This document shows positions 1 to 64,000 of a DNA stretch of 64,000 nucleotides, in pieces. The translations under genes and the position numbers were made by a program. Location of the stretch: contig QBYG01000005.1 in NCBI GenBank assembly GCA_003282945.1, positions 1 to 64,000 on the forward strand. Reading direction: 5' to 3'. The stretch comes from Pelagibacteraceae bacterium AG-325-E23 (GTDB lineage Bacteria; Pseudomonadota; Alphaproteobacteria; Pelagibacterales; Pelagibacteraceae). Numbering within the stretch: position 1 is the first letter of the stretch; each line of letters starts with the position of its first letter. Under the pieces are notes generated by a model, which was given only the letters and a program-made list of their open reading frames with translations, was not told where the DNA came from and made no database searches.

Positions 1-831
1 AACTCAGCCGCATGTTATGTCGAGTTTTTTAGAAATATTCCATTACTGTTGCAAATCTTCTTTTGGTATTACGCTGCTCTTAGAGCTTTACCTATGCCAG
101 AGAAAGCTAATGCGTGGTTTGGGGTAACTTATATGACGGTAAAAGGCTATTACATACCAGCAATGGTATGGGAAAATTTGAATATATTTTTATATTGTGG
201 ACTTGCAGCAATAATTTCAATCATTGTATTAAGGAATTATGCAAATAAATTAAGAGACACACAAGGTAAACAAATTCCAGTACTACTTTTTTCAGTTGCT
301 CTATTAATTGTTTTGCCTCTTTTATCATTCGTATTTGGCGGAGTATCTTTAGGATTTGAATTACCTGAGCTTAAAAAATTATCAAAAATTTCTTATATAT
401 ACGAAGGTGGGATAAGTTTACCACCTGAATTAATAGCATTAGTTCTAGCATTATCTTTATATACTTCTACTTTTGTAGCAGAGTGCGTTAGAGCTGGAAT
501 TGAGGGAGTTAGCAAAGGCCAAAAAGAAGCTGCTGCATCAGTTGGTTTGACGCCTAATCAAGTTTTAAAATTAGTTATTATGCCTCAAGCTTTAAGAATT
601 ATTATACCACCTACAACAAATCAATATTTAAATTTAACCAAAAATTCATCTTTGGCAGCTGCTATTGCATACCCTGATTTAGTGCTTGTTTTTGCAGGGA
701 CTGCTTTGATGCAGACAGGTAAGGCAATAGAAATTGTTTCAATAACAATGCTAACATATTTAACTATTAGTCTAACTATTGCAGCAATAATGAATTGGTA
801 TAACAAAAAAATTGAAATTAAAGAAAAGTAA
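1..831 (+). CDS. aapQ: General L-amino acid ABC transporter permease AapQ (5' end outside window)
   Basis: Inner-membrane permease subunit of a polar amino acid uptake system of the Aap/Bzt type. The frame is open from base 1; reading from there gives the family segment VEFFRNIPLLLQIFFWYYA, so the TTG at 49 is internal and the true start lies upstream of the window. Several hydrophobic helices follow. The last third carries the EAA loop that docks on the ATPase (EAAASVGLTPNQVLKLVIMP). It is 3 nt upstream of aapM in the same operon. The periplasmic binding protein AapJ would be expected just upstream, out of view. Confidence 0.93.
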   Translation, partial: NSAACYVEFFRNIPLLLQIFFWYYAALRALPMPEKANAWFGVTYMTVKGYYIPAMVWENLNIFLYCGLAAIISIIVLRNYANKLRDTQGKQIPVLLFSVALLIVLPLLSFVFGGVSLGFELPELKKLSKISYIYEGGISLPPELIALVLALSLYTSTFVAECVRAGIEGVSKGQKEAAASVGLTPNQVLKLVIMPQALRIIIPPTTNQYLNLTKNSSLAAAIAYPDLVLVFAGTALMQTGKAIEIVSITMLTYLTISLTIAAIMNWYNKKIEIKEK

Positions 832-834
832 ACA

Positions 835-2106
835 ATGCAAACATTAAATTTTTTAAAACCCAACAGAGATAATATTAAAAATTACTCTATTATTGGATCT
901 TTTTTAGTTTTAGTAAGTTTAATTGATGTCATATCAAATGCATTTCTAAAAATAAATTTAACGTCTTTTTTACCTGGTTCCTTGACTACTTTGTTTCCAT
1001 TAATCTTTGGATTGATTGGATTAAATATGATGAGAATTGATTATTCTGGAAATAAATCATTAGATTTATTAAACAAAAATATAAATACCAATAATTTTAA
1101 TGCTTTGTTAACTTTATTAATATTATTTTCAGTTTTAAAAGTTCTTCCTCAATCTCTAAGCTGGATGATTTTAGACGCCACTATTTCAGGTGACTCAAAA
1201 GATGCTTGTACAGGTACGGGTGCTTGTTGGACATACATTAAAGTTTGGTTTCGAAGATTTATGTATGGAATGTATCCCAATGAATTTCATTGGAGAATAA
1301 ACACTGCATTTATATTAGTTATAGCACTTGGATTTGTTGGGTATTTCATGAAGGATAATTTAAAAAAATATTTGGCATTATATTATGTTATTATCTATCC
1401 AGTAATTGCATATTTAGTTATCTACTATTTAATATCTGGTGGATCTTTTGGTCTCCAATGGGTTGAAACTGGAGCGTGGGGAGGATTGTCACTTACTTTT
1501 ATAGTTTCTTTTTTCTGTCTAATTTTCTGTTTCCCACTAGGTATGATATTTGCATTGGGGAGAAGATCTAATCTTCCAGCAATAAAATATATATCAATTT
1601 GTTATATTGAATTTTGGAGAGGTGTTCCATTGATTACAGTATTATTTATGTCATCTGTAATGTTTCCAATGTTTCTACCTGAAGATTTTTTTATGGATAA
1701 ATTGGTAAGGGTAATTATTGCGATTACATTATTCGAAGCCGCTTACTGTGCTGAAGTTATTAGAGGAGGTTTACAGTCATTACCTAGAGGTCAATACGAT
1801 GCAGCAAAATCTTTAGGAATGGGTTATTGGAAAATGCATATTTTTGTAATTTTACCTCAAGCACTAAAATTAGTTATACCTGGGATAGCAAATACATTTT
1901 TAGCCTTAGTTAAAGATACACCTCTAATTTTTGTTGTTGGTTTAGCTGAATTAGCAGGAATGCTAGCATTAGCAAAAACAAATCCAAAATGGCTAGGCTT
2001 TGCTATGGAAGGATATATTTTTGCATCAATAGTATTCTGGATTATATGCTATGCAATGAGTAAATATAGTTATAACTTAGAAGCTAAATACAAAACCGAG
2101 AGATAA
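835..2106 (+). CDS. aapM: General L-amino acid ABC transporter permease AapM
   Basis: Second membrane subunit of the amino acid importer, 423 aa. It is longer than AapQ because of an extra N-terminal group of helices, as is usual for AapM. A periplasmic Cys-containing segment (DACTGTGACWTYIK, about residues 122-135) separates the N-terminal helices from the permease core. The core has ECF/HisM-type features: FWRGVPLITVLF and the EAA loop AAKSLGMGYWKMHIFVILPQ. It starts at ATG 835, 3 nt after the aapQ stop, and ends 3 nt before aapP, so the three genes are one transcription unit. Confidence 0.93.
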   Translation: MQTLNFLKPNRDNIKNYSIIGSFLVLVSLIDVISNAFLKINLTSFLPGSLTTLFPLIFGLIGLNMMRIDYSGNKSLDLLNKNINTNNFNALLTLLILFSVLKVLPQSLSWMILDATISGDSKDACTGTGACWTYIKVWFRRFMYGMYPNEFHWRINTAFILVIALGFVGYFMKDNLKKYLALYYVIIYPVIAYLVIYYLISGGSFGLQWVETGAWGGLSLTFIVSFFCLIFCFPLGMIFALGRRSNLPAIKYISICYIEFWRGVPLITVLFMSSVMFPMFLPEDFFMDKLVRVIIAITLFEAAYCAEVIRGGLQSLPRGQYDAAKSLGMGYWKMHIFVILPQALKLVIPGIANTFLALVKDTPLIFVVGLAELAGMLALAKTNPKWLGFAMEGYIFASIVFWIICYAMSKYSYNLEAKYKTER

Positions 2107-2109
2107 AAA

Positions 2110-2844
2110 ATGTCTGATGCAATTATAAAAATTCAAAATATGAATAAATGGTTTGGTGATTTTCAAGTTTTAAAAAATATAAATCTTGAGGTTGAAGCAA
2201 ATAAAAAAATTGTTGTATGTGGACCATCTGGTTCAGGGAAATCTACATTAATTAGATGTATTAATAGATTAGAAGAGCACCAAGAAGGAGATATAATTGT
2301 TGATGGAAATGAATTATCAGAAAAAACAAAAGACATCGAAAAAATAAGAGCTGAAGTTGGAATGGTTTTTCAACAATTTAATTTATTTCCACATCTTTCA
2401 ATATTAGATAATTGCACACTTGCCCCTATTTGGGTTAAAAAAATGCCAAAAAAAGAAGCTCAAGAACTAGCGTTAGATCAACTTAAAAAAGTACAAATAG
2501 ATGATCAGGCAAATAAGTTCCCTGGTCAACTATCTGGAGGTCAACAACAACGTTGTGCGATAGCTAGAGCGCTATGTATGCAACCAAAAATCATGTTATT
2601 TGATGAACCAACATCTGCATTAGATCCAGAAATGATTAAAGAAGTACTTGATGCCATGGTAAATCTTGCAAAAGGTGGTATGACCATGATTGTTGTAACA
2701 CATGAGATGGGATTTGCTAAAGAAGTTGCTGATGAAGTGATTTTTATGGACGAAGGGATGATAGTTGAGAAGGCGGAAACCAAAGAATTCTTTGCCAACC
2801 CAAAGAGTGACAGAACTAAGCTTTTTTTAAGCCAAATTCTTTAA
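2110..2844 (+). CDS. aapP: General L-amino acid ABC transporter ATP-binding protein AapP
   Basis: Cytoplasmic ATPase that drives the AapQ/AapM permease pair; 244 aa, the normal family size. Visible motifs are Walker [10 protein letters not shown] (residues 38-46), the Q-loop VFQQFN, the ABC signature LSGGQQQR (141-148), Walker B IMLFDEP (161-167) and the switch histidine in VVTHEMGF. It is the last gene of the aap operon. The following 145 nt are noncoding and contain the promoter region of the next gene. High-affinity amino acid uptake fits an oligotrophic life style. Confidence 0.95.
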
Positions 2845-2960
2845 AATAATTCTAAAGACTTCATAAAAAGTTACTTGACAGCTTTAAGACTTATCAAAAA
2901 AATCAATTTTTTTTAAAATTATTTTACTTGCATAAAGTTTTCGATTTAGATTAACTCAGA

Positions 2961-2966
2961 TATAAT
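2961..2966 (+). promoter_or_regulatory. Probable -10 hexamer upstream of the XRE regulator
   Basis: A perfect TATAAT lies 24 nt before the ATG at 2990 in an otherwise noncoding gap. The -35 region is weak (TTTCGA-like at about 2939-2944, 16 nt spacer). A GAGGGG sequence at 2978-2983 sits in the position of a ribosome binding site. No terminator for the upstream aap operon is evident. Confidence 0.35.
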
Positions 2967-2989
2967 TTTTATTTGAAGAGGGGTCTTAA

Positions 2990-3361
2990 ATGGAAGAAAA
3001 TTTTAATAAACATCTGGGCAATAAGCTAAAGTTAAGAAGATTAGCGCTTGGTTTAACTCAAACTAAAGTAGCAAAAGCTATAAACGTAACATTTCAACAA
3101 ATTCAAAAGTACGAAAAAGGAACTAACGGTGTAAGTTCAATTAGATTGTTACAACTTTCAAATTATTTAAAAGTTCCAATTAATTATTTCTTTGAAGATT
3201 TTTCAGAATATTTAGTAAATCTTGATAAATCAAAAGAGGGACATATGAATGTAAACTATAACTTCTTAGTTAAAGTTTATTCAGAGTTAACACAGGATCA
3301 AAAAATTAAATTCGGAAAAAATTTACAAATAGCACAAATAAATACTTCTAAAGCTGTTTAA
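2990..3361 (+). CDS. XRE-family helix-turn-helix transcriptional regulator
   Basis: Predicted DNA-binding regulator, 123 aa. Residues about 9-65 form a Cro/CI-type helix-turn-helix (LGNKLKLRRLALGLTQTKVA, then FQQIQKYEKGTNGVSSIRLL), followed by the usual KVPINYFFED segment that closes the domain. The C-terminal 55 residues carry no recognisable effector domain. It stands alone between the aap operon and two tRNA genes on the opposite strand, so the target cannot be read from context. ATG 2990 has a good Shine-Dalgarno-like GAGGGG upstream. Confidence 0.85.
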   Translation: MEENFNKHLGNKLKLRRLALGLTQTKVAKAINVTFQQIQKYEKGTNGVSSIRLLQLSNYLKVPINYFFEDFSEYLVNLDKSKEGHMNVNYNFLVKVYSELTQDQKIKFGKNLQIAQINTSKAV

Positions 3362-3367
3362 TTGATT

Positions 3368-3443
3368 TGGCTCCTCGGGCAGGACTCGAACCTGCGACCA
3401 ATTGATTAACAGTCAACTGCTCTACCAACTGAGCTACCGAGGA
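3368..3443 (-). tRNA. tRNA-Asn (GTT)
   Basis: The reverse complement folds as a complete cloverleaf: acceptor TCCTCGG/CCGAGGA, D arm AGCTCAGTTGGTAGAGC, anticodon loop CTGTTAA with anticodon GTT, TpsiC arm with GGTTCGAGTCC, and discriminator G followed by an encoded CCA (3370-3368). Confidence 0.97.
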
Positions 3444-3492
3444 ATATTTTCTCACAACTTACTTTTTTTAAAATTTATCTCAATACTTATTT

Positions 3493-3566
3493 TGGAGGCA
3501 ACGCCCGGAATCGAACCGGGATACAAGGATTTGCAATCCTCTGCGTAACCATTCCGCCACGTTGCC
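3493..3566 (-). tRNA. tRNA-Cys (GCA)
   Basis: The reverse complement folds as a 74-nt cloverleaf: acceptor GGCAACG paired with CGTTGCC, anticodon loop TTGCAAA with anticodon GCA, TpsiC arm with GGTTCGATTCC. The discriminator base is U, the identity element for tRNA-Cys, followed by an encoded CCA. It lies about 50 nt upstream of tRNA-Asn in the same orientation, so the two may be co-transcribed. The 119 nt between it and valS hold nothing I recognise beyond AT-rich promoter-like sequence. Confidence 0.97.
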
Positions 3567-3685
3567 ATCAAATATAAAATATTTGGTAATCGACATTTGT
3601 ATAATCCATTTTGATCATTAGTCTATAAATTTAGCAATGATTTTCATTATTGTTTATTAATTTGATTAATTTATAAAACAAATCA

Positions 3686-6313
3686 ATGAGTTTTGATAAA
3701 TATGACCATAAAAATGTTGAGAATAAAATCTATGATTATTGGGAAAAAAATGAATTATTTAAACCCAAAGAAAACTCAAAAAAATTCTCAATTGTAATTC
3801 CACCACCAAATGTAACTGGAAGCCTTCATATGGGGCATGCTTTAAATAACTCTATTCAAGATGTTTTAACAAGATTTCATAGAATGAATAATTATGAAAC
3901 TTTATGGCAACCAGGTACAGACCACGCTGGTATTGCAACCCAAGCATTAGTTGAAAAAAAACTCGCAAAAGATGGTGTTAAAAAAAATGATTTAGGCAGA
4001 GAAAAATTTATTGAAAAAGTATGGGAATGGAAAAATCAGTATGGAGATATAATAATAAACCAACTGAAAAAACTTGGATGTTCTTGCGATTGGTCTCGTA
4101 ACGCTTTTACAATGGATGAAAATTTATCTAAGTCGGTAATTAAAGTATTTGTTGATCTTTATAATAATAAATTAATCTACAAAGCAAAAAAACTAGTTAA
4201 TTGGGATGTAGTTTTAAAAACAGCAATATCTGATTTAGAAGTTGATCAAAGAGAAGTTAATTCTAAACTTTATTATATAAATTACCCTATAGATGGATCA
4301 GATAAATTTATAACAATTGCAACAACTAGACCTGAAACTATGTTGGGAGATACTGCAATAGCAGTTAATCCTAAAGATGATAGATTTAAAAACATTGTTG
4401 GAAAGTCAGTTACAATACCTTTAGCAAATAGAAAAATAAAAGTAATAACAGATGATTATGCTGATCCTGAACAAGGAACAGGTGCAGTTAAAATTACCCC
4501 AGCCCATGATTTTAATGATTATGATGTAGGTGTAAGAAACAAGTTGGAAGTAGTTAATATATTTACTCCTGATGGAAAAATAAATGACAATGCACCTGAC
4601 CCATATAAAGGTTTAGATAGATTTGCTGCCAGAAAATTAATATTAGAACATCTTGAAGAAGGAAAATTTTTAGAAAAAATAGAAAAGTTAGTAAATAAAG
4701 TTCCTTATGGTGATAGATCTAATTCTATTATTGAACCTTATCTAACAGAACAATGGTTTGTTGATGCAAAAACTTTAGCCATCAAAGCAAAGGAAGTAGT
4801 AAATAATGGTAAGACTAAATTTTTTCCAGAAAATTGGTCTAAAACTTACTTTCAATGGATGGATAATATTGAACCTTGGTGCATTTCTCGTCAATTATGG
4901 TGGGGACACCAAATACCTGCTTGGTATGGACCTGACGGAAAAATCTTTGTTGCTGAAAATGAGGAGGAGTGCAAAATACAAGCAAAAGAATTCTATTCAA
5001 AAGATGTAGAATTAATAAGAGACGAGGATGTTTTAGATACTTGGTTTTCTTCAGGTCTTTGGCCTTTTGCAACATTAGGTTGGCCAGAAAAAACACCAGA
5101 GGTTGAAAAATTTTATCCAACAAGTGTTCTTGTTACTGGTTTTGATATCATATTTTTCTGGGTTGCCAGAATGATTATGATGGGAACGGAGTTTTTGAAG
5201 GAAGAACCTTTTAAAAATATATACGTTCATGCACTTGTTAGAGATGAAAAAGGGCAAAAGATGTCTAAGTCAAAAGGTAATGTAATTGATCCTTTAGAAC
5301 TTATTGAAAAATATAGCGCTGATGCTTTAAGATTTACTCTTTTGTCAATGGCATCACCTGGTCGTGATGTAAAATTGTCAGAAGATAGGGTTAAAGGTTA
5401 TAGAAATTTCTTAAATAAAGTTTGGAATGCTAATAATTTTTTAAGACAAAATGATTGTGATTTTAGCGACATTAAAAAACCTGAAAATCTTAAATTAACA
5501 ATTAATAAGTGGATATTATCAGAGTTAGTAAAAACTAAAAACGAGACAGAAAACAGTTTAAAAAACTATAGATTTGATGAAGCAGCAAAGAATATTTATC
5601 AGTTTGTATGGCATTCATTTTGTGACTGGTATTTAGAGCTATCTAAAACTGTATTTAATTCTAACAACGAAGAAGAAATTAAAGAATTAAGACAAACATC
5701 CACATATGTTTTTAGAGAAATTTTAATAATTCTTCATCCATTTATTCCATTTGTTACAGAGGAAATTTGGTTAAATAATAAGTTAGATAAAAATGGTGAT
5801 GAATTTTTAATGCATGCTAATTGGTTAGATGGCGATTATCATGAAAAAAAATCTTATGATGAAATCAATAATATTATTAATTTTATTACCTCCATTAGAT
5901 CATTTAAAAATGAATTGAACATTAGCCCTGGATCATTTATTGAAATTTCAACAGCAAATATAAATAAGGAATATAAAAACTTTTTATCTTCTAATGAAAA
6001 TATATTAAAAAAAAATGGAAGAATTAAAAACTTTCATGAAAATGATTTAAAAAAATCATCTGCAAGTATTGTCATTAACGGAGAGTTATTCAAACTATAT
6101 TTTGACCAAGATGTTGATCTTAATATGATTAAAACAACGCTAGAGAAGAAAATCACAAAAATTAATGAAGAAATGAAAAAAATTGATACTAGATTGTCAA
6201 ATAAATTCTTTATGGACCGTGCGCCACAAAATATAGTAGATCAAGAGAAAAGCAACTTTGCTAATCTAGAAAAAGATGTTAAAAAAATAGAACTAACCCT
6301 TAAAGGTTTATAA
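3686..6313 (+). CDS. valS: Valyl-tRNA synthetase
   Basis: Class I aminoacyl-tRNA synthetase that charges tRNA-Val; cytoplasmic, 875 aa, full length for the family. The N-terminal Rossmann signature is [15 protein letters not shown] with HMGH at 48-51. The CP1 editing domain follows ([17 protein letters not shown]). The KMSKS loop is at 525-529 ([13 protein letters not shown]). A C-terminal lysine-rich coiled coil (about 800-875) is the usual tRNA-binding arm. The stop codon shares one base with the ilvD start (TAATG), so the two are translationally coupled. Confidence 0.97.
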
Positions 6314-8031
6314 TGAAAAAATTTAATAAGAAAAAATTACCCAGCAGACACACAACGCTGGGCGCTGATAAAGCACCACAAAGATCCTTTTATTATGCAA
6401 TGGATTTAAAGGAAAAAGATATAGCAAAGCCATTTGTGGGGGTTGTTTCAACATGGAATGAAGCTGCACCTTGTAACATTAATTTAATGAAGCAAGCACA
6501 ATCTGTAAAAAAAGGTGTTCAAGCAACAGGCGGAACGCCAAGAGAATTTTGTACTATTACTGTAACAGATGGAATTGCAATGGGTCATGAAGGAATGAAA
6601 TCATCTTTAATTTCAAGAGACGTAATAGCAGACTCAACAGAGCTTACAGTAAGAGGTCATTGTTATGATGCATTAGTTGGATTAGCTGGATGTGATAAAT
6701 CATTACCCGGTTTAATGATGGCTATGGTTAGATTAAATGTTCCAAGTGTTTTTATTTATGGTGGTTCTATTTTACCAGGTAGATTTGAAGGTAAAGACGT
6801 AACTGTAGTAGATGTATTTGAAGGTGTTGGAAAATATACTTCAAAAAAAATGACTGCTCATGCTTTAAGAAAATTAGAACTTAAAGCTTGTCCAAGTGCT
6901 GGTGCATGTGGTGGTCAATTTACAGCAAATACAATGGCATGTGTTTCAGAGGCAATTGGTTTAGCATTACCTTTTTCTGCTGGTACACCTGCGCCTTATA
7001 TTGAGAGAAATAAATATGCAGTTGATAGTGGAAAAGCTGTAATGAATTTACTAGCAAAAAATATTAGACCAAGAGATATAGTAACAAGAAAAGCTCTTGA
7101 GAATGCAGCAACAATCGTTGCAGCAACAGGTGGATCAACAAATGCAGGTTTACACTTACCAGCTATAGCAAATGAAATTGGAATTAAATTTGATTTAATG
7201 GATGTTGCAAAAATATTTAAAAAAACTCCTTATCTCGCTGATTTAAAACCAGGTGGAAAATATGTTGCTAAAGATATGTGGGAAGCAGGAGGAGTTCCAA
7301 TGTTATTAAAAACTCTTATGGATGGTGGCTACATTCACGGAGACTGTATGACAGTTACAGGTAAAACCATGAGAGAAAATTTAAAAAATGTCAAATTTAG
7401 AACTAATCAAAAAGTAATGAGACCCTATAAAAATCCAATTTCACCAACAGGAGGAGTTGTTGGATTAAAAGGAAATTTAGCTCCAGAAGGTGGAATTGTA
7501 AAAATAGCTGGTTTAAAAAAATTACAATTTACAGGAAGAGCTAGATGTTTTGATAATGAAGAGTCTGCGTATAAAGCAGTAATAAACAGAAAATACAAAG
7601 ATGGAGATATCATTATAATTAGATATGAGGGACCAATAGGAGGTCCTGGGATGAGAGAAATGCTTCAAACAACTGCAGCAATCTACGGTCAAGGAAAAGG
7701 GGAGAAAGTAGCCCTCATTACAGACGGTAGGTTCTCTGGGGCTACCAGAGGCTTTTGTATCGGTCATGTGGGCCCTGAGGCCTCCGTAGGCGGTCCTATA
7801 GCCCTTTTGAGGAATGGGGATATCATCGATATAGACGCTAAAAAGGGCACAATTAACGTAAGACTTACAAAGAAGGAATTAAGTGCAAGACGTAAAAAAT
7901 GGAAACCAAGAAAAGTGAATTTTGGTAATGGTACATTATGGAAATATGCACAAACTGTTGGACCAGCTTATAAAGGTGCACCAACTCATCCGGGTGGTAA
8001 AAACGAGGTTAGAACTTACGCTGATATTTAA
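6313..8031 (+). CDS. ilvD: Dihydroxy-acid dehydratase
   Basis: Fe-S dehydratase of isoleucine/valine biosynthesis, converting 2,3-dihydroxy-isovalerate or -methylvalerate to the 2-oxo acid. It has 572 aa, full length. Cluster cysteines are visible at C54 (APCNINLM), C127 (GCDKSLPG) and C199 (SAGACGGQF). The conserved C-terminal block [19 protein letters not shown] is intact. It overlaps valS and manC by one base each. Oddly, bases about 7685-7855 have much higher GC (up to about 58% over 60 nt, hand count) and different codon use (GCC, CTC, AGG, GGG, TCC) from the rest of the gene, while the protein remains normal. Confidence 0.96.
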
Positions 8032-9233
8032 TGAAAATTAGACCTGTAATACTTTGTGGTGGCGCAGGAACAAGACTTTGGCCAGATAAAAAAAAACATC
8101 AAGCAAAACAATTTATTGATTTTGGCGGATGGAGTTTAATTCAAAAAACTTTAGAAAGAATTAATAAACCAATTTTTGATTTTCCTATAATCAGCACAAA
8201 TCTCAAATACTTAAAACAAGTCAAATTAGCTTTAAAAAAAAGTAAAATAAAAAAATTTAAAATAGTTTTAGAACCAGCTAAAAAAAATACCGCACCAGCA
8301 ATCCTTGCTTCAGCTTTAATAAAGGATATTCCATTAGAGCAACCATTAATGTTTTTTGCAGCAGATCATTTAATTGAAAGGTCTAATATTTTAAATAAAT
8401 CCCTTTTAAAAAATAAATCAAACTTAGATAATCAAAATTTATTTATTTTTGGAATAAAACCTACAAACCCATCAAGTGAATATGGATATTTTTTAACTAA
8501 AAAAATTAAATCTATAAATAAAGTTACAAAATTTATTGAAAAACCAAAATTATCAAAAGCAAAAGAAGTAATTAAGAACAAAGGTTACTGGAATTCTGGC
8601 ATGTTTTATTTAAGAAAAGACTCAATAATCAATAACTTTAAAAAATATCAAAATAAAACTTACAAAAGTTGCGTTGAGGCAATTAAAAAAGGCAAATATA
8701 AAAATAATACCTACTACTTAAATAAAAAAGCTTTTGAAAAATCAATCGAGAAATCTTTTGATTATGCAATACTTGAGAAAACAAATAAAATTAATGCTAT
8801 TAAATTAGACATTCCTTGGTCTGATCTTGGTAACTGGAAAGAGATACTTAAGATATATGATAAAAATAAAAGAAAACACTTTAATAAAAAGAATGTTTTT
8901 TATAGACCATGGGGGAGTTATTTAAATTTATTTGAAGGAAAAGAGTTTTTAATTAAAGAATTATCAGTAAAACCTAAAGGTATATTAAGTCTTCAAAAAC
9001 ATCATCACAGAGCAGAACATTGGTTAGTTACAAAAGGCAATCCACGAATAACTTTAAACAAAGTTATTATTAATAAAAAACCTGACGAGCATATATTTAT
9101 TCCATTAGGAGCAATTCATAGAATACAAAATCCAGGAAAAAAACATGTAAAAATTATGGAAGCTCAAGTAGGTTCTATACTTAAAGAAACTGATATTGTT
9201 AGATATCAAGATGTTTATGGCCGTGTTAAGTAA
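8031..9233 (+). CDS. manC: Mannose-1-phosphate guanylyltransferase (ManC/CpsB family)
   Basis: Makes GDP-mannose from mannose-1-phosphate and GTP, for cell-surface polysaccharide. The N-terminal nucleotidyltransferase has GGAGTRLWPDKKKHQAKQF; family motifs GYIEKP-like FIEKP and WNSGMF follow. The C-terminal part (from about residue 290, RPWGSY) is a cupin with SLQKHHHRAEHWLVTKG and FIPLGAIHRIQNPG, as in bifunctional ManC/mannose-6-phosphate isomerase proteins. At 400 aa it is somewhat shorter than the typical 460-480 aa bifunctional enzyme, so whether it also isomerises mannose-6-phosphate is uncertain. Start ATG overlaps the ilvD stop by one base. No other polysaccharide genes are nearby. 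Confidence 0.9.
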   Translation: MKIRPVILCGGAGTRLWPDKKKHQAKQFIDFGGWSLIQKTLERINKPIFDFPIISTNLKYLKQVKLALKKSKIKKFKIVLEPAKKNTAPAILASALIKDIPLEQPLMFFAADHLIERSNILNKSLLKNKSNLDNQNLFIFGIKPTNPSSEYGYFLTKKIKSINKVTKFIEKPKLSKAKEVIKNKGYWNSGMFYLRKDSIINNFKKYQNKTYKSCVEAIKKGKYKNNTYYLNKKAFEKSIEKSFDYAILEKTNKINAIKLDIPWSDLGNWKEILKIYDKNKRKHFNKKNVFYRPWGSYLNLFEGKEFLIKELSVKPKGILSLQKHHHRAEHWLVTKGNPRITLNKVIINKKPDEHIFIPLGAIHRIQNPGKKHVKIMEAQVGSILKETDIVRYQDVYGRVK

Positions 9234-9257
9234 TAACACGACCACAATTAAATTTAT

Positions 9258-10223
9258 TTAAAACCAATTATTTGGAATAATGATGTAGTGAATTGCCAAT
9301 ACAATTCCAACAGAAACACTTAATCCAAAGATCATTTTAATGAAATCTTTTCCAATTAAAGGAAAGACATATTTGAACTTATAATCTTTATTCATTGTAG
9401 AAATTGCAAGTTCTCTACCACATAACAAACCAACAAATACCCATGTAGTTGACATTGGCAAATCATTAAGTTCTTTAAAGTAGTAAAGTACAGCAGCATA
9501 AATAACATTAATTATTGTTGCTGATCTTGCATACCTAGTTCCAGTTTTATCTAAAACTACTTTTTGAATTGATCCTCCGTTTATGTAGAAGATATAAAAA
9601 AGTAGAGCAGTAAAATATGCCAGAACAATCAATAATAAAGTTACATCTAATTGTCTTGGAAGATATACAGCTATATTAGCTACGTCGTGAGATAACCAAA
9701 CCCACCATAACCAACCAGAAGTTACCCATACAGAGTTTCTCCAAAATGCTATCCATTTATCTTCAACTTCATCAAATTTCTCATTGATAAATTTAGATAC
9801 TACTATCCAACAAATGTATGCAGCAACAGCTGCTAAGCCATATCCAACAACACTTTTCATAAGCATTTTTTCAAGCACTACAGTTGATGCAAAAGCTGAT
9901 AAAACCAAGAATGTAGTTGAAACTGGTATTCCTACTCTTGTTAATATTAAAAGTATTCCAGGAGCCACAGCATGATACCATTGTATTTCTTGGAAAGGTA
10001 TTCTTGTTAATCTTCCATAAGATATATCACCAGCATTACTGTACCAACCCCATGTGATTGCAAGTATCATCACAAATGAAGCAGCGCTAGCAAGCGTATA
10101 CCATTTAAACCATTTTTGTTTTGACGCTATAAATGTTCCAAGCGTTTGAATTGAGTCATTTGCAATAACTGAATATCCCGCTAAAGCAAAACCTATAATG
10201 GTATATATTGTTGTCATTTCCAT
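9258..10223 (-). CDS. PiT-like inorganic anion permease (probable)
   Basis: Polytopic inner-membrane protein of 321 aa with about 8-10 hydrophobic segments. It shows the internal duplication of PiT (inorganic phosphate transporter) proteins: an N-terminal IANDSIQTLGTF resembling the PiT ANDxANxxGT motif, and two PxSTT segments, PVSTTFLVLSAFAS in the first half and PMSTTWVFVGLLCG in the second. The second ND motif of classical PiT proteins is not evident, and substrate cannot be assigned. It lies 237 nt downstream of aqpS on the same strand, beside arsenate-reducing genes, which makes a phosphate/arsenate link plausible but unproven. Confidence 0.55.
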   Translation of the reverse strand: MEMTTIYTIIGFALAGYSVIANDSIQTLGTFIASKQKWFKWYTLASAASFVMILAITWGWYSNAGDISYGRLTRIPFQEIQWYHAVAPGILLILTRVGIPVSTTFLVLSAFASTVVLEKMLMKSVVGYGLAAVAAYICWIVVSKFINEKFDEVEDKWIAFWRNSVWVTSGWLWWVWLSHDVANIAVYLPRQLDVTLLLIVLAYFTALLFYIFYINGGSIQKVVLDKTGTRYARSATIINVIYAAVLYYFKELNDLPMSTTWVFVGLLCGRELAISTMNKDYKFKYVFPLIGKDFIKMIFGLSVSVGIVLAIHYIIIPNNWF

Positions 10224-10460
10224 CTTATTTTTCCTATTTTTTATTTATCTTTATTGTTTTCCATTTCGAACGATTCTTATTCTTAAGGTCGATTTAATCT
10301 GTGAGTGAGGATTAATCTATAGGTAAATTTATTTATATTTTTTGAGATGAGTTGATTCATCGATCATTATAATAATTAAAGTTTTTGTCTATATAGAGAA
10401 TTTAACTAAATATTTTTAAGAGGGTAGATTCATCTTGAATACATTATTGAAATATTATGT
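10224..10460. other. 237-nt intergenic gap
   Basis: AT-rich noncoding stretch between aqpS and the PiT-like gene. I looked for a PhoB-type box and for riboswitch-like or strong terminator structure and recognise none. It probably holds the promoter of the PiT-like gene (minus strand), since the gap is far larger than the gaps elsewhere in this gene run. Confidence 0.4.
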
Positions 10461-11111
10461 CTACTTTAAAAGTAATTTTTTTATTAATAATACAGCAACT
10501 AATGCACCAATTAATTCTGCAATTATATAGGTAGGAGTATTAAGATAATTGATACCTGTGAAAGACTCTGTAAAAGTCCTTGCTATTGCTACTGCAGGGT
10601 TTGCAAAAGATGTTGATGACGTAAACCAATAACCAGCAGTGATATAAAAAGCTACACATGAGGCCACTACCACACTTCCTTTCTTTAAAGATCCAAAAAT
10701 TATGAGAATTAATCCAAATGTTGCTACAATTTCAGATGTAAATATATTTATTCCGTCCCTTGATTTTGTTGATAATTCAAAAATTTGATGTTCAAAAAAG
10801 AAATTAGCAAGTGCTACACCTAACAAACAACCTAAAATTTGTGCAGATATATATGTAGGTAATAAATTTCCTTTTAATTTTTTTGTAAGATACATTGCTA
10901 GACTTACAAATGGATTAAAATGTGCTCCTGAAACATCACTAAAAACAGTTATTAGCACAAAAAGTCCTGCGCCAGTTGCTATCGTATTGGCTAAAAGCAT
11001 AATACCCGTATCATCTGTAAGATTTTCAGCCATTATTCCTGAGCCAACAATAATCATTACAAGGAAACAACTACCAATAAATTCTCCAAGAAAAAACTTA
11101 CTATATTTCAT
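10461..11111 (-). CDS. aqpS: AqpS-type aquaglyceroporin, probable arsenite channel
   Basis: MIP-family channel, 216 aa, about six transmembrane helices with the two half-helices GAHFNPFVS (NPF 66-68) and SFANPAVAIART (NPA 171-173, R178). The altered second box, where Arg comes five residues after NPA, matches the arsenic-associated AqpS group rather than AqpZ or GlpF. In the known Sinorhizobium system ArsC reduces arsenate and AqpS lets the arsenite flow out. Here the gene overlaps arsC by 11 nt, giving the same pairing. No arsR or arsB is present. The function is inferred from sequence and context. Confidence 0.85.
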   Translation of the reverse strand: MKYSKFFLGEFIGSCFLVMIIVGSGIMAENLTDDTGIMLLANTIATGAGLFVLITVFSDVSGAHFNPFVSLAMYLTKKLKGNLLPTYISAQILGCLLGVALANFFFEHQIFELSTKSRDGINIFTSEIVATFGLILIIFGSLKKGSVVVASCVAFYITAGYWFTSSTSFANPAVAIARTFTESFTGINYLNTPTYIIAELIGALVAVLLIKKLLLK

Positions 11112-11535
11112 TGTTAATCCAATTTTCTATTTTCTTAAATATTGTTTGATATGTATCATTAAATACTTTTTTTTGATTTGTTGCATCATTATCTACATTA
11201 AATTTTTTTACTGGATCTTCAATATCCCAATGAATAATTTGATTTTTATCAGGCCAAATAGGACACACTTCATTGTTAGCATTGTTACACACTGTAATTA
11301 CATAATCTAATTTAATATCAGAGTTAATAAAAGTATCAAAATTTTTTGAGCTGTAATTTGATAAATCAAATTTCTTCTGTTTTAAAAATTTTTCTATAAT
11401 TGGATTAATTTGTCCTGAAGGATTACTGCCTGCACTATAACCAATAAATTTATCATAATATAAGTTATTAATTATGCTCTCAGCTATAATGCTTCTAGCT
11501 GAATTCCCTGTGCAGACAAATAAAACTCTTTTCAT
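11101..11535 (-). CDS. arsC: Arsenate reductase, low-molecular-weight phosphatase family
   Basis: Cytoplasmic enzyme, 144 aa, expected to reduce arsenate to arsenite. The N-terminal P-loop VLFVCTGNSARSIIAE has the CX5R signature (C8, R14). The C-terminal part has the PVKKFN segment, and C88/C95-like cysteines (VITVCNNANNEVCPIW) fit the redox cysteines of thioredoxin-coupled ArsC, which supports reductase over protein-tyrosine phosphatase. Its ATG overlaps the stop of the upstream small membrane gene and its end overlaps aqpS, so it is the middle of a three-gene unit. Confidence 0.9.
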   Translation of the reverse strand: MKRVLFVCTGNSARSIIAESIINNLYYDKFIGYSAGSNPSGQINPIIEKFLKQKKFDLSNYSSKNFDTFINSDIKLDYVITVCNNANNEVCPIWPDKNQIIHWDIEDPVKKFNVDNDATNQKKVFNDTYQTIFKKIENWINNEI

Positions 11536-11762
11536 TAGAAAATCACTTTATAAATTCCAATTACAAAAAGAGGTATTTGTAATCCAAAATTTGTTAAGAT
11601 AGCCTTATCTTTTGAAATAAATCCAGCTACAGTCCACCCCACAACACCCAGTCCATGAAAATAAATATTAATAGGGTAGATATTAAGATTAGTAAGTAAA
11701 ATTCCAGTTAACACTAAAAATGTACTTATCCATTTTAGATATTTTTTTATAAACATAATCAC
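11535..11762 (-). CDS. Small two- or three-helix membrane protein in the ars cluster
   Basis: A 75-aa hydrophobic protein with three predicted hydrophobic stretches (about 9-26, 31-47 and 57-73) and a short basic loop (SKDKA). I do not recognise a named family with certainty. It starts the arsC-aqpS unit and its stop overlaps the arsC ATG, so co-translation is likely. A start at the second Met (residue 3) is also possible. Confidence 0.65.
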   Translation of the reverse strand: MIMFIKKYLKWISTFLVLTGILLTNLNIYPINIYFHGLGVVGWTVAGFISKDKAILTNFGLQIPLFVIGIYKVIF

Positions 11763-11821
11763 TCCTTGATTTTTGTTTATATCAGTTTTGTTAAGGATTT
11801 ATGAAATTAAGTAATATTTAC

Positions 11822-12415
11822 TTATTTATTTAATGCATCTTCAAGATAATCTAGTCTATCTTGACCCCAAAAAATCTCATTATTTAATACGTAAGAAGGA
11901 GAGCCAAATACACCTTTATCAACTGCGTCTTTTGAATTCTTTTGATACACCAAGTTTACATCATCAGTTAAAGCTAACTTCATCATCTCTTCAAAGTTTA
12001 AATTTAATCTTTCACAAATTTCCTGAAGTGTATTGTGATCAGAAATATCTTTATCCATAGACCATAAATATTTTAAACATTCATTTCCAAAGTGAAGTTT
12101 ATTTCCCATTTTATTTGAAGCTATTACAAATTTTGCAGGTAAGTGTGGGTCTTTAGGTGGAAAAAACTTTGGTTTTTTATTAATTGGCAAACCTAGTTTA
12201 TTTGAAATTCTCTCCAGCTCTACAAGTCTATATTTTTGTCTAGCAGGATGTCTTTTAGGAACTGGCAATCCCCCTGTATTTGGAAAAATTTCACCAACCA
12301 AATCAAGTGGTTTTTCTATAACCTCTAAATTATATTTACTTACTATTTTTGTAAATCTATCAGAACCTAGATAGGCAAATGTAGATATAACACTAAAATA
12401 ATATTCAATTTTCAT
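11822..12415 (-). CDS. DsbA-family protein, 2-hydroxychromene-2-carboxylate isomerase-like
   Basis: Thioredoxin-fold protein of 197 aa in the GST-kappa/HCCA-isomerase group. It begins with the beta1 segment IEYYFSVISTFAYLGSDRF, where a Ser replaces the CxxC of true DsbA. It ends with the signature GVFGSPSYVLNNEIFWGQDRLDYLEDAL. The family isomerises aromatic-ring intermediates with glutathione or acts as a glutathione transferase; the substrate here is unknown, and no aromatic degradation genes are nearby. It follows the peroxiredoxin-like gene by 6 nt, so a redox or detoxification role is a fair guess. Confidence 0.8.
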   Translation of the reverse strand: MKIEYYFSVISTFAYLGSDRFTKIVSKYNLEVIEKPLDLVGEIFPNTGGLPVPKRHPARQKYRLVELERISNKLGLPINKKPKFFPPKDPHLPAKFVIASNKMGNKLHFGNECLKYLWSMDKDISDHNTLQEICERLNLNFEEMMKLALTDDVNLVYQKNSKDAVDKGVFGSPSYVLNNEIFWGQDRLDYLEDALNK

Positions 12416-12421
12416 TATTAT

Positions 12422-12961
12422 TTAATTGAGTGCAAACTGTTTAATTTTTTCAAATTCAAAATGATCTGCTATATCTTTTTGAGCATAATATACTTCTTCA
12501 ACAACACCTTGTTCGTTAATCAAAACATCAGTTACAGCAATATCTAAATGACCTTTAATCTTTGTAGGAATATATCCCTTCATCATTGCTGGAATGATTT
12601 TGTGAGGTTTAAATAACATTGCACTAAATGTTTTTGCTATAGATCTTTCAATCTCATATTTTTTAAAATATTCAAAATTTTCATCAGCTAAAACTGTAAA
12701 AGGTAATTCACCATGTTTATCCATATAAGTCTTTAAATTATCTACTGGGGAATGAAAAATTCCAACATGTGTAAAATTATTTCCAAATTCACTAAATCTT
12801 TTATTCAATTCATTCAATCTTAAATTACAAAAGCTACATCCAGCTATACGGTAGAAAGTAAGAAGTACTTTTTTGCCTTTTGTTTCAGATAATTTAAATA
12901 TTGAACCATCAGGTTTTGGCAATGAGATTTCTTCTAATGTATCACCTTTGTTTATTTTCAT
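12422..12961 (-). CDS. Peroxiredoxin-like (AhpC/TSA superfamily) protein
   Basis: Thioredoxin-fold protein of 179 aa. Residues about 29-50 contain LLTFYRIAGCSFCNLRLNEL, with a CxxC in the peroxidatic position, and the core continues through VGIFHSP and FTVLADENFEYFKKYEI. A C-terminal segment LDIAVTDVLINEQGVV fits the family. It has no signal peptide. It lies 4 nt after zur and 6 nt before the HCCA-isomerase-like gene, in the zinc operon. A thiol peroxidase or reductase activity is inferred from fold only. Confidence 0.75.
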   Translation of the reverse strand: MKINKGDTLEEISLPKPDGSIFKLSETKGKKVLLTFYRIAGCSFCNLRLNELNKRFSEFGNNFTHVGIFHSPVDNLKTYMDKHGELPFTVLADENFEYFKKYEIERSIAKTFSAMLFKPHKIIPAMMKGYIPTKIKGHLDIAVTDVLINEQGVVEEVYYAQKDIADHFEFEKIKQFALN

Positions 12962-12965
12962 TTAT

Positions 12966-13358
12966 TTATATACATTTCTTGCACAGACCAAAAAATTCTA
13001 AATTATATTTATTATATTTCATTCCCTTGTTATCTTTAAAATTTCTTAAGTGTTCTGATAATTTATGATCATGAATTTCAGTTACATCTTCACAACTTTC
13101 ACAAATTGAAAAAACAGTAGCTTTTGCAATTTGACATTTTGAATTTTTACAAGCTATGAACGCATTTCTACTTTCTATTTTATGTATCTTTCCAATTTCC
13201 ACTAATTTATCCAGAGCTCTATAAACTTGCAAAGGAGCATTAATACCTTTTTTTTTAACATCAAATAAAATTGAATATGCTTTTAATGGTTGATCAGATT
13301 TTTCTATTAAATCTAATATTATTTTTTGGTTTTTAGATAATGTTTCTTGTTTTTGCAT
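12966..13358 (-). CDS. zur: Zinc uptake regulator Zur (Fur family)
   Basis: Metal-responsive repressor, 130 aa. A winged helix fills the first half (NQKIILDLIEKSDQPLKAYSIL, then LQVYRALDKLVEIGKIHKIES). The metal-binding half has two CxxC pairs, C86/C89 (ICESCEDV) and C126/C129 (LCKKCI), for the structural zinc, plus His residues (EIHDHKLSEH). Assignment to Zur rather than Fur rests on the APxxVYRALD..IHRIESxNAF-type sequence and on its place 24 nt after znuB. Two Zur-like palindromes lie in the znuC/znuA promoter, so it probably represses its own operon. Confidence 0.9.
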   Translation of the reverse strand: MQKQETLSKNQKIILDLIEKSDQPLKAYSILFDVKKKGINAPLQVYRALDKLVEIGKIHKIESRNAFIACKNSKCQIAKATVFSICESCEDVTEIHDHKLSEHLRNFKDNKGMKYNKYNLEFFGLCKKCI

Positions 13359-13382
13359 ATTATTATTTTTTATAATACTTCA

Positions 13383-14186
13383 TTAATTTTTCAATTGAAT
13401 CGTTTGTTTAATTTTAAATAATGAAAAAATAAATAATACTAGTGCAGCAGCTACGATAGAAGGACCAGATGGAGTATTAAATTCTAATGAGGAGAATAGT
13501 CCAATAAATACTGATAATAAACCTCCAATTATTGAAAATATAACCATTTTTTGTGGGTTATCTGATAAGTTTCTAGCCATAGCAGTTGGTATGATTAACA
13601 TTCCTGTAATAAGCAATAAGCCAACCATTTTGATAGATATTGCAATTATTCCTGCTATTAAAATTGTAAATATAGCTTTAGCTCTATCTGGATTTAAACC
13701 TTCTGCCTCAGCCAATTCATAATTTACAGTTGATGCAAATAATGGTTTCCAGATTAATTTTAAAACTAATAAAATTAAAGCACCTCCAATCCAAATTGTA
13801 AGTAAATCATCAGTAGTTACTGCTAAAATATCTCCAAATAACAAACCCATTATATCAAATCTAATAAATGTTAAAAATCCAATAGCAACCAATCCAACTG
13901 CAAGAGATGAATGAGCTAAAAGTCCTAATAAGGCGTCACCTGGTAAATTAGTTTTTTTTTCAAGTTTAACTAAAATAAGTGCAATTATTGATGAGGTAAT
14001 AAATATTGAAACTGCAATATTGAATTCAAGTGTATAAGCAATTGTTACTCCAAGTAAGGCAGAGTGAGCTAGTGTGTCTCCAAAATAAGATAATCTTCTC
14101 CAAACAACAAAACATCCAAGTGGACCAGTAACAAACGCTATCCCAATACCAGCAACTAATGCTCTTATAAAAAAGTCATCAAACAT
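13383..14186 (-). CDS. znuB: Zinc ABC transporter permease ZnuB
   Basis: Inner-membrane permease of the ABC-3 family that carries zinc taken from ZnuA. It has 267 aa and about eight transmembrane helices. Family features are VVWRRLSYFGDTLAHSALLGV near the N-terminus, the ATPase-docking segment AEAEGLNPDRAKAIFTI, and GLLLITGMLIIPTAMARNL. It starts 1 nt after the znuC stop on the minus strand and is followed by zur. Confidence 0.94.
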   Translation of the reverse strand: MFDDFFIRALVAGIGIAFVTGPLGCFVVWRRLSYFGDTLAHSALLGVTIAYTLEFNIAVSIFITSSIIALILVKLEKKTNLPGDALLGLLAHSSLAVGLVAIGFLTFIRFDIMGLLFGDILAVTTDDLLTIWIGGALILLVLKLIWKPLFASTVNYELAEAEGLNPDRAKAIFTILIAGIIAISIKMVGLLLITGMLIIPTAMARNLSDNPQKMVIFSIIGGLLSVFIGLFSSLEFNTPSGPSIVAAALVLFIFSLFKIKQTIQLKN

Positions 14187-14187
14187 A

Positions 14188-14934
14188 TTAATTTTTTTTT
14201 ATTTCTCCGTCATTTGAATGTTCATGGTCATGTTTGTGCTCATAAACAGATAGTGTTTGAGAAGCCTGCTCCCCAAACAAAGCTTTATATTCATTATTAC
14301 GTGCAACATCTTTTGGTGAACCTGAACAACAGACGTGTCCATTTAAACAAACAACATGATCTGTTGCAGTCATGACAGTATGTAAATCATGAGATATTAA
14401 TAATATTCCACAATTAAGTTTTTCGGAGATTTTTTTAATTAATTCATACAGTGCAATTTCTCCAGTAAAATCTACTCCTTGAACTGGCTCATCAAGGACT
14501 AATAATTCTGGTTTTTTTGAAATAGCTCTTGCAAGTAAAACTCTTTGAAATTCGCCACCTGATAAATTGCCTAAATTTTTATCTTTAAGATGTTTTACCC
14601 CAGTTAATGTTAAGGCCTCATCTAATGCATCATCTTTGAGGTTATCAGTTAAAAGCATAAAATCTTTTACTCTTAATGGAAGCGTCCAATCTATCGATAT
14701 TTTTTGTGGAACATATCCAATATTATTTGTAAATTTTTCAACTTGTCCTTCTATATTTTTATATATTCCTAAAGCAATCTTTGCAGTTGTGCTTTTACCA
14801 GATCCATTAGGTCCAATTAAAGTTACAATTTTACCTTTTTCAACTTTTAGAGAAACACCTTTGACAAGCCATTTTTCATTCTGCTTTAATCCAACACCAT
14901 TTAATTTTACTAATATATTATTTTCTGTGCTCAT
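14188..14934 (-). CDS. znuC: Zinc ABC transporter ATP-binding protein ZnuC
   Basis: ATPase of the zinc importer, 248 aa. Walker A GPNGSGKST at 41-49, signature LSGGEFQR at 124-131, Walker B LLVLDEPVQGVD and switch His in LLISHDLH. The C-terminal tail is rich in histidine (YEHKHDHEHSND), which is common in zinc transporters. It is the first gene of the minus-strand unit znuC-znuB-zur-(peroxiredoxin-like)-(HCCA-like). Its promoter is shared with znuA and holds two Zur-type palindromes about 20-40 nt upstream of the ATG. Confidence 0.94.
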   Translation of the reverse strand: MSTENNILVKLNGVGLKQNEKWLVKGVSLKVEKGKIVTLIGPNGSGKSTTAKIALGIYKNIEGQVEKFTNNIGYVPQKISIDWTLPLRVKDFMLLTDNLKDDALDEALTLTGVKHLKDKNLGNLSGGEFQRVLLARAISKKPELLVLDEPVQGVDFTGEIALYELIKKISEKLNCGILLISHDLHTVMTATDHVVCLNGHVCCSGSPKDVARNNEYKALFGEQASQTLSVYEHKHDHEHSNDGEIKKN

Positions 14935-14954
14935 TTATTTGCTTGACTTTAAAA

Positions 14955-14969
14955 TGTTATATTATTACA
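14955..14969. promoter_or_regulatory. Zur box 1 (one mismatch)
   Basis: TGTTATATTATTACA, a 15-nt palindrome (7-1-7) with one mismatched pair, matching the TGTTATA-N-TATAACA type of alphaproteobacterial Zur operators. It lies 20 nt upstream of the znuC ATG in the 73-nt divergent promoter. Confidence 0.7.
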
Positions 14970-14972
14970 TCA

Positions 14973-14987
14973 TGTTATATTATAACA
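14973..14987. promoter_or_regulatory. Zur box 2 (perfect palindrome)
   Basis: TGTTATATTATAACA, a perfect 7-1-7 palindrome, 18 nt centre-to-centre from box 1. It ends 20 nt before the znuA ATG and overlaps -10-like AT hexamers for both directions, so a bound Zur-zinc dimer pair would block both promoters. The operator type is established for alphaproteobacterial Zur; binding here is inferred. Confidence 0.82.
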
Positions 14988-15007
14988 ATTAACAATAAAC
15001 TATTAAT

Positions 15008-16111
15008 ATGAAAAATCTAAAAAAATCTACAATATTCTTATCAATTCTATCATTTTTAACTCTTTTTACATCAGCAAATGCTGATATTAAAGTTGTTGCA
15101 TCTATCAAACCAATTCATTCATTAGCTAGTTACTTAATGGATGGAATAGCAAAGCCTGATTTAATAGTTGATGGTTATGCATCACCCCATGGTTTTGCAT
15201 TAAAACCTTCACATGCAAAGATGTTACAAAATGCTGATATTGTTTTTTGGGTAGGTGAGAACTTAGAAAATTTTTTAGAAAAACCATTAAGTTCAATTGC
15301 TAAAAAAGCTGAGAAAATTGAATTATTAGAGGTTAAAGGATTAAATAAATTAAAATTTAGAGAGAGAAATATTTTTGATGATCACGAAGATCACGATGAT
15401 CATGGCCATAAGAAAAAAGACGATCATGATGACCACGACCACGATGATCATGCAAAAAAAGAAGATGGTCATAAAGAAGATGATCATGATGATCACGGTC
15501 ATAAGAAAAAAGATGACCATGACGACCACGATCACGATAGTCATTCAAAGAAAAAGGACGGACATGATGACCACGATGACCACGATGGACACGAGGGTCA
15601 TAACCATGGTGAGTTTGACCCACACATTTGGCTAGATCCAATTAACGCAAAAGTAATTTTATTTGAAATGTCAAAACACTTAATTGAAAATGATCCATCA
15701 AATGAAACTGCTTATAGAGCTAATCTAAGTAAAGCTTATAAAGAAATTGACAAACTAACAAAAGATGTAACTGCAGAATTAAACGAAAGTACTTCTTCTA
15801 TTGTATTTCATGATGCTTACCAATATTTTGAAAAAAGATTTAACGTCAATATTCTAGGTGCATTCACAGTAAATACAGACGTTATGCCTGGTGCTGAACA
15901 GTTAAAGGAGATCAGAGAAATAATTGAGCATGATAAAGTGGCTTGTGTATTTTCTGAGCCTCAATTTAATCCTGGTATTATTAAAGCAGTTGCAAAGGAT
16001 ATGAATATTAAAACAGGTATTGTAGATCCATTGGGAGCTACTTTAAATCCAGGAAAAACTTTATATTTTGATCTAATTAAGAATATGTCAAAATCATTTA
16101 AAGGTTGTTAA
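15008..16111 (+). CDS. znuA: Zinc ABC transporter substrate-binding protein ZnuA
   Basis: Periplasmic zinc-binding lipoprotein-like protein of 367 aa with an N-terminal signal peptide ending near ANA (residues about 1-25). The first lobe has the zinc-site segment ASPHGFALKPSHAK. Between the lobes is an unusually long His/Asp/Lys loop (residues about 124-200). The second lobe has DPHIWLDP (204-211), VFHDAYQYF and a final DP(L)GATL. The other zinc histidines and the C-terminal lobe are intact. Transcribed divergently from znuCB-zur across two Zur boxes. The histidine loop is typical of ZnuA in kind but is long and internally duplicated. Confidence 0.95.
   Translation: MKNLKKSTIFLSILSFLTLFTSANADIKVVASIKPIHSLASYLMDGIAKPDLIVDGYASPHGFALKPSHAKMLQNADIVFWVGENLENFLEKPLSSIAKKAEKIELLEVKGLNKLKFRERNIFDDHEDHDDHGHKKKDDHDDHDHDDHAKKEDGHKEDDHDDHGHKKKDDHDDHDHDSHSKKKDGHDDHDDHDGHEGHNHGEFDPHIWLDPINAKVILFEMSKHLIENDPSNETAYRANLSKAYKEIDKLTKDVTAELNESTSSIVFHDAYQYFEKRFNVNILGAFTVNTDVMPGAEQLKEIREIIEHDKVACVFSEPQFNPGIIKAVAKDMNIKTGIVDPLGATLNPGKTLYFDLIKNMSKSFKGC
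15383..15568 (+). repeat. 93-nt imperfect tandem duplication encoding the ZnuA His/Asp loop
   Basis: Two adjacent 31-codon units (15383-15475 and 15476-15568). Both encode a DDHGHKKKDDHDDHDHD core followed by a Lys/Asp/His stretch. The frame is kept, and the third-position differences between the copies suggest the duplication is not brand new. Confidence 0.75.
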
Positions 16112-16125
16112 GGAAAAATTTAATA

Positions 16126-17346
16126 TTATTTAAATTCTTTATTATCTGCTTTAACGCTTTCCTTAAATCTATCTAAGAAATCGGGGATAGCACTTTTTAC
16201 TCTATGCCAAGTTGGTATAAAAGGTGTATCCATTGGATTTTCAAAGAATGATTCACCAGCTTTCATTATATTTAAAGCAAATAACTCAACCGTTTTTTCC
16301 TCATTGTGAGAGTCAAACTTTAGTCCATTCATTTGAGCATCACTTCTGTAAATATCAATTAAATCTAAAGCGGATCTATAATATGTTGCTTTAATTGATC
16401 TAAAAGTTTCTTTGCTAAAAGAATAACCTTGTGTTGCTAGTTTTCTTACTAGTGTTTTAATTATATCAATAGACATTTTAGATAACCCTTTTGAACTATC
16501 CTTGATGGATAATATCTGATGTTTATGATCATAATTATCAGCTAATTCTACTTGGCATATGTTGTTAGATGAATAATTTCTCTGCATTTCAGATAAAATA
16601 GCAATTTCAATTCCCCAATCTGATGAAATTCTAAGTTCTGGTAGAATATTTCTTCTAAATGAAAATTCTCCAGCTAATGGGTATTTAAATGACTTCATAA
16701 AGTCTATGTAATCACTTTTGCCTATTGTTTTTTCCATTGCCGTTAGAAGTGGATTAACAAGTAATCTAGCTACTCTTCCATGCATTTTATTATCAGCAAT
16801 TCTTGGATAATAACCTTTACAAAATTCATAATTAAATAATGGGTTTTCTACAGGATAAAAAAGTTTTGCTAATAACCTCCTATCATAAGTTTTTATATCA
16901 CAATCATGTAAAGCAACAGATCTAGCTTCATCTCTTGCTATTGCCATGCCAATGCAATACCAAACATTTCTTCCTTTACCCATTTGTTTCGGCGCAAGAT
17001 CTATACCTTTTAATTCCTTATCTAATTTTTTTAATTTTGGACCATCATTCCATAAAATAGAAAAAGGTGTTTTAAGTTTTTTAAAAAATTTCCAAGCTTT
17101 CTTCGCTTGAGATTTATTAGCTTGATCCAAGCCAATTATGACATGATTAAGATATTTAGTTTTGCTTATTTCATTTACTATATTTGGCAATGCGTCTCCT
17201 TCAAGCTCTGAATAAAGACAAGGTAAAATTAATTCTAATTTTCTCTCTTTAGAAAATTTTAATAAGTCTTTTTCAATCTGCTCTGTACTTCTTATTGAGA
17301 AGTCATGGAGATTTGCAACGATACCATTTTGAGAAAAATCACCCAT
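16126..17346 (-). CDS. gpgS: Glucosyl-3-phosphoglycerate synthase
   Basis: Retaining GT-A glycosyltransferase (GT81-like), 406 aa, expected to join glucose from a nucleotide sugar to 3-phosphoglycerate. Visible family segments: LPCLYSELEG, GKGRNVWYCIGMAIA (124-138), the metal-binding DCD in LHDCDIKTYDR (D148, D150), KGYYPRIADNKMHGRVARLL and YPLAGEFSF with SSDWGIEI. The gpgP gene upstream overlaps it by 8 nt, completing the two-step route to glucosylglycerate, a nitrogen-free compatible solute. A mannosyl-transferring homologue is the alternative; the GT81 pattern favours glucose. Its 3' end converges on znuA with a 14-nt gap. Confidence 0.88.
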   Translation of the reverse strand: MGDFSQNGIVANLHDFSIRSTEQIEKDLLKFSKERKLELILPCLYSELEGDALPNIVNEISKTKYLNHVIIGLDQANKSQAKKAWKFFKKLKTPFSILWNDGPKLKKLDKELKGIDLAPKQMGKGRNVWYCIGMAIARDEARSVALHDCDIKTYDRRLLAKLFYPVENPLFNYEFCKGYYPRIADNKMHGRVARLLVNPLLTAMEKTIGKSDYIDFMKSFKYPLAGEFSFRRNILPELRISSDWGIEIAILSEMQRNYSSNNICQVELADNYDHKHQILSIKDSSKGLSKMSIDIIKTLVRKLATQGYSFSKETFRSIKATYYRSALDLIDIYRSDAQMNGLKFDSHNEEKTVELFALNIMKAGESFFENPMDTPFIPTWHRVKSAIPDFLDRFKESVKADNKEFK

Positions 17347-18145
17347 GATTTAAATTTCTAGCCTCTATTTTATCCATTGCTTTTTTAACTACAGTTACCC
17401 ATCCCATTGGAGCAGGCCTATTTGTAAATATTTTATTCTTATTATTTATTTTAATGGATTTATTTGAGATTATGCATGGATAATTTGATGTTTTTAACAT
17501 ACTTAAGTCATTTGTGTTGTCACCTACTGCAATGGTTGAAAGATGACTTTTTTTATTATTTTTTAAGATTTTGATAACTTTTCTTGATGCCAAACCTTTA
17601 TTAACTTTGTCACCTAGGTTCATTACTCTTCCACCTTCTTGAATACTAATACCTAGTTTACTTGAATTACTCAAAAGTGAATTTTTTTGTGCTATAGTTC
17701 CCTTGAAAATAAATGGATAGGTAAATTTCCTTTTTAAACTAGCTTGGAGTTTTTTTCCTCTTAATCCTAATACTTTTGTTTGATTTTTTTTACTCATTCT
17801 ATAAACAAAATCACATTTATCTAATATTGTTTTATCAGTATTTTTCTCAAAGATTTTATAAATTATTTTTTTTGTTCTAGCTAAAGTAATCTTCTTTGGG
17901 AGCTTCTTCTTTATTAAATTTATATTATGAATTTCAGACCCATTTTCTGATATGAAAGGTAATTTTAAATTTAATTCCTTTAAAAATAATTTAATTTCAT
18001 TCTCAGTTTTGCTTGTATTTGGAATTATCAATACATCCTTAGACATCAATTCTCTGATATATTTTTTTGCTTTTGTAAAATGAAATTTCTTTTTATTCAG
18101 TAGAGAACCATCTAAATCAGTAAAAATTAATACATTATTATTCAT
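17339..18145 (-). CDS. gpgP: Glucosyl-/mannosyl-3-phosphoglycerate phosphatase (HAD family)
   Basis: Cytoplasmic HAD hydrolase of the MPGP group, 268 aa. Motif I is FTDLDGSLL (D10 nucleophile, D12), motif II has PNTSKTENEI, and the C-terminal motif is AVGDNTNDLSML. The cap domain lies between. It removes the phosphate from the product of GpgS to release glucosylglycerate (or mannosylglycerate). First gene of a two-gene minus-strand unit with gpgS (8-nt overlap). A 103-nt gap upstream, shared with the divergent oxidoreductase gene, should hold its promoter. The gene symbol follows its partner; specificity is inferred. Confidence 0.86.
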   Translation of the reverse strand: MNNNVLIFTDLDGSLLNKKKFHFTKAKKYIRELMSKDVLIIPNTSKTENEIKLFLKELNLKLPFISENGSEIHNINLIKKKLPKKITLARTKKIIYKIFEKNTDKTILDKCDFVYRMSKKNQTKVLGLRGKKLQASLKRKFTYPFIFKGTIAQKNSLLSNSSKLGISIQEGGRVMNLGDKVNKGLASRKVIKILKNNKKSHLSTIAVGDNTNDLSMLKTSNYPCIISNKSIKINNKNKIFTNRPAPMGWVTVVKKAMDKIEARNLNHG

Positions 18146-18248
18146 CAGGAGGTTTTTTGTGTTAATTACCTTAAATAAGCAAATGCATATTAGATATATC
18201 AGTTATGCCTTGATAATTATCCCAATAAATTCAAGATTTTATTGAAAA

Positions 18249-19274
18249 GTGTCTAAAATAATATCTAATAGGATGATGAGCAATATCTCATTATCATTAG
18301 ATGAAATTTTCATATTAGCAAAAAATGTGTTTTTTAAAAATGGTTGTGATGAAGAAACATCTAATATTATGGCTGATCTAGTTATGAAAGCAGAAAGAGA
18401 TGGTTCTCTATCTCATGGCTTATTTAGAGTGCCTGCTTATGTGTCAGGGTTAAAGAGTGGAAAAATAAATGGCAAGGGTAATCCAGATATAAAAATAATA
18501 TCAGCATCAGTTGTTAAAGCTAATGGAAATAATTGTTTAGCCCCTGTTGTTTTGAATAAAAGCATTCCTGAATTAATCAAACTTGCTAAAGAAAATGGCG
18601 TTGCAATTTTATCAATCACAAATTCTCATCACATGGCTGCAATGTGGCCTGAAACAGAAATAATTGCAGAGCAGGGTTTGGTTGCAATTGCGTGCACATC
18701 TTACAAGCCTGCTGTAGCACCTGCTGGATCAATCAAACCTCTATTTGGAACAAATCCAATTTCATTTGCATGGCCAAGGAAAAATAAACCTTCAGTGGTT
18801 TTTGATATGGCAACAGCTTCAATGGCTATGGGTGAAGTTCAAGTTGCTAAAAGAGAAGGTCATAAAGTTCCATTAGGCACAGGGTTAACAAAAGAGGGAA
18901 AAGATACAACTGATCCTGCTGAGATTGCAGATGGAGGTGTTTTATTGCCTTTCGGCGGCTATAAAGGCTCAGGGATTGCGATGATGGTAGAATTGCTTGC
19001 AGGAGCCCTAGTAGGAGATAATTTTAGTTATGAGACGGCTGAGAAAGATAACAATGATGGAGGGCCTCCAAGTGGTGGAGAGTTCATTTTAGCCATATCT
19101 CCAGATAAATTGTCAGATACTGACTGGGATACTCATTCATCAAAATTTTTTGATAAAATGAAATCAATGGGTGATGTCAGACTTCCTGGTGAGAGAAGAC
19201 ATAAGAATAGATTAGATAAAGGACCTAGACATATCAATGAGGATCTAGTTAATAAAATTAAATCATTAAGCTAA
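18249..19274 (+). CDS. Ldh2-family NAD(P)H-dependent oxidoreductase (malate/lactate or cyclic imino acid type)
   Basis: 341-aa enzyme of the malate/L-lactate dehydrogenase (YlbC/DpkA) superfamily. Conserved stretches are AERDGSLSHGLFRVPAYVSGL, SHHMAAMWPETEIIAEQGL, PLFGTNPISFAWPRKN, VVFDMATASMAMGEVQ and LPFGGYKGSGIAMMVELLAGAL. Members reduce pyrroline- or piperideine-2-carboxylate, or oxidise ureidoglycolate, malate or sulfolactate; sequence by eye leans to the imino acid reductases but does not settle it. The GTG start at 18249 and ATGs at 18273 and 18276 are all possible. Its end overlaps the convergent xthA by 9 nt. Confidence 0.8.
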   Translation: MSKIISNRMMSNISLSLDEIFILAKNVFFKNGCDEETSNIMADLVMKAERDGSLSHGLFRVPAYVSGLKSGKINGKGNPDIKIISASVVKANGNNCLAPVVLNKSIPELIKLAKENGVAILSITNSHHMAAMWPETEIIAEQGLVAIACTSYKPAVAPAGSIKPLFGTNPISFAWPRKNKPSVVFDMATASMAMGEVQVAKREGHKVPLGTGLTKEGKDTTDPAEIADGGVLLPFGGYKGSGIAMMVELLAGALVGDNFSYETAEKDNNDGGPPSGGEFILAISPDKLSDTDWDTHSSKFFDKMKSMGDVRLPGERRHKNRLDKGPRHINEDLVNKIKSLS

Positions 19275-20042
19275 TTCTAATTCGATCGGTGTATGATCAG
19301 ATGGTTTTTCTCTACCTCTTGGATATTTATTAACTTTAACATCCTTAATATTATTCAGTAAACTGTTAGTCACTAAAAAGTGATCAATCCGCATTCCATT
19401 ATTTTTTTGCCAAGCACCACTTGTGTAATCCCAAAAAGTATATTCTTCTTTATCAGGATAAATATATCTAAACGCATCATGAAATCCTAAATTAAACATT
19501 TCTCTTAATTTTTTCCTAATCTCAATTCTAAAAAGAGCATCATTTTCATATCCTTTAGGGTCGTGAACATCTTCAGCAGAAGGTATTATGTTAAAGTCAC
19601 CAGCGATAATTATATTATCATAACTTTTTAAAAGTGTTTTAAGTTTTTTAATTAAACTATTTAGCCAATATAATTTATAATCATATTTTTCAGTATCTAC
19701 TGGGTTACCATTTGGCGTATAGATATTTATAATTTTAATAGTTTTAGATTTATACTTTGCATCTGCTGTAATTATTCTCGATTGTTTGTTTTTATCTTTA
19801 AAAATATCTTTTTCGATTTTATCTAATTTTTTTTTGGAAAGTATTGCAACGCCGTTATAACTTTTTTGTCCAAATACATAACTTTCATATTTTAATTTTT
19901 TAATATCATCAAATGGATAGGTTTCCTCTTGAGTTTTTATTTCTTGAGTTAACACGATATCAGGATTGAACTTTTTTAAGTATTCTTGAACGTTTAATAT
20001 TCTTGCCCTAATAGAATTTACATTCCATGAGCTAATGATCAT
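19266..20042 (-). CDS. xthA: Exodeoxyribonuclease III
   Basis: AP endonuclease and 3'-5' exonuclease of base-excision repair, 258 aa. Family motifs: ISSWNVNSIRAR, LTQEIKT (catalytic Glu), NIYTPNG, IAGDFNIIPSAEDV and the terminal SDHTPIELEL (catalytic Asp-His). The start is taken at ATG 20042, which overlaps the erpA stop (TTTAATG). The longer open frame to 20072 lies inside erpA and adds ten residues foreign to the family. Translational coupling to erpA is likely. Confidence 0.94.
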   Translation of the reverse strand: MIISSWNVNSIRARILNVQEYLKKFNPDIVLTQEIKTQEETYPFDDIKKLKYESYVFGQKSYNGVAILSKKKLDKIEKDIFKDKNKQSRIITADAKYKSKTIKIINIYTPNGNPVDTEKYDYKLYWLNSLIKKLKTLLKSYDNIIIAGDFNIIPSAEDVHDPKGYENDALFRIEIRKKLREMFNLGFHDAFRYIYPDKEEYTFWDYTSGAWQKNNGMRIDHFLVTNSLLNNIKDVKVNKYPRGREKPSDHTPIELELA

Positions 20043-20359
20043 TAAAGAGAAAATGAAACACCACAACCGCAAGATGATTTGCTTTGTGGGTTAATAATTT
20101 TAAATTGGTCTCCAATTAATTCTTTTACGAAATCAACTTCTGATCCTTTCAAAAGATCAGCTGAAGTTTTATCTATTAAAATATTATCTTGTCTTAAATC
20201 GTCGTCTTGAGGTGTTTTATCAAATGAGAAATCATACTGAAATCCAGAGCACCCACCACCTTTGATAGCGATTCTAAAAAAAGAACCCTCATCCTTAGAT
20301 GATAGAAGGTTATTGATTTGTTTTAACGCATTATCTGTAAATTTAATTTCTTTAATCAT
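20042..20359 (-). CDS. erpA: Iron-sulfur cluster insertion protein ErpA (HesB/IscA family)
   Basis: A-type Fe-S carrier, 105 aa. The three cluster cysteines are C37 (GGGCSGFQY) and C97/C99 (SSCGCGVSF). It delivers Fe-S clusters to target enzymes in the cytoplasm. Divergent from dgt with a 50-nt gap and coupled to xthA downstream; erpA-xthA-dgt-argS neighbourhoods are usual in Alphaproteobacteria. Confidence 0.93.
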   Translation of the reverse strand: MIKEIKFTDNALKQINNLLSSKDEGSFFRIAIKGGGCSGFQYDFSFDKTPQDDDLRQDNILIDKTSADLLKGSEVDFVKELIGDQFKIINPQSKSSCGCGVSFSL

Positions 20360-20409
20360 TATTTATCACTGTTATTACTAATATAATTAATATTTGCCAT
20401 TTTTAAAGA

Positions 20410-21528
20410 ATGAATAATTACTCAAAATTAGGTTTTTTTACATCAAAAGGTCGTTTAACTTTAGAGCCAAATAGCTCATTTAGAACACCTTTTCAAAGAG
20501 ATAGGGATAGAATAATCCATTCTGCATCATTTAGAAGATTAAAGCACAAAACCCAAGTGTTTGTTAATACAGAAGGTGATCATTATAGAACGAGAATAAC
20601 ACATTCATTAGAGGTTGCTCAAATTGCAAGATCAATCTCTAGATATTTAAATTTAAATGATGATTTAGTTGAAACACTAAGTCTAGCCCATGATATGGGG
20701 CATACCCCATTTGGTCATGCAGGCGAAGAAGCCTTGGATGAATCAATGACTATGCATGGTGGTTTTGATCATAATCTTCAAACTTTAAGAATAGTCATGA
20801 TTATAGAAAATAAATATTTAAAATTTAAAGGTTTAAATTTAACAATTGAAACACTTGATGGCCTTTTAAAACACAATGGACCAGTGAGCAATACAGATAA
20901 AATAAATAGAATAATTGGAGCTAAAAAATTTAATCAAAAAATTAATTTTGAAAAAAATTCTTCTCTTGAGGCACAGATTGCAGCTATATCTGATGACATA
21001 GCCTATAATAATCATGATATACAAGATGGAATTAAGGCTAAATTGTTTTCTCTAAATCAATTATGTGAAATTAATTTTTTTAAACAAATTTATAAATCCT
21101 ATAAAACAAAAATTAATCGCTCAAATAAAGATATAATAGTTTATCAAATTATAAGAGACTCGATAAATTTAATGGTACAAGATGTAATTAAAAATAGTAT
21201 TAAAAATTTAAAAAAAAATAAGATCAATACTAAAAGAGACGTTCTAATGCATAAAGCTAAAATAATCAATTTCTCTAGTAAATTTTTATCAATAGAAAAA
21301 GAGATCAAAAACTTTTTAAAAGCAAATATGTATAATAATAAGATTGTGCAATTTAAAAATAATCAAGGAAAGAAAATAGTAGAAAATTTATTTAAAATAA
21401 TAGAAAAGAAACCAAAAAAGTTTATTATCAATAAATTTATAGATAATAATAAATATAGAGCAATTTCTGATTATATATCAGGAATGACAGATAGATACGC
21501 AATACAATTATACAAGTCATACAAATGA
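20410..21528 (+). CDS. dgt: Deoxyguanosinetriphosphate triphosphohydrolase-like protein
   Basis: HD-domain dNTP triphosphohydrolase (type 2 dGTPase), 372 aa. N-terminal signature FRTPFQRDRDRIIHSASFRRLKHKTQVF, then the HD metal site: H in RITHSLEVAQIAR, HD in LAHDMGHTPFGHAGE, and the distal D in AAISDDIAYNNHDIQDG. Expected to hydrolyse dNTPs to nucleoside and triphosphate, controlling pool sizes. It overlaps argS by 4 nt (ATGA), the first of a long plus-strand run. Confidence 0.92.
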   Translation: MNNYSKLGFFTSKGRLTLEPNSSFRTPFQRDRDRIIHSASFRRLKHKTQVFVNTEGDHYRTRITHSLEVAQIARSISRYLNLNDDLVETLSLAHDMGHTPFGHAGEEALDESMTMHGGFDHNLQTLRIVMIIENKYLKFKGLNLTIETLDGLLKHNGPVSNTDKINRIIGAKKFNQKINFEKNSSLEAQIAAISDDIAYNNHDIQDGIKAKLFSLNQLCEINFFKQIYKSYKTKINRSNKDIIVYQIIRDSINLMVQDVIKNSIKNLKKNKINTKRDVLMHKAKIINFSSKFLSIEKEIKNFLKANMYNNKIVQFKNNQGKKIVENLFKIIEKKPKKFIINKFIDNNKYRAISDYISGMTDRYAIQLYKSYK

Positions 21529-23255
21529 ATATATTTGAAAATTATTTATTAAAGATAGAAAAAATTATTAAGTCTGCCCACAAAGATAATTTGTTAGAGT
21601 TGCCAGATAATTTAACAGGTATAAATGTTGATATACCACCTGCAAAATTTACTGGAGACATTTCTACAAATGTTGCAATGGTTTTATCTAAAATTAATAA
21701 AAAACCTCCTATAGAACTTGCTAAACAGATAGCTGATTTAATAAAAGATAGTGATAGTAATATTGATGAAATTAGCATTGAAAAACCAGGTTTTATCAAT
21801 CTAAAATTTAAAAATGAATTTTGGAATGGCTTCATACTAGATGTCTTAAGTAATTCATCATATGGAAATAGTGCTAGCGGGAAAAAAAATAGTTATTTAG
21901 TGGAATTTGTATCTGCAAATCCAACTGGACCTTTGCACGTGGGTCACTCAAGAGGCGCTATACTTGGAGATGTAATATCTAATCTTTTATCTTTTAATGG
22001 TCATAAAGTTATAAAAGAATATTATGTTAATGATTATGGAAATCAAATCTCTCATTTTACAAAATCAGTTTATTTAAGAATAAAAGAAATACTTTACAGT
22101 GAAACTTTTCCTATAGACGATAAGGAATTATATCCTGGGGACTATCTTATAGATATAGCAAAAATAATAATTTCAAATAATAAAGATTTAGATTTTAAAA
22201 ACTTTGACTCTGTATCAGAAAAACTAAAAAAACTTTCAATACAAGAATCTTTAAAATTAATAAAAATTAATTTAGAAAACCTTGGTATAAAACATGATAA
22301 CTTTGCCAGCGAAACAGAAGTTATAAATAATAATGAAGTTGATGAAGTAATTAAAAATTTAAAAGATAAAAAATATATTTATGAGGGAAAAATTAAAGCT
22401 CCCGAAGGAGAAAGCAACGAAAATTGGGTGGAAAGAGAACAATTATTATTTAAATCTACAGATTTTGGCGATGATAAAGATAGAGCTCTTCAAAAAGAAG
22501 ATAAATCATGGACATATTTTGCAAGTGATGTCGCTTATCACAATACTAAATTAAAAAGAAATTTTAATATCCTTATAAATATACTTGGAGCTGATCACGC
22601 TGGTTATATTAAAAGAATTACTTCTGTAGTTGAAGCTTTGTCAGGTGAAAAAAATAAATTAATTTGTAAAGTTAGTCAGTTAGTAAAACTCATTAAAGAT
22701 AAAAAACCTTTTAAAATGTCTAAAAGGAAAGGTGATTATATTACTATTGAGGATCTTATTAATGAAGTGGGTAAAGATGCAACAAGGTTTATTATGTTAA
22801 GCAGAAGTAGTGATGCAGAAATTGATTTTGATTTTGACAAAGTAAAAGAAAAATCGAAAGAAAATCCTATTTACTATGTTCAGTATGCATATGCTAGAAT
22901 TTCATCTGTTTTTAGAAATACACAAAATGATATCAATAGCAATCTTGAGGTCAAAAATTCAGGTTTTAATTTTGCGAATGAAGAAATAAAATTATTCAAA
23001 AAAATTAGTGAATGGCCTAAATGTGTTGAAGTATCTTCAGAAAAATTAGAACCACATAGAATTTCAGTTTATCTTTATGAATTAGCTTCTGAATTCCACT
23101 CCTATTGGAATATGGGCAAGGAAGATGTTTCTAAAAGATTTATCGATCAAGACAACACAATTAAAATGGAAAAACTAGTTTTCCTAAAATCTATAGCCAA
23201 AACATTGAAAACTGGTATGAATATTTTGGGTGTAGATACACCTGAAAAAATGTAA
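21525..23255 (+). CDS. argS: Arginyl-tRNA synthetase
   Basis: Class I synthetase, 576 aa, full length. N-terminal Add1 domain, then the HIGH motif as HVGH (138-141, NPTGPLHVGHSRGA), the catalytic QxxxH-like segments VNDYGNQISHF and GADHAGYIKR, the KMSK-type loop PFKMSKRKGDYI, and the anticodon-binding DALR domain (YVQYAYARISSVF). ATG 21525 overlaps dgt by 4 nt and the stop overlaps the next gene by one base. Confidence 0.96.
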   Translation: MNIFENYLLKIEKIIKSAHKDNLLELPDNLTGINVDIPPAKFTGDISTNVAMVLSKINKKPPIELAKQIADLIKDSDSNIDEISIEKPGFINLKFKNEFWNGFILDVLSNSSYGNSASGKKNSYLVEFVSANPTGPLHVGHSRGAILGDVISNLLSFNGHKVIKEYYVNDYGNQISHFTKSVYLRIKEILYSETFPIDDKELYPGDYLIDIAKIIISNNKDLDFKNFDSVSEKLKKLSIQESLKLIKINLENLGIKHDNFASETEVINNNEVDEVIKNLKDKKYIYEGKIKAPEGESNENWVEREQLLFKSTDFGDDKDRALQKEDKSWTYFASDVAYHNTKLKRNFNILINILGADHAGYIKRITSVVEALSGEKNKLICKVSQLVKLIKDKKPFKMSKRKGDYITIEDLINEVGKDATRFIMLSRSSDAEIDFDFDKVKEKSKENPIYYVQYAYARISSVFRNTQNDINSNLEVKNSGFNFANEEIKLFKKISEWPKCVEVSSEKLEPHRISVYLYELASEFHSYWNMGKEDVSKRFIDQDNTIKMEKLVFLKSIAKTLKTGMNILGVDTPEKM

Positions 23256-23518
23256 TGATTAAAGAACTAAAGTATCTTTTTTTCCTTATTATAATTTTCT
23301 TCTTTATATTTTTTACCGCCAGATACTATTTTTCAGATGAAAATATTAAGAAATCTTACAGATCTCTTTCTTCAATTGATGAAAAAATTAATATTATCGA
23401 CAAAGATCTTATATTATTAGAAAACGATACAGAAAATATTATTGAATATGTAGAATTTAAAAATAATAAGAAAAAAAATAAATATTCTTTTTGGGAACTT
23501 CTTTATAATGACAAATAA
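23255..23518 (+). CDS. Small membrane-anchored protein, possible remnant of the argS-nagZ SPOR protein
   Basis: 87 aa: one N-terminal transmembrane segment (about residues 7-25, LFFLIIIFFFIFFTARYYF) and a charged tail that may form a short coiled coil. In many Alphaproteobacteria the gene between argS and nagZ encodes a membrane-anchored SPOR-domain protein; here the position and the single membrane anchor are kept but no SPOR domain is visible. It overlaps argS by 1 nt and nagZ by 11 nt, so it is translated with them. Confidence 0.65.
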   Translation: MIKELKYLFFLIIIFFFIFFTARYYFSDENIKKSYRSLSSIDEKINIIDKDLILLENDTENIIEYVEFKNNKKKNKYSFWELLYNDK

Positions 23519-24461
23519 ATCCCATAGATCTTTTATTTGTGGAATAAAAGGTAAATATCTTACCCAAAAGGAAATAAGTTTTTTAAAAAAATATAAACCA
23601 TGGGGAATTATTTTATTTTCTAGAAATATAAATTCTATAAATCAAACTAAAGAACTTACAAATTCTATTAAAAAAATTTTTAAAAATAAAAATTATCCTA
23701 TCATGATAGATGAAGAGGGAGGTAGAGTTAGTAGATTAAGAAAATTTATTGATAATTCTATTTTTTCAGCGGAATATTTCGGCAGGCTATTTAATAGAGA
23801 TAAAAAAAAGTTTAATATTTATTATAATGTTTATGTTAAACAAATTACATATCTATTAAAATTATTAGGTATAAATATCAATACAGTTCCAGTTCTAGAT
23901 CTTAAAAGAAAAAATTTTCATAAAATTGTTGATGACAGATCATTTTCCAGTAATGAAAAAATAGTATCAATAATGGGAGATATTTGTATCAGTCATTTTC
24001 ATAAAAATGGTGTTGCAACAGTGATTAAACACATTCCAGGTCATGGTCTGGCTAAAGTCGATAGTCATAAAAATCTTCCTAAAATAACCAAAAATGAGGA
24101 TTATTTAGTTAAAAATGATTTTTATACTTTTAAAAATAAGAAAGCATTGATCGCAATGACAGGTCATTTACTATTTCAAAAAATTGATCCACAAAATAAT
24201 GTTACACATTCAAAAAAAATTATTAGTTTAATAAGAAATAAAATTAAATTTAAAAATCTAATTTTAACAGACGATCTTTCAATGAAAGCTTTAAAAAATA
24301 AACTTGATGTTAGAGTAAAAAAATCTTTTTTAGCTGGATGCAATTTAGCCTTACATTGCAATGGAAATTTAAGTGAAATGGTTACAGTTGCACAAAATTC
24401 ACCAAAATTAGACAAATTTGTAACGAAAAAAACATCACAATTAATAAAAATTATAGGTTAG
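23508..24461 (+). CDS. nagZ: Beta-N-acetylhexosaminidase NagZ (GH3)
   Basis: Cytoplasmic GH3 glycosidase of cell-wall recycling, removing N-acetylglucosamine from anhydromuropeptides. 317 aa. The GH3 pattern is clear: LMIDEEGGRVSRLR-like IDEEGGRVSR, the catalytic loop VIKHIPGHGLAKVDSHKNLP, and the nucleophile region ILTDDLSMKAL. It lies in the conserved order argS-(membrane protein)-nagZ-scpA-scpB and 11 nt upstream of scpA. Confidence 0.93.
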   Translation: MTNKSHRSFICGIKGKYLTQKEISFLKKYKPWGIILFSRNINSINQTKELTNSIKKIFKNKNYPIMIDEEGGRVSRLRKFIDNSIFSAEYFGRLFNRDKKKFNIYYNVYVKQITYLLKLLGININTVPVLDLKRKNFHKIVDDRSFSSNEKIVSIMGDICISHFHKNGVATVIKHIPGHGLAKVDSHKNLPKITKNEDYLVKNDFYTFKNKKALIAMTGHLLFQKIDPQNNVTHSKKIISLIRNKIKFKNLILTDDLSMKALKNKLDVRVKKSFLAGCNLALHCNGNLSEMVTVAQNSPKLDKFVTKKTSQLIKIIG

Positions 24462-24472
24462 AGTGATTTACG

Positions 24473-25207
24473 ATGTCCGATGATTCTTTAGACTTTAATG
24501 TAAACTTAAATAATTTCAGTGGTTCTCTTGAGATTTTACTAGATCTTGCTAAATCGCAAAAAGTAGATTTAGAAAAAATTTCTATAACAAAACTTGCCGA
24601 CCAATTTCATCAATATCTAACAGAAAAAGAAAATTTAAATTTAGAAATAGCTTCTGAATATTTGTTAATGGCAACTTGGCTTACTTATTTAAAATCAAAA
24701 TTATTACTTCCTGAAACTGATGAGGATGAGTTTAAGGCTTTTGAAGTTGCTGAGAAACTAAAATTACAATTAAAAAAATTAGAGCTAATTAGATTGTTAT
24801 CCTCTCAAATGTTAGATAGAAAAAGACTGGGTAGAGATGTTTTTATGCGTGGCTCTAAAAGTGGCGTTAAGTCGATTTATGATAAAAAGGTTTCTTTAAA
24901 TCTATTTGAATTATTAAAAGCTTATTCCAGTATAGTCATGACCAAAGATTTTCATACTATGAACATACCCAAACTTCCTGTCTTTACTACTGAAGATGCT
25001 ATTAAAAGAATAAAGGAGTTCTTTGGCACGCTTAATGATTGGAAAAATTTGTCTGAGTTGGTTCCGTCTGGATTTAATAAATCTCCTAATTTAAAAAAAA
25101 CCGGTAAAGCTGGAATTTTTGCTGGCTCTTTAGAATTGGTAAAAGAAGGTAATATATCTTTAAAACAAAAAGAATTATTTGATGATATCTATATTAAGGA
25201 AAATTAA
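24473..25207 (+). CDS. scpA: Segregation and condensation protein A
   Basis: Kleisin subunit of the Smc-ScpAB complex that organises and separates the chromosome; 244 aa. The N-terminal motif FSGSLEILLDLAKSQKVDLEKI and the helix IASEYLLMATWLTYLKSKLLLP are typical, with a winged-helix C-terminus. Stop and scpB start overlap by one base. Confidence 0.93.
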   Translation: MSDDSLDFNVNLNNFSGSLEILLDLAKSQKVDLEKISITKLADQFHQYLTEKENLNLEIASEYLLMATWLTYLKSKLLLPETDEDEFKAFEVAEKLKLQLKKLELIRLLSSQMLDRKRLGRDVFMRGSKSGVKSIYDKKVSLNLFELLKAYSSIVMTKDFHTMNIPKLPVFTTEDAIKRIKEFFGTLNDWKNLSELVPSGFNKSPNLKKTGKAGIFAGSLELVKEGNISLKQKELFDDIYIKEN

Positions 25208-25890
25208 TGAACAAAATTAAAAAAAATAATATTGTAAGTTTTCCAACTAAACTCACCGATGTAGAAAGAGAGATAGAGGCTATTGTATTTGCTGCTGCTG
25301 AACCTCTTTCAGTTGAAACAATAGAGTCTAAATTATCTAAACAAACAGATATTCAACAATCACTGGAAAAACTAAGAGATTTTTACTCAAATAGAGGTAT
25401 TAATTTGATTTGCATATCTAATAAATGGTCATTCAGAACTGCAGTTAATTTATCTTCTTTAATGTCAGAACAAAAAACTGTTGAAAAAAAATTATCTAGA
25501 GCTGCGATCGAAACTCTTGCTATTATTGTTTATCATCAACCTGTTACAAGGTCTGAAATTGAAGAGATAAGAGGTGTAGCTTTTGGAACTAATACTTTAG
25601 AAATTCTAATGGAGTTAAATTGGGTAAAACATGAAGGTAGAAAAAATGTCCCTGGAAAACCAATTCAATATGGAACAACAGATGAATTTTTAAGTCATTT
25701 TAATTTACAAAAATTGTCAGATTTACCAACGGTGAATGAATTAGGCTCAGCAGGCTTGATTGATACTTCAAGTGTAGACTCTTCAATATTTGGAACAGGT
25801 AAATTTTTTAAAGAAAAACAAGTCGATAAAAAGGAAAATATTTATTCTGATATTGATGAAATGTTAAGTAGTACCCTTAAATCTGACTAA
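25207..25890 (+). CDS. scpB: Segregation and condensation protein B
   Basis: Winged-helix partner of ScpA in the Smc complex, 227 aa. Tandem winged helices are seen as EREIEAIVFAAAEPLSVETIE and LSRAAIETLAIIVYHQPVTRSEIEEIRGVA, followed by EILMELNWVKHEGRKNVPGKPIQYGTT. A low-complexity tail of about 60 residues follows. It overlaps scpA by one base; tatA starts 49 nt later. Confidence 0.93.
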   Translation: MNKIKKNNIVSFPTKLTDVEREIEAIVFAAAEPLSVETIESKLSKQTDIQQSLEKLRDFYSNRGINLICISNKWSFRTAVNLSSLMSEQKTVEKKLSRAAIETLAIIVYHQPVTRSEIEEIRGVAFGTNTLEILMELNWVKHEGRKNVPGKPIQYGTTDEFLSHFNLQKLSDLPTVNELGSAGLIDTSSVDSSIFGTGKFFKEKQVDKKENIYSDIDEMLSSTLKSD

Positions 25891-25939
25891 ACCTAAAAAA
25901 TCACTTTTAATAAATCAATAATAAGGTTATAAATAATCC

Positions 25940-26137
25940 ATGAGTATAGGATTTTGGCAAATAGCAATTGTAGTAATTTTAGTAGTTTTACTTTTTGGTA
26001 GAGGAAAAATCTCTAGCCTAATGGGTGATGTAGCTAAAGGAATTAAAAGTTTTAAAAAAGGGATGGCTACAGATGTTAATGATGAAGACCAAACTAAAAA
26101 CATTTCAGAAAATCAAGACACTAATAAAAAAGAATAA
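25940..26137 (+). CDS. tatA: Sec-independent translocase subunit TatA
   Basis: 65 aa: one N-terminal transmembrane helix ([18 protein letters not shown]), the FGRGKI hinge, an amphipathic helix ([16 protein letters not shown]) and an acidic tail. Forms the pore of the twin-arginine export system. First of tatA-tatB-tatC. Confidence 0.93.
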
Positions 26138-26140
26138 CAA

Positions 26141-26374
26141 ATGCCGTCAATTGGCTGGCTAGAAATATTAATCATAGTCTCAATAGCTATTATCGTAGTA
26201 GGCCCTAAGGATTTTCCATACATGTTAAAAAAAATTGGTTCATGGATTGGTTCAGCCAAAAGATATGTTCGTGATGTTCAAGGTCAAGTAAGTGATTTAA
26301 CAAATGAAACTTTAAATACTGATATAGACGAAAAACCTAAATCAGAAAACCAAGAGAAAAAAAAAGATGAGTAA
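26141..26374 (+). CDS. tatB: Sec-independent translocase subunit TatB
   Basis: 77 aa, short for TatB, with the N-terminal helix MPSIGWLEILIIVSIAIIVVGP, the P-x-D-F-P hinge and an amphipathic stretch, then a charged tail. The GWLE/GPKDFP pattern separates it from TatA. It forms the substrate receptor with TatC. It overlaps tatC by 8 nt. Confidence 0.9.
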   Translation: MPSIGWLEILIIVSIAIIVVGPKDFPYMLKKIGSWIGSAKRYVRDVQGQVSDLTNETLNTDIDEKPKSENQEKKKDE

Positions 26375-27137
26375 AGACAAAGAAGGAAGTTTCATAAGTC
26401 ATTTAACTGAACTTAGAAAAAGATTAATAAATTCATTTATATTTTTAGCTATTTTATTTGTAATTTGTTATTATTTTTCTGAGTACATTTATGGATTTTT
26501 AGTTGAACCATATGCAAATGCTGTAAAAGATGACGACACAAATAGAAGGTTAATATTTACCGCTCTTCAAGAAACATTTCTAACATACTTAAAGGTTTCC
26601 TTTTTTGCTGCTTTTTTTATTACAAGCCCCTTTATACTAATCCAAATTTGGAAATTTATAGCACCTGGACTTTATAATCATGAAAAGAAAGCAATAATGC
26701 CTTACTTGGTGATCACACCAATTCTTTTCATACTTGGAGGAATGTTGGTTTATTATCTAATTATGCCTTTAGCTATAAAGTTTTTTTTATCCTTCGAGAG
26801 CTTAGGTGCAGCCACAAATTTACCAATCCAATTGGAAGCTAAAGTTAACGAGTATTTATCATTGGTAATGAAGCTTATTTTTGCATTTGGGTTAAGTTTT
26901 CAATTACCAGTAGTATTAAGTTTATTAGCTAGAATTGGAGTTGTGAATTCAACATTTTTAAAAGAAAGAAGGAAGTATGTTGTTGTAATTATATTTGCAG
27001 CAGCAGCGGTATTAACACCACCAGATCCTATCACTCAAATTGGTTTAGGAATACCTTTATTAATTTTATATGAATTATCAATTATATCAGTAGGTATAAT
27101 TGAAAAGAAAGCAGCAGAAAAAAATGCACAATATTAA
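26367..27137 (+). CDS. tatC: Sec-independent translocase subunit TatC
   Basis: Six-helix inner-membrane receptor for twin-arginine signal peptides, 256 aa. Conserved stretches: SFISHLTELRKRLINSF, ALQETFLTYLKVSFFAAFFITSPFILIQIWKFIAPGLYNHEKK and ARIGVVNSTFLKERRKYVVV, then LTPPDPITQIGLGIPLLILYELSI. Overlaps both tatB and serS. A Tat substrate candidate in the same window is the M48 protease at 40818-41639. Confidence 0.95.
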   Translation: MSKDKEGSFISHLTELRKRLINSFIFLAILFVICYYFSEYIYGFLVEPYANAVKDDDTNRRLIFTALQETFLTYLKVSFFAAFFITSPFILIQIWKFIAPGLYNHEKKAIMPYLVITPILFILGGMLVYYLIMPLAIKFFLSFESLGAATNLPIQLEAKVNEYLSLVMKLIFAFGLSFQLPVVLSLLARIGVVNSTFLKERRKYVVVIIFAAAAVLTPPDPITQIGLGIPLLILYELSIISVGIIEKKAAEKNAQY

Positions 27138-28383
27138 AGATATCAGAAAAGACTTTGAAAATTTTAAGGATAAACTTAAAAATCGAAATGTTGATATAAG
27201 TCTTGATAATATAATAAGTTTAGATGAGGAAAATAGAAAGCTTATTCAAGAAAAAGAAAAATTTGAAATGGAAAAAAAAACCATTTCAAAATCTAAAGAT
27301 CAAAGTTTATTTGAAAAATCAAAAGAACTTTCTTTAAAAATTGAAGAAATTAATAAAAATCAAATAAAATTACAGACCCAGATTACTGATATTTTATCTT
27401 CTATCCCTAATATACCATTAAGCGATGTTCCAGTGGGACAAGATGAAGATTCTAATAAAGAGATAGAAAAAAAAGGGGAAATAAAAGATTTTAATTTCAA
27501 GCCTAAAACTCATTATGAACTAGGAGATAAATTAAATATGCTTGATTTTGACTTAGCCACAAAAACAACTGGCTCAAGATTTGTATTTGTTAAAAAAGAA
27601 TTAGCACAATTAGAAAGAGCAATATCAAATTTTATGATTGATACGCATACTCAAAAAAATGGTTATACAGAAATATCTCCTCCTTTAATTGCAACGGCTG
27701 AAACAATGTTTGGCACTGGACAATTACCAAAATTTGAAAATGATCAATTTGAAATTAAGTTAGATGAAGGCGAAGGAAGAAAATTCTTAATACCAACGGC
27801 AGAAGTAATTTTGACAAATATTGTAAAAAATCAAATTTTAGAAAAGAATAAATTACCAATTAGAGTAGTTGCATCTACACCATGTTTTAGAAAAGAAGCG
27901 GGCAGTTACGGCAAGGATACTAAAGGTATGATCAGACAGCATCAATTTTACAAGGTGGAATTAGTAAGTATTGTTGAAAACGATAAGTGTTTAGAAGAAT
28001 TAGAAAGAATGTCTAACTCTGCTACAATGATATTGGATGCTTTAAAACTTCCTTATAGAAAAATTGTTTTATGTACTGGTGATATGGGTTTTAGTGCAGA
28101 AAAAACCTACGACATTGAAGTTTGGCTTCCATCTGAAAATAAATATAGAGAGATATCAAGCTGCTCATCATGTGGCACTTTCCAAGCAAGAAGAATGAAA
28201 GCTAGATATAAAGGACAAGATAGCTCAAAAGAGTTTGTCGGCACACTTAATGGCAGTGGATTAGCAGTTGGTAGAACCATGATTGCTATTATGGAAAACT
28301 ATCAAACTGAAGATGGATCTATTTTGATACCAGATGTTCTGAAGCCATATATGCCAAATATAGATAAAATTTCTATCAATTAA
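27124..28383 (+). CDS. serS: Seryl-tRNA synthetase
   Basis: Class II synthetase, 419 aa from ATG 27124 (MHNIKDIRKDF, matching the family's MLDIKxIR start). The frame is open to 27100 but the extra eight residues are foreign to the family. An N-terminal coiled-coil arm (about 25-100) recognises tRNA-Ser. Motif 2 is RVVASTPCFRKEAGSYGKDT and motif 3 GSGLAVGRTMIAIMENYQ. It overlaps tatC by 14 nt. In related genomes surE, pcm and a LytM peptidase gene follow; here yajC follows directly. Confidence 0.95.
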   Translation: MHNIKDIRKDFENFKDKLKNRNVDISLDNIISLDEENRKLIQEKEKFEMEKKTISKSKDQSLFEKSKELSLKIEEINKNQIKLQTQITDILSSIPNIPLSDVPVGQDEDSNKEIEKKGEIKDFNFKPKTHYELGDKLNMLDFDLATKTTGSRFVFVKKELAQLERAISNFMIDTHTQKNGYTEISPPLIATAETMFGTGQLPKFENDQFEIKLDEGEGRKFLIPTAEVILTNIVKNQILEKNKLPIRVVASTPCFRKEAGSYGKDTKGMIRQHQFYKVELVSIVENDKCLEELERMSNSATMILDALKLPYRKIVLCTGDMGFSAEKTYDIEVWLPSENKYREISSCSSCGTFQARRMKARYKGQDSSKEFVGTLNGSGLAVGRTMIAIMENYQTEDGSILIPDVLKPYMPNIDKISIN

Positions 28384-28438
28384 GAGTTGAGTTTGAATAA
28401 TAGATAGGATAAATAGCCTTAACTTAATAGGATACGTT

Positions 28439-28723
28439 ATGGATGCTGGAATTGGACAATTTATACCTTTAATTTTAATTTTTGTTATTTTCTATTTTTT
28501 TCTTATTAGACCTCAACAGAAAAAAGTAAAAGATCATAAAGCTATGGTTGAAGCACTTAAAAGAGGGGACAAGGTAATTACTTCCGGTGGTATAGTTGGT
28601 ACTGTTGAAAGAATAATTGATAACGAAAAAGTTGAGGTTCAAATTTCTGATAATGTAAATGTTGAAGTTGTCAGAGCAACTGGAATTCAAGGTTTAGTAA
28701 GCTCTACAGAACCAAAAAAATAA
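28439..28723 (+). CDS. yajC: Preprotein translocase subunit YajC
   Basis: 94-aa single-pass membrane protein accessory to SecDF. N-terminal hydrophobic helix (FIPLILIFVIFYFFLIRPQQKK) with the family signature FLIRPQQKK, then GDKVITSGGIVGTVERI. 12 nt upstream of secD. Confidence 0.94.
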   Translation: MDAGIGQFIPLILIFVIFYFFLIRPQQKKVKDHKAMVEALKRGDKVITSGGIVGTVERIIDNEKVEVQISDNVNVEVVRATGIQGLVSSTEPKK

Positions 28724-28735
28724 CATAACAAAAAA

Positions 28736-30289
28736 GTGTTATACTTTTCAAAATTACGCATAGTTTCAGTAATTGTTTTTACAGTCATCTTTTCCTATTT
28801 TGCTTTTTCAAATTTTATTAAATTTGATGATAAATTTTTTTCAAAAAATATAAATTTAGGTTTAGATTTACAGGGTGGATCTTACTTACTTCTTGAAATA
28901 GATAACCGACCAGTAATTACTCAAAAACTACAGGCAAAAATAATTGAATTAAAAAGATATTTTAAAGAAAAGCAAATAACTCTTAAAAATTTTTCACTTA
29001 AAGAAGATACAATTTCATTTGAAACAACAAATAACGAAATTGAAAATGTTAAAAATATTTTAAATGATAAAGAAAGTGATGTTAATACATATTACCCAAC
29101 CTATAAATCACATGAATTTGATGTTTTAGAGGATGGAAATCTTTTTTCATTAAATTACTCTAGATATGGTTTAGTTTTATTAAAAAATTCTTCACTAGAT
29201 CAGGCAATAGAAATTGTAAGAAGAAGAGTTGATGAGGTTGGAACAAATGAACCCAATATTCTAAAAAGAGGTAATGATAGAATATTAGTTGAATTACCAG
29301 GTTTAGATGATCCAAATAGAATTAAATCTTTGCTTGGAAAAACAGCAAATCTCACATTTCAATTTATTTCACAAAATAATGAAGAGTCGTTTGGAACAGA
29401 AAAATTATCTTTTGAAGATGGTTCCAGAGATGCAATTGTTAGTAAAAGAATAATTTTAAGTGGTGATAACCTAGTTGATGCAAAGCCAACTATGAATTCA
29501 CAAACAAATGAAACAGTAGTTTCATTTAGCTTAGATAGAGTGGGTGCCAAAAAATTTGGCAAAGCAACTAGTACTGGAGTTGGCAAACAATTGGCAATAG
29601 TATTAGATGGTAAAATAATTAGTGCTCCTTCGATTAGAGAGCCAATTATTGGAGGTTCTGGACAGATCTCAGGTGACTTTACTTTTCAATCTGCAACAGA
29701 TCTTGCTTTACTACTTAGATCTGGAGCTTTGCCTGCACCTTTAAATATTATTGAAGAGAGAACAGTTGGACCTGACTTAGGTCAAGACTCTATAGATGCT
29801 GGTATTTTATCTTTGTTTATTGGTTTCTTGTTAGTAATTTTATTTATGATTTATAAGTATAGAGCGTTTGGATTAATCGCTAATTTAGCATTAGTCTCAA
29901 ACCTCTTCTTATTAATTGGTATTCTAACTTTATTTGAAGCGACATTAACCTTGCCTGGGATTGCAGGTATCATTTTGACAGTTGGTATGGCAGTAGATGC
30001 TAACGTTTTAATTTTTGAACGTATTAAAGAAGAGACTAAAAATGAAAAAAATCCAATAATAGCATTTGATGCTGGATATACAAAATCAAGAACAACTATT
30101 TTAGATGCAAACATTACAACACTAATTGCAGCATTCATTTTGTTTTTTATGGGATCAGGACCTGTAAAAGGTTTTTCTGTAACTTTAGGTGTTGGTATTT
30201 TGACTACTTTGTTTTCAGTATATTTTATAGCAAGATTGTTAACTTCTTTGTATGTGGTGAAAAATAAAGATAAGGAGCAGTTACTTTAA
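28736..30289 (+). CDS. secD: Protein translocase subunit SecD
   Basis: Inner-membrane, proton-driven accessory subunit of the Sec translocon with a large periplasmic P1 domain; 517 aa. Start is GTG 28736. Visible: N-terminal helix, NLGLDLQGGSYLLLEID, the P1 domain IVRRRVDEVGTNEPNILKRGNDRILVELPGL, and the six-helix RND-type core ending in ILTVGMAVDANVLIFERIKEE. secF starts 1 nt after its stop. Confidence 0.96.
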   Translation: MLYFSKLRIVSVIVFTVIFSYFAFSNFIKFDDKFFSKNINLGLDLQGGSYLLLEIDNRPVITQKLQAKIIELKRYFKEKQITLKNFSLKEDTISFETTNNEIENVKNILNDKESDVNTYYPTYKSHEFDVLEDGNLFSLNYSRYGLVLLKNSSLDQAIEIVRRRVDEVGTNEPNILKRGNDRILVELPGLDDPNRIKSLLGKTANLTFQFISQNNEESFGTEKLSFEDGSRDAIVSKRIILSGDNLVDAKPTMNSQTNETVVSFSLDRVGAKKFGKATSTGVGKQLAIVLDGKIISAPSIREPIIGGSGQISGDFTFQSATDLALLLRSGALPAPLNIIEERTVGPDLGQDSIDAGILSLFIGFLLVILFMIYKYRAFGLIANLALVSNLFLLIGILTLFEATLTLPGIAGIILTVGMAVDANVLIFERIKEETKNEKNPIIAFDAGYTKSRTTILDANITTLIAAFILFFMGSGPVKGFSVTLGVGILTTLFSVYFIARLLTSLYVVKNKDKEQLL

Positions 30290-30290
30290 A

Positions 30291-31187
30291 ATGAATAATA
30301 TTTCTTTTAATAAGTTCTATAGAAAATTTAATATACTGTCACTTATTCTAATAGTAATTTCATTAGTATTTTTAATTTTTAAAGGTTTAAATTATGGTGT
30401 TGATTTTAAAGGTGGTACTTTAATTGAATTAAGAACTACAGATAAAACTAATAACATAAGCCTTATAAGAGATAGCCTTAATCAAATGAATTTAGGAGAC
30501 GTATCTGTCAAAAAATTTGGTAATGAAACAGACTTTATTGTTAAGTTTGAAAAGCAAAATTCAAATGATCCTGAATTTATTAAAAATATTAAAAATAAAC
30601 TATCTAGTTCCATTGGTGAAATCGACTTTAGAAGAGTAGAAAATGTTGGTCCTAAAGTAAGCTCAGAACTTTTAAAATCTGGAATAATAGCTATAAGTTT
30701 GTCACTTGCAGCAATGCTTTTGTATATCTGGATACGTTTTGAATGGCAGTTTAGTTTAGGAGCTATTTTAGCTATATTTCATGACGTTATTATTACATTG
30801 GGCTTATTTTCTATTTTCTCACTTGAAATAAACCTTTCTATCGTAGCAGCTGTTTTAACAATTGTTGGTTATTCAATGAACGATACTGTTGTTATATTCG
30901 ATAGAGTAAGAGAAAATTTAAGAAAGTATTCTGATATTAAAATTTTTGACTTAACAAATATTTCAATTAATGAAACTTTATCTAGAACAATAATCACATC
31001 TGTAACTACATTGTTAGCTCTTTTATCAATTTACTTATTTGGTGGTGAAATACTCAAAGGCTTTTCTTTAGCAATGATATTAGGAGTTATTTTTGGAACT
31101 TACTCCTCAATATATATCGCAAATCCTATTCTAGTTGCACTGAATGTTAGCCAACGAACAATCGTTAAAGAAGAAGAAAAAAATTAA
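30291..31187 (+). CDS. secF: Protein translocase subunit SecF
   Basis: 298-aa partner of SecD. Signature GLNYGVDFKGGTLIELR near the N-terminus and IVGYSMNDTVVIFDRVRENLR in the membrane core. Its 3' end overlaps the convergent PuuD-like gene by 4 nt, with no room for an intervening terminator. Confidence 0.96.
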   Translation: MNNISFNKFYRKFNILSLILIVISLVFLIFKGLNYGVDFKGGTLIELRTTDKTNNISLIRDSLNQMNLGDVSVKKFGNETDFIVKFEKQNSNDPEFIKNIKNKLSSSIGEIDFRRVENVGPKVSSELLKSGIIAISLSLAAMLLYIWIRFEWQFSLGAILAIFHDVIITLGLFSIFSLEINLSIVAAVLTIVGYSMNDTVVIFDRVRENLRKYSDIKIFDLTNISINETLSRTIITSVTTLLALLSIYLFGGEILKGFSLAMILGVIFGTYSSIYIANPILVALNVSQRTIVKEEEKN

Positions 31188-31786
31188 TATAGGTTTTGAG
31201 CAATTACCATTGTTAGAAGCATTGGTAATGATAGAAGCGTATTTGTTCTAGAAAAAAGCATCGCTGTTTTTGCAGATTTTGCCTTAATGTCAGCTTCAAC
31301 CTCCACAATACCTAAAGCTTTTTTCTGATTAGGCCATATTACAAACCACACATTAAATGCCATTATAATTCCTAACCACATACCAATTCCTATGGCAGTT
31401 GCTTTTCCACCACCTGATCCAATTCCCAATGTCATAGCTTGATGAACATAACCATTTAAATAAGCTAAAATAAGTCCTGATACTACTGTAACTAAAGCTG
31501 CCCATCTAAACCAAAAAAGAGCTGCAGGAGCTATAACTTTTCCAATAGCTGGTTTTTGTTCGTCTGGAATTTTTGCCATGTTAGGTATTTGAACAAAATT
31601 AAAATACCAAAGTAATCCAATCCACATAATTGCAACAATCACATGAATATATCTAAATAACCAACTCCAAAAAACTTGATCAATATCAAATCCATCATTA
31701 CCAAAATATAAACCTAGAAAAAGTAAAATAGATAGACCTAACGATAGATGTATCGTCTTTGACAAAGACTGTAAGATTCCGCTCAT
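31184..31786 (-). CDS. PuuD-like (urate oxidase N-terminal family) membrane protein
   Basis: About 200 aa from the ATG at 31786 (MSGILQSL); the frame extends 7 codons further to 31807. Four or five transmembrane helices, with the family segments WLFRYIHVIVAIMWIGLLWYFNFVQIP and GMWLGIIMAFNVWFVIWPNQKKAL. Urate hydroxylase PuuD has this membrane domain plus a C-terminal cytochrome c; the cytochrome c is absent here, no purine-catabolism gene is nearby, and no CxxCH occurs. A haem or quinone-linked function is conceivable but not shown. Confidence 0.7.
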   Translation of the reverse strand: MSGILQSLSKTIHLSLGLSILLFLGLYFGNDGFDIDQVFWSWLFRYIHVIVAIMWIGLLWYFNFVQIPNMAKIPDEQKPAIGKVIAPAALFWFRWAALVTVVSGLILAYLNGYVHQAMTLGIGSGGGKATAIGIGMWLGIIMAFNVWFVIWPNQKKALGIVEVEADIKAKSAKTAMLFSRTNTLLSLPMLLTMVIAQNLY

Positions 31787-31915
31787 TCTTAATTTAATAT
31801 ATAACACTTTTATTAAAAAAAATTAACCTTTTTTTTAGCCGAATTTATTAAAACCGCGTCCATATTGCTTTTTAATAACAAATAAAAATACATTAAATTG
31901 GTGTTAATTAAATTT

Positions 31916-32509
31916 ATGAATTTTGAATTACCTAAACTTGACTATTCTAAAAATGGATTAGCACCTATAATGTCAGAAGAGACATTAGATCTCCATCATG
32001 GCAAACATCATCAAACATATATAACAAACTTAAATAATTTTATTAAAGACACTGACATGTCAGATAAATCTCTTGAAGAGTTAATATTGTTAAGTTCTAA
32101 GGATAGTTCAAAAATGGGTATATTCAACAATGCTAGCCAACATTGGAACCATAATTTTTTTTGGAAATGCATGAAACCTAACGGAGGTGGTAATATGCCT
32201 CCTAAGTTGGAAAAAAGAATTATTTTGGACTTTGGTAGTATAGAAGAATTTAAAAAACAATTTAAACAAGCAGGGATAACTCAATTTGGGTCTGGTTGGT
32301 GCTGGCTATCAATTAGTAATGGAAAATTAGTTGTAACTAAGACAGCTAATGCCGCAAATCCTCTAGTAGATAATATGAAACCTATTTTAGGCTGTGATGT
32401 TTGGGAGCATTCATATTATATTGATTATAGAAATAGAAGACCAGAATATTTAGATCAGTTTATTGAAAAATTAATTGATTGGGAATTTGTAGAGTCGTTA
32501 CTCGATTAG
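31916..32509 (+). CDS. sodB: Superoxide dismutase, Fe type
   Basis: 197 aa from ATG 31916 (MNFELPKLDY), the normal family start; the GTG at 31898 would add six residues. Metal ligands are seen in LDLHHGKHHQTY (H27), NNASQHWNH (second His) and DVWEHSYYIDYRN (Asp, His). Gln in NNASQ is the second-sphere glutamine of iron enzymes, as against the C-terminal Gln of Mn enzymes. It converts superoxide to hydrogen peroxide and oxygen in the cytoplasm. Convergent with uvrA, 10 nt apart. Confidence 0.93.
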   Translation: MNFELPKLDYSKNGLAPIMSEETLDLHHGKHHQTYITNLNNFIKDTDMSDKSLEELILLSSKDSSKMGIFNNASQHWNHNFFWKCMKPNGGGNMPPKLEKRIILDFGSIEEFKKQFKQAGITQFGSGWCWLSISNGKLVVTKTANAANPLVDNMKPILGCDVWEHSYYIDYRNRRPEYLDQFIEKLIDWEFVESLLD

Positions 32510-32519
32510 TTTTTTTTGT

Positions 32520-35396
32520 TCAAGCTATTTTTTTAAATTTATTATCTAGTAAAGGCTTTAAAAATTTACCTGTGTAACTTTCTTTAACATTTATAATTTC
32601 TTCCGGCTTTCCTTCTGCAATAATATTTCCACCTTTGACCCCTCCATCTGGACCCATATCAACAATATAATCAGCTGTTTTTATAACATCTAAATTATGT
32701 TCTATAACAACCACAGTATTTCCTGTTGCAACAAATGTATGTAATATTTCTAATAATTTTTTAATATCATGCTGATGCAATCCTGTTGTTGGTTCATCTA
32801 AAATATAAATTGTTCTTCCAGTTGATCTTTTCGATAATTCTTTTGCTAATTTAATTCTTTGAGCCTCACCACCAGATAAAGTTGTTGCTTGCTGTCCAAT
32901 TTTTATATAACCAAGTCCAACTTTTTTCAGTGTGAGTAGTTTTGTTTTAATATTTGAAATGTTTTCAAAATATTCACAACCTTCATCTACTGTCATTGCT
33001 AAAACATCTGCAATACTTTTATCTTTAAACTTAATTTCCAATGTCTCTCTATTATACCTAGTTCCCTTACATTCATCGCAAGTGATATATACATCAGGTA
33101 AAAAATGCATCTCATAGGTTATAACACCATCTCCTTCACAAGCTTCACACCTTCCACCCTTTACATTAAAAGAAAATCTTCCAGGCTTATATCCTCTACT
33201 TTTAGACTCTGGTAAATTAGTAAACCAATCCCTTATGGGACCAAATGCACCTGTATATGTTGCAGGATTTGATCTCGGTGTTCTACCAATAGGTGACTGG
33301 TCTATATCTATAATTTTATCAACTAATTCTATTCCTTTAAAACCCCTAAAAGGTTTTGGTATTTTTCTTGATTTATTATTATTTAAAGTGAGATTTAGAG
33401 CGCTGTATAGTGTTTGAAGTATCAATGTTGATTTTCCACTTCCAGATACACCTGTTACACATGTAAAACTTCCTAATGGAATTTTAAGATTAACGTTGTT
33501 TAAATTATTTCCAGTTGCTCCATTAATTTGTAAAAACCTTCCATTTTTTGCAAGTCTTCTATTTCTTGGGATTGGTATGAAGCTTTTATTAGATAAATAT
33601 CTTCCAGTAATACTGTCGTTGTTATTCAAAATATCTTTATAAGATCCTTGAGCAATTACTTCACCACCCTTGTTTCCAGCTTCAGGACCTAAATCAATAA
33701 TATGATCTGCATTTTCCATTGTTTCAGTGTCATGTTCAACGACTATGACCGTATTTCCCAAATCTCTAAGTCTTTTTAATGCGTCTATTAATTTAACGTT
33801 ATCTTTTTGATGCAATCCAATAGAAGGCTCATCTAGAACATATAATACACCTGTTAATCCTGAACCTATTTGCGAAGCTAGTCTTATTCTTTGTGCTTCA
33901 CCACCTGATAATGTTCCAGACTCTCTTGACAAAGTTAAGTAGTCAAGACCAACATTTAATAGAAAATTTAACCTCTCGTTAATTTCCTTCAAGATATGTT
34001 GAGCAATTTTAAGTTGACGTTTATCTAATTTTGTTTCGAGTGATTTGAACCATTCTTTGGCATCAAATATAGATTTTTCTGTTACTTCACTAATATTAAG
34101 TTCGTTAATTTTAACACAAAGAGCTTCATCCTTTAATCTGTGCCCGTTACATCTTTCACATTTTGTATCTGATTGATACTGAGATATTTCCTCTCTTTTC
34201 CAATCACTATCAGTTTCTAGAAATCTTCTCTCCAAATTATTTACTACTCCTTCAAACGTTTTTTTATGAGAGTATTTTTCATAGCCATCGTCATAAGAAA
34301 ATTTTATTTCTTCATCATCAGAACCAAACAAAATTACATCTTTAATTTTTTTTGAAAGTCTTGCCCATCTATCATTTAATGAAAATCCATAATGTTTTGC
34401 TATAGAGGCTAAAGTTTGTGCATAATATAAAGACGAGGATTTTGACCAAGGCTCAATAGCTCCATCTGCAATAGTTTTTTTCTCATCTGGAACAACTAAT
34501 TTTGGATCTACATTTAGTTTAACTCCGATACCTTCACATTCTTCACATGCTCCGTATGGGCTATTAAAAGAAAAAAGTCTTGGCTCTATTTCTTCAATAG
34601 TAAAACCGCTTTCAGGACAAGCAAATTTTGTTGAAAAAATTAAATTTTCAGTTTTTCTAAACTTTTTTGGAAGTGTTTCATCTTCATATTCCACAAACAT
34701 TAATCCATTTGCTAAATTAACAGCGGTTTCAACACTTTCAGCTAATCTATTCCCTAATGAGGCATTTAAAACAATTCTATCAACGAGAACAGCTATATCA
34801 TGTTTTAATTTTTTATTTAATTCTGGAACTTCATCAATATCATAAAGTTTATTATCAACTTTAATTTTTCTAAATCCTCTTTTTTTGTAGCCAAGGATAT
34901 CTTTTCTGTATTCTCCTTTTCTTCCTCTAACAACAGGTGCATATAAAAAAATTGTTGATTTTTTTGGTAGTGTTTTAATTTTATCTACAATTTGACTTAT
35001 AGTTTGTGAAGTGATTGGTAGTCCAGTAAATGGAGAGTAGGGAATACCGGCTCTTGCATAAAGAACCCTCATGTAGTCGTAAATCTCTGTAACAGTTGCA
35101 ACTGTAGATCTTGGATTTTTAGATGTATTTTTTTGTTCAATTGAGATTGCCGGACTTAATCCCTCAATTAAATCTACATTTGGCTTTTTCATTTTATCTA
35201 AGAATTGTCTTGCATAAGCAGACAAACTTTCAACATAACGTCTCTGTCCTTCAGCATATACAGTATCAAAAGCTAAAGATGATTTTCCAGATCCTGATAG
35301 GCCAGTGATGACAACAAATTTTTCTTTTGGAATCTCTAGCGTTATATTCTTTAAATTGTGCTCTTTTGCACCCTTAATAACTATCTTTTTAAGCAT
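32520..35396 (-). CDS. uvrA: Excinuclease ABC subunit A
   Basis: DNA-damage sensor of nucleotide excision repair, 958 aa with two ABC ATPase halves. Walker A motifs GLSGSGKSS (N-terminal half) and GVSGSGKST (second half), signatures [12 protein letters not shown] in both halves. The second zinc module is complete ([10 protein letters not shown]...[10 protein letters not shown]). The first has CPESG in place of CPxCG, with CEEC at its far end, a change common in alphaproteobacterial UvrA. Divergent from ssb. No GTTC-N7-GTTC LexA box is visible in the shared promoter. Confidence 0.96.
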
Positions 35397-35446
35397 AATT
35401 TTTGTTGCTTTAGATTAATAAAATTAATATTCAAGTTAATAAGTGA

Positions 35447-35452
35447 TATAAT
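35447..35452 (+). promoter_or_regulatory. Probable -10 hexamer of ssb
   Basis: TATAAT, 25 nt upstream of the ssb ATG in the 81-nt divergent uvrA-ssb gap. The expected -35 position has only TTAATA. Confidence 0.3.
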
Positions 35453-35477
35453 AAACATTCTTAAATATTAAAATATT

Positions 35478-35927
35478 ATGGCTGGAAGTTTAAATAAAGT
35501 ATTATTAATTGGTCGTTTGGGCGCAGACCCAGAAGTTAAGCAAATGGTGAACGGCAAAAGTGTTGCAAGGCTTAGTCTTGCTACAAGCCAATCCTGGAAA
35601 GATAAAAATACTGGAGAAAAAAAAGAAAAAACAGAATGGCATAGGGTAGTGGTTTTTAATGAAGGTTTGGTAAATGTCGTTCAGCAATATCTAAAAAAAG
35701 GTGCACAAGTGTACGTTGAAGGACAACTTTCAACAAGAAAATGGAAAGACGAACAAAGTGGTCAAGATAAATACTCAACCGAAATTTTAATTCAAGGTTA
35801 CAATTCATCTTTAACAATGCTTGGTGGCGGTAATCAAAATAATATTGCATCTCAAGATAATAAACAAAATTTTGATGATGCACCTGCACCTGATCAAAGT
35901 GGCTTAGACGACGATATTCCATTTTAA
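35478..35927 (+). CDS. ssb: Single-stranded DNA-binding protein
   Basis: 149-aa OB-fold protein: [19 protein letters not shown] at the start, TEWHRVVVF and [11 protein letters not shown] in the fold, then a flexible tail ending in the acidic DDDIPF tip that recruits repair and replication proteins. Followed by gyrA after 5 nt. Confidence 0.96.
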
Positions 35928-35932
35928 TTAAT

Positions 35933-38515
35933 ATGGAAAAAAACGAAATTCCAAAAATAAATAATAATATTAAACCAATCTCAATGTATGATGAGATGAG
36001 CTCATCATATTTGTCTTACGCTATGAGTGTTATAGTAAGTAGGGCATTACCAGATATCAGAGATGGATTAAAACCTGTTCACAGAAGAATTATATATGCA
36101 ATGCACAAAGGTGGATTTGATTGGTCAAAACAATTTAGAAAATCTGCAAGAATTGTTGGAGATGTAATAGGTAAATACCACCCACATGGTGATCAAGCTG
36201 TTTATGACGCTCTTGTTAGAATGGTTCAAGAATTTTCAATGAGTTTACCCTTAGTGGATGGACAGGGTAATTTCGGATCTATAGATGGCGATCCTCCAGC
36301 AGCTATGAGATACACCGAAACTAAACTTGCAAAAGTTTCACAGTTTTTAATTGATGATATAGAAAAAAATACTGTATCCTTTAAAAGTAATTACGATGAA
36401 ACAGAGCAAGAACCTATTGTATTGCCTGCCCAATATCCAAATCTTTTAGTAAATGGTGCTGGTGGAATTGCTGTTGGAATGGCAACAAGTATACCACCTC
36501 ATAATTTAGGCGAGGTTGTTGATGGGACATTAGCTTTAATTAAAAATAAAGATATTAAAATTAATGAATTAATGAAACATATACCAGGCCCAGATTTTCC
36601 AACAGGAGGGTTAATAATTGGAAAAGATATCATCAAGCAAGGATATAAAACTGGAAGAGGATCTTTTAAAATACGTGGAGAAATTTCATTAGAGAATTTA
36701 AAAAATGGTAAAGATAGACTGGTAATTTCATCCATACCTTACCAAATTAATAAGTCTAACTTAAATGAAAGAATTGCAGAATTAGTAAGAGATAAAAAAA
36801 TTGAAGGTATAAGCGATATAAGAGATGAGTCAAATAGTGAGGGTATAAGGGTGTCAATTGATCTTAGGAGAAATGTTGAACCTGAAACTGTCAAAAGACA
36901 ATTATATAAATATACCTCAATAGAATCATCTTTTGGTTTTAACTCTTTGGCAATTGTTGATCAAAAACCAAAGACTTGTAATTTAAAAGATTTTTTAGAA
37001 AACTTTTTAAAGTTTAGAGAAGATGTAGTTATAAAAAGAACAAAATTTGATTTAAAAAAAGCAGAAGATAGAGTTCATATATTGCTAGGATTATCAGTCA
37101 GCGTTGAGAATATAGATAAAGTCATTAAAATAATTAGATCATCCAAAAACCCTGACGAAGCAAAAAATTCTCTTTTAAAAACAACTTGGAAAATAAACCA
37201 AGCATCAAAACTTATTAAATTAGTTGATAGTAAAAATTATAAAGGAAAATATTTATTATCTAATGATCAGGTAATTTCAATATTAGAACTTAGGCTTCAA
37301 AAATTAACTGCTATAGGAATTAATGAAATAGAGATAGAAATCAAAAAATTAGCGACAGAAATTTCTAAATATAAAAAAATTATAAATTCAAAAAATGAAT
37401 TGTTAAGCGTAATAAGTAATGATTTACAGATGATAAAAGATAAATTTTCAATCCCTAGAAGGACAAAAATTATAGATGCAGTTTTAAATTATGATATCGA
37501 AGAAACAATTCAAAAAGAGTCAGTAATAATAACGATAACACTTCAAGGATATATTAAAAGAGTGGCTCTAAGTGGTGTTAAACAACAAAAAAGAGGTGGA
37601 AAAGGAAAAACAGGAATTAAAACTAGAGAAGAAGACTCAGTTGTTCAAACATTGTCTGTAGATACACATACATCATTATTATTTTTTTCTACAGAGGGTT
37701 TGGCTTATAAAGTTAAAGCTTGGAAAATACCTGAGGGATCTGCATTATCTAAAGGTAAATCCCTTTTCAATATTTTACCCTTAAAAAATCATCAATCTAT
37801 AAGTTCTATTATGCCTTTTCCTGATGAAGATATTGATAAGAAAAATATGCACATCATATTTGCAACTAGCAAAGGGAAAATAAGAAAAAATAATTTAGAG
37901 GATTTTTCATCTATTAATTCTTCTGGTAAAATTGCGATGAAACTAGACTCTGACGATAAAATTGTTGGGGTAAAGATATGTACAGATGATCAAGATATAA
38001 TGCTTAATACAAAATTTGGTAAATGCATAAGGTTTGAGTCAAAAAAACTTAGAGTTTTTAAGGGAAGATCATCTAAAGGTATAAGAGGTATTAATCTTTC
38101 AGAAAAAGATACAATTGTTTCATTATCTATAATTAATAAAGACGATATTAAAAAAAACAAAAAAAAAACTAAAGATGAAAAATCTGAAGTTATAGCTAAA
38201 GAAAAATTTATCTTATCAATTACTGAAAACGGTTATGGCAAAAGAACATCTCATTATGATTTTAGAGTTACAAATCGAGGAGGTAAGGGGATAATAGGTA
38301 TTGTTAATTCCCCTAGAAACGGTAATGTCTCGTCATCTTTTCCTGTGTTTGAGGGTGATCAAATATTAATTTCAACAAATAAAGGAAGAGTTATAAGAAC
38401 TGCCGTTAAGGAAATAAGAATTGCTGGAAGAAACACTCAAGGAGTAAGAATTATTAAATTAACTGGTGATGAAAAGGTTGTCTCGTCAATTAAATTAGAT
38501 GATAATTTGGTTTAA
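35933..38515 (+). CDS. gyrA: DNA gyrase subunit A
   Basis: Type II topoisomerase breakage-reunion subunit, 860 aa. The catalytic Tyr is Y127 (AAMRYTE). The quinolone region reads [12 protein letters not shown], with Gln (Q88) at the E. coli Ser83 position and Asp (D92) at Asp87. The C-terminal half has the beta-pinwheel blades, including the GyrA box-like [12 protein letters not shown] Lys-rich insert (about 735-765) lies between blades. Its stop overlaps the coaD ATG by one base. Confidence 0.96.
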
Positions 38516-39009
38516 TGAAAAATATAGCAATATATCCAGGAACATTTGATCCAATAACAAACGGACACATAGATGTGATAAAAAAAGCCCTAAAATTGGC
38601 AGATAAAATAATTGTTGGTATATCTGATGGAAATGAAAAAAATTTTTTATTTCCTATAGATGAGAGATTAAAAATCGTTACTAAAGCTTTGTATGGAGAC
38701 TTAAAATTTCCAAAAAATAAAATCCAAGTGATTAAATTCAATTCTTTAACAACTGAATTATGTAAAAAATATAAATCAAATCTAATTCTTAGAGGCTTGA
38801 GAGCTGTGTCAGATTTCGAATATGAGTTCCAACTAGCAGGAATGAATAGAAAATTAAATAATAATGTTGAAACTGTCTTTCTTATGTCTGACGTTGAAAA
38901 TCAGATTATTTCATCTAGATTTGTTAAAGAAATAGCACAACACAAGGGTGACCTAAGGAAATTTACAACTAAAAGTACCATCAAGTCATTAAAAGAAATT
39001 TATGCTTAA
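38515..39009 (+). CDS. coaD: Phosphopantetheine adenylyltransferase
   Basis: Penultimate step of coenzyme A synthesis, making dephospho-CoA; 164 aa, family length. The nucleotidyltransferase motif is YPGTFDPITNGHIDVI (T/HxGH), with LRGLRAVSDFEYEFQLAGMNR and the ISSRFVKEIA segment. Overlaps gyrA by 1 nt and the cyclophilin gene by 8 nt. Confidence 0.95.
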   Translation: MKNIAIYPGTFDPITNGHIDVIKKALKLADKIIVGISDGNEKNFLFPIDERLKIVTKALYGDLKFPKNKIQVIKFNSLTTELCKKYKSNLILRGLRAVSDFEYEFQLAGMNRKLNNNVETVFLMSDVENQIISSRFVKEIAQHKGDLRKFTTKSTIKSLKEIYA

Positions 39010-39559
39010 AAAAATTATTATTTTATTTATATCAATATTATTATTAACAACAGCTTTAAATGCAAAGGAGAATACAATGATACTTAAATTAAAAGATGGA
39101 GATTTAAAAATTGAATTATTTCCAGACGTGGCGCCAAACCATGTAAAAAGAATAACTGAGTTAGCCAATAGTGGAAAATATGATGGCGTTGTTTTTCACA
39201 GAGTAATTGATGGTTTTATGGCCCAAACAGGCGATGTTAAATTTGGAAATTCATCTTCTGATAATTACAATTTAAGTAGAGCGGGTATGGGTGGTTCTGA
39301 TTTACCAGACCTTAAGGAAGAGTTTAATGATTTACCACATGAGAGAGGAACATTATCAATGGCAAGATCTTCGGATCCAAATAGTGCAAACAGCCAATTC
39401 TTTATTTGTTTCGGTCCTACACCTCATCTAGATAGGCAATATACTGTTTTTGGAAAAGTAATTGAAGGAATGGAGTTTGTAGATATGATTACAAAAGGAG
39501 ATGGATCCAATGGATCTGTTTCTAATCCAGATAAAATCATTAGCTTTAAATCTGAGTAG
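39002..39559 (+). CDS. Cyclophilin-type peptidyl-prolyl isomerase, exported
   Basis: 185 aa. A signal peptide (residues about 1-22, IIILFISILLLTTALNA) implies the periplasm. The cyclophilin core has VVFHRVIDGFMAQTGD (catalytic Arg), ERGTLSMARSSDPNSANSQFFICFGPTPHLDRQYTVFGKV. It speeds proline isomerisation during folding of exported proteins. Between coaD and tgt. Confidence 0.93.
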   Translation: MLKKIIILFISILLLTTALNAKENTMILKLKDGDLKIELFPDVAPNHVKRITELANSGKYDGVVFHRVIDGFMAQTGDVKFGNSSSDNYNLSRAGMGGSDLPDLKEEFNDLPHERGTLSMARSSDPNSANSQFFICFGPTPHLDRQYTVFGKVIEGMEFVDMITKGDGSNGSVSNPDKIISFKSE

Positions 39560-39569
39560 AATTTAATGG

Positions 39570-40688
39570 ATGGAAGACATAAAAAAGAATTTTTCTTTTA
39601 GCGTAAAACATCAAAATAAAAATTATCGTGTTGGATTAATCCAGACTCATAGGGGAGAAATTAATACACCTGCGTTTATGCCTGTGGGCACACAAGCTAC
39701 AGTTAAAGGAGTTTTTATTGATGATATTATTAAAACAGGAAGTGAAATAATTCTATCAAATACATATCATCTAATGATTAGACCCGGAACCGAGAGGATC
39801 GAAGCAGTTGGTGGACTTCATAAATTTATGAATTGTAAGCTACCTATTTTAACAGACTCAGGTGGTTATCAAGTAATGTCTTTATCGAAATTTAATAAAA
39901 TTGATAGAGATAAAGGAGCTATCTTTCAGTCCCATATAGATGGAAAAACATTTATTTTAAGTCCTGAGGAAAGTATTAAAATTCAAAAAAAACTTAATTC
40001 AGATATTGTTATGGTGATGGATGAGTGTCCAAAAAATACTGATGATTATAATGTAATTAAAAGATCTATGGATTTATCTACAGAGTGGGCAAAAAGATCT
40101 AAAGATGAATTTGGAATAAATTCTCACAAGGCATTATTTGGCATAGTCCAAGGTGGTTTATTTAAAGATTTACGAATTCAATCTTTAAACAAATTAATTG
40201 AGATAAAGTTTGATGGTTATGCCATCGGCGGTTTGGCAGTTGGAGAGACTCAAAAGGAAATGTTTGATGTATTAGATGGCATAAAAGATTATTTACCAAT
40301 AGATAAACCAAGATATTTAATGGGTGTAGGAACCCCATCAGATATATTAGGAGCAGTTAAGAGGGGTGTAGACATGTTTGACTGTGTCCTTCCAACTAGA
40401 TCAGGAAGAACAGGGTTAGCTTATACTTGGAATGGCAGAATTCAAATAAGAAACTCAGAAAATAAATTAGATAATTCACCTCTAGATAGCAATGTTACTA
40501 AGTTTGATTTGAATAAATACTCAAAAAATTATTTAAACCACCTTCACAATACTAATGAGATGCTGTCATCAATGATTTTAACGTTAAATAATATAAATTT
40601 TTATCAAGAACTTATGTATGAAATTCGAAAAAATATCAAAATGGGAACTTTTGATCAATTCCACGATAAGTATATCAATATTTTGTAA
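39570..40688 (+). CDS. tgt: tRNA-guanine transglycosylase, zinc site lost
   Basis: Enzyme that swaps guanine for a queuine precursor at position 34 of GUN-anticodon tRNAs. 372 aa, family length. The catalytic aspartates are present: D96 in DSGGYQ and D271 in MFDCVLPTR. The substrate loop GGLAVGE is intact. However, the C-terminal zinc site CxCxxC...H is gone: the aligned positions are V309, K311, L314 and N340, while the flanking family sequence (PLD..., NYLNHL, FYQELM) is kept. The fold may be stabilised another way. It lies downstream of the cyclophilin gene and 50 nt upstream of tRNA-Lys. Confidence 0.93.
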   Translation: MEDIKKNFSFSVKHQNKNYRVGLIQTHRGEINTPAFMPVGTQATVKGVFIDDIIKTGSEIILSNTYHLMIRPGTERIEAVGGLHKFMNCKLPILTDSGGYQVMSLSKFNKIDRDKGAIFQSHIDGKTFILSPEESIKIQKKLNSDIVMVMDECPKNTDDYNVIKRSMDLSTEWAKRSKDEFGINSHKALFGIVQGGLFKDLRIQSLNKLIEIKFDGYAIGGLAVGETQKEMFDVLDGIKDYLPIDKPRYLMGVGTPSDILGAVKRGVDMFDCVLPTRSGRTGLAYTWNGRIQIRNSENKLDNSPLDSNVTKFDLNKYSKNYLNHLHNTNEMLSSMILTLNNINFYQELMYEIRKNIKMGTFDQFHDKYINIL

Positions 40689-40738
40689 ATTTTAACCATT
40701 GCCAAATATTTAAAAATCAATATAAGAATTTTCGTGTT

Positions 40739-40814
<76 letters not shown>

Positions 40815-40817
40815 ACA

Positions 40818-41639
40818 CTAAACTATTGGTGGATATTTTATAATAATTTCATTCATCCATTTACTAATTTGACTTATCCTTCTATCATTTGATGGATGGG
40901 TACTAAGAAATTCAGGTGGCTCTTTTCCTTTGTTAGCTTTTTTCATTCTTTCCCAAATTTTAGTAGTTTCCCTAATATCATATCCGGATAAAGATGAAAA
41001 AATTAATCCTAAATAATCAGCTTCACTTTCTTGTTTTCTTGAAAAAGGATTCATTATTCCTATCTGAGACAACATTCCCACTGTGTTAACTCCTGTTGTT
41101 TTGTTTACTTTAGAAATAGCTCCTCCTGTAGCAATATCAATTATTCCAGTTGTGGTGTTTAATAATACCGCTCTACTTTGTCTTTCTACTGAGTGTTTAG
41201 CAACAGCATGCGCTATTTCATGACCCATTACAGCAGCTAAACCATCGTCATTTTTCGTTATATCTAACATTCCAGTGTAAACAGCAATTTTACCACCAGG
41301 CATGCACCAGGCATTCTTTATTTTCTTATTATCTATTAAGATATATTCCCAATTAAAGTTCTTCGTAGGATCATCCATATTATTTTTAAAGAAATAATCA
41401 GATATTGAATTTTCAATTTTATTTCCAATATGAATTATTTTATCTAAACTATCTTTATCTTCACTCAATTTAGCCTTTTGTTTAACTTTTTCATATAATT
41501 GAGCAGCTTGTGCGTTTAGCCTTGATTCTGGAATTAACTTTAATTGTCTTCTATCTGTAATTGGAGCTGTTGTACAGGCATGCAAACTTGCAGAAAGACA
41601 GCCACAACCCATTAAATATATAAAATTTCTTCTATTCAC
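40818..41639 (-). CDS. M48-family metalloprotease, probable Tat-exported lipoprotein
   Basis: 273 aa. The N-terminus NRRNFIYLMGCGCLSASLHAC combines a twin-arginine-like RRxFxxL motif with a lipobox ending at C22, so export by Tat and lipid anchoring are likely. The zinc protease motif is HEIAHAVAKHS, with the third ligand Glu in ESEADYLGL. This is the periplasmic YcaL/LoiP/BepA-like group of outer-membrane quality-control proteases (without TPR repeats). It stands alone, divergent from the DUF502 gene. Confidence 0.88.
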   Translation of the reverse strand: MNRRNFIYLMGCGCLSASLHACTTAPITDRRQLKLIPESRLNAQAAQLYEKVKQKAKLSEDKDSLDKIIHIGNKIENSISDYFFKNNMDDPTKNFNWEYILIDNKKIKNAWCMPGGKIAVYTGMLDITKNDDGLAAVMGHEIAHAVAKHSVERQSRAVLLNTTTGIIDIATGGAISKVNKTTGVNTVGMLSQIGIMNPFSRKQESEADYLGLIFSSLSGYDIRETTKIWERMKKANKGKEPPEFLSTHPSNDRRISQISKWMNEIIIKYPPIV

Positions 41640-41686
41640 TTTTAGGAATATTTATATTACATGTAATTTATAATCAATTATTAGAT

Positions 41687-42310
41687 ATGTCTAAATTAAG
41701 AAAAAAAAAAGTTTCGTTTATTGCAAGATTAAGAAACTACTTTATTACAGGCATTGTTGTTTTAGTTCCAATAGGTATTACATTGTATTTAACAACTTTT
41801 TTTATCTCAATTTCCTCAAAATTAATACCTCAAGGCATTAATCCAAATAGTTATTTACCATTTGCTATTCCAGGCTTAGAAATTTTATTATCAGTAATTT
41901 TTATTACTTTTGTAGGAGGTCTTTCTTTATCCTTTATTGGAAAGAAAGTTTTACAACTATTTAACGACTTATTAAAAAAAATACCAATATTAAGAACTAT
42001 ATATTCTGCAATTGGTCAAATGACAGAGACTTTTGCACCAAAAAAAGGATCAAAGAAAAGTGTAGTTCTTATTGAGTATCCAAGAAAGGGAAGTTGGGCT
42101 GTTGGTTTTGCTACAAAAGAAAATAAAGGTGAAATATCAAAAAAAACTAACACAGAATTAGTAAACGTTTTTGTTCCGACAACGCCAAATCCAACTAGTG
42201 GTTTTTTGTTGATGTTTCCTAAAAATGAAATTGTATATTTGGACATGACATTTGAAGAGGCATCAAAATTTATTGTCTCAGCCGGGACATCTGATACAAA
42301 AACTAAATAG
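41687..42310 (+). CDS. DUF502 family membrane protein
   Basis: 207 aa with two transmembrane helices near the N-terminus (about 18-40 and 60-85) and a C-terminal cytoplasmic domain. Recognisable family features: RLRNYFITGIVVLVPIGITLYL, IPILRTIYSAIGQM and VNVFVPTTPNPTSGFLLMFPKNEI. The function of the family is unknown. In Alphaproteobacteria it is often next to recG, as here, where the two genes converge and overlap by 8 nt. Confidence 0.88.
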   Translation: MSKLRKKKVSFIARLRNYFITGIVVLVPIGITLYLTTFFISISSKLIPQGINPNSYLPFAIPGLEILLSVIFITFVGGLSLSFIGKKVLQLFNDLLKKIPILRTIYSAIGQMTETFAPKKGSKKSVVLIEYPRKGSWAVGFATKENKGEISKKTNTELVNVFVPTTPNPTSGFLLMFPKNEIVYLDMTFEEASKFIVSAGTSDTKTK

Positions 42311-44345
42311 TCTCATTAATTACAGCAACCTTGTCGTAAAGTTTTATAAGCTTATTAAAATTATTTATTTTAATATTATTTTTTTCAATTTTTTTTATCT
42401 CTTTTTCAGCAATATCGAAAAGATCTCCATGTTGAATAGGATCTGCTAGGTTGTATTTTTTTAAACCACTTTGCTTAAATCCCAAAATATCCCCATATCC
42501 TCTAATTTTTAAGTCTTCCTCAGCAATTTTAAAACCATCATTAGTATTTTTGAGAATTGTTATTCTTTTGCGAGCATTTTCACTCAGTCCTGCTTTAAAC
42601 ATAAGTATACACGATGACTCTTTTTTACCTCTACCAACTCGTCCTCTCAATTGGTGTAGCTGAGATAAACCATATTTATTTGAATTTTCAATAACGATTA
42701 CATTAGCATTTGGAAAATCGATACCAACTTCTATTACTGTAGTTGAAACCAATATATCTATCTTTCTATCATTAAACTTATTTAATACTTTATCTTTTTC
42801 CTCCTTACTCATTGCACCATGAACAATATCAACTTTATCATTAAAAATTTTACTCAAATATTTATATTTTTCTATAGCAGATTGATGGTCAATCTTTTTC
42901 GATTCTTTGATAAGCGGACAAACCCAAAAAACTTGGTTTTTTTTTGAAATTTCACTTTTAATAAAATTAAGAACATCATTAATTTTAGTCTCATTTTTAC
43001 TATATGTTTTAATTGGTTTTCTATTTTTTGGTTTAGATTTTATTAAAGAAATATCCATATCTCCATAAATTGTCATCATCATAGTTCTTGGAATAGGGGT
43101 TGCTGACATTACAAGTACATCGCAGTTTTTGCCTCCTTTATCTGATAATTTTTTTCTTTGATTAACACCGAATTTATGTTGTTCATCGATAATAATTAAA
43201 CCTAAATTAAAGTAAGTAATTTTTTCTTGAAAAAGAGAATGCGTGCCAATTAAAATATCAATTTTATTATTTAATAGATCGTTTAAAATATTCTTTCTTT
43301 TTTTATACTCTGTTTTACCGGTTAATATTTCAGGATTACATAAGGTATTGAAATTTTCTAATATAAATTTATAATGTTGAATAGCTAATATTTCAGTTGG
43401 AGCCATTATTGCAACTTGGTAGCCTGCCTTAACAACATTTAATGCGGCAATTACAGAAACTATGGTTTTGCCTGATCCAACATCGCCTTGTAGCAATCTA
43501 AACATTTTTTGTTTTGACTCCATATCTTTATTTATTTTTTTTAATGAAGTTATTTGATCAGTTGTAAGTTTAAATTTTAAATTGCTAATTAGTTTATTTT
43601 GATACTGAAGGTCAAAAATTTTATTTTTTTTTTTTTTTTTTTTAATTTTATTTCTAATATCAGAAGAAAGTAAAAAATTTGCAAATATCTCATCAAAAAC
43701 GAGCCTTTTAAAATATTTTGTATCTCTAATTTTTGTAATTTCTTCCTTATGAATTTTAATAATACATTCCTTCCATGATATATTATCAAATAAACTTGAT
43801 ATCTCTTTTGGCAACCATTCAGCTAATTCAGGTAAGTTTTGAAGAACACTATTTATTACTTGATTATATTTATTTAATGTTAAACCATCAGAAAGACTAT
43901 ATTTACTATCTTCATTTATAATATTTAAATTATTTGTCTTTTTTGTAGTTGGATTTACAAATTGAAATTTGCCTCTAAAATTATTTGCTTTTCCATGTAT
44001 TATTATTTCTTCATTTAAGGGTAATAATTTTTTGATATATCCTTCGTAACTATTAAAAAAAATACAGTCTAATTTTACTCCATTTTTTTCACATAGTACT
44101 TTATTTGGTAAATTTCTAATTCTTGGAAAATTATATTTAATTGGTATTACTCTTATGTTGTAATGTCTTCCCACTTGTAAATCATCAATTTCAGTATCTT
44201 CAGCAGTTTCAATTCTTGATATAGGTAAATGCCATAACAGGTCAAAAATTGTAAAAATTTTTTTTTTGTTGAATGAACTTAATGTTTTTTTACCAACACC
44301 TTTGATCTTATTAATAGGTGACAATAAATATTCAAAATTACTCAT
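42303..44345 (-). CDS. recG: ATP-dependent DNA helicase RecG
   Basis: Branch-migrating helicase that rescues stalled forks, 680 aa from ATG 44345 (MSNFEYLLSPINKIKGVG); the frame runs 14 codons further upstream into AT-rich noncoding sequence. The wedge OB domain is N-terminal; then Walker A GDVGSGKT, DExH-box IIDEQHKFG, SATPIPRT, and motif VI QLRGRVGRG. An A20 homopolymer on the coding strand (complement of 43624-43643) encodes a lysine run between the wedge and helicase domains. Divergent from sdhE. Confidence 0.95.
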   Translation of the reverse strand: MSNFEYLLSPINKIKGVGKKTLSSFNKKKIFTIFDLLWHLPISRIETAEDTEIDDLQVGRHYNIRVIPIKYNFPRIRNLPNKVLCEKNGVKLDCIFFNSYEGYIKKLLPLNEEIIIHGKANNFRGKFQFVNPTTKKTNNLNIINEDSKYSLSDGLTLNKYNQVINSVLQNLPELAEWLPKEISSLFDNISWKECIIKIHKEEITKIRDTKYFKRLVFDEIFANFLLSSDIRNKIKKKKKKNKIFDLQYQNKLISNLKFKLTTDQITSLKKINKDMESKQKMFRLLQGDVGSGKTIVSVIAALNVVKAGYQVAIMAPTEILAIQHYKFILENFNTLCNPEILTGKTEYKKRKNILNDLLNNKIDILIGTHSLFQEKITYFNLGLIIIDEQHKFGVNQRKKLSDKGGKNCDVLVMSATPIPRTMMMTIYGDMDISLIKSKPKNRKPIKTYSKNETKINDVLNFIKSEISKKNQVFWVCPLIKESKKIDHQSAIEKYKYLSKIFNDKVDIVHGAMSKEEKDKVLNKFNDRKIDILVSTTVIEVGIDFPNANVIVIENSNKYGLSQLHQLRGRVGRGKKESSCILMFKAGLSENARKRITILKNTNDGFKIAEEDLKIRGYGDILGFKQSGLKKYNLADPIQHGDLFDIAEKEIKKIEKNNIKINNFNKLIKLYDKVAVINETI
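43624..43643 (-). repeat. Homopolymer A20 (T20 on + strand) inside recG
   Basis: Twenty identical bases encode six Lys plus part of an Asn codon. A one-base change in length would shift recG out of frame. Similar but shorter A-runs occur in gyrA near 38150-38170. Confidence 0.95.
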
Positions 44346-44373
44346 TAAATATATATATATATGTTTATAAACA

Positions 44374-44619
44374 ATGAATTCAAACAAACAAAATTTAATT
44401 AATAAGATTATTTACAGATCTCAATATCGAGGTACAAAAGAAATGGACATATTTGTCAGTAGCTTTGTTAAATCTATAATTGATTCATTATCTTTTGATG
44501 ATTTATTTGATCTAGATATATTAGTTAATATGAATGATGAAGACATTATTAAAATTTCAAGGAAAGAAATGATCTTTAAAAATAATAAAATATTAAAACT
44601 ACTGATTGATTTTAAATGA
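44374..44619 (+). CDS. sdhE: FAD assembly factor SdhE
   Basis: 81-aa protein of the SdhE/Sdh5 family, which helps attach FAD to succinate dehydrogenase SdhA. The family motif is IYRSQYRGTKEMDIFVSSFV (the RGxxE core) near residues 14-33. It is divergent from recG, a pairing usual in Alphaproteobacteria, where mfd normally follows; here tRNA-Ser and the island follow instead. Confidence 0.9.
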   Translation: MNSNKQNLINKIIYRSQYRGTKEMDIFVSSFVKSIIDSLSFDDLFDLDILVNMNDEDIIKISRKEMIFKNNKILKLLIDFK

Positions 44620-44620
44620 A

Positions 44621-44710
44621 TGGCGGAGAGACTGGGATTCGAACCCAGGAAAGAGTTGCCCCTTTGTCGGTTTTCAAGACCGATGCTTTCAACCGCTCAG
44701 CCATCTCTCC
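44621..44710 (-). tRNA. tRNA-Ser (TGA)
   Basis: 90-nt type II tRNA: acceptor GGAGAGA paired with TCTCTCC, long variable arm, anticodon loop with TGA (44674-44676), TpsiC arm GGTTCGAATCC, discriminator G, encoded CCA. The part from the anticodon loop to the 5' end, plus the upstream promoter, is duplicated 2,507 bp away at 47179-47261, which marks it as the integration site of the island. Confidence 0.97.
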
Positions 44711-44754
44711 GTGAGCAAGGTTTTATAAGTATAATATTTAAATTCAACAAAAAA
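44672..44754. other. attL-like repeat: anticodon loop to 5' end of tRNA-Ser plus promoter
   Basis: Matches 47179-47261 at a constant offset of 2,507 bp. The first 42 nt (44672-44713) are identical, then one mismatch, then 11 identical nt; the remaining promoter part is about 70% identical by eye. This is the copy belonging to the intact tRNA gene. Confidence 0.8.
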
Positions 44755-44785
44755 ACAGAGCCTATATTTTAGGAAATTTTAACTT

Positions 44786-44807
44786 TGCTTATAGTTTGCT
44801 TATAGTT
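44786..44807. repeat. Tandem 11-mer TGCTTATAGTT x2, left copy
   Basis: Two perfect head-to-tail copies of TGCTTATAGTT, 73 nt inside the left tRNA core. The same 22 nt recur in the same orientation at 47042-47063. The pair frames the six small genes and lies just upstream of the first ATG (44823). Confidence 0.9.
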
Positions 44808-44822
44808 ATCCTATAAAATCAT

Positions 44823-45143
44823 ATGAATAAAAATTCTATTAAATTATTTTTTTTAATTCCAGCAATTTTATTGATTATTGCCCCATTGATATCTTTTCCT
44901 TATAGATTTTACACATTATTAAGAATCATAGTAACTTTAACATCGGCTGCAATAATTTATCAAAGTTATAAAATTAACAAAGGAATTAATGAACCCTCAA
45001 TAATTTTTCTGTTTATTTTGATTTTATATAATCCTTTAATTCCTATCTATCTAAGTAGAGAAGTGTGGCTACCTATAAATTTTGCAACCTCTGGAATTTA
45101 TTTATATACTCTTTTTAAAATAAAAAAAATTTTAAGCATTTAA
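44823..45143 (+). CDS. Small integral membrane protein (island gene 1, DUF6804-like)
   Basis: 106 aa with three or four hydrophobic helices. The pattern PAILLIIAPL...FYTLLRIIVTLTSAAI...LFILILYNPLIPIYLSREVWLPINFA resembles a widespread family of small membrane proteins of unknown function (I believe DUF6804, from memory). First gene of the island, starting 16 nt after the left 11-mer pair. The next gene begins 2 nt after its stop, so it heads an apparent operon. Confidence 0.75.
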   Translation: MNKNSIKLFFLIPAILLIIAPLISFPYRFYTLLRIIVTLTSAAIIYQSYKINKGINEPSIIFLFILILYNPLIPIYLSREVWLPINFATSGIYLYTLFKIKKILSI

Positions 45144-45145
45144 TT

Positions 45146-45421
45146 ATGCCTCTTGGTCCATCAGAAATTGAATATTATAAAAATATTGTAGCAGATCTTG
45201 ATGAAAAGGACTTAAAACCTACTCACGATATGTTAATGAATTCTTTAAAAGCTTGTAAGGCAGCAATGGATACAAGTAAAACATTAGATCAATTTGTTGA
45301 ACATATAGTTTGGATTGATTGTAGGCTTCAAGGTTATTCTTCAACAGGTATGAAGTCTTGGTGGTTTAGAACTAAAGCTAGAGCAAAGTATTATAAAGTT
45401 GGTGGATTGGGAGGGAAATAG
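45146..45421 (+). CDS. Small soluble protein of unknown function (island gene 2)
   Basis: 91 aa, no signal peptide or membrane helix. A mostly helical, charged first part (EIEYYKNIVADLDEKDL) is followed by two cysteines (SLKACKAAMD, VWIDCRLQGY) and a basic Trp-rich end (MKSWWFRTKARAKYY). I do not recognise the family. It is 2 nt after gene 1 and its stop abuts the ATG of gene 3. Confidence 0.7.
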   Translation: MPLGPSEIEYYKNIVADLDEKDLKPTHDMLMNSLKACKAAMDTSKTLDQFVEHIVWIDCRLQGYSSTGMKSWWFRTKARAKYYKVGGLGGK

Positions 45422-45583
45422 ATGATAAAATTAATAGTAACACTCGGTATATTATTGGGAATATGCGGTTTAGTTAAATTATTATTTGGAACAGGATGGC
45501 CATTATATATAGTTGGTGGGATTGGTATTTTTATCTGGTTATCAATAAATAATGATTTCTTTAACAGGATTGAAGGTGGTTAA
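45422..45583 (+). CDS. 53-aa two-helix membrane peptide (island gene 3)
   Basis: A short open frame from ATG 45422, directly after the stop of gene 2. It encodes two hydrophobic segments (about 3-20 and 25-41) with a Gly-rich turn (LFGTGWPLYIVGGIG) and a polar C-terminal tail. Family unknown. Start-to-stop spacing and the strong coding look (no overlap with anything else, next gene 8 nt later) support it as real. Confidence 0.65.
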   Translation: MIKLIVTLGILLGICGLVKLLFGTGWPLYIVGGIGIFIWLSINNDFFNRIEGG

Positions 45584-45591
45584 AATTTTAT

Positions 45592-46185
45592 ATGTTTAAT
45601 TGGTTTAAAAAGAAAAATAAGAACAAAGGTTTTACATCAACTAAAGATTTAGATTCTGAAAATCCTCTCTTAGATTTTTTACAACAAGAAACAACAAGAA
45701 TAATGGATGAAGCAGATGCAAAAAAAGCTCCAAATAAATTACAAAAGAATATTAGAAAAAAGTTTACAAATACATCTAAACAAAAAAGTAAAAAAAACTC
45801 AGATCCAAAAGCAAAATTTATAAACCATCTACAAAAGTCTCTAAAAACTGCGTTGGGAAAAAATTTAAATAAAAATCTAGATGTAAAAGATAAATATCTC
45901 CTTGGCTACATTTATGGATTATGTGATTACACAAATGACCTGCATAATTTAGATAATGAAATAAATGGGATAGGTACTTTTATGGAAATGCATATGTTTT
46001 TTTTCAAAAATGCTGATCCAGGTGATTTAGGAAGCATTATGGGCATGACTGGTAAATTAAGTTCTTCGGGTGATAAAACTTTTCTTAATGGTGCAATTGA
46101 TGGCGGAAGAGCTTTAGGAAATGAGAAAATTTATAGCGAACCTCCAAAAAAGGCTTACGGTAAATTAGTATCGCATTTGTCATAA
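45592..46185 (+). CDS. Lysine-rich cytoplasmic protein of unknown function (island gene 4)
   Basis: 197 aa. The first 75 residues are very basic and probably disordered (FNWFKKKNKNKGF, later NIRKKFTNTSKQKSKKN). The rest looks folded, with a helical segment FINHLQKSLKTALGKNL, KYLLGYIYGLCDYTNDLHNL and a Gly/Met-rich stretch PGDLGSIMGMTGKL. I recognise no domain. It follows gene 3 by 8 nt. Confidence 0.7.
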   Translation: MFNWFKKKNKNKGFTSTKDLDSENPLLDFLQQETTRIMDEADAKKAPNKLQKNIRKKFTNTSKQKSKKNSDPKAKFINHLQKSLKTALGKNLNKNLDVKDKYLLGYIYGLCDYTNDLHNLDNEINGIGTFMEMHMFFFKNADPGDLGSIMGMTGKLSSSGDKTFLNGAIDGGRALGNEKIYSEPPKKAYGKLVSHLS

Positions 46186-46227
46186 ATTTTACATAATTAA
46201 AACAATATTTATTTTTATAAATAATTT

Positions 46228-46416
46228 ATGGTTGATTATTTATTTTATCTGTGTGTTGATATTTTAGCTTGGTTGGCAAATGCCACAGGCACAACCTATG
46301 AATTGGTAAATATAATTATATTTGTAATTGGTTATCCAATTTTTGTGATTTTGTTATTATTAATAATTTATTTTCAAAGAAAAAAAATTAATAACTTAAG
46401 AAGTAATAAATTTTAA
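46228..46416 (+). CDS. Small single- or two-helix membrane protein (island gene 5)
   Basis: 62 aa with hydrophobic segments at about 3-17 and 26-50 and a basic tail (FQRKKINNLRSNKF). No family recognised. 42 nt after gene 4, on the same strand. Confidence 0.55.
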   Translation: MVDYLFYLCVDILAWLANATGTTYELVNIIIFVIGYPIFVILLLLIIYFQRKKINNLRSNKF

Positions 46417-46479
46417 AAAACTTTTTTTGAACAAAATTCAGTCCTAATAGAAACAACATGGTATGTATTAATATAATTA

Positions 46480-47037
46480 ATGCGTAGGATTGTAAATAGC
46501 TCCTTTCTTTTGTTAATTTTGTTAACATTGATCCATTTAAACGCATACGCTCATGAGGACTGGGAAGTAGCCAGATATGAAAATCAAAGCTACGCCATAG
46601 TATCTGGTGAAATCCAGTATTCAGATAAGTTTTCATTTGTTTTATCTCCCGATGAACAATGTGAAGAAGTTAGTTCAATGTTTTCTTTTTTTACTTGGAA
46701 CAATCCAGGAGATTTTGATCAATTGATTGGTAGAAGAGTCCCGATAAAGTTAAACGATATTGAAACAACTGCTGAGGTACTATCTACGTTTCCTTACAAA
46801 GAGGGAATAAAAGTTGTTTTCTATTTTGGAACATTTCCACTTAAGGAATATATTTATACCTTGTACAAATATTATGAGTCTGAAGGGATATATCAAATTA
46901 AAATTGTTGATGGTTTGAATTTTAATGCAAATAAGTATTTTGATATAACTGAAAACAATTGGAAGTTTAATAAACTTATCTCATCTGTATATGAGGCTTA
47001 TGAAATTTGCAAAAGTATTAACGACAAGAATATATAA
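46480..47037 (+). CDS. Exported protein of unknown function (island gene 6)
   Basis: 185 aa with a clear signal peptide (MRRIVNSSFLLLILLTLIHL, cleavage probably after AYA at residues 22-24), hence periplasmic or surface. The mature part has a DEQCEEV segment and a second Cys near the end (AYEICKSI) that could form a disulfide, and mainly beta-type sequence. No family recognised. Last gene of the island; its stop is 5 nt before the right 11-mer pair. Confidence 0.7.
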   Translation: MRRIVNSSFLLLILLTLIHLNAYAHEDWEVARYENQSYAIVSGEIQYSDKFSFVLSPDEQCEEVSSMFSFFTWNNPGDFDQLIGRRVPIKLNDIETTAEVLSTFPYKEGIKVVFYFGTFPLKEYIYTLYKYYESEGIYQIKIVDGLNFNANKYFDITENNWKFNKLISSVYEAYEICKSINDKNI

Positions 47038-47041
47038 TTCC

Positions 47042-47063
47042 TGCTTATAGTTTGCTTATAGTT
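47042..47063. repeat. Tandem 11-mer TGCTTATAGTT x2, right copy
   Basis: Identical to 44786-44807, same orientation, 116 nt inside the right tRNA copy. The unequal distances from the two cores (73 and 116 nt) are like those of arm-type sites on the two sides of a phage attachment site. Confidence 0.9.
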
Positions 47064-47064
47064 T

Positions 47065-47082
47065 TTAGCTTAGGCAAGCTAA
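47065..47082. other. Hairpin next to the right 11-mer pair
   Basis: TTAGCTT-AGGC-AAGCTAA: a 7-bp stem with a 4-nt loop, directly after the direct repeat. A T6 run lies some 10 nt further on, so it might end transcription of gene 6, but it is not a canonical terminator. It could also be part of a recombination site. Confidence 0.4.
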
Positions 47083-47178
47083 TAATAGTGTGTTTTTTGT
47101 AAAAGCTAAATTTAAGAAAGTTAGCAATGGCTTGATAAGTATGTGAAACGTCTTAGGTTGAGTAGGGGATGCCCAGTA

Positions 47179-47261
47179 TTTCAAGACCGATGCTTTCAAC
47201 CGCTCAGCCATCTCTCCGTGTGCAAGGTTTTATTATTATTAATATATATTTCAACAATAAA
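47179..47261 (-). pseudogene. Partial tRNA-Ser copy (attR-like): 5' half and promoter
   Basis: Duplicate of tRNA-Ser(TGA) from the anticodon loop to the 5' end (47217 to 47179 on the minus strand) with its upstream promoter region. There is no 3' half, variable arm or TpsiC arm beside it, so it cannot make a tRNA. The 115 nt between it and the right 11-mer pair are noncoding. It is what remains of the original tRNA 5' end after insertion. Confidence 0.85.
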
Positions 47262-47301
47262 ATGACTTAAGAAGTTAGTCAAAATATTCAGATATTTTAA
47301 A

Positions 47302-48183
47302 ATGAACAAAAAAAATTTTAATAAAGGAGTTTTGCTTACATCCTTTGGTTCGTTTTGGTGGGGTTTTTTTGGTGTTATTTACTTTAAATATATTTCCTTT
47401 GCAGGTCATGTAGAAGTATTAATTCATAGAAGTGTTTGGACAGCTTTTGTATTAATCGTTACTACTTTTTTATTTTCTAAGTGGAGTATTTTTAAAAAAA
47501 TTCTTAATGATAAGAAGAAATTATTTATTCTTTTTATTTCTGGTTTTTTAATTTTTATTAATTGGGGAGTGTGGATTTATGCCGTTAGTGTAGATAAAAT
47601 AATTGATGCAAGTTTTGGTTATTTTATCATGCCTATCATAAGTGTATTTCTAGGTAATTTTTTTTTTAAAGAACCTATTACTAAAAAAGGAAGAATTTCG
47701 ATCTTTTTAGTAATTATTTCTGTCAGTTATTTATTGATAATAGATTTTAATTCAATTCCATGGGTAGGTTTAATTGTAGCCTTAAGTTGGAGTTTTTATA
47801 ATTTATTTAGAAAAAAAATTAACGTAGAAACTGATATTGGACTTCTTATAGAAAGTTTGTACATACTTCCTTTTGTATTAGTTGCATTTTACTTTATAAG
47901 TATAAATAACTACAACGACTTCAGTTTGACTAACCCTTCATTGATGCCATTGTTAATGTTGGCAGGACCAATGACAGTGATTCCACTTTTTTTGTATGTA
48001 AGAGGTGTTGAATTAGCTGGGTTAGGACCAGCTGGAATGATTTTTTATATTACTCCTACTTTGCAATTTATTCTTGGTTTTTTTATTTATAACGAGCAAT
48101 TTAATATAAATCAGTTAGTTAGTTTTATTTTAATATGGATTGCTGTATTTATATATCTGAAAGATATTTATGAAAAAAATTAA
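47302..48183 (+). CDS. rarD: RarD/EamA-family transporter
   Basis: 293-aa membrane protein with about ten helices in the drug/metabolite transporter superfamily. RarD-type features: SFGSFWWGFFGVIYFKYI near the N-terminus, HRSVWTAFVL, SFGYFIMPIISVFLGNFFFKE, and LGPAGMIFYITPTLQFILGFFIYNE. Substrate unknown. First gene to the right of the island; overlaps the next gene by 14 nt. Confidence 0.87.
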   Translation: MNKKNFNKGVLLTSFGSFWWGFFGVIYFKYISFAGHVEVLIHRSVWTAFVLIVTTFLFSKWSIFKKILNDKKKLFILFISGFLIFINWGVWIYAVSVDKIIDASFGYFIMPIISVFLGNFFFKEPITKKGRISIFLVIISVSYLLIIDFNSIPWVGLIVALSWSFYNLFRKKINVETDIGLLIESLYILPFVLVAFYFISINNYNDFSLTNPSLMPLLMLAGPMTVIPLFLYVRGVELAGLGPAGMIFYITPTLQFILGFFIYNEQFNINQLVSFILIWIAVFIYLKDIYEKN

Positions 48184-49168
48184 AATTTATTCTTTTTTTC
48201 TATTTGTTTTAATAAATTTTAACGTTTATGCAAATGACACTGAATTTAATGAGTGGAAAAAAAAATTTAAATTAATTGCTTTAGAAAATGGCGTGAGTTT
48301 GAAAACTATCGAAAGTACAGTTGATAAATCTATTTTTTTGAAAAATGTTATAAAATATGACAGATACCAACCAGAATTTTATGAAGATACTAAAACATAT
48401 ATTTCCAAAAGAGCTAACGCTAAAAAATTAAATTCTGGATTAAAAATTTATAATATTAACAAAACTAAAATTGATAAAATAACACAAGAATATTCTGTAG
48501 ATAAAAATTTGCTTTTATCACTTATGGGTATCGAAACTAACTTTGGTAATTATTTAGGTAAAATGGATATAGTTTCATCTTTGGCAACGTTAAGTTATGA
48601 TAAAAGGAGAAGTGAATTCTTCACATCAGAACTTGTAACTCTTCTAATTTTATTTGATAAAGGAATTATAAATCCAAATAATTATTTAGGATCATGGGCA
48701 GGAGCTTTTGGTAATTTCCAATTTATGCCCTCCACAATTAAAAATTATGCAATTGATTATAATGGAGATAAAATTATAAATTTGAAGAGTATTGAAGATT
48801 CATTTGCTTCTGCTGCTAATTACTTAAATAATATAGGGTGGGATAATAACAAACCATGTTTTTACAAAGTTGAACTTATCAACGAAACACCAAATAAATA
48901 TCTAAATACATCAGCAAAACAAATAAAACATAAAAAAAAAGTATCATATTTAAAAAAATATATCAAAAACAGTGAAAAACTTAATGACCTTGATAATTTG
49001 AAAGCTGCAATTGTGACTCCTGATTATGACATTATACCTGGTGCACAAAAATTAACTCCAGCTTATTTAGTTTTTGATAATTATGAATTAATTTTAAAAT
49101 GGAATAGATCTTTAAGATTTGCATTAGCTGTATGCACATTAAAAAACAAATTTAAAAATGCAATTTAA
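48170..49168 (+). CDS. Lytic murein transglycosylase, MltB family
   Basis: 332 aa with a signal peptide (residues about 1-21, ending YAN). The catalytic Glu is in LSLMGIETNFGNYLG, and SWAGAFGNFQFMPSTIKNYAIDYNGD is the family signature. Cleaves peptidoglycan glycan strands in the periplasm. No lipobox is obvious. It lies in the cell-wall cluster transglycosylase-rlpA-dacA and overlaps its neighbours by 14 and 11 nt. Confidence 0.92.
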   Translation: MKKIKIYSFFLFVLINFNVYANDTEFNEWKKKFKLIALENGVSLKTIESTVDKSIFLKNVIKYDRYQPEFYEDTKTYISKRANAKKLNSGLKIYNINKTKIDKITQEYSVDKNLLLSLMGIETNFGNYLGKMDIVSSLATLSYDKRRSEFFTSELVTLLILFDKGIINPNNYLGSWAGAFGNFQFMPSTIKNYAIDYNGDKIINLKSIEDSFASAANYLNNIGWDNNKPCFYKVELINETPNKYLNTSAKQIKHKKKVSYLKKYIKNSEKLNDLDNLKAAIVTPDYDIIPGAQKLTPAYLVFDNYELILKWNRSLRFALAVCTLKNKFKNAI

Positions 49169-49985
49169 ATATATTTTATATCTTTTATTTTTATCTTTAT
49201 TTGCGTGTGAGCATCATTCAAAAAATATAAATATTAAAAATAAACCTGAAGATAAAAAAACTGTTGTTCAAAAAGATAAAATTAAAATGTCATCAGACAA
49301 AAATAAAAAAAAGGAAATAATTAATATTGTTTACTCTAATAAAGGTTTTGCATTGATATATGATGAAGATGCAGATAACTCCTTGGAAAATAATTTAGAT
49401 AATAAATCGTTAAATATATTAAGTCCTAACCTACCTAATGGTACACCTGTTAGAATAACAAATATAATTAATGGAAAATCTTTAATGACTACCGTTAAAA
49501 ACAAAACTGTTTTGCCTGCTTTTTATAATTCTGTAATAACAAAGAGGATTGTTGGTGAATTATCAATCAATCCTGATGAACCTTATGTGTTTATTGAAAC
49601 TATCAATTCTAACAATTTATACGTTGCAAATGACGTAAAAACATTTGATGAAGAGAAAGAAGTTGCTAATAAAGCTCCCGTTGATGATATACTGGTTCAG
49701 AGTATAAGTTTAGAAACTGAAGTTAAAGAATCTAAGACTAATGATTTTGTAACAAATTTTAATTATATAATTAAATTTGCAGATTTTTATTTTGAAGATT
49801 CTGCTATTATGTTAAAAAATAGGTTGTTTCATGAGCATAAAATTGAGAATATCTTAATCAAAAAGTTGTCACAAAATAACTTTAGAGTTTATAAAGGCCC
49901 TTATAAAGATTTTGAAAAATTAAAAAAAGGATTTCATAATATCGAAAATCTTGATTTTGATAGCATTGAAATAATAAAACTATGA
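49158..49985 (+). CDS. Degenerate RlpA-like lipoprotein with C-terminal SPOR domain
   Basis: 275 aa. A lipobox (LFLSLFAC, C17) marks an outer-membrane lipoprotein. Middle part: LPNGTPVRITNIINGKSLMTTV matches the double-psi barrel of RlpA (LPNGTRVRVTNLxNGRS), but the usual NDRGP and the upstream ASxYG motifs are missing. The last 75 residues (YIIKFADFYFEDSAIMLKNR...FRVYKGPYKDFEKL) look like a peptidoglycan-binding SPOR domain. Position between an MltB-like gene and dacA is the normal one for rlpA, so it is the orthologue; loss of glycosidase activity but retained septal binding is my inference. Confidence 0.75.
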   Translation: MQFKYILYLLFLSLFACEHHSKNINIKNKPEDKKTVVQKDKIKMSSDKNKKKEIINIVYSNKGFALIYDEDADNSLENNLDNKSLNILSPNLPNGTPVRITNIINGKSLMTTVKNKTVLPAFYNSVITKRIVGELSINPDEPYVFIETINSNNLYVANDVKTFDEEKEVANKAPVDDILVQSISLETEVKESKTNDFVTNFNYIIKFADFYFEDSAIMLKNRLFHEHKIENILIKKLSQNNFRVYKGPYKDFEKLKKGFHNIENLDFDSIEIIKL

Positions 49986-51136
49986 GAATAAAAAATTTAT
50001 CATTAATTTTAATATTTTTATCTTTTTTTATAAAACCAGCTTTTGCTAACTTTGATGTAAATGCTAGAACTGCTATAGTACAAGATTATTTATCTGGAAA
50101 AATTTTATATGAAAAAGATGCAGACCGACAAATTTTTCCTGCTTCTATGACAAAAATTATGACCTCTATCATAGCTTTTGATCTACTCAAAAGTGGTGAG
50201 CTTTCTTTAGATGATAAGTTTTTAGTATCTGAGAATGCATGGAGATTGTCACAAGCAGGATATTCATCGATGTTTATTATGGTTGGAGATGAAATAACAG
50301 TAGAAAATTTATTAAGAGGTATTATTGTTTCATCAGGCAATGATGCTTGTATTGCTCTAGCCGAAGGCATTGCTGGCACAGAAGAAGAGTTTGCTATTAT
50401 GATGACTGAAAAGGCAAAAGAAATAGGTATGGATAATACTAACTTTTCTAATTCATCAGGAATAAATGCTCCTGACAATTTATCAACAGTTAGAGATATA
50501 TTAATTATGTCAAATTACTTGATAAAAAATTACCCAAATTATTATGACTATTACAAAGAAACTGAATTTACTTGGGACAGAACAGGCGGAGACCCAATTA
50601 AACAAGGTAATAGAAACCCTTTACTTTATAAAAATATAGGAGTGGATGGAATAAAGACAGGTTATCTTGCTTATGAAAAATATTCACTTGCTTCAACAAT
50701 CAAAAGAAATGACAGGAGAATAATTGCAGTTGGAAGTGGTTTTGTTTCGAAAAATGATAGATCGAAGCAGTCACTTAAATTACTAACATATGGTCTAACA
50801 AATTTTGACACAATCAATATTGCAAAAAAAGATGAAACATTTGATGAATTAGATGTTTGGCAAGGGACTCAAAAAAAAATTAGATCATATATAAATGAAG
50901 ATGTTTATCAAACAATTCCAAAAGCTAAAAAAAAATATCTAAAAGTATCAGTCAATTATCAAGGTCCTTTAAAAGCACCAATAATGAAAAATGACATAAT
51001 AGGCAAAGTTAAAATATTATATAAAGACGAACAAATAGGCGAATACGATCTATTAGCTTTTGAAGATGTAAAAAGACAAAATATTTTCTCTAGGTTTATT
51101 TCTTCTATAAATTTCCTAATCTGGGGTGATGTCTAA
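49982..51136 (+). CDS. dacA: D-alanyl-D-alanine carboxypeptidase (PBP5/6 family, S11)
   Basis: 384 aa with a signal peptide ending near FA-N (residue 22). All three penicillin-binding motifs are present: SMTK (S55-K58), SGN (118-120) and KTG (225-227). The C-terminal beta domain (about 285-360) ends in a weakly hydrophobic, probably amphipathic membrane anchor. Trims the pentapeptide in the periplasm. Overlaps the rlpA-like gene by 4 nt and tmk by 8 nt. Confidence 0.94.
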   Translation: MRIKNLSLILIFLSFFIKPAFANFDVNARTAIVQDYLSGKILYEKDADRQIFPASMTKIMTSIIAFDLLKSGELSLDDKFLVSENAWRLSQAGYSSMFIMVGDEITVENLLRGIIVSSGNDACIALAEGIAGTEEEFAIMMTEKAKEIGMDNTNFSNSSGINAPDNLSTVRDILIMSNYLIKNYPNYYDYYKETEFTWDRTGGDPIKQGNRNPLLYKNIGVDGIKTGYLAYEKYSLASTIKRNDRRIIAVGSGFVSKNDRSKQSLKLLTYGLTNFDTINIAKKDETFDELDVWQGTQKKIRSYINEDVYQTIPKAKKKYLKVSVNYQGPLKAPIMKNDIIGKVKILYKDEQIGEYDLLAFEDVKRQNIFSRFISSINFLIWGDV

Positions 51137-51749
51137 ATATCCCATCTTAGTATTTGAAGGTATAGAAGCTTCTGGAAAATCCACTAGCTTAAAAAAAACA
51201 ATTAAATATTTAAAAACAAAAAAAATTAAGTATGTATCATTTAGAGAACCAGGTGGCACAAAACTATCTGAGAAACTAAGATCTTTAATGCTAAATAAAA
51301 AATCAGCATTAAGCAATAAAACAGATTTATTTTTACTAATGGCATCAAGATCAGAAAATCTAGATAAAATTCTAAAAAAAAATTATAAAAAAAAAGTTAT
51401 ATTAATTGACAGATTTATTGATTCGACTTTAGCCTATCAACATTATGGAATGAAACTAGATAAAGATTTAATTTTAAAAATGAATAACTTTTTATTAGGC
51501 AATATAAGACCAAACTTTACTTTCTTAAGTATTGTAAATAAAAATAATATGCACAATAGATTAAAGTTGAGAAAAAATAAAAATAAATACGATAATTTTG
51601 ATTATAATTTTTATAATAAAGTTCAAAAAGGTTTTTTAAAAATTGCAAATAAAAACAAATCTAAATACTTAATTTTAGATACCAATAAAGATAATTTAAA
51701 AATAATTGAAAATAAATTAATTAACAAAATCGATAAAATTATAAAGTAA
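51129..51749 (+). CDS. tmk: Thymidylate kinase
   Basis: Makes dTDP from dTMP; 206 aa from ATG 51129 (MSKYPILVFEG), preferred over the GTG one codon earlier. P-loop FEGIEASGKST (Glu-Ala where many have Asp-Gly), then FREPGGTKLSEKLR and the DRF..STLAYQ segment. It ends directly against holB, in the usual dacA-tmk-holB-metG order. Confidence 0.94.
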   Translation: MSKYPILVFEGIEASGKSTSLKKTIKYLKTKKIKYVSFREPGGTKLSEKLRSLMLNKKSALSNKTDLFLLMASRSENLDKILKKNYKKKVILIDRFIDSTLAYQHYGMKLDKDLILKMNNFLLGNIRPNFTFLSIVNKNNMHNRLKLRKNKNKYDNFDYNFYNKVQKGFLKIANKNKSKYLILDTNKDNLKIIENKLINKIDKIIK

Positions 51750-52670
51750 ATGAGTGAGATAAGTAAAATGATTGGTCATAACTCTCTTTTTAATGACTTT
51801 ATTTACCTTGACCAGATACAAAAATTTCCCAATAAAATTTTATTAAATGGTCCGAAAGGTATTGGCAAAAAATTATTTGTAAATCATTTTTTAAATTATT
51901 TTTATTTAAAAGAGAACAAACAATCTTATAATTTAAAAAATTATGAATATAATTTGAGTAATAATATATCTAAACTGTTATCTTCTAACTCTCATCCCAA
52001 TGTTCTCAAAATTTATCGGAAAAATGATAAAAAAATAATTGATATAGATCAAATTAGAGAGATGTTTCAATTCACTAATCAAACCTCTTTCAATAATGAT
52101 AGAAGGTTTATAATTATTGAAAATGTTAATCTATTGGGAATTAACTCTGCAAATGCTTTATTAAAATCAATTGAAGAACCTAATAACAAAATATGCTTTA
52201 TTTTAATCAATAATTCAGAATTTAAAACTTTGGAAACTCTTAAATCAAGATGTTTAGAATTTAAATTAAATTTACTAAATTCAGAAGTAATGGAGATTGT
52301 GAATTACCACTTTGAAGCTGATATATATAAAGATATAAATTTAGATTTTGTAAACAATTATAACTCTCCATCTTTTTTAATATCATTAGTAAATTTTTTA
52401 GAAAGTAACGATTTATCAATTAAAGACAACTCTATAGAGGATCTATTGTCCTATATAATTAAAAATAAATCATATACATCTAATGATTTTATAAAAGAAT
52501 ACTTGAATTTATTTATTGAACTTTTTTTCTATAAAAATATAAACATCTCAAAGAAAATTTCATTTAAAATAAAAAAATATTTTTACCTAAAACTTTCTTT
52601 TGTTAAAAAATATAACTTAGATTTTGAGTCTTTTTTTCTAGAATTTAATGATAAATTATTAAGTGAATAA
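51750..52670 (+). CDS. holB: DNA polymerase III delta' subunit
   Basis: Clamp-loader subunit, 306 aa. AAA+ features: KILLNGPKGIGKKLFVNHFL (P-loop-like), RRFIIIENVNLLGINSANALLKSIEEPNNKICFILI, and the LKSRCLEFKL sensor. The zinc-binding cysteines of some delta' proteins are absent. It follows tmk without a gap and overlaps metG by 8 nt. Confidence 0.9.
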   Translation: MSEISKMIGHNSLFNDFIYLDQIQKFPNKILLNGPKGIGKKLFVNHFLNYFYLKENKQSYNLKNYEYNLSNNISKLLSSNSHPNVLKIYRKNDKKIIDIDQIREMFQFTNQTSFNNDRRFIIIENVNLLGINSANALLKSIEEPNNKICFILINNSEFKTLETLKSRCLEFKLNLLNSEVMEIVNYHFEADIYKDINLDFVNNYNSPSFLISLVNFLESNDLSIKDNSIEDLLSYIIKNKSYTSNDFIKEYLNLFIELFFYKNINISKKISFKIKKYFYLKLSFVKKYNLDFESFFLEFNDKLLSE

Positions 52671-54198
52671 AAATTACTACATTACTACACCAATTTATTA
52701 TCCGTCTGCAAAACCGCATATGGGCCATGCGTATTCAAGTATTATTGCTGATTTTTTTGCAAGATTAAAAAGAATACAGGGTTTTAACGTTTATTTTTTA
52801 ACTGGCACAGATGAGCATGGACAAAAAATACAACGAGCTGCAGAAGAAAAAAAAATGGATCCTTTATTATTTTGTGATGAAATTAGCAAAACTTTTAGAG
52901 ATTTATCTCGTACGTTAAATTTATCTAATAATGATTTCATAAGGACTACTGAGAAAAGACATTCGAAATCCGTTAAGAATCTCTGGAATATTTTAGAAAA
53001 AAAAGGCGAAATCTACTTATCCAAGTATTCTGGTTGGTATTCAGTCTCAGATGAAGCATTTTACACAGAAAGTGAAATTGAAGATTTAGACGGTGTAAAA
53101 ATGTCAATTAGTTCAGGTTCAAAAGTAGAGTGGGTAGAAGAAGAGTCATATTTTTTTAGATTATCAAATTGGCAAGATAAATTAATTGAGTTTTATAATA
53201 AAAATCCAGATTTTATACTACCTGAAACAAGAAAAAATGAAGTTATCAGTTTTGTTAAATCAGGATTAAAAGATTTATCTGTAAGTAGAAAATCGTTTAA
53301 TTGGGGTATAAAAGTTCCGTCTAATAAAGACCATGTTATTTATGTTTGGTTGGATGCTTTAACAAATTATCTAAGTGCTTTAAATTATCCAAATGAAAAC
53401 GATAATTTATACAAATCTTTTTGGCCTGCGGATTTACATCTTATTGGAAAAGATATATTAAGATTTCATGCTATTTATTGGCCTGCTTTCTTATTGGCTG
53501 CAGATATAGAACCCCCAAAAAGAGTATTTGGCCACGGATGGATACTTTCTGGTGATGAAAAAATGTCTAAATCTAAAGGTAACATTTTAGACCCACTTGA
53601 GATTATAGAAAATTATGGTCTAGACCCTTTAAGATATTATTTAATCAAAGAAGTTTCATTTGGCAATGACGGAAATATCTCACAAGAAAAATTAGAATCT
53701 TGTATTAATAGTGATTTAGCTAATAATTATGGAAATTTGTGTCAAAGAGTTTTGGCATTTTGTGATAAGAATGCTAACTTAAAAGTTCCAGATATAAATA
53801 ATCTAACAGAGGATGATAAGATTATTTTAGATCAATACTCTAAATACTATGATGATTTAGTAAAATATTCAGATAATCAAGATTTAAACTCATACATAAA
53901 TTTTATTGTTGAGCAGCTATTTTCAGCAAATAAGTATTTTAATGATCAAGAACCTTGGAAAAAAAAGAATGATAAATTGAGGATGAATACAATTATTTAT
54001 GTTGCTTTGGAACTAATAAGAAAAGTAACGATATTACTTTATCCTATTATACCATCATCATCTCTTAAAGTTTTAAATATATTTGGTATAAACGAGGAAA
54101 AAATTAATTTTGAAACTATAAAAGAAAACAATTATCTAAAAAAAGGTCTCAAATTAAATAAATTAGATATTTTATTTAAAAAGATTGAAAAAAAATGA
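52663..54198 (+). CDS. metG: Methionyl-tRNA synthetase
   Basis: Class I synthetase, 511 aa, starting at GTG 52663. HIGH motif HMGH (19-22, SAKPHMGHAYSSI), KMSKS loop at 300-304. The knuckle domain (YSGWYSVSDEAFYTESEI) has no zinc cysteines, so it is the zinc-free MetG2 type common in Alphaproteobacteria. No C-terminal dimerisation domain. Overlaps tatD by 4 nt. Confidence 0.96.
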   Translation: MNKNYYITTPIYYPSAKPHMGHAYSSIIADFFARLKRIQGFNVYFLTGTDEHGQKIQRAAEEKKMDPLLFCDEISKTFRDLSRTLNLSNNDFIRTTEKRHSKSVKNLWNILEKKGEIYLSKYSGWYSVSDEAFYTESEIEDLDGVKMSISSGSKVEWVEEESYFFRLSNWQDKLIEFYNKNPDFILPETRKNEVISFVKSGLKDLSVSRKSFNWGIKVPSNKDHVIYVWLDALTNYLSALNYPNENDNLYKSFWPADLHLIGKDILRFHAIYWPAFLLAADIEPPKRVFGHGWILSGDEKMSKSKGNILDPLEIIENYGLDPLRYYLIKEVSFGNDGNISQEKLESCINSDLANNYGNLCQRVLAFCDKNANLKVPDINNLTEDDKIILDQYSKYYDDLVKYSDNQDLNSYINFIVEQLFSANKYFNDQEPWKKKNDKLRMNTIIYVALELIRKVTILLYPIIPSSSLKVLNIFGINEEKINFETIKENNYLKKGLKLNKLDILFKKIEKK

Positions 54199-54956
54199 TT
54201 GATTCACATTGCCACTTAGATCACGAACCTTTAGCTCAAAATATTCAGGATGTTTTATCAAGATGCAAAAAGGAAGGAATTAAAAAAGTATTAACAATTT
54301 CTACAACACTAAGTGGTTTCCCAAAAATTTTAGAGATTGTTGATAAAGATGAAATGATATTTGGAACTTTTGGTATACATCCTCACGAAACAAACACTGA
54401 TCAAGTTTCAAAAGACGAAATAATAAGCAGAATCAAATTAAATAGTAAAATTATTGGTGTTGGTGAGACAGGTTTGGACTTTTATTACAACAATAGTGAT
54501 AAAGAAAAACAAATCACAAGTTTCAAAAATCATATTAATGCTGCATTAGAATTAAACTTTCCTTTAATTGTTCATTCTAGGAATGCTGAAGATGAAACTT
54601 ATGAAATATTAAAAAATTCAGACAAGAATTTAAAAATACTGATGCATTGTTTTACAGGTTCACTTCCATTTGCCTTAAAATTAATGGAGCTTAATTCATA
54701 TTTTTCAGCCAGTGGTATTATTACATTTAAAAACAGCAATGATCTTCAAAATACGTTTAAACAATTACCTTTAGAAAGATTACTTATTGAGACAGACAGT
54801 CCCTTTTTAGCACCTGAGCCAATGAGAGGTAAAAAAAATGAACCATCTTTTGTGCGTTATACCTTAAAAAAACTCTCGGAATTAAAAAATATTACTTCCC
54901 AGGAGCTTGATAAGATAACAACACAAAATTTTAATAGATTATTTTTTAGCCAATGA
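54195..54956 (+). CDS. TatD-family metal-dependent hydrolase
   Basis: 253-aa TIM-barrel DNase-like protein. Metal ligands are seen in IDSHCHLDH, GVGETGLDFYY, LIVHSRNAED, LMHCFTGS and IETDSPFLAPEPMRG. Family members have 3'-5' exonuclease or tRNA-related activity. Conserved place after metG; overlaps the next gene by 4 nt. Confidence 0.93.
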   Translation: MIDSHCHLDHEPLAQNIQDVLSRCKKEGIKKVLTISTTLSGFPKILEIVDKDEMIFGTFGIHPHETNTDQVSKDEIISRIKLNSKIIGVGETGLDFYYNNSDKEKQITSFKNHINAALELNFPLIVHSRNAEDETYEILKNSDKNLKILMHCFTGSLPFALKLMELNSYFSASGIITFKNSNDLQNTFKQLPLERLLIETDSPFLAPEPMRGKKNEPSFVRYTLKKLSELKNITSQELDKITTQNFNRLFFSQ

Positions 54957-55726
54957 GCTTAAAATTTACTATTTTAGGATGTGGTAGCTCCCTTGGTATA
55001 CCTAGAATTGATGGTTATTATGGAAGCTGTGATCCCAATAATAATAAAAATGTACGTTCAAGATGTTCAGCTTTAATAAGATCTAAAAATTTAAACATAC
55101 TAATTGATACTTCTCCAGATTTAAAATCTCAATTGTTAGCAAATAAAGTTAAAAATATTGATAAAGTTTTTTACACACATGCTCATGCAGATCAAACACA
55201 TGGAATTAATGAATTAAGAGTGTTCTCACTAAAAAATAGAAAAAAAATACCTATTTATGCTGACCTAATAACAAAAAAAAGTCTTACAACTACCTTTGGT
55301 TATTGTTTTAATGATTATAAAAATTATCCGTCAATTCTTGATGCGAAAACTTTAAAGAATAGACACATATTAAATGATACAAATAATAAAATTGTTATTA
55401 AATCATTAAAGGTTCATCATGGCTCAATAAAAAGTATTTGTTATATTATTAATGAAAAATGTGCCTATGCACCCGATGTCAATTATATAGATAGTAAAGA
55501 TTTAAAATATTTAAAAAATTTAAAATATTTTATTGTTGATTGTTTAAGATATAATTATCATCCAACACATTTTAATTTAGATGATGTATTAAAATTAATT
55601 AAGAAAATTAAACCCAAGAAAGCAATTCTTACAAATCTAAGCAATGAAATTGATTATAATGAAATAAAAAAAAAATTACCTAAAAATGTAATTCCTGCGC
55701 ATGATGGATTAACAGTATTAATCTAA
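54953..55726 (+). CDS. Metallo-beta-lactamase-fold hydrolase (PhnP/RNase Z-like)
   Basis: 257 aa. N-terminal FTILGCGSSLGIPRIDG, metal site YTHAHADQTHGINELR (HxHxDxxH), then VHHGSIKSICY and DCLRYNYHPTHFN. The Cys-rich loop YGSCDPNNNKN...SRCSALI resembles the zinc knuckle of PhnP-type phosphodiesterases. Substrate unknown. Position after tatD is conserved in Alphaproteobacteria. Converges on the peroxidase gene with a 9-nt overlap. Confidence 0.88.
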   Translation: MSLKFTILGCGSSLGIPRIDGYYGSCDPNNNKNVRSRCSALIRSKNLNILIDTSPDLKSQLLANKVKNIDKVFYTHAHADQTHGINELRVFSLKNRKKIPIYADLITKKSLTTTFGYCFNDYKNYPSILDAKTLKNRHILNDTNNKIVIKSLKVHHGSIKSICYIINEKCAYAPDVNYIDSKDLKYLKNLKYFIVDCLRYNYHPTHFNLDDVLKLIKKIKPKKAILTNLSNEIDYNEIKKKLPKNVIPAHDGLTVLI

Positions 55727-56266
55727 TAAACTTTCGATTTTTTTTGTTATTTTTTTTGAGGTTGGGTTGGTTAAAGATGCATAAGTATCTTCAATTGTAC
55801 CTTCTTTATTTATTAAAATTTTATAAAAATTCCATTTTGGTACAGCAGATTTACCGTAGTTTTCTTTGGCCCACTTATAAATTTCATGTGCATTATTACC
55901 TTTAACATCCGTGATTTCTGTAATTGGAAAATTAATACTAAAATTTACTTCACAAAATTCTTTAACTTCATTATTATTTTTTTTTTCCTGATTAAAAGAA
56001 TTAGACGGAATGCCAAGTACAACTAATCCTTTATTTCTATATCTCTCCCATAACTTTTGCATGTCGGCATATTGTTTAGTAAATCCACAATAACTTGCTG
56101 TATTCACAACTAAAACAGGTTTACCTTTAAAGTCATTTAAATCTATTACATCACCTGAAATACTATTTATTTTAAAGTCATAAAAATTTTTTTCATAATT
56201 CGCATTTGATGAACTTTTAAAAAAAAACATAATTATAGTTACCCCAATTATTAGTAGTTTTTTCAT
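55718..56266 (-). CDS. Glutathione peroxidase family protein, exported
   Basis: 182 aa with an N-terminal signal peptide (about 1-22, ending SNA), so periplasmic. The thiol-peroxidase core has LVVNTASYCGFTKQYADMQKLW with Cys in the active site (not selenocysteine), LGIPSNSFNQEKKNN (Gln) and PKWNFYKILINKEG (Trp-Asn). It reduces hydroperoxides, probably with a thioredoxin-like donor. 8 nt downstream of nhaA on the same strand. Confidence 0.92.
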   Translation of the reverse strand: MKKLLIIGVTIIMFFFKSSSNANYEKNFYDFKINSISGDVIDLNDFKGKPVLVVNTASYCGFTKQYADMQKLWERYRNKGLVVLGIPSNSFNQEKKNNNEVKEFCEVNFSINFPITEITDVKGNNAHEIYKWAKENYGKSAVPKWNFYKILINKEGTIEDTYASLTNPTSKKITKKIESLLD

Positions 56267-56274
56267 TATTTTAA

Positions 56275-57447
56275 TTATTTATTTGGTGTAAGTAGTATTA
56301 AAAAGTAGCCAAATAAAGTGGATAATAATGACCCAGTTAGAACACCAATTTTTACACCATCCATGTATTGCATACTTTCAGCAAATGCTAAATTTCCAAC
56401 AAATAAACTCATTGTAAATCCAATTCCAGTTAAAACACCGACGCCATAAAAATTATACCAGCTTGTATTACTTGGCATTTGGGCAATTTTTAATTTAATT
56501 GATACGTATGAAAATATAAAAACGCCTAATTGTTTTCCGATAAATAAACCTAAAACTATTCCTAATGGAACTTTATCTAATAATGATGAAAAAGATAATC
56601 CTTCCAAAGATACGCCTGCATTTGCAAAGGCAAAAATAGGCATTATTCCAAAAGCTACGTAAGGACTTATTGCATGTTCTACTTTAATTAAAAGTGAGAA
56701 ATCTTTATCTTTTTTTCTATGAGGAATTGTCATTGCAAGCAATACTCCAGCAATTGTTGCGTGAATACCTGAATTATGAGTAAAATCCCAAAGGAAAATT
56801 CCAACGATCAAATAGGGGAGAAATTTTTTTATGTTAAATTTATTTATAACTAATAGAATAATAAATGCTAAAAGCATCAAAGATAAATATTTAATACTTA
56901 AATCACCAGAGTAGAATAGAGCTATAATAACTATTGCTCCTAAATCATCTATAATTGCTAAGGCTGTTAGAAATACTTTTAGGGAGAGGGGTACTCTCTT
57001 ACCCAGTAATGATAATACACCTAATGAGAAAGCTATATCTGTGGCCGAAGGTATTGCCCAACCTTTTAATGTCTCTCCATCTCCCAAGTTTATAAATACA
57101 TAGATTAATGCAGGAACTAACATTCCACCAACTGCTGCTATTATAGGAAGCAAAGCTTGTTTGATATTGGATAACTCTCCTTGTAAAAATTCTCTTTTAA
57201 TTTCTAGCGTTACAAAAAAGAAAAAGATTGCCATTAATGCATCATTTATCCAATGTAAAACGGAGAGCTTAAGACCAAAATTATTTATCCCAATAAATAA
57301 ATATCTCTCTAATGTTGAAAAATACAGATTAGATAACTCAGAGTTACTTATAACTAATGCTATAACAGCTGCAAAAAGAAGTACTATTCCACTTGCAGCC
57401 TCAAGTTTAAAAAATGATGTAAACCCTTTTGTAATTTTTTGAATCAT
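56275..57447 (-). CDS. nhaA: Na+/H+ antiporter NhaA
   Basis: Inner-membrane antiporter, 390 aa, about twelve helices. The ion site is the adjacent Asp pair in LTALAIIDDLGAIVIIALFYS. Other features: GWAIPSATDIAFSLGVLSLLG (helix IV) and GVLTGIGFTMSLFVGNLAF. Exports sodium and controls pH, useful in seawater. Between the zinc-ribbon gene (2 nt) and the peroxidase gene. Confidence 0.95.
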   Translation of the reverse strand: MIQKITKGFTSFFKLEAASGIVLLFAAVIALVISNSELSNLYFSTLERYLFIGINNFGLKLSVLHWINDALMAIFFFFVTLEIKREFLQGELSNIKQALLPIIAAVGGMLVPALIYVFINLGDGETLKGWAIPSATDIAFSLGVLSLLGKRVPLSLKVFLTALAIIDDLGAIVIIALFYSGDLSIKYLSLMLLAFIILLVINKFNIKKFLPYLIVGIFLWDFTHNSGIHATIAGVLLAMTIPHRKKDKDFSLLIKVEHAISPYVAFGIMPIFAFANAGVSLEGLSFSSLLDKVPLGIVLGLFIGKQLGVFIFSYVSIKLKIAQMPSNTSWYNFYGVGVLTGIGFTMSLFVGNLAFAESMQYMDGVKIGVLTGSLLSTLFGYFLILLTPNK

Positions 57448-57449
57448 AT

Positions 57450-57968
57450 TTAGCTAGTAAGATCTTTTATGAAAAGTTTCAAATCCAAAAGAGTTTCGTA
57501 AAAGCTATCAAACAGAGGAGTTATATCTGGAAATACGCCGGATAAATAAGGCTTAAATGTATCTAATAAAAATATAAGACCTAATAAAGAAATAATAACT
57601 ACAATAAAATAAACTAATATCATCTTTATTTTTCCCTGTTTTTTCTCATTTCCTTTTTCATCTTTAATACCATCATCTCGATTTTCTGTGTTCTCTTCTG
57701 ACAAAACTCCATGATTTATATCAGTTAAACTTTGATCAATTATTTCATTATTATGCTCGTCTTCTTTTTTATCTACTTCAGAAATATCAGAATCTAAATT
57801 AGTATTTTTGTCTTCAGATATTCCTATATCGTCAATACTCTCAGTTATTGGTATCTTATGATGCCAAATATGATCACAGCTGCTACATTTAAGAGTTCTA
57901 CCATTTTCTGGTATTAGTTTTTTATCAATATTGAATTTTTTATTACAATTTGGACATTCTATGATCAT
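57450..57968 (-). CDS. Zinc-ribbon (MJ0042-type) membrane protein
   Basis: 172 aa from ATG 57968 (MIIECPNCNKKF). The open frame runs back to 58091, but that part crosses tRNA-Pro and is rejected. N-terminal zinc ribbon with two CxxC pairs (CPNC, CSSC, followed by HIWHH), a long acidic low-complexity linker (about 45-125) and one transmembrane helix (ILVYFIVVIISLLGLIFLL) before a short tail. Such proteins occur across Alphaproteobacteria; function unknown. Confidence 0.8.
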   Translation of the reverse strand: MIIECPNCNKKFNIDKKLIPENGRTLKCSSCDHIWHHKIPITESIDDIGISEDKNTNLDSDISEVDKKEDEHNNEIIDQSLTDINHGVLSEENTENRDDGIKDEKGNEKKQGKIKMILVYFIVVIISLLGLIFLLDTFKPYLSGVFPDITPLFDSFYETLLDLKLFIKDLTS

Positions 57969-58063
57969 AGGATCTCTTATAGCATTAAATAACAAATTTA
58001 TTAGAAATTTGTAACCAATATAACCTTTGAATTTTCTTTTATCTGCTGTATTAGTACTGCAAT

Positions 58064-58140
<77 letters not shown>

Positions 58141-58146
58141 TTATTT

Positions 58147-58428
58147 ATGAAAAAAGCTAAAATCTATAAACCTTCTAAAACAGCAATGCAATCAGGTTTA
58201 AAAAAATTTGATAAATGGATTATTGAATTTATTACAGAAGATCCAGGCAAAAACCCACTTATGGGATGGGAAAGTTCTTCAGATACTTACTCAGAATTAA
58301 ACTTGGAATTTAAATCAAGAGATTTAGCAATAGAGTATGCTAAAAAAAATAATATTCTTTTTGAGATTATCGAACCTCAAAAAAGAAAGATAACTAAAAA
58401 ATCTTATGCGGATAATTTTACAAAATAA
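58147..58428 (+). CDS. NADH dehydrogenase accessory subunit, NDUFS4-like (ETC complex I subunit)
   Basis: 93 aa. Family pattern ARIYKPSKTAMQSG-like start (AKIYKPSKTAMQSGLKKFDKWIIEF), then NPLMGWESSSDTYSELNLEFKSRDLAIEYAKKN and a C-terminal basic KSYADNF. This is the alphaproteobacterial counterpart of a mitochondrial complex I subunit and binds the membrane-outside arm of the NADH dehydrogenase. Its stop overlaps the next ATG by one base. Confidence 0.92.
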   Translation: MKKAKIYKPSKTAMQSGLKKFDKWIIEFITEDPGKNPLMGWESSSDTYSELNLEFKSRDLAIEYAKKNNILFEIIEPQKRKITKKSYADNFTK

Positions 58429-59423
58429 TGTTTAGATTTTTTACTATAAAAAAATGGTATCTATGGTCTTGGATAGGTTCATTAGTTATTTTATCATCAC
58501 TTTGGATACAAGTAAAAATAGATGTTAAAATTAATGAGTGGTTTGGTGAATTTTATGACATGATACAAAAAGCACTTGGTAAACCAAATGCTATTACTAT
58601 CGAAGAATATTGGGCTAGTCTGTTTTCGTTTATCGTGCTCGCAGCAATGTATGTTGGAGTAGCTGTTATTGTTAGCTACTTTACATCTCATTATTTATTT
58701 AGATGGAGAACTGCTATGGTTGAATATTATCATAGCGTATATGAAAAGGCTCGTAAAATTGAGGGAGCGTCTCAAAGAGTACAAGAAGACACAATAAAAT
58801 TTTCAAGAATAATGGAGTCACTTGGGACCAGTTTAATTGAAGCAATAATGATATTAGTTGAATTCATGCCAATTTTATTTGGCTTAAGTATAGGTATTCC
58901 AATATTTTTTTTTGGTGATTGGGAATATGGTTTAATAGTAGGTGCACTTCTATGGTCTATAGGTGGAACAATTTTTTTGGTAATTTTAGGTTTAATCTTA
59001 AGATTAGTAGGTGTTGAATATGACCTTCAAAAAAAAGAGGCAGCTTATAGAAAAATTTTAGTTATTGCTGAAGATGATGGTACAGTAAGACCAAAATCAA
59101 TTGAGGAATTATTTGATGATGTCAGAAGTATTCATTTTTTAAGTTACATCAGGTACCTTTATTTTAATATTGGCAGAATAGCTTATTTGCAGGCTAATGT
59201 TTTGTCCGCTTATGTATTTCTTGCACCTGCAATAGTAGCTGGAGCAGTTACGCTAGGTGTTATGCAGCAAATTATTAGAGCCTTTGGACGTGTAGAAGGA
59301 TCAATGCAGTATATTCTTAAAGCTTGGCCCACTATTATAGAATTAGCAAGTGTTTATAAAAGATTAAGAGAATTTGAATATAAATTAAAAATTGAAGGTT
59401 CTGAAAGTGATATCAAAACATAA
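58428..59423 (+). CDS. SbmA/BacA-like peptide transporter family protein
   Basis: 331 aa with about seven hydrophobic helices. Matches the SbmA/BacA family, proton-driven importers of peptides: KINEWFGEFYDMIQKAL, FRWRTAMVEYYHSVY, EGASQRVQEDTIKFSRIMESLG (with the GASQRVQED hallmark) and the C-terminal LKAWPTIIELASVYKRLREFE. About 75-90 residues shorter than E. coli SbmA or rhizobial BacA, mainly at the N-terminus. Substrate unknown. Confidence 0.87.
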   Translation: MFRFFTIKKWYLWSWIGSLVILSSLWIQVKIDVKINEWFGEFYDMIQKALGKPNAITIEEYWASLFSFIVLAAMYVGVAVIVSYFTSHYLFRWRTAMVEYYHSVYEKARKIEGASQRVQEDTIKFSRIMESLGTSLIEAIMILVEFMPILFGLSIGIPIFFFGDWEYGLIVGALLWSIGGTIFLVILGLILRLVGVEYDLQKKEAAYRKILVIAEDDGTVRPKSIEELFDDVRSIHFLSYIRYLYFNIGRIAYLQANVLSAYVFLAPAIVAGAVTLGVMQQIIRAFGRVEGSMQYILKAWPTIIELASVYKRLREFEYKLKIEGSESDIKT

Positions 59424-59426
59424 TTA

Positions 59427-60371
59427 ATGAAATTATCAGAACAATTATTAAATAGTCTTATTGAAATAACCTCAAACTCAGCAATTGCTTGTTATCCATA
59501 CATAGGTAAAAACGAAAAAATATTAGCAGATAAAGCTGCAACTGATGTAATGAGACATCAATTAAACAAATTAGATATAAATGGTAAAGTTGTAATAGGT
59601 GAGGGTGAGCTTGATGAGGCACCTATGCTTTATATAGGTGAAATCCTTGGCAATGGTAAAGGACCTCAAATAGATATAGCTGTAGACCCTGTTGAAGGTA
59701 CAAATTTTGTTGCAAAAAATCAACCTGGCTCAATGTCTGTATTGGCCGTTGCAGAAAAAGGGAATTTGCTAAACGCACCAGAAACATACATGAACAAAAT
59801 TGTTTCAGGAAGTCATATTCCTAAAGGATCTATAGATATTGATTTCACAGTTAAAGAAAATATTAATATTTATTCTGAAATTACAAAAAAGAAAAATTCA
59901 GAAATCACAGTATGTATTCTTGAAAGACCCAGACATAAAGAAATTATAAATGAGTTAAATAAACTAAATGTAAATATAAAGTTTTTAACAGATGGTGATG
60001 TATCAGGAGCTTTACTTGTTTCAGATAAAAAATTTAATGTAGATATATTCATGGGTATCGGTGGAGGTCCCGAAGGTGTTATTGCAGCTGCGGCCTTAAA
60101 TACACTAAATTGTAATTTTCAAGGTAGATTTTTATTTAAAACAGCGGAAGATATAAATCGAGCCCAAACAATGGGAATTAAAGATTTAAATAAAAAGTAT
60201 GAAATTAATGAAATAGTAAAGGGTGAAAGTATTTTTTGTGCGACAGGTATTACATCGGGAGATTTAATGAATGGTGTATTTAAGCAAAAAGATAAGTACA
60301 TTACAGAGACAATTATCACTCATAATAAATCTGAATTGAAGTTAATAAAAAAAGAGGTTTCACTCACTTGA
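59427..60371 (+). CDS. glpX: Class II fructose-1,6-bisphosphatase
   Basis: Gluconeogenic phosphatase, 314 aa. Metal and phosphate motifs GEGELDEAPMLYIGE (58-72) and DPVEGTNFVA (87-96), then DGDVSGAL and GIGGGPEGVIAAAAL. Some GlpX enzymes also hydrolyse sedoheptulose-1,7-bisphosphate. Follows the SbmA-like gene by 3 nt. Confidence 0.95.
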   Translation: MKLSEQLLNSLIEITSNSAIACYPYIGKNEKILADKAATDVMRHQLNKLDINGKVVIGEGELDEAPMLYIGEILGNGKGPQIDIAVDPVEGTNFVAKNQPGSMSVLAVAEKGNLLNAPETYMNKIVSGSHIPKGSIDIDFTVKENINIYSEITKKKNSEITVCILERPRHKEIINELNKLNVNIKFLTDGDVSGALLVSDKKFNVDIFMGIGGGPEGVIAAAALNTLNCNFQGRFLFKTAEDINRAQTMGIKDLNKKYEINEIVKGESIFCATGITSGDLMNGVFKQKDKYITETIITHNKSELKLIKKEVSLT

Positions 60372-60406
60372 TTATTTGAAAAAATTACAATAAAAGATCC
60401 TCCACT

Positions 60407-60481
60407 GGTCCCTTCGTCTATCGGTTAGGACACATGGTTTTCATCCATGAAAGAGGGGTTCGATTCCCCTAGGGACCGCCA
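60407..60481 (+). tRNA. tRNA-Glu (TTC)
   Basis: 75-nt cloverleaf: acceptor GGTCCCT/AGGGACC, D arm with TCGGTTAGGA, anticodon loop TTTTCAT with anticodon TTC, TpsiC arm GGTTCGATTCC, discriminator G, encoded CCA. It ends 1 nt before the convergent bamE stop. Confidence 0.97.
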
Positions 60482-60482
60482 T

Positions 60483-60935
60483 TTACTTTTTTCTCCGTGT
60501 AGGAGCATTAATTTTCTCTCTTAATGTTGAAAGCAAGTTATAAACAAAGTTGTCTTGTGAAAACTTTTTTTTAGTCTTTTTTTCAGCAATCCTTAAGTCA
60601 TTCATATCATCAAGATTTAATAAACTTTTGTTCTCAACTAGTCCTAATGAATTAAATTCCACTATTAAAATATTGTTGCTAGATATTTTTTTTTTTCCTA
60701 ACTTATAAAGAGATTGATTTGTTTGTTTTCGTTCAATATAAAACCATATTTCATCAAATTTACTAACAGATGATGGAGGGCCAATAAGCTTCCTAAGATC
60801 GTTTTTATTTGATTTTGTTGGCACAATTTTTTCATATTTACTTTCCATTGATCTATAGCCATGTAAATTTGAAACTTTATTTATTGAACAATTAAGTGTA
60901 AATAAAAATAGAAAAATTAATAAATAAGCTTTCAT
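60483..60935 (-). CDS. bamE: Outer-membrane assembly lipoprotein BamE (OmlA/SmpA family)
   Basis: 150 aa. Signal peptide with a lipobox-like end (LFLFTLNC, C16). The domain has LHGYRSMESKYEKIVPTKSNKNDLRKLIGPPSSVSKFDEIWFYIERK, the SmpA/OmlA pattern. A structural lipoprotein of the BAM complex that inserts outer-membrane proteins. Divergent, back to back with the bc1 chaperone gene (no gap), as in related genomes. Confidence 0.88.
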   Translation of the reverse strand: MKAYLLIFLFLFTLNCSINKVSNLHGYRSMESKYEKIVPTKSNKNDLRKLIGPPSSVSKFDEIWFYIERKQTNQSLYKLGKKKISSNNILIVEFNSLGLVENKSLLNLDDMNDLRIAEKKTKKKFSQDNFVYNLLSTLREKINAPTRRKK

Positions 60936-61409
60936 ATGAAAATTGATTATTTAAATATTTACAATAATTTAATAAAATTAACTAGAAATAAAACAATCTT
61001 CTTAAATTTAAAGAATAATGATACATTTTCAGATAGATTAATTATTTTATTATTCCACTTTGCTTTTTTTATTAAATGTTACAAAAAAACATTGTCCAAA
61101 GATGAAGCTCAAGATTTATTTGATTTTTTTATAAGACAAATTGAATTATCTATTAGAGAAATAGGCTATGGAGATGTATCAGTTAATAAGAAAATGAAAG
61201 ATTATGTAAATCTATTTTACTCAATATTAGAAAAAATTGAATTATGGGAGAACTTTAATAAAGATAAAAAAATTGAAATATTTAGTGATTTAATGAATAT
61301 AAAAGAAGATAATGATTTTTTTGTTGATTATTTTGATAAATATAACAGTTTTATAATAAATAACCCTTTAAAAATCTTTACAAAAGATATAATAAAACTT
61401 AAATTTTAA
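60936..61409 (+). CDS. Ubiquinol-cytochrome c chaperone family protein
   Basis: 157 aa, soluble and helical: [56 protein letters not shown]. The [16 protein letters not shown] stretch is the hallmark of the CBP3/UQCC1 family, which assists assembly of cytochrome b in the bc1 complex. In Alphaproteobacteria it sits next to omlA/bamE and is followed by a YceD-like gene (DUF177), rpmF and plsX; the YceD-like gene is absent here. Confidence 0.85.
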
Positions 61410-61411
61410 AA

Positions 61412-61591
61412 ATGGCTGTACCTAAACGAAAAACAAGTAAATCCAGAGCTGGAAAAAGACGTTCTCATTTAAGAGTGTCTATGAAAAATATTATTGAGGA
61501 TAAAAAATCTGGCGAATATAGGCTATCTCATCATTTAGATTTAAAAACAGGTTTTTATAAAGGTAGACAAGTTTTAGATCCAAAAGAGTAG
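61412..61591 (+). CDS. rpmF: 50S ribosomal protein L32
   Basis: 59 aa, read directly from ATG 61412: [20 protein letters not shown] starts it, and the end is [13 protein letters not shown]. The family's usual MAVPKxKxSxSRxxxRR start is clear. No CxxC zinc motif, as in most alphaproteobacterial L32. Conserved rpmF-plsX order; plsX starts 6 nt later. Confidence 0.95.
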
Positions 61592-61597
61592 TTTTTT

Positions 61598-62605
61598 ATG
61601 AACAACCCTATTACTATTGCAATTGACGCAATGGGTGGTGATAATTCCCCTAATAAAGTTATAGAGGGCACAAGTTTACATTCCAAGTTTACAAAAAATG
61701 TAAAATATAAAATTTTTGGTAATTCAAATTTAATCAAGCCTTTAATCAAAAAATATAACTTATCTAACGAAAGAATTGATTTAATTCACACTGACAAATT
61801 AGTTGAAGGCGAAGATTCAGCTTTAACTGCAGCTAAAAGAGGTAAAGATACTAGCTTATGGCTAGCAGTAGAATCTTTAAAAAAAAATGAAACTGATGCA
61901 ATGGTTTCAGCTGGAAACACAGGTGCACTATTTTTAATATCAAAGTTAAATTTACAAATGATAAAAAACATAGATAAACCTGCTTTATCAGCACTTTGGC
62001 CTAGTAAAAAAGGTATGAATGTTGTTTTAGATTTAGGAGCAAATATAGAATGTAGTGTAAAAAATTTAGTTGATTTTTCTATAATGGGTTCTGCATTGTT
62101 AAAAGCATTATTTCCCATAGAAATACCTAAAGTTGCTTTACTTAATATCGGGTCAGAAGAATTAAAAGGTAATACGATGATAAAAGAAACATATCAATTC
62201 CTTAATGATAATAAATATTCATTATTTGATTTTAAGGGATATATAGAAGGTAATCATTTAATGGAAGGTTATGTGAATGTAATTGTTGCTGATGGATTTA
62301 CTGGCAATATAGCTCTTAAAACTGCAGAAGGAACCTCAAATTTTATCATCAGTGAATTAAAAAAAGCTCTTACTAAATCATTAATTGGCAAAATTTCATC
62401 AATTATAAATTTTTCAAATTTAAAAAATTTTAAACAAAAACTTGACCCTAGACTATATAATGGAGCTATATTACTTGGTTTAGACAAGCCTGTTATTAAA
62501 AGTCATGGATCAACAGACGCAATTGGATTTGCTAATTCATTGAAAGTTTGTGAAAAAACTATTAGAGGTAGTCTAATAGACCAAATAAAAAAAAACATAA
62601 GGTAA
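61598..62605 (+). CDS. plsX: Phosphate acyltransferase PlsX
   Basis: Converts acyl-ACP to acyl-phosphate for phospholipid synthesis; 335 aa. ITIAIDAMGGDNSPNKVIEG at the start, AMVSAGNTGALFLISKL, VVLDLGANIECSVKNLV, IVADGFTGNIALKTAEG and a complete C-terminus with SHGSTDAIGFANSL. Usually fabH follows; here ihfA starts on the very next base. Confidence 0.95.
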   Translation: MNNPITIAIDAMGGDNSPNKVIEGTSLHSKFTKNVKYKIFGNSNLIKPLIKKYNLSNERIDLIHTDKLVEGEDSALTAAKRGKDTSLWLAVESLKKNETDAMVSAGNTGALFLISKLNLQMIKNIDKPALSALWPSKKGMNVVLDLGANIECSVKNLVDFSIMGSALLKALFPIEIPKVALLNIGSEELKGNTMIKETYQFLNDNKYSLFDFKGYIEGNHLMEGYVNVIVADGFTGNIALKTAEGTSNFIISELKKALTKSLIGKISSIINFSNLKNFKQKLDPRLYNGAILLGLDKPVIKSHGSTDAIGFANSLKVCEKTIRGSLIDQIKKNIR

Positions 62606-62902
62606 GTGGCAAGAATAAATTTAACTAAGAAAGATATAATAAACTCTATCTACATGCAGATAGGATTTTCAAAGAAAATTAGTGAAAATTTACTAGAAGA
62701 TATATTTCAAATAATCCTAGCTAGTATTATTAAATATAAAAGGGTCAAAATAGCTAAATTTGGAACTTTTACCTTGAAAAACAAAAAGCAAAGAATTGGT
62801 CGAAATCCGAAAACAAAAGAAATTAAAATTATATCTGAGAGAAATGTAATACAATTTAAAGCCTCAAAATCATTTAAATATTATATTAATAAGAGTGGAT
62901 AA
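62606..62902 (+). CDS. ihfA: Integration host factor subunit alpha
   Basis: 98-aa HU/IHF-family DNA-bending protein, starting at GTG 62606 directly after the plsX stop. It has INLTKKDIINSIYMQIGFSKK, the core VKIAKFGTFTLKNKKQRIGRNPKTKE with the intercalating Pro in GRNP, and a C-terminal helix. The alpha assignment rests on its position before a merR gene. It overlaps the merR gene by 8 nt. Confidence 0.92.
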   Translation: MARINLTKKDIINSIYMQIGFSKKISENLLEDIFQIILASIIKYKRVKIAKFGTFTLKNKKQRIGRNPKTKEIKIISERNVIQFKASKSFKYYINKSG

Positions 62903-63266
62903 ATTGAAAGAAAATAGCAAATACAAAACTATTGGAGAAGTCGCAGAAATTTTAGAACTTTTTAATAAAAGAAGAGGTTCACTCTCTACCCACACAATCC
63001 GTTTTTGGGAGAAAGAATTTAAGCAGATTAAACCTAAGTATTTTTCAGGAAATAGAAGATATTATGATGAAAATTCAATTAATGTTTTAAAAAAAATCAA
63101 ATACTTGTTAAAAGACAAGGGAATGACATTAAATGGAGTTAAAAAGGTTTTAAACTCTAATGATTCAGATATTGACGAATTATACAATACCTCTATAAAC
63201 CAAAAAAATATTATTAAATCAAAACTTATAAAAATTAAAAATATAATAAAAGAATTTAAAAATTAA
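62895..63266 (+). CDS. MerR-family transcriptional regulator
   Basis: 123 aa from GTG 62895. Winged helix TIGEVAEILELFNKRRGSLSTHTIRFWEKEFKQIKPKYFSGNRRYYDENSINVLKKIKYLLKDKGMTLNGVKKVL, then a short helical tail with no metal-binding Cys. The plsX-(fabH)-ihfA-merR order is conserved; the regulator's effector is unknown. Confidence 0.9.
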   Translation: MDKLKENSKYKTIGEVAEILELFNKRRGSLSTHTIRFWEKEFKQIKPKYFSGNRRYYDENSINVLKKIKYLLKDKGMTLNGVKKVLNSNDSDIDELYNTSINQKNIIKSKLIKIKNIIKEFKN

Positions 63267-63267
63267 T

Positions 63268-63459
63268 ATGGCAAAAAAAACCCACATAAAAGTAAGACTA
63301 GTTCCTGAAGCAAAACCTGATAGTCCTTTTTTTTATTATGTAAAAAAACCTGCTGGTGGAGAAAAAGCTAAGGTTAAATTAAAAGCTAAAAAATATAATC
63401 CAGCAACTAGAAAACATGAAGTTTTTGTGGAAAAAAAATTACCACCACACAGTAAGTAA
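63268..63459 (+). CDS. rpmG: 50S ribosomal protein L33
   Basis: 63 aa: MAKKTHIKVRLVPEA start, a middle with YYVKKPAGGEKAKVKLKAKKYNP-type segments and RKHEVFVEKKL at the end. The MAKK..IK.RLV and KYDP..RKHV.F.E.K pattern of L33 is clear, slightly longer than the usual 55 aa. No zinc cysteines. Confidence 0.9.
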   Translation: MAKKTHIKVRLVPEAKPDSPFFYYVKKPAGGEKAKVKLKAKKYNPATRKHEVFVEKKLPPHSK

Positions 63460-63460
63460 T

Positions 63461-63754
63461 CTATTTTTTTTTATCAAAATTCCTACGCTCAAAATCAATA
63501 TATGCATAAATCATATTCTTCCAAATTTTATGTGTAATCTTTGGATCAATTTTGTTTTTGATTGATTTTTTTTTAATATTTTTAAGGATTAAATTAATTC
63601 TCTTTTGGTCAATAATTTGGTTTTTTTTTTCTTTAATAGCCAAAACTTTCTTAACCAAGTTAGTTCTTTTTTTAATTATTTTTATTAAGGTATCGTCCAA
63701 TTTATCCAGTTCTTTTCTTATTTTACTGAGTTTTTGTTTTTTTAATGGCGACAT
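63461..63754 (-). CDS. Chorismate mutase, AroQ class
   Basis: 97-aa all-helical protein: LSKIRKELDKLDDTLIKIIKKRTNLVKKVLAIKEKK followed by DQKRINLILKNIKKK. The first-helix RxxLDxLDxxLIxLLxxR pattern of monofunctional AroQ chorismate mutase is visible. It turns chorismate into prephenate for phenylalanine and tyrosine. Converges on rpmG with a 1-nt gap. Confidence 0.87.
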   Translation of the reverse strand: MSPLKKQKLSKIRKELDKLDDTLIKIIKKRTNLVKKVLAIKEKKNQIIDQKRINLILKNIKKKSIKNKIDPKITHKIWKNMIYAYIDFERRNFDKKK

Positions 63755-63797
63755 TTATATATTTGGATAATTCAAAAATTATTATATTTATCCCTCT

Positions 63798-64000
63798 ATG
63801 TATACTGAAAATCTAAAGGTTAATAATCAAATATCAATATGGCTTATGAGCATGTTTTGGATAATTTCAGCGATGATTGTGGTTGGAGGTTTAACAAGAC
63901 TAACTGATTCTGGTTTATCAATAACCGAATGGCAATTATTCTCTGGTTTCTTTCCACCGCTTAATAATTCTCAATGGATTATGTATTTTGATTTATACAA
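63798..64000 (+). CDS. ctaA: Haem A synthase CtaA (3' end outside window)
   Basis: Partial gene, 67 codons visible from ATG 63798. First helix ISIWLMSMFWISAMIVVGG-like sequence (here FWIISAMIVVGGLTRLTDSGLSITEW) is the CtaA signature GGxTRLTxSGLSIxxW, followed by a PPLN loop. Makes haem A for cytochrome oxidase in the inner membrane. Truncated by the window end. Confidence 0.92.
   Translation, partial: MYTENLKVNNQISIWLMSMFWIISAMIVVGGLTRLTDSGLSITEWQLFSGFFPPLNNSQWIMYFDLY

Follow-up and report, generated by a model that had tools for sequence, protein, structure and literature searches.

Among the genomic islands collected by Islander, 159 of 3,919 carry a 5' tRNA fragment, and this finder rejects islands that lack an integrase or are shorter than 2 kb (PMC4383910). 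By definition, CIMEs arise by decay from ICEs or IMEs and are moved in cis (PMC5704250), and the tycheposons of Prochlorococcus measure 4-200 kb and have a tyrosine recombinase as their hallmark (PMC10872708). In the attP sites of mycobacteriophages, pairs of 11-bp arm-type sites flank the core and vary with the N-terminal region of the integrase (PMC3203893). Here we analysed an insert of 2,507 bp (44672-47178) in a window of 64,000 nucleotides from Pelagibacteraceae bacterium AG-325-E23, which we hold, with a probability of about 80%, to be a non-autonomous integrative cassette that would be moved in trans by a helper integrase and addressed by its arm sites.

The integration target, as established by comparison with empty sites, is an intact tRNA-Ser(UGA) gene, called by ARAGORN at 44621-44710 on the minus strand. 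A part of it recurs as a direct repeat at an offset of 2,507 bp (44672-44713 and 47179-47220), with 42 nt exact and then, after 1 mismatch, 11 more identical; the 42 nt begin at position 38 of the anticodon loop, pass the 5' end of the tRNA and reach into the promoter. Both the intact tRNA-Ser on the left and the repeated part at this offset had been described in a sequence-only reading of the locus, and the tRNA call and the repeat search agree with it. The same reading had considered replacement of the 5' half less usual than that of the 3' half, which the Islander count given above bears out. We designate the two copies the left and right attachment cores (neither is assigned a strand); no tRNA was called at the right copy. 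Chance can be excluded: an exact 42-nt copy of a tRNA half by far exceeds what coincidence would produce, and other genomes show the two-copy arrangement at this locus as well.

The core was then searched for across 397 genomes of the family and the matching loci were fetched, many of the compared genomes being partial single-cell assemblies. Ten close relatives, whose rarD products are 89-98% identical in amino acids, have an empty sdhE-tRNA-Ser-rarD site, as the sequence-only reading had proposed to look for. The sequence downstream of the core in these empty sites equals the right outer side of the insert (from 47221 onward) and is unlike the inside of its left end, and so the left core copy is the incoming one, while the right core is the displaced 5' half of the host tRNA. 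It follows that a new 5' half of the tRNA and a new promoter arrived with the element, and the present gene indeed consists of a 3' half of host DNA joined to a 5' half and promoter supplied by the element. The element-type promoter and P'-side spacer (GTTTTATAAGTATAAT...CAACAAAAAAAC, 44714-44783, minus strand) are followed inwards by the left arm pair described below; this promoter is common to the islands and differs from the host-type promoter, which now stands at the right side. The crossover would be placed within the 7-nt anticodon loop, TTTCAAG; the tRNA stem was uninformative as a marker of its position in the island sequences compared, since the core variants agree in most islands.

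The core search also revealed five other genomes in which a single contig holds two cores and different cargo, and a sequence model of the right end gave matches in 26 of 399 genomes of the genus, a few of them weak or partial. Islands assembled together with their flanking genes always lay at sdhE-tRNA-Ser-rarD, again with different cargo. Other cargo between the same repeats, the second arrangement proposed for checking, is present in more than 20 other SAR11 genomes, and in the near relatives G528 and G497 the site is occupied by other islands. The situation that was to speak against mobility, namely that all relatives carry the same genes with no empty site, is thus ruled out, as both empty and alternatively occupied sites exist. 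Single cassettes measure 251 bp (the cargo-less one of G503), 1.1-4.7 kb or 6.8-7.5 kb, a composite island in G662 reaches 14.7 kb, and arrays hold up to three islands per tRNA, as in G534, where three lie in tandem.

Between the repeats of the window cassette lie six plus-strand open reading frames of 106, 91, 53, 197, 62 and 185 amino acids, matching the six small plus-strand genes reported earlier. Gene 1 (44823-45143) encodes a membrane protein with a DUF6804 domain (Pfam PF20619, E=5.4e-19) and has homologues in the islands of G230 and G497, and gene 2 (45146-45421) has a homologue in the G497 island (86% at the amino acid level). Genes 3 (45422-45583) and 5 (46228-46416) encode hydrophobic peptides and, like gene 4 (45592-46185), are open reading frame calls. 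Gene 6 (46480-47037) shares 93% amino acid identity with a gene of the G537 island, which lies in the same place in an otherwise different island; its hydrophobic N-terminus suggests that its product is exported, and the window cargo as a whole is predicted to be mostly membrane or exported proteins. Family searches of the six proteins detected DUF6804 in gene 1 only, no transfer genes and no recombinase, the last in keeping with the earlier claim that none is on board. A PHROG search of the same proteins gave no match at E<=0.01, and a promoter scan of the window gave no excess over shuffles.

Other islands carry an MmeI-type IIG restriction enzyme (G304), a type III restriction system (G519), a PLD/SNF2 helicase with an Eco57I-type methylase (G534 and G466) or STAND NTPases (G534 and G537). 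The island of G192 encodes a lipid kinase, a metallophosphoesterase and a glycosyltransferase, a gene set which we take to resemble the lipid-remodelling set of phosphate-starved SAR11. This 3,050-bp island is 99.4% identical between G192 and G707, whose flanks are 93-94% identical; between the window genome and G537, identity in the gene 6 region is 90.8% (flanks, 68-71%), and G230 and G534 have 833 bp in common at 94.8% (flanks, 75-78%). As judged from this excess of cargo identity over flank identity, these comparisons show that cargo spreads laterally between genomes.

A second exact repeat, overlooked in the sequence-only reading, lies between the copies of the first: 22 nt, TGCTTATAGTTTGCTTATAGTT, at 44786-44807 and 47042-47063. 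Going by sequence and spacing, each of its copies is a tandem pair of 11-bp arm-type sites, and these pairs are the key to the element. The left arm pair (44784-44805, plus strand) comprises two tandem 11-bp units, TTTGCTTATAG, and the right one (47042-47063, plus strand) comprises TGCTTATAGTT twice, its 11-bp sequence being that of the left pair; the arm unit of the window cassette is GCTTATAG. On its cargo side the left pair adjoins a conserved flank, AGTTATCCTATAAAATC (44804-44823, plus strand), which characterises integrase-less islands at tRNA-Ser, at tRNA-Leu and at one protein-gene site. The cargo-side motif AGTTNTCCTATAAAATCCTA was found in 74 of 300 genomes of the genus, at about 95 places compared with 3 for the reversed control. 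The loci inspected were tRNA-Leu(UAA), tRNA-Ser(UGA) and the 5' end of an 81-codon gene, the last judged from sequence; these three would be the docking sites of the two-tier system considered below.

From the right arm pair to the core runs a conserved accessory segment (47064-47178, plus strand), which holds an IHF-consensus site, CAATGGCTTGATA, at 47125-47137. An alignment of six right ends over 130 columns (A2) gave a mean column identity of 86% despite unrelated cargo, and in 17 of 26 right ends an IHF consensus lies in this place (54 bp before the core in 16 of them, shifted by 1 bp in the other), as compared with none of 21 left ends. This enrichment stems in part from shared ancestry, and we count it as supportive only. 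Across islands, the tandem pairs keep a distance of 109-116 bp from the left core and 128-142 bp from the right core, on the inner side of each; all these islands have a lambda-type attachment-site architecture.

The 11-bp unit differs between islands (CGTTAGAG, CGTACAAG, GTCTCTAG, GTCTCAAG, ACTTCAAG and others) yet is equal at both ends of each. For tRNA-Ser(UGA), with the units identified automatically, left and right arms agree at 10.7 of 11 positions within an island as against 7.9 between islands (n=19, p<=1e-5), and an independent set of 17 islands at tRNA-Leu(UAA) gave 9.8 within and 7.1 between (p=2e-5). Gene 6 is common to the window and G537 up to a few bases from the right arm pair, and genes 1 and 2 are common to the window and G497 from the left end, with different arms in both cases; the arms thus change independently of the adjacent cargo, but the left and right pairs remain matched. 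This matching may be kept by selection through the integrase or by conversion between the ends.

The cassettes themselves carry no recombinase (0 of 42 by two profiles), and all Pfam integrase matches in island-bearing genomes lay outside the islands. At tRNA-Ser(UGA), the genomes searched hold more than 20 integrase-less islands for each integrase element; they yielded a helper at this gene once and none with the window arm type, GCTTATAG. The one helper lies in G662 (single cell AG-439-C21), where tRNA-Ser(UGA) carries a 9-kb element and, beyond it, a core and the 14.7-kb cargo island. The 9-kb element has genes for an integrase of 558 aa and a DNA primase, as well as a Holliday-junction nuclease-like gene. 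The integrase matches a PHROG integrase family (E=6.5e-15). Its predicted structure (pLDDT 73, moderate) matches the tyrosine recombinases Tn1549 Int, XerH, Cre and lambda Int, and the N-terminal part gives a weak match (E 0.02-0.04) to the arm-type-binding domains of P4-like integrases. The arms of this element, GTCTCAAG, are identical to those of the integrase-less islands of G675 and G503; the core-side end of the element is similar to that of G304. Relatives lie within the 5' half of tRNA-Leu(UAA) and next to tRNA-Ser(GCU). An integrase element and two integrase-less islands follow one another at one tRNA-Leu gene of SAG-MED01. Each has an arm type of its own, and one of these types is that of the G494 integrase element.

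One integrase scan of IMG/VR found no relative of the helper integrase, and scans of it for exact patterns (the 42-nt core, the left flank and the right accessory segment) returned nothing or chance coding matches and no cassette end. No helper phage emerged from further searches: a degenerate core scan of IMG/VR matched only whole phage tRNA-Ser genes, and blastn against phage records matched essentially tRNA genes. The window genome itself (82% complete) yielded a single tyrosine recombinase, a 314-aa integrase in a restriction-modification island at tRNA-Met; its identification as Xer was rejected, as it is phage-type and adjoins type I restriction genes.

The cassettes lack a recombination enzyme but possess all of its DNA signals, and the integrase of another element therefore probably moves them. 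A complete lambda-type attachment site, made up of core, arm pairs and IHF-type accessory segment, is split over the two ends of the cassette. In the mechanism we propose, the tyrosine integrase of a co-resident or visiting helper would bind the paired arms through its N-terminal domain, and excise or integrate a circle in trans by a crossover within the tRNA-Ser(UGA) anticodon loop, the element restoring the tRNA 5' half and promoter as it integrates. The predicted circular junction would run from the right accessory segment (...GTAGGGGATGCCCAGTATTTCAAGACC...) into ...CGTGAGCAAGGTTTTATAAGTATAAT and the left arm pair. The arm sequence would serve as an address, one per cassette and present at both ends, such that different cassettes fit different helpers; a helper of the window arm type and a route between cells are presumed. 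For SAR11 more broadly, we lean slightly towards a two-tier system in which a few integrase elements serve many tiny cassettes without mobility genes at several docking sites, the arm pair being an address code that changes independently of cargo and is matched at both ends.

The sequence-only reading had left the choice between a mobile unit moved in trans and a fixed remnant, and the data uphold it and favour the former, given the intact conserved ends, the matched arms, the excess of cargo over flank identity and the integrase element at the same site. That the cassettes are instead decayed remnants, which lost their integrase, became fixed and spread by descent or by accidental co-mobilisation in cis, as strict CIMEs would, we consider unlikely. 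Decay is clear in some copies (the inner att of G497 and G674, and the cargo-less scar of G503) and tandem accretion is seen in G534, G232 and G662; however, the att modules of most islands are intact around unrelated cargo, with arm pairs that match within islands and differ between them, and cargo was transferred more recently than the flanks. The numerical excess of integrase-less islands at tRNA-Ser(UGA) likewise argues against remnants, as does the cargo-side motif, which marks integrase-less islands at three target sites and is absent from the inspected helper elements.

A resident recombinase, whether a chromosomal Xer-type enzyme or the 314-aa integrase, is barely credible as the mover of the cassette: the latter is the sole one found in its own genome, but its element has a different core and sits at tRNA-Met, and the 323-325-aa recombinases of other genomes lie outside the islands. 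An Xer-type enzyme, moreover, would not be expected to use lambda-type arm sites. Very improbable, too, is a replacement island, in which cargo was swapped by homologous recombination at conserved ends or flanks and the 11-bp pairs are duplications caused by cargo insertion. The ends are conserved enough for homologous exchange, arms and cargo re-assort (window/G537, window/G497) and G503 resembles a deletion of cargo between matched repeats, yet the repeats keep fixed distances from the core and an 11-bp phase, as known attP sites do (PMC3203893), elements with an integrase at tRNA-Leu and tRNA-Ser are arranged similarly, and identity of the right outer sequence with the empty site is what site-specific integration predicts.

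Few cells are as abundant in the ocean as SAR11 bacteria, whose genomes are very compact. A cassette moved in trans would provide a concrete mechanism by which they swap anti-phage genes and a lipid-remodelling set in pieces of a few kb. An arm code matched at both ends would also constitute a natural experiment in how the N-terminal domains of integrases read DNA, and a possible source of mutually insulated integration tools.

On the features compared, the window cassette is not a tycheposon, a phage satellite or an Islander-type island. It has the layout of a site-specific tDNA island, with an intact tDNA, a displaced fragment in correct order and orientation, the island between them, and the 5' fragment upstream of the tRNA gene, in accordance with the configuration filter of PMC4383910. 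With lambda- and P4-type tRNA islands the cassettes share the tDNA and displaced fragment, the anticodon-loop crossover and an attP with arm sites (PMC4383910), but they have no integrase and their fragment is the 5' half. Since Islander rejects islands without an integrase or below 2 kb, it would miss such cassettes, as would other finders that demand an integrase and at least 2 kb (PMC4383910). Tycheposons are likewise tRNA-linked cargo elements of streamlined ocean bacteria, but they possess a tyrosine recombinase whereas the window cassette, at 2.5 kb, is recombinase-free; the G662 helper may be of the tycheposon type. By PHROG, the window cassette has no integrase, regulator or packaging-interference gene of the kind that marks phage satellites (PICI, PLE, PICMI). 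The Dehalococcoides ssrA islands also lie in tandem at one small-RNA gene with a recombinase in some only, but they use a serine recombinase and the ssrA 3' end, and the parts of that account available to us describe no arm-site addressing (PMC3146451). As CIMEs do, the cassettes retain attL and attR, lack integration and transfer genes and accrete in tandem with related elements; they differ in forming a family of 0.25-7.5 kb members with intact matched arms of many types and a shared cargo-side motif, and in the evidence that single cassettes spread alone. No ICE or IME relative was seen. CALINs and MITEs are, like the cassettes, non-autonomous and mobilised in trans by the enzyme of a related element (PMC11389934), but they bear attC sites or transposon ends, whereas the cassettes have a split attP at a tRNA gene with direct-repeat arms, recognition sites that vary between members and match within each.

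The genome from which the window was taken carries another island, of 6.7 kb, at tRNA-Met(CAT) (L243:4829-11622, corresponding to G000:C3, about 83.8-90.6 kb), which encodes a 314-aa integrase together with genes that look like hsdM, hsdS and hsdR of a type I restriction system. This island is flanked on both sides by a 54-nt direct repeat which, as at tRNA-Ser(UGA), includes the 5' part of the tRNA. Other integrases were found in the neighbourhood of tRNA-Met or on contigs with tRNA-Gly in several SAR11 genomes (L001, L162-L164), hinting at more docking sites in SAR11. Judging by sequence, a conserved protein-coding gene of 81 codons also hosts, at its 5' end, cassette left ends with the cargo-side motif (L198, L213, L223 and L224), lying upstream of the motif near position 1500 (near 1100 in L224), and most of them contain the tandem arms.

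The 251-bp copy of the SAR11 genome G503 (L116:7282-7571) lacks cargo altogether and retains a single arm pair between two cores, the layout that a deletion running from one matched arm repeat to the other would leave.

Elsewhere, the cargo is varied. In a tRNA-Leu(UAA) cassette of SAG-MED01 (L184, about 1.3-6.8 kb), type IV pilin-like genes follow one another, with the leaders MNRKAFTLIELLVVVAIIGILAAVG recurring, and the 14.7-kb composite island of G662 encodes two caspase-domain proteins, one of them with MORN repeats (L119:4686-9473). At tRNA-Ser(UGA), the 3.2-kb cassette of G192 (L036:4158-6950) carries genes for a lipid kinase, a metallophosphoesterase and a glycosyltransferase; a second copy in G707 is nearly identical, whereas the flanks of the two are 93-94% identical. 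This gene set appears to resemble the one with which SAR11 remodels its lipids under phosphate starvation.

Follow-up and report, generated by a model that had tools for sequence, protein, structure and literature searches.

A 64,000-nt stretch of the genome of Pelagibacteraceae bacterium AG-325-E23 (contig QBYG01000005.1, positions 1 to 64,000; hereafter the window) holds an element of about 2.5 kb that has the same 22-mer, two perfect copies of the 11-mer TGCTTATAGTT in tandem, near each of its ends. With a probability of about 0.8, these 22-mers are arm-type sites for a large tyrosine recombinase, which the element does not encode and a helper would supply, the element itself being a passenger cassette. 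Elements of this anatomy recur in the genus, with matched left and right pairs, with empty sites and with helper-class elements of the same layout.

The first-pass annotation had read the 22-mers as arm sites of a lost or trans-acting integrase. Comparison with related elements gives an integrase acting in trans good support: the pair recurs at a near-constant place in other elements; left and right pairs agree within elements and differ between them at three independent targets; integrase-bearing elements at the same targets have their own core flanked by such sites; and the N-terminus of that integrase resembles solved arm-binding domains in a model of moderate confidence.

The element at tRNA-Ser(UGA)

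The element lies between tRNA-Ser(UGA) and a transporter-like gene that starts at 47302. The intact tRNA gene, the integration target, is at 44621..44710 on the minus strand (ARAGORN; Rfam RF00005). A repeat search gave an exact core of 42 nt, made up of 39 nt of the tRNA 5′ half and 3 nt upstream of it, with its left copy at 44672..44713 and its right copy at 47179..47220; the same core is present in relatives. The crossover would take place at TTTCAAG, in the anticodon loop, within this core. The left arm (44714..44785), delimited by comparing arms among relatives, is similar to chromosomal sequence that lies upstream of the tRNA, 44672-44755 and 47179-47262 being 87% identical across 84 nt, and it probably supplies the promoter of the rebuilt tRNA. 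It is followed by the left tandem pair of TGCTTATAGTT, the proposed integrase arm sites (44786..44807, plus strand), which was located by exact search and has its left-right match in relatives. Adjoining this pair is a motif of consensus ATCCTATAAAATCCTAT (44808..44824, plus strand; one mismatch in the window), found to be conserved when cassettes were compared and possibly the promoter of the cargo.

The six main ORFs of the cargo are all on the plus strand. The first, of 106 aa (44823..45143), belongs to DUF6804 (Pfam PF20619, E 5e-19), the sole Pfam family above cut-off among the six. No family was assigned to those of 91 aa (45146..45421), 53 aa (45422..45583) and 62 aa (46228..46416), and none above its cut-off to that of 197 aa (45592..46185). 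The last ORF, of 185 aa (46480..47037), also has no family, and its homologue is the last gene of a related cassette (L062). The right tandem pair of TGCTTATAGTT (47042..47063, plus strand; exact search) comes next, and then a right arm block (47064..47178, plus strand) that is conserved in an alignment of 27 rows and has no conserved RNA structure. The chromosomal gene past the element (47302..48183, plus strand), which we take to be a RarD/EamA-like transporter, also adjoins the elements of relatives and the tRNA of empty sites.

Pfam and PHROG searches showed no integrase encoded by the six main ORFs, and in PHROG these ORFs had no match below E 0.01. The element thus keeps its att repeats and has no recombinase gene, as a passenger element would, and short repeated sites flank the core on both sides at set distances, as in a lambda-like att site. 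A prophage or pelagiphage remnant was considered and rejected: the PHROG search gave no phage structural gene among the six ORFs, and no relative was found in the viral contigs and phage records searched.

An exact repeat search agreed with the earlier report of an identical 22-mer, made of two perfect 11-mers, at 44786-44807 and 47042-47063, and listed it as a perfect two-copy repeat of the window. The distances to the cores, given before as 73 and 116 nt, were each one too long: the left pair is 72 nt from its core and the right pair 115 nt. TGCTTATAGTT has exactly four copies in the window, all on the plus strand (starts 44786, 44797, 47042 and 47053), against an expected mean of 0.05, and none of 100 dinucleotide shuffles reached four. 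The whole genome holds eight exact 11-mers, the four in the element and four single copies elsewhere, none of them in tandem; no tRNA was found in stretches of 2.3-3.0 kb around the four single copies. Allowing up to 2 mismatches, the tandem 22-mer was present in 1 of 397 genomes of the family, the window's own. The exact 22-mer was also found in two further SAR11 genomes, AG-325-A11 and AG-404-J20, in both beside the same core and chromosomal neighbour genes as in the window and with different cargo. It thus stands beside the core in two more SAR11 genomes, and the result that would have spoken against arm sites, an 11-mer widespread outside attachment regions or missing from the vicinity of every other core, was not obtained.

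Related cassettes and their matched pairs

Relatives were sought with a sequence-only profile of the pair and the right block. This matched 35 of 399 genomes of the genus at E ≤ 0.01, and the match was strong (E ≤ 1.2e-14) in 22 of the 399, the window's own genome included. The regions fetched mostly consisted of tRNA-Ser, one or more elements and then the same chromosomal gene. Core-to-core lengths ranged from 251 bp to 14.7 kb, and one genome (G536) had three elements in tandem. In six genomes picked from those with no match to the profile, the intact tRNA was in every case (6/6) followed directly by the transporter gene, so that the site was empty.

Restriction systems were found among the cargo of three loci, type III in L054, type IIG in L046 and MmeI-like in L058, and the cassettes may therefore spread phage defence. 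At another locus (L063 7282-7533) a cargo-free element of 251 bp was observed between two cores, with a single 11-mer pair serving both arms. At L047 2012 and L058 18059 the right arm block was of a second type, with GGAGGTAAAAGTGAATCCTAGGTA as its last letters ahead of the core.

The pairs were compared in 19 core-to-core stretches, a set that excludes all loci with fewer than two cores. The left pair started 113-115 nt after the start of the core in all 19, and the right pair lay 135-138 nt before the next core in 18 and 127 nt before it in the remaining one. The left and right pairs of the same element were identical at a mean of 20.3 of 22 positions, compared with 15.0 of 22 for pairs from different elements, and many were exactly identical. 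None of 20,000 shuffles reached the observed value, the highest being 18.2. Two stretches, each scoring 15, were outliers. One of these (L061) contains an inner decayed core and, when split there into two elements, has a left pair that agrees with the inner right pair at 11/11; the other (L047) remains a mismatch (8/11).

In the alignment of 27 rows, pairwise identity was 0.51-0.53 at letters 1-7 of the 11-mer and 0.78 over the remainder of the block. It is thus the arm's most variable stretch that agrees between the two ends of an element. Adjacent elements in tandem usually differ in these letters, at a rate expected by chance given the few exact matches overall.

The motif ATCCTATAAAATCCTAT, which directly follows the left pair in cassettes, was found with up to 2 mismatches in 95 of 201 genomes of the genus, compared with about 31 for the reversed pattern. 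When 30 motif loci were read, 24 had the tandem pair, two had a single copy and four had none. The targets of the cassette family are tRNA-Leu(UAA), tRNA-Ser(UGA) and the 5′ end of a small gene, to which 11, five and seven of the 30 loci belonged, respectively.

The matching of left and right was then retested with the left letters anchored solely on the motif; this omits 7 core pairs that lack the motif and every stretch shorter than 600 nt, and the sets for tRNA-Leu and the gene site came from 20 regions chosen among the motif matches, plus L097. Identity within an element was 10.4 of 11 for tRNA-Ser (n = 16), 10.2 for tRNA-Leu (n = 11) and 10.8 for the gene site (n = 8), compared with 8.1, 7.4 and 8.2 between elements, and for each target 0 of 20,000 shuffles reached the observed value. 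Past the tRNA-Leu elements of L097, six near-repeated pilin-like genes were observed (419-4075).

Integrase-bearing relatives and other readings of the pairs

Elements with an integrase are rarer than cassettes and have the same arm layout, together with a tyrosine recombinase of 530-570 aa and an AEP primase. One such relative is at the same site as the window element, tRNA-Ser(UGA): in genome G664, a 9-kb element stands ahead of a cassette and encodes a RusA-like protein, a primase with AEP-TOTE and DUF5906 domains and, adjoining the right core, a protein of 558 aa. This protein matched PHROG integrases (E 6.5e-15) and shares 35% identity with a PF00589 protein of G248; a small protein of 119 aa, possibly with an HTH, is encoded near it. 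Integrase relatives were found in 6 of 399 genomes of the genus and in 4 of 367 of the family, two of these being common to the genus set of six. The integrase elements of G248, G496 and G182 are at tRNA-Leu(UAA). Another integrase relative was seen beside tRNA-Ser(GCU), a further possible target (L098 238-2026).

In the integrase-bearing elements examined, the left pair was not observed to be followed by the motif ATCCTATAAAATCCTAT, which is common in cassettes. The second type of right block occurs both in the integrase element of G664 and in the cassette of L058, whose cargo includes the MmeI-like restriction enzyme. In a different genus, L163 (G191:C13, 1-620) has both arms around one core and an integrase adjacent, and chromosomal sequence is missing from its flanks. 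An excised circle and the joint of an array are both possible readings of this contig, whose ends do not overlap.

A structural model of the G664 integrase (pLDDT 73, pTM 0.46) was compared with solved structures. Residues 10-111 align with the arm-binding domain of the HPI integrase (VIA Z 9.1, rmsd 2.2, 77/77 residues), and the rest aligns with tyrosine recombinases. With moderate confidence, the model suggests that the integrase of the helper class, present in the G664 element and absent from that of the window, has an arm-binding N-terminus.

Both arms of the G664 element carry TGTCTCAAGTT, the letters of cassettes L050 and L063. The letters of the G248 element are those of cassette L140, and the letters of the G496 element are those of L138 and of element 2 of L097. 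In 3 of 6 integrase-bearing elements, then, the 11-mer is that of a cassette at the same target in another genome; the letters of the elements of G182, G526 (L099) and G191 (L163) had no equal among the cassettes compared. Exact sharing of letters among cassettes was estimated by eye at about 1-4% per pair. Because cassettes share letters in a few percent of pairs, the equality between helper and cassette is suggestive and not proof, and some of it may be chance.

The cognate integrase for TGCTTATAGTT arms was not found in any genome searched with the G664 integrase protein or its alignment, and the same searches gave no G664-type relative in the window's own genome, which is 82% complete. A search for PF00589, which covered 26 genomes, missed the G664 integrase, and searches were therefore also run with that protein and its alignment. 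An integrase hidden in the elements had been a candidate; the PF00589 search gave mostly one frame of 300-328 aa per genome, outside the elements, which is presumably the housekeeping Xer, and the candidate was rejected.

Viral contigs gave no match for the conserved block, the cassette motif, the integrase alone or the integrase alignment, and a tblastn search for the G664-type integrase gave none in 50,697 phage records. The exact 22-mer had one match among viral contigs (L001), in a contig with phage-like genes and with no tRNA called, which was taken as chance and rejected as the helper. Six viral contigs with the core were rejected as att sites, since each carries whole tRNA-Ser genes. 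The first-pass annotation had pointed to pelagiphages and SAR11 islands as places to look for a helper; a pelagiphage helper is not supported, since neither the arms nor the integrase turned up in any viral contig searched.

The two 22-mers could be identical by origin, if cargo had entered the single pair of a cargo-free att element and duplicated this target. The 251-bp element of L063, with one pair between two cores, is what such a precursor would look like, and many left and right pairs are exactly identical; a deletion between the pairs, however, explains L063 equally well. Integrase-bearing elements and the gene site have right-hand sites with other spacing, which are not a copied 22-mer, and in part of these elements the letters of left and right nevertheless agree. 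The window element, moreover, is homologous to L061 at its left (82% identity, 754 nt) and to L062 at its right (88% identity, 858 nt), and the left pair of L061 has the same letters as the right pair of L062, yet those of the window differ from these at both ends. Target duplication is therefore improbable.

It is slightly less probable again that the pairs are operators or part of the cargo promoters, bound by a regulator and not by an integrase. The left pair is just upstream of the cargo ORFs and adjoins the conserved TATAAAAT-like motif, and integrase sites can overlap promoters. Regulation of the cargo would leave unaccounted for, however, the second, matching pair that follows the last gene at a set distance from the core, and the sites found where an integrase gene begins. 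It is very improbable that the right block, with its pair, is transcribed from the displaced tRNA promoter as a structured RNA. The block is conserved and downstream of the displaced tRNA 5′ half, but RNAalifold gave -0.21 kcal/mol and 2 pairs on 27 rows, and Rfam gave the tRNA alone plus matches below cut-offs.

Proposed mechanism and known systems

A cassette consists of a left arm (the 5′ half of the target, its upstream region and the tandem pair), a short motif, the cargo, the second pair and a right arm that has the core at its end. If the 22-mers are arm-type sites served by a helper, an element of the AEP-primase class would provide the integrase in trans. The arm domain of this integrase, reading the same letters, would grip the cassette at its left and right 11-mer pairs and, with the arms so paired, its catalytic domain would swap strands at the anticodon loop of the cores, the cassette being excised or inserted. 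An incoming cassette would carry the tRNA 5′ half and the upstream region, so that the target gene would be rebuilt with the element's own 5′ end and the displaced tRNA half would stay at the far end of the element. Binding by this integrase family, its action in trans, and the movement and transfer of the cassettes are what we infer from the comparison of sequences.

It is proposed more tentatively, at a little short of even odds, that each target gene has one core and that the fast-changing seven letters of the arm are an address that sets which helper moves which cassette. Arrayed cassettes could then be moved independently, and a cassette could switch helper by changing its address at both ends.

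Obvious mobile elements are few in SAR11 bacteria, which are very abundant, and the movement of their variable genes, including those for defence, is poorly understood. With cassette ends that can be read at several targets, the genome sequence suffices for listing cassettes, candidate helpers and empty sites. The matched arm letters are a natural data set on the choice of DNA by the arm-binding domains of integrases, and they offer a testable idea of the specificity between helper and passenger.

In lambda-type attP sites, short direct arm-type repeats lie on both sides of the core. The present sites are likewise short direct repeats on both sides, about 70-140 nt from the core; unlike those of lambda-type attP, they differ among relatives with one core, and the integrase is absent from the element.

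In the open-licence literature searched, including the available parts of PMC12595487 and PMC7318151, no description of SAR11 cassettes or of matched arm pairs was found. tRNA-anchored cassettes are known from marine Actinobacteria, as described in the available part of PMC7771536. The ssrA islands of Dehalococcoides, in the sections of PMC3146451 to hand, are att-flanked islands in tandem at one RNA gene, with or without a recombinase, for which movement aided by neighbours has been proposed. The SAR11 cassettes resemble these and cis-mobilizable elements, in that some islands have no integration module. According to the same sections, the ssrA islands use a serine recombinase and the 3′ end of the tmRNA gene; in the SAR11 family, in contrast, the recombinase is a large tyrosine recombinase, which would act on the cassettes in trans, the targets are 5′ ends of genes, and the variable arm pairs match.

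CALINs, as presented in the accessible text of PMC11389934, are similarly arrays of cargo without an integrase, which need one in trans. Each SAR11 cassette differs from them in having its own arm pair and a tRNA or gene start as its target, with the crossover probably in the tRNA core. Tycheposons, in the available sections of PMC10872708, are also from streamlined marine bacteria and have a tRNA at one end; they are like the helper class in their primase and in the tyrosine recombinase at the end away from the tRNA. The window element is unlike them in that it has no recombinase (the G664 element has one, far from the tRNA) and carries the tRNA 5′ half, and the matching of arm letters is not described for tycheposons in those sections. 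As far as the literature searched goes, passengers like CIMEs and CALINs are known, and what is new is the SAR11 family, with its targeting of 5′ ends at several genes and its matched hypervariable arm pairs.
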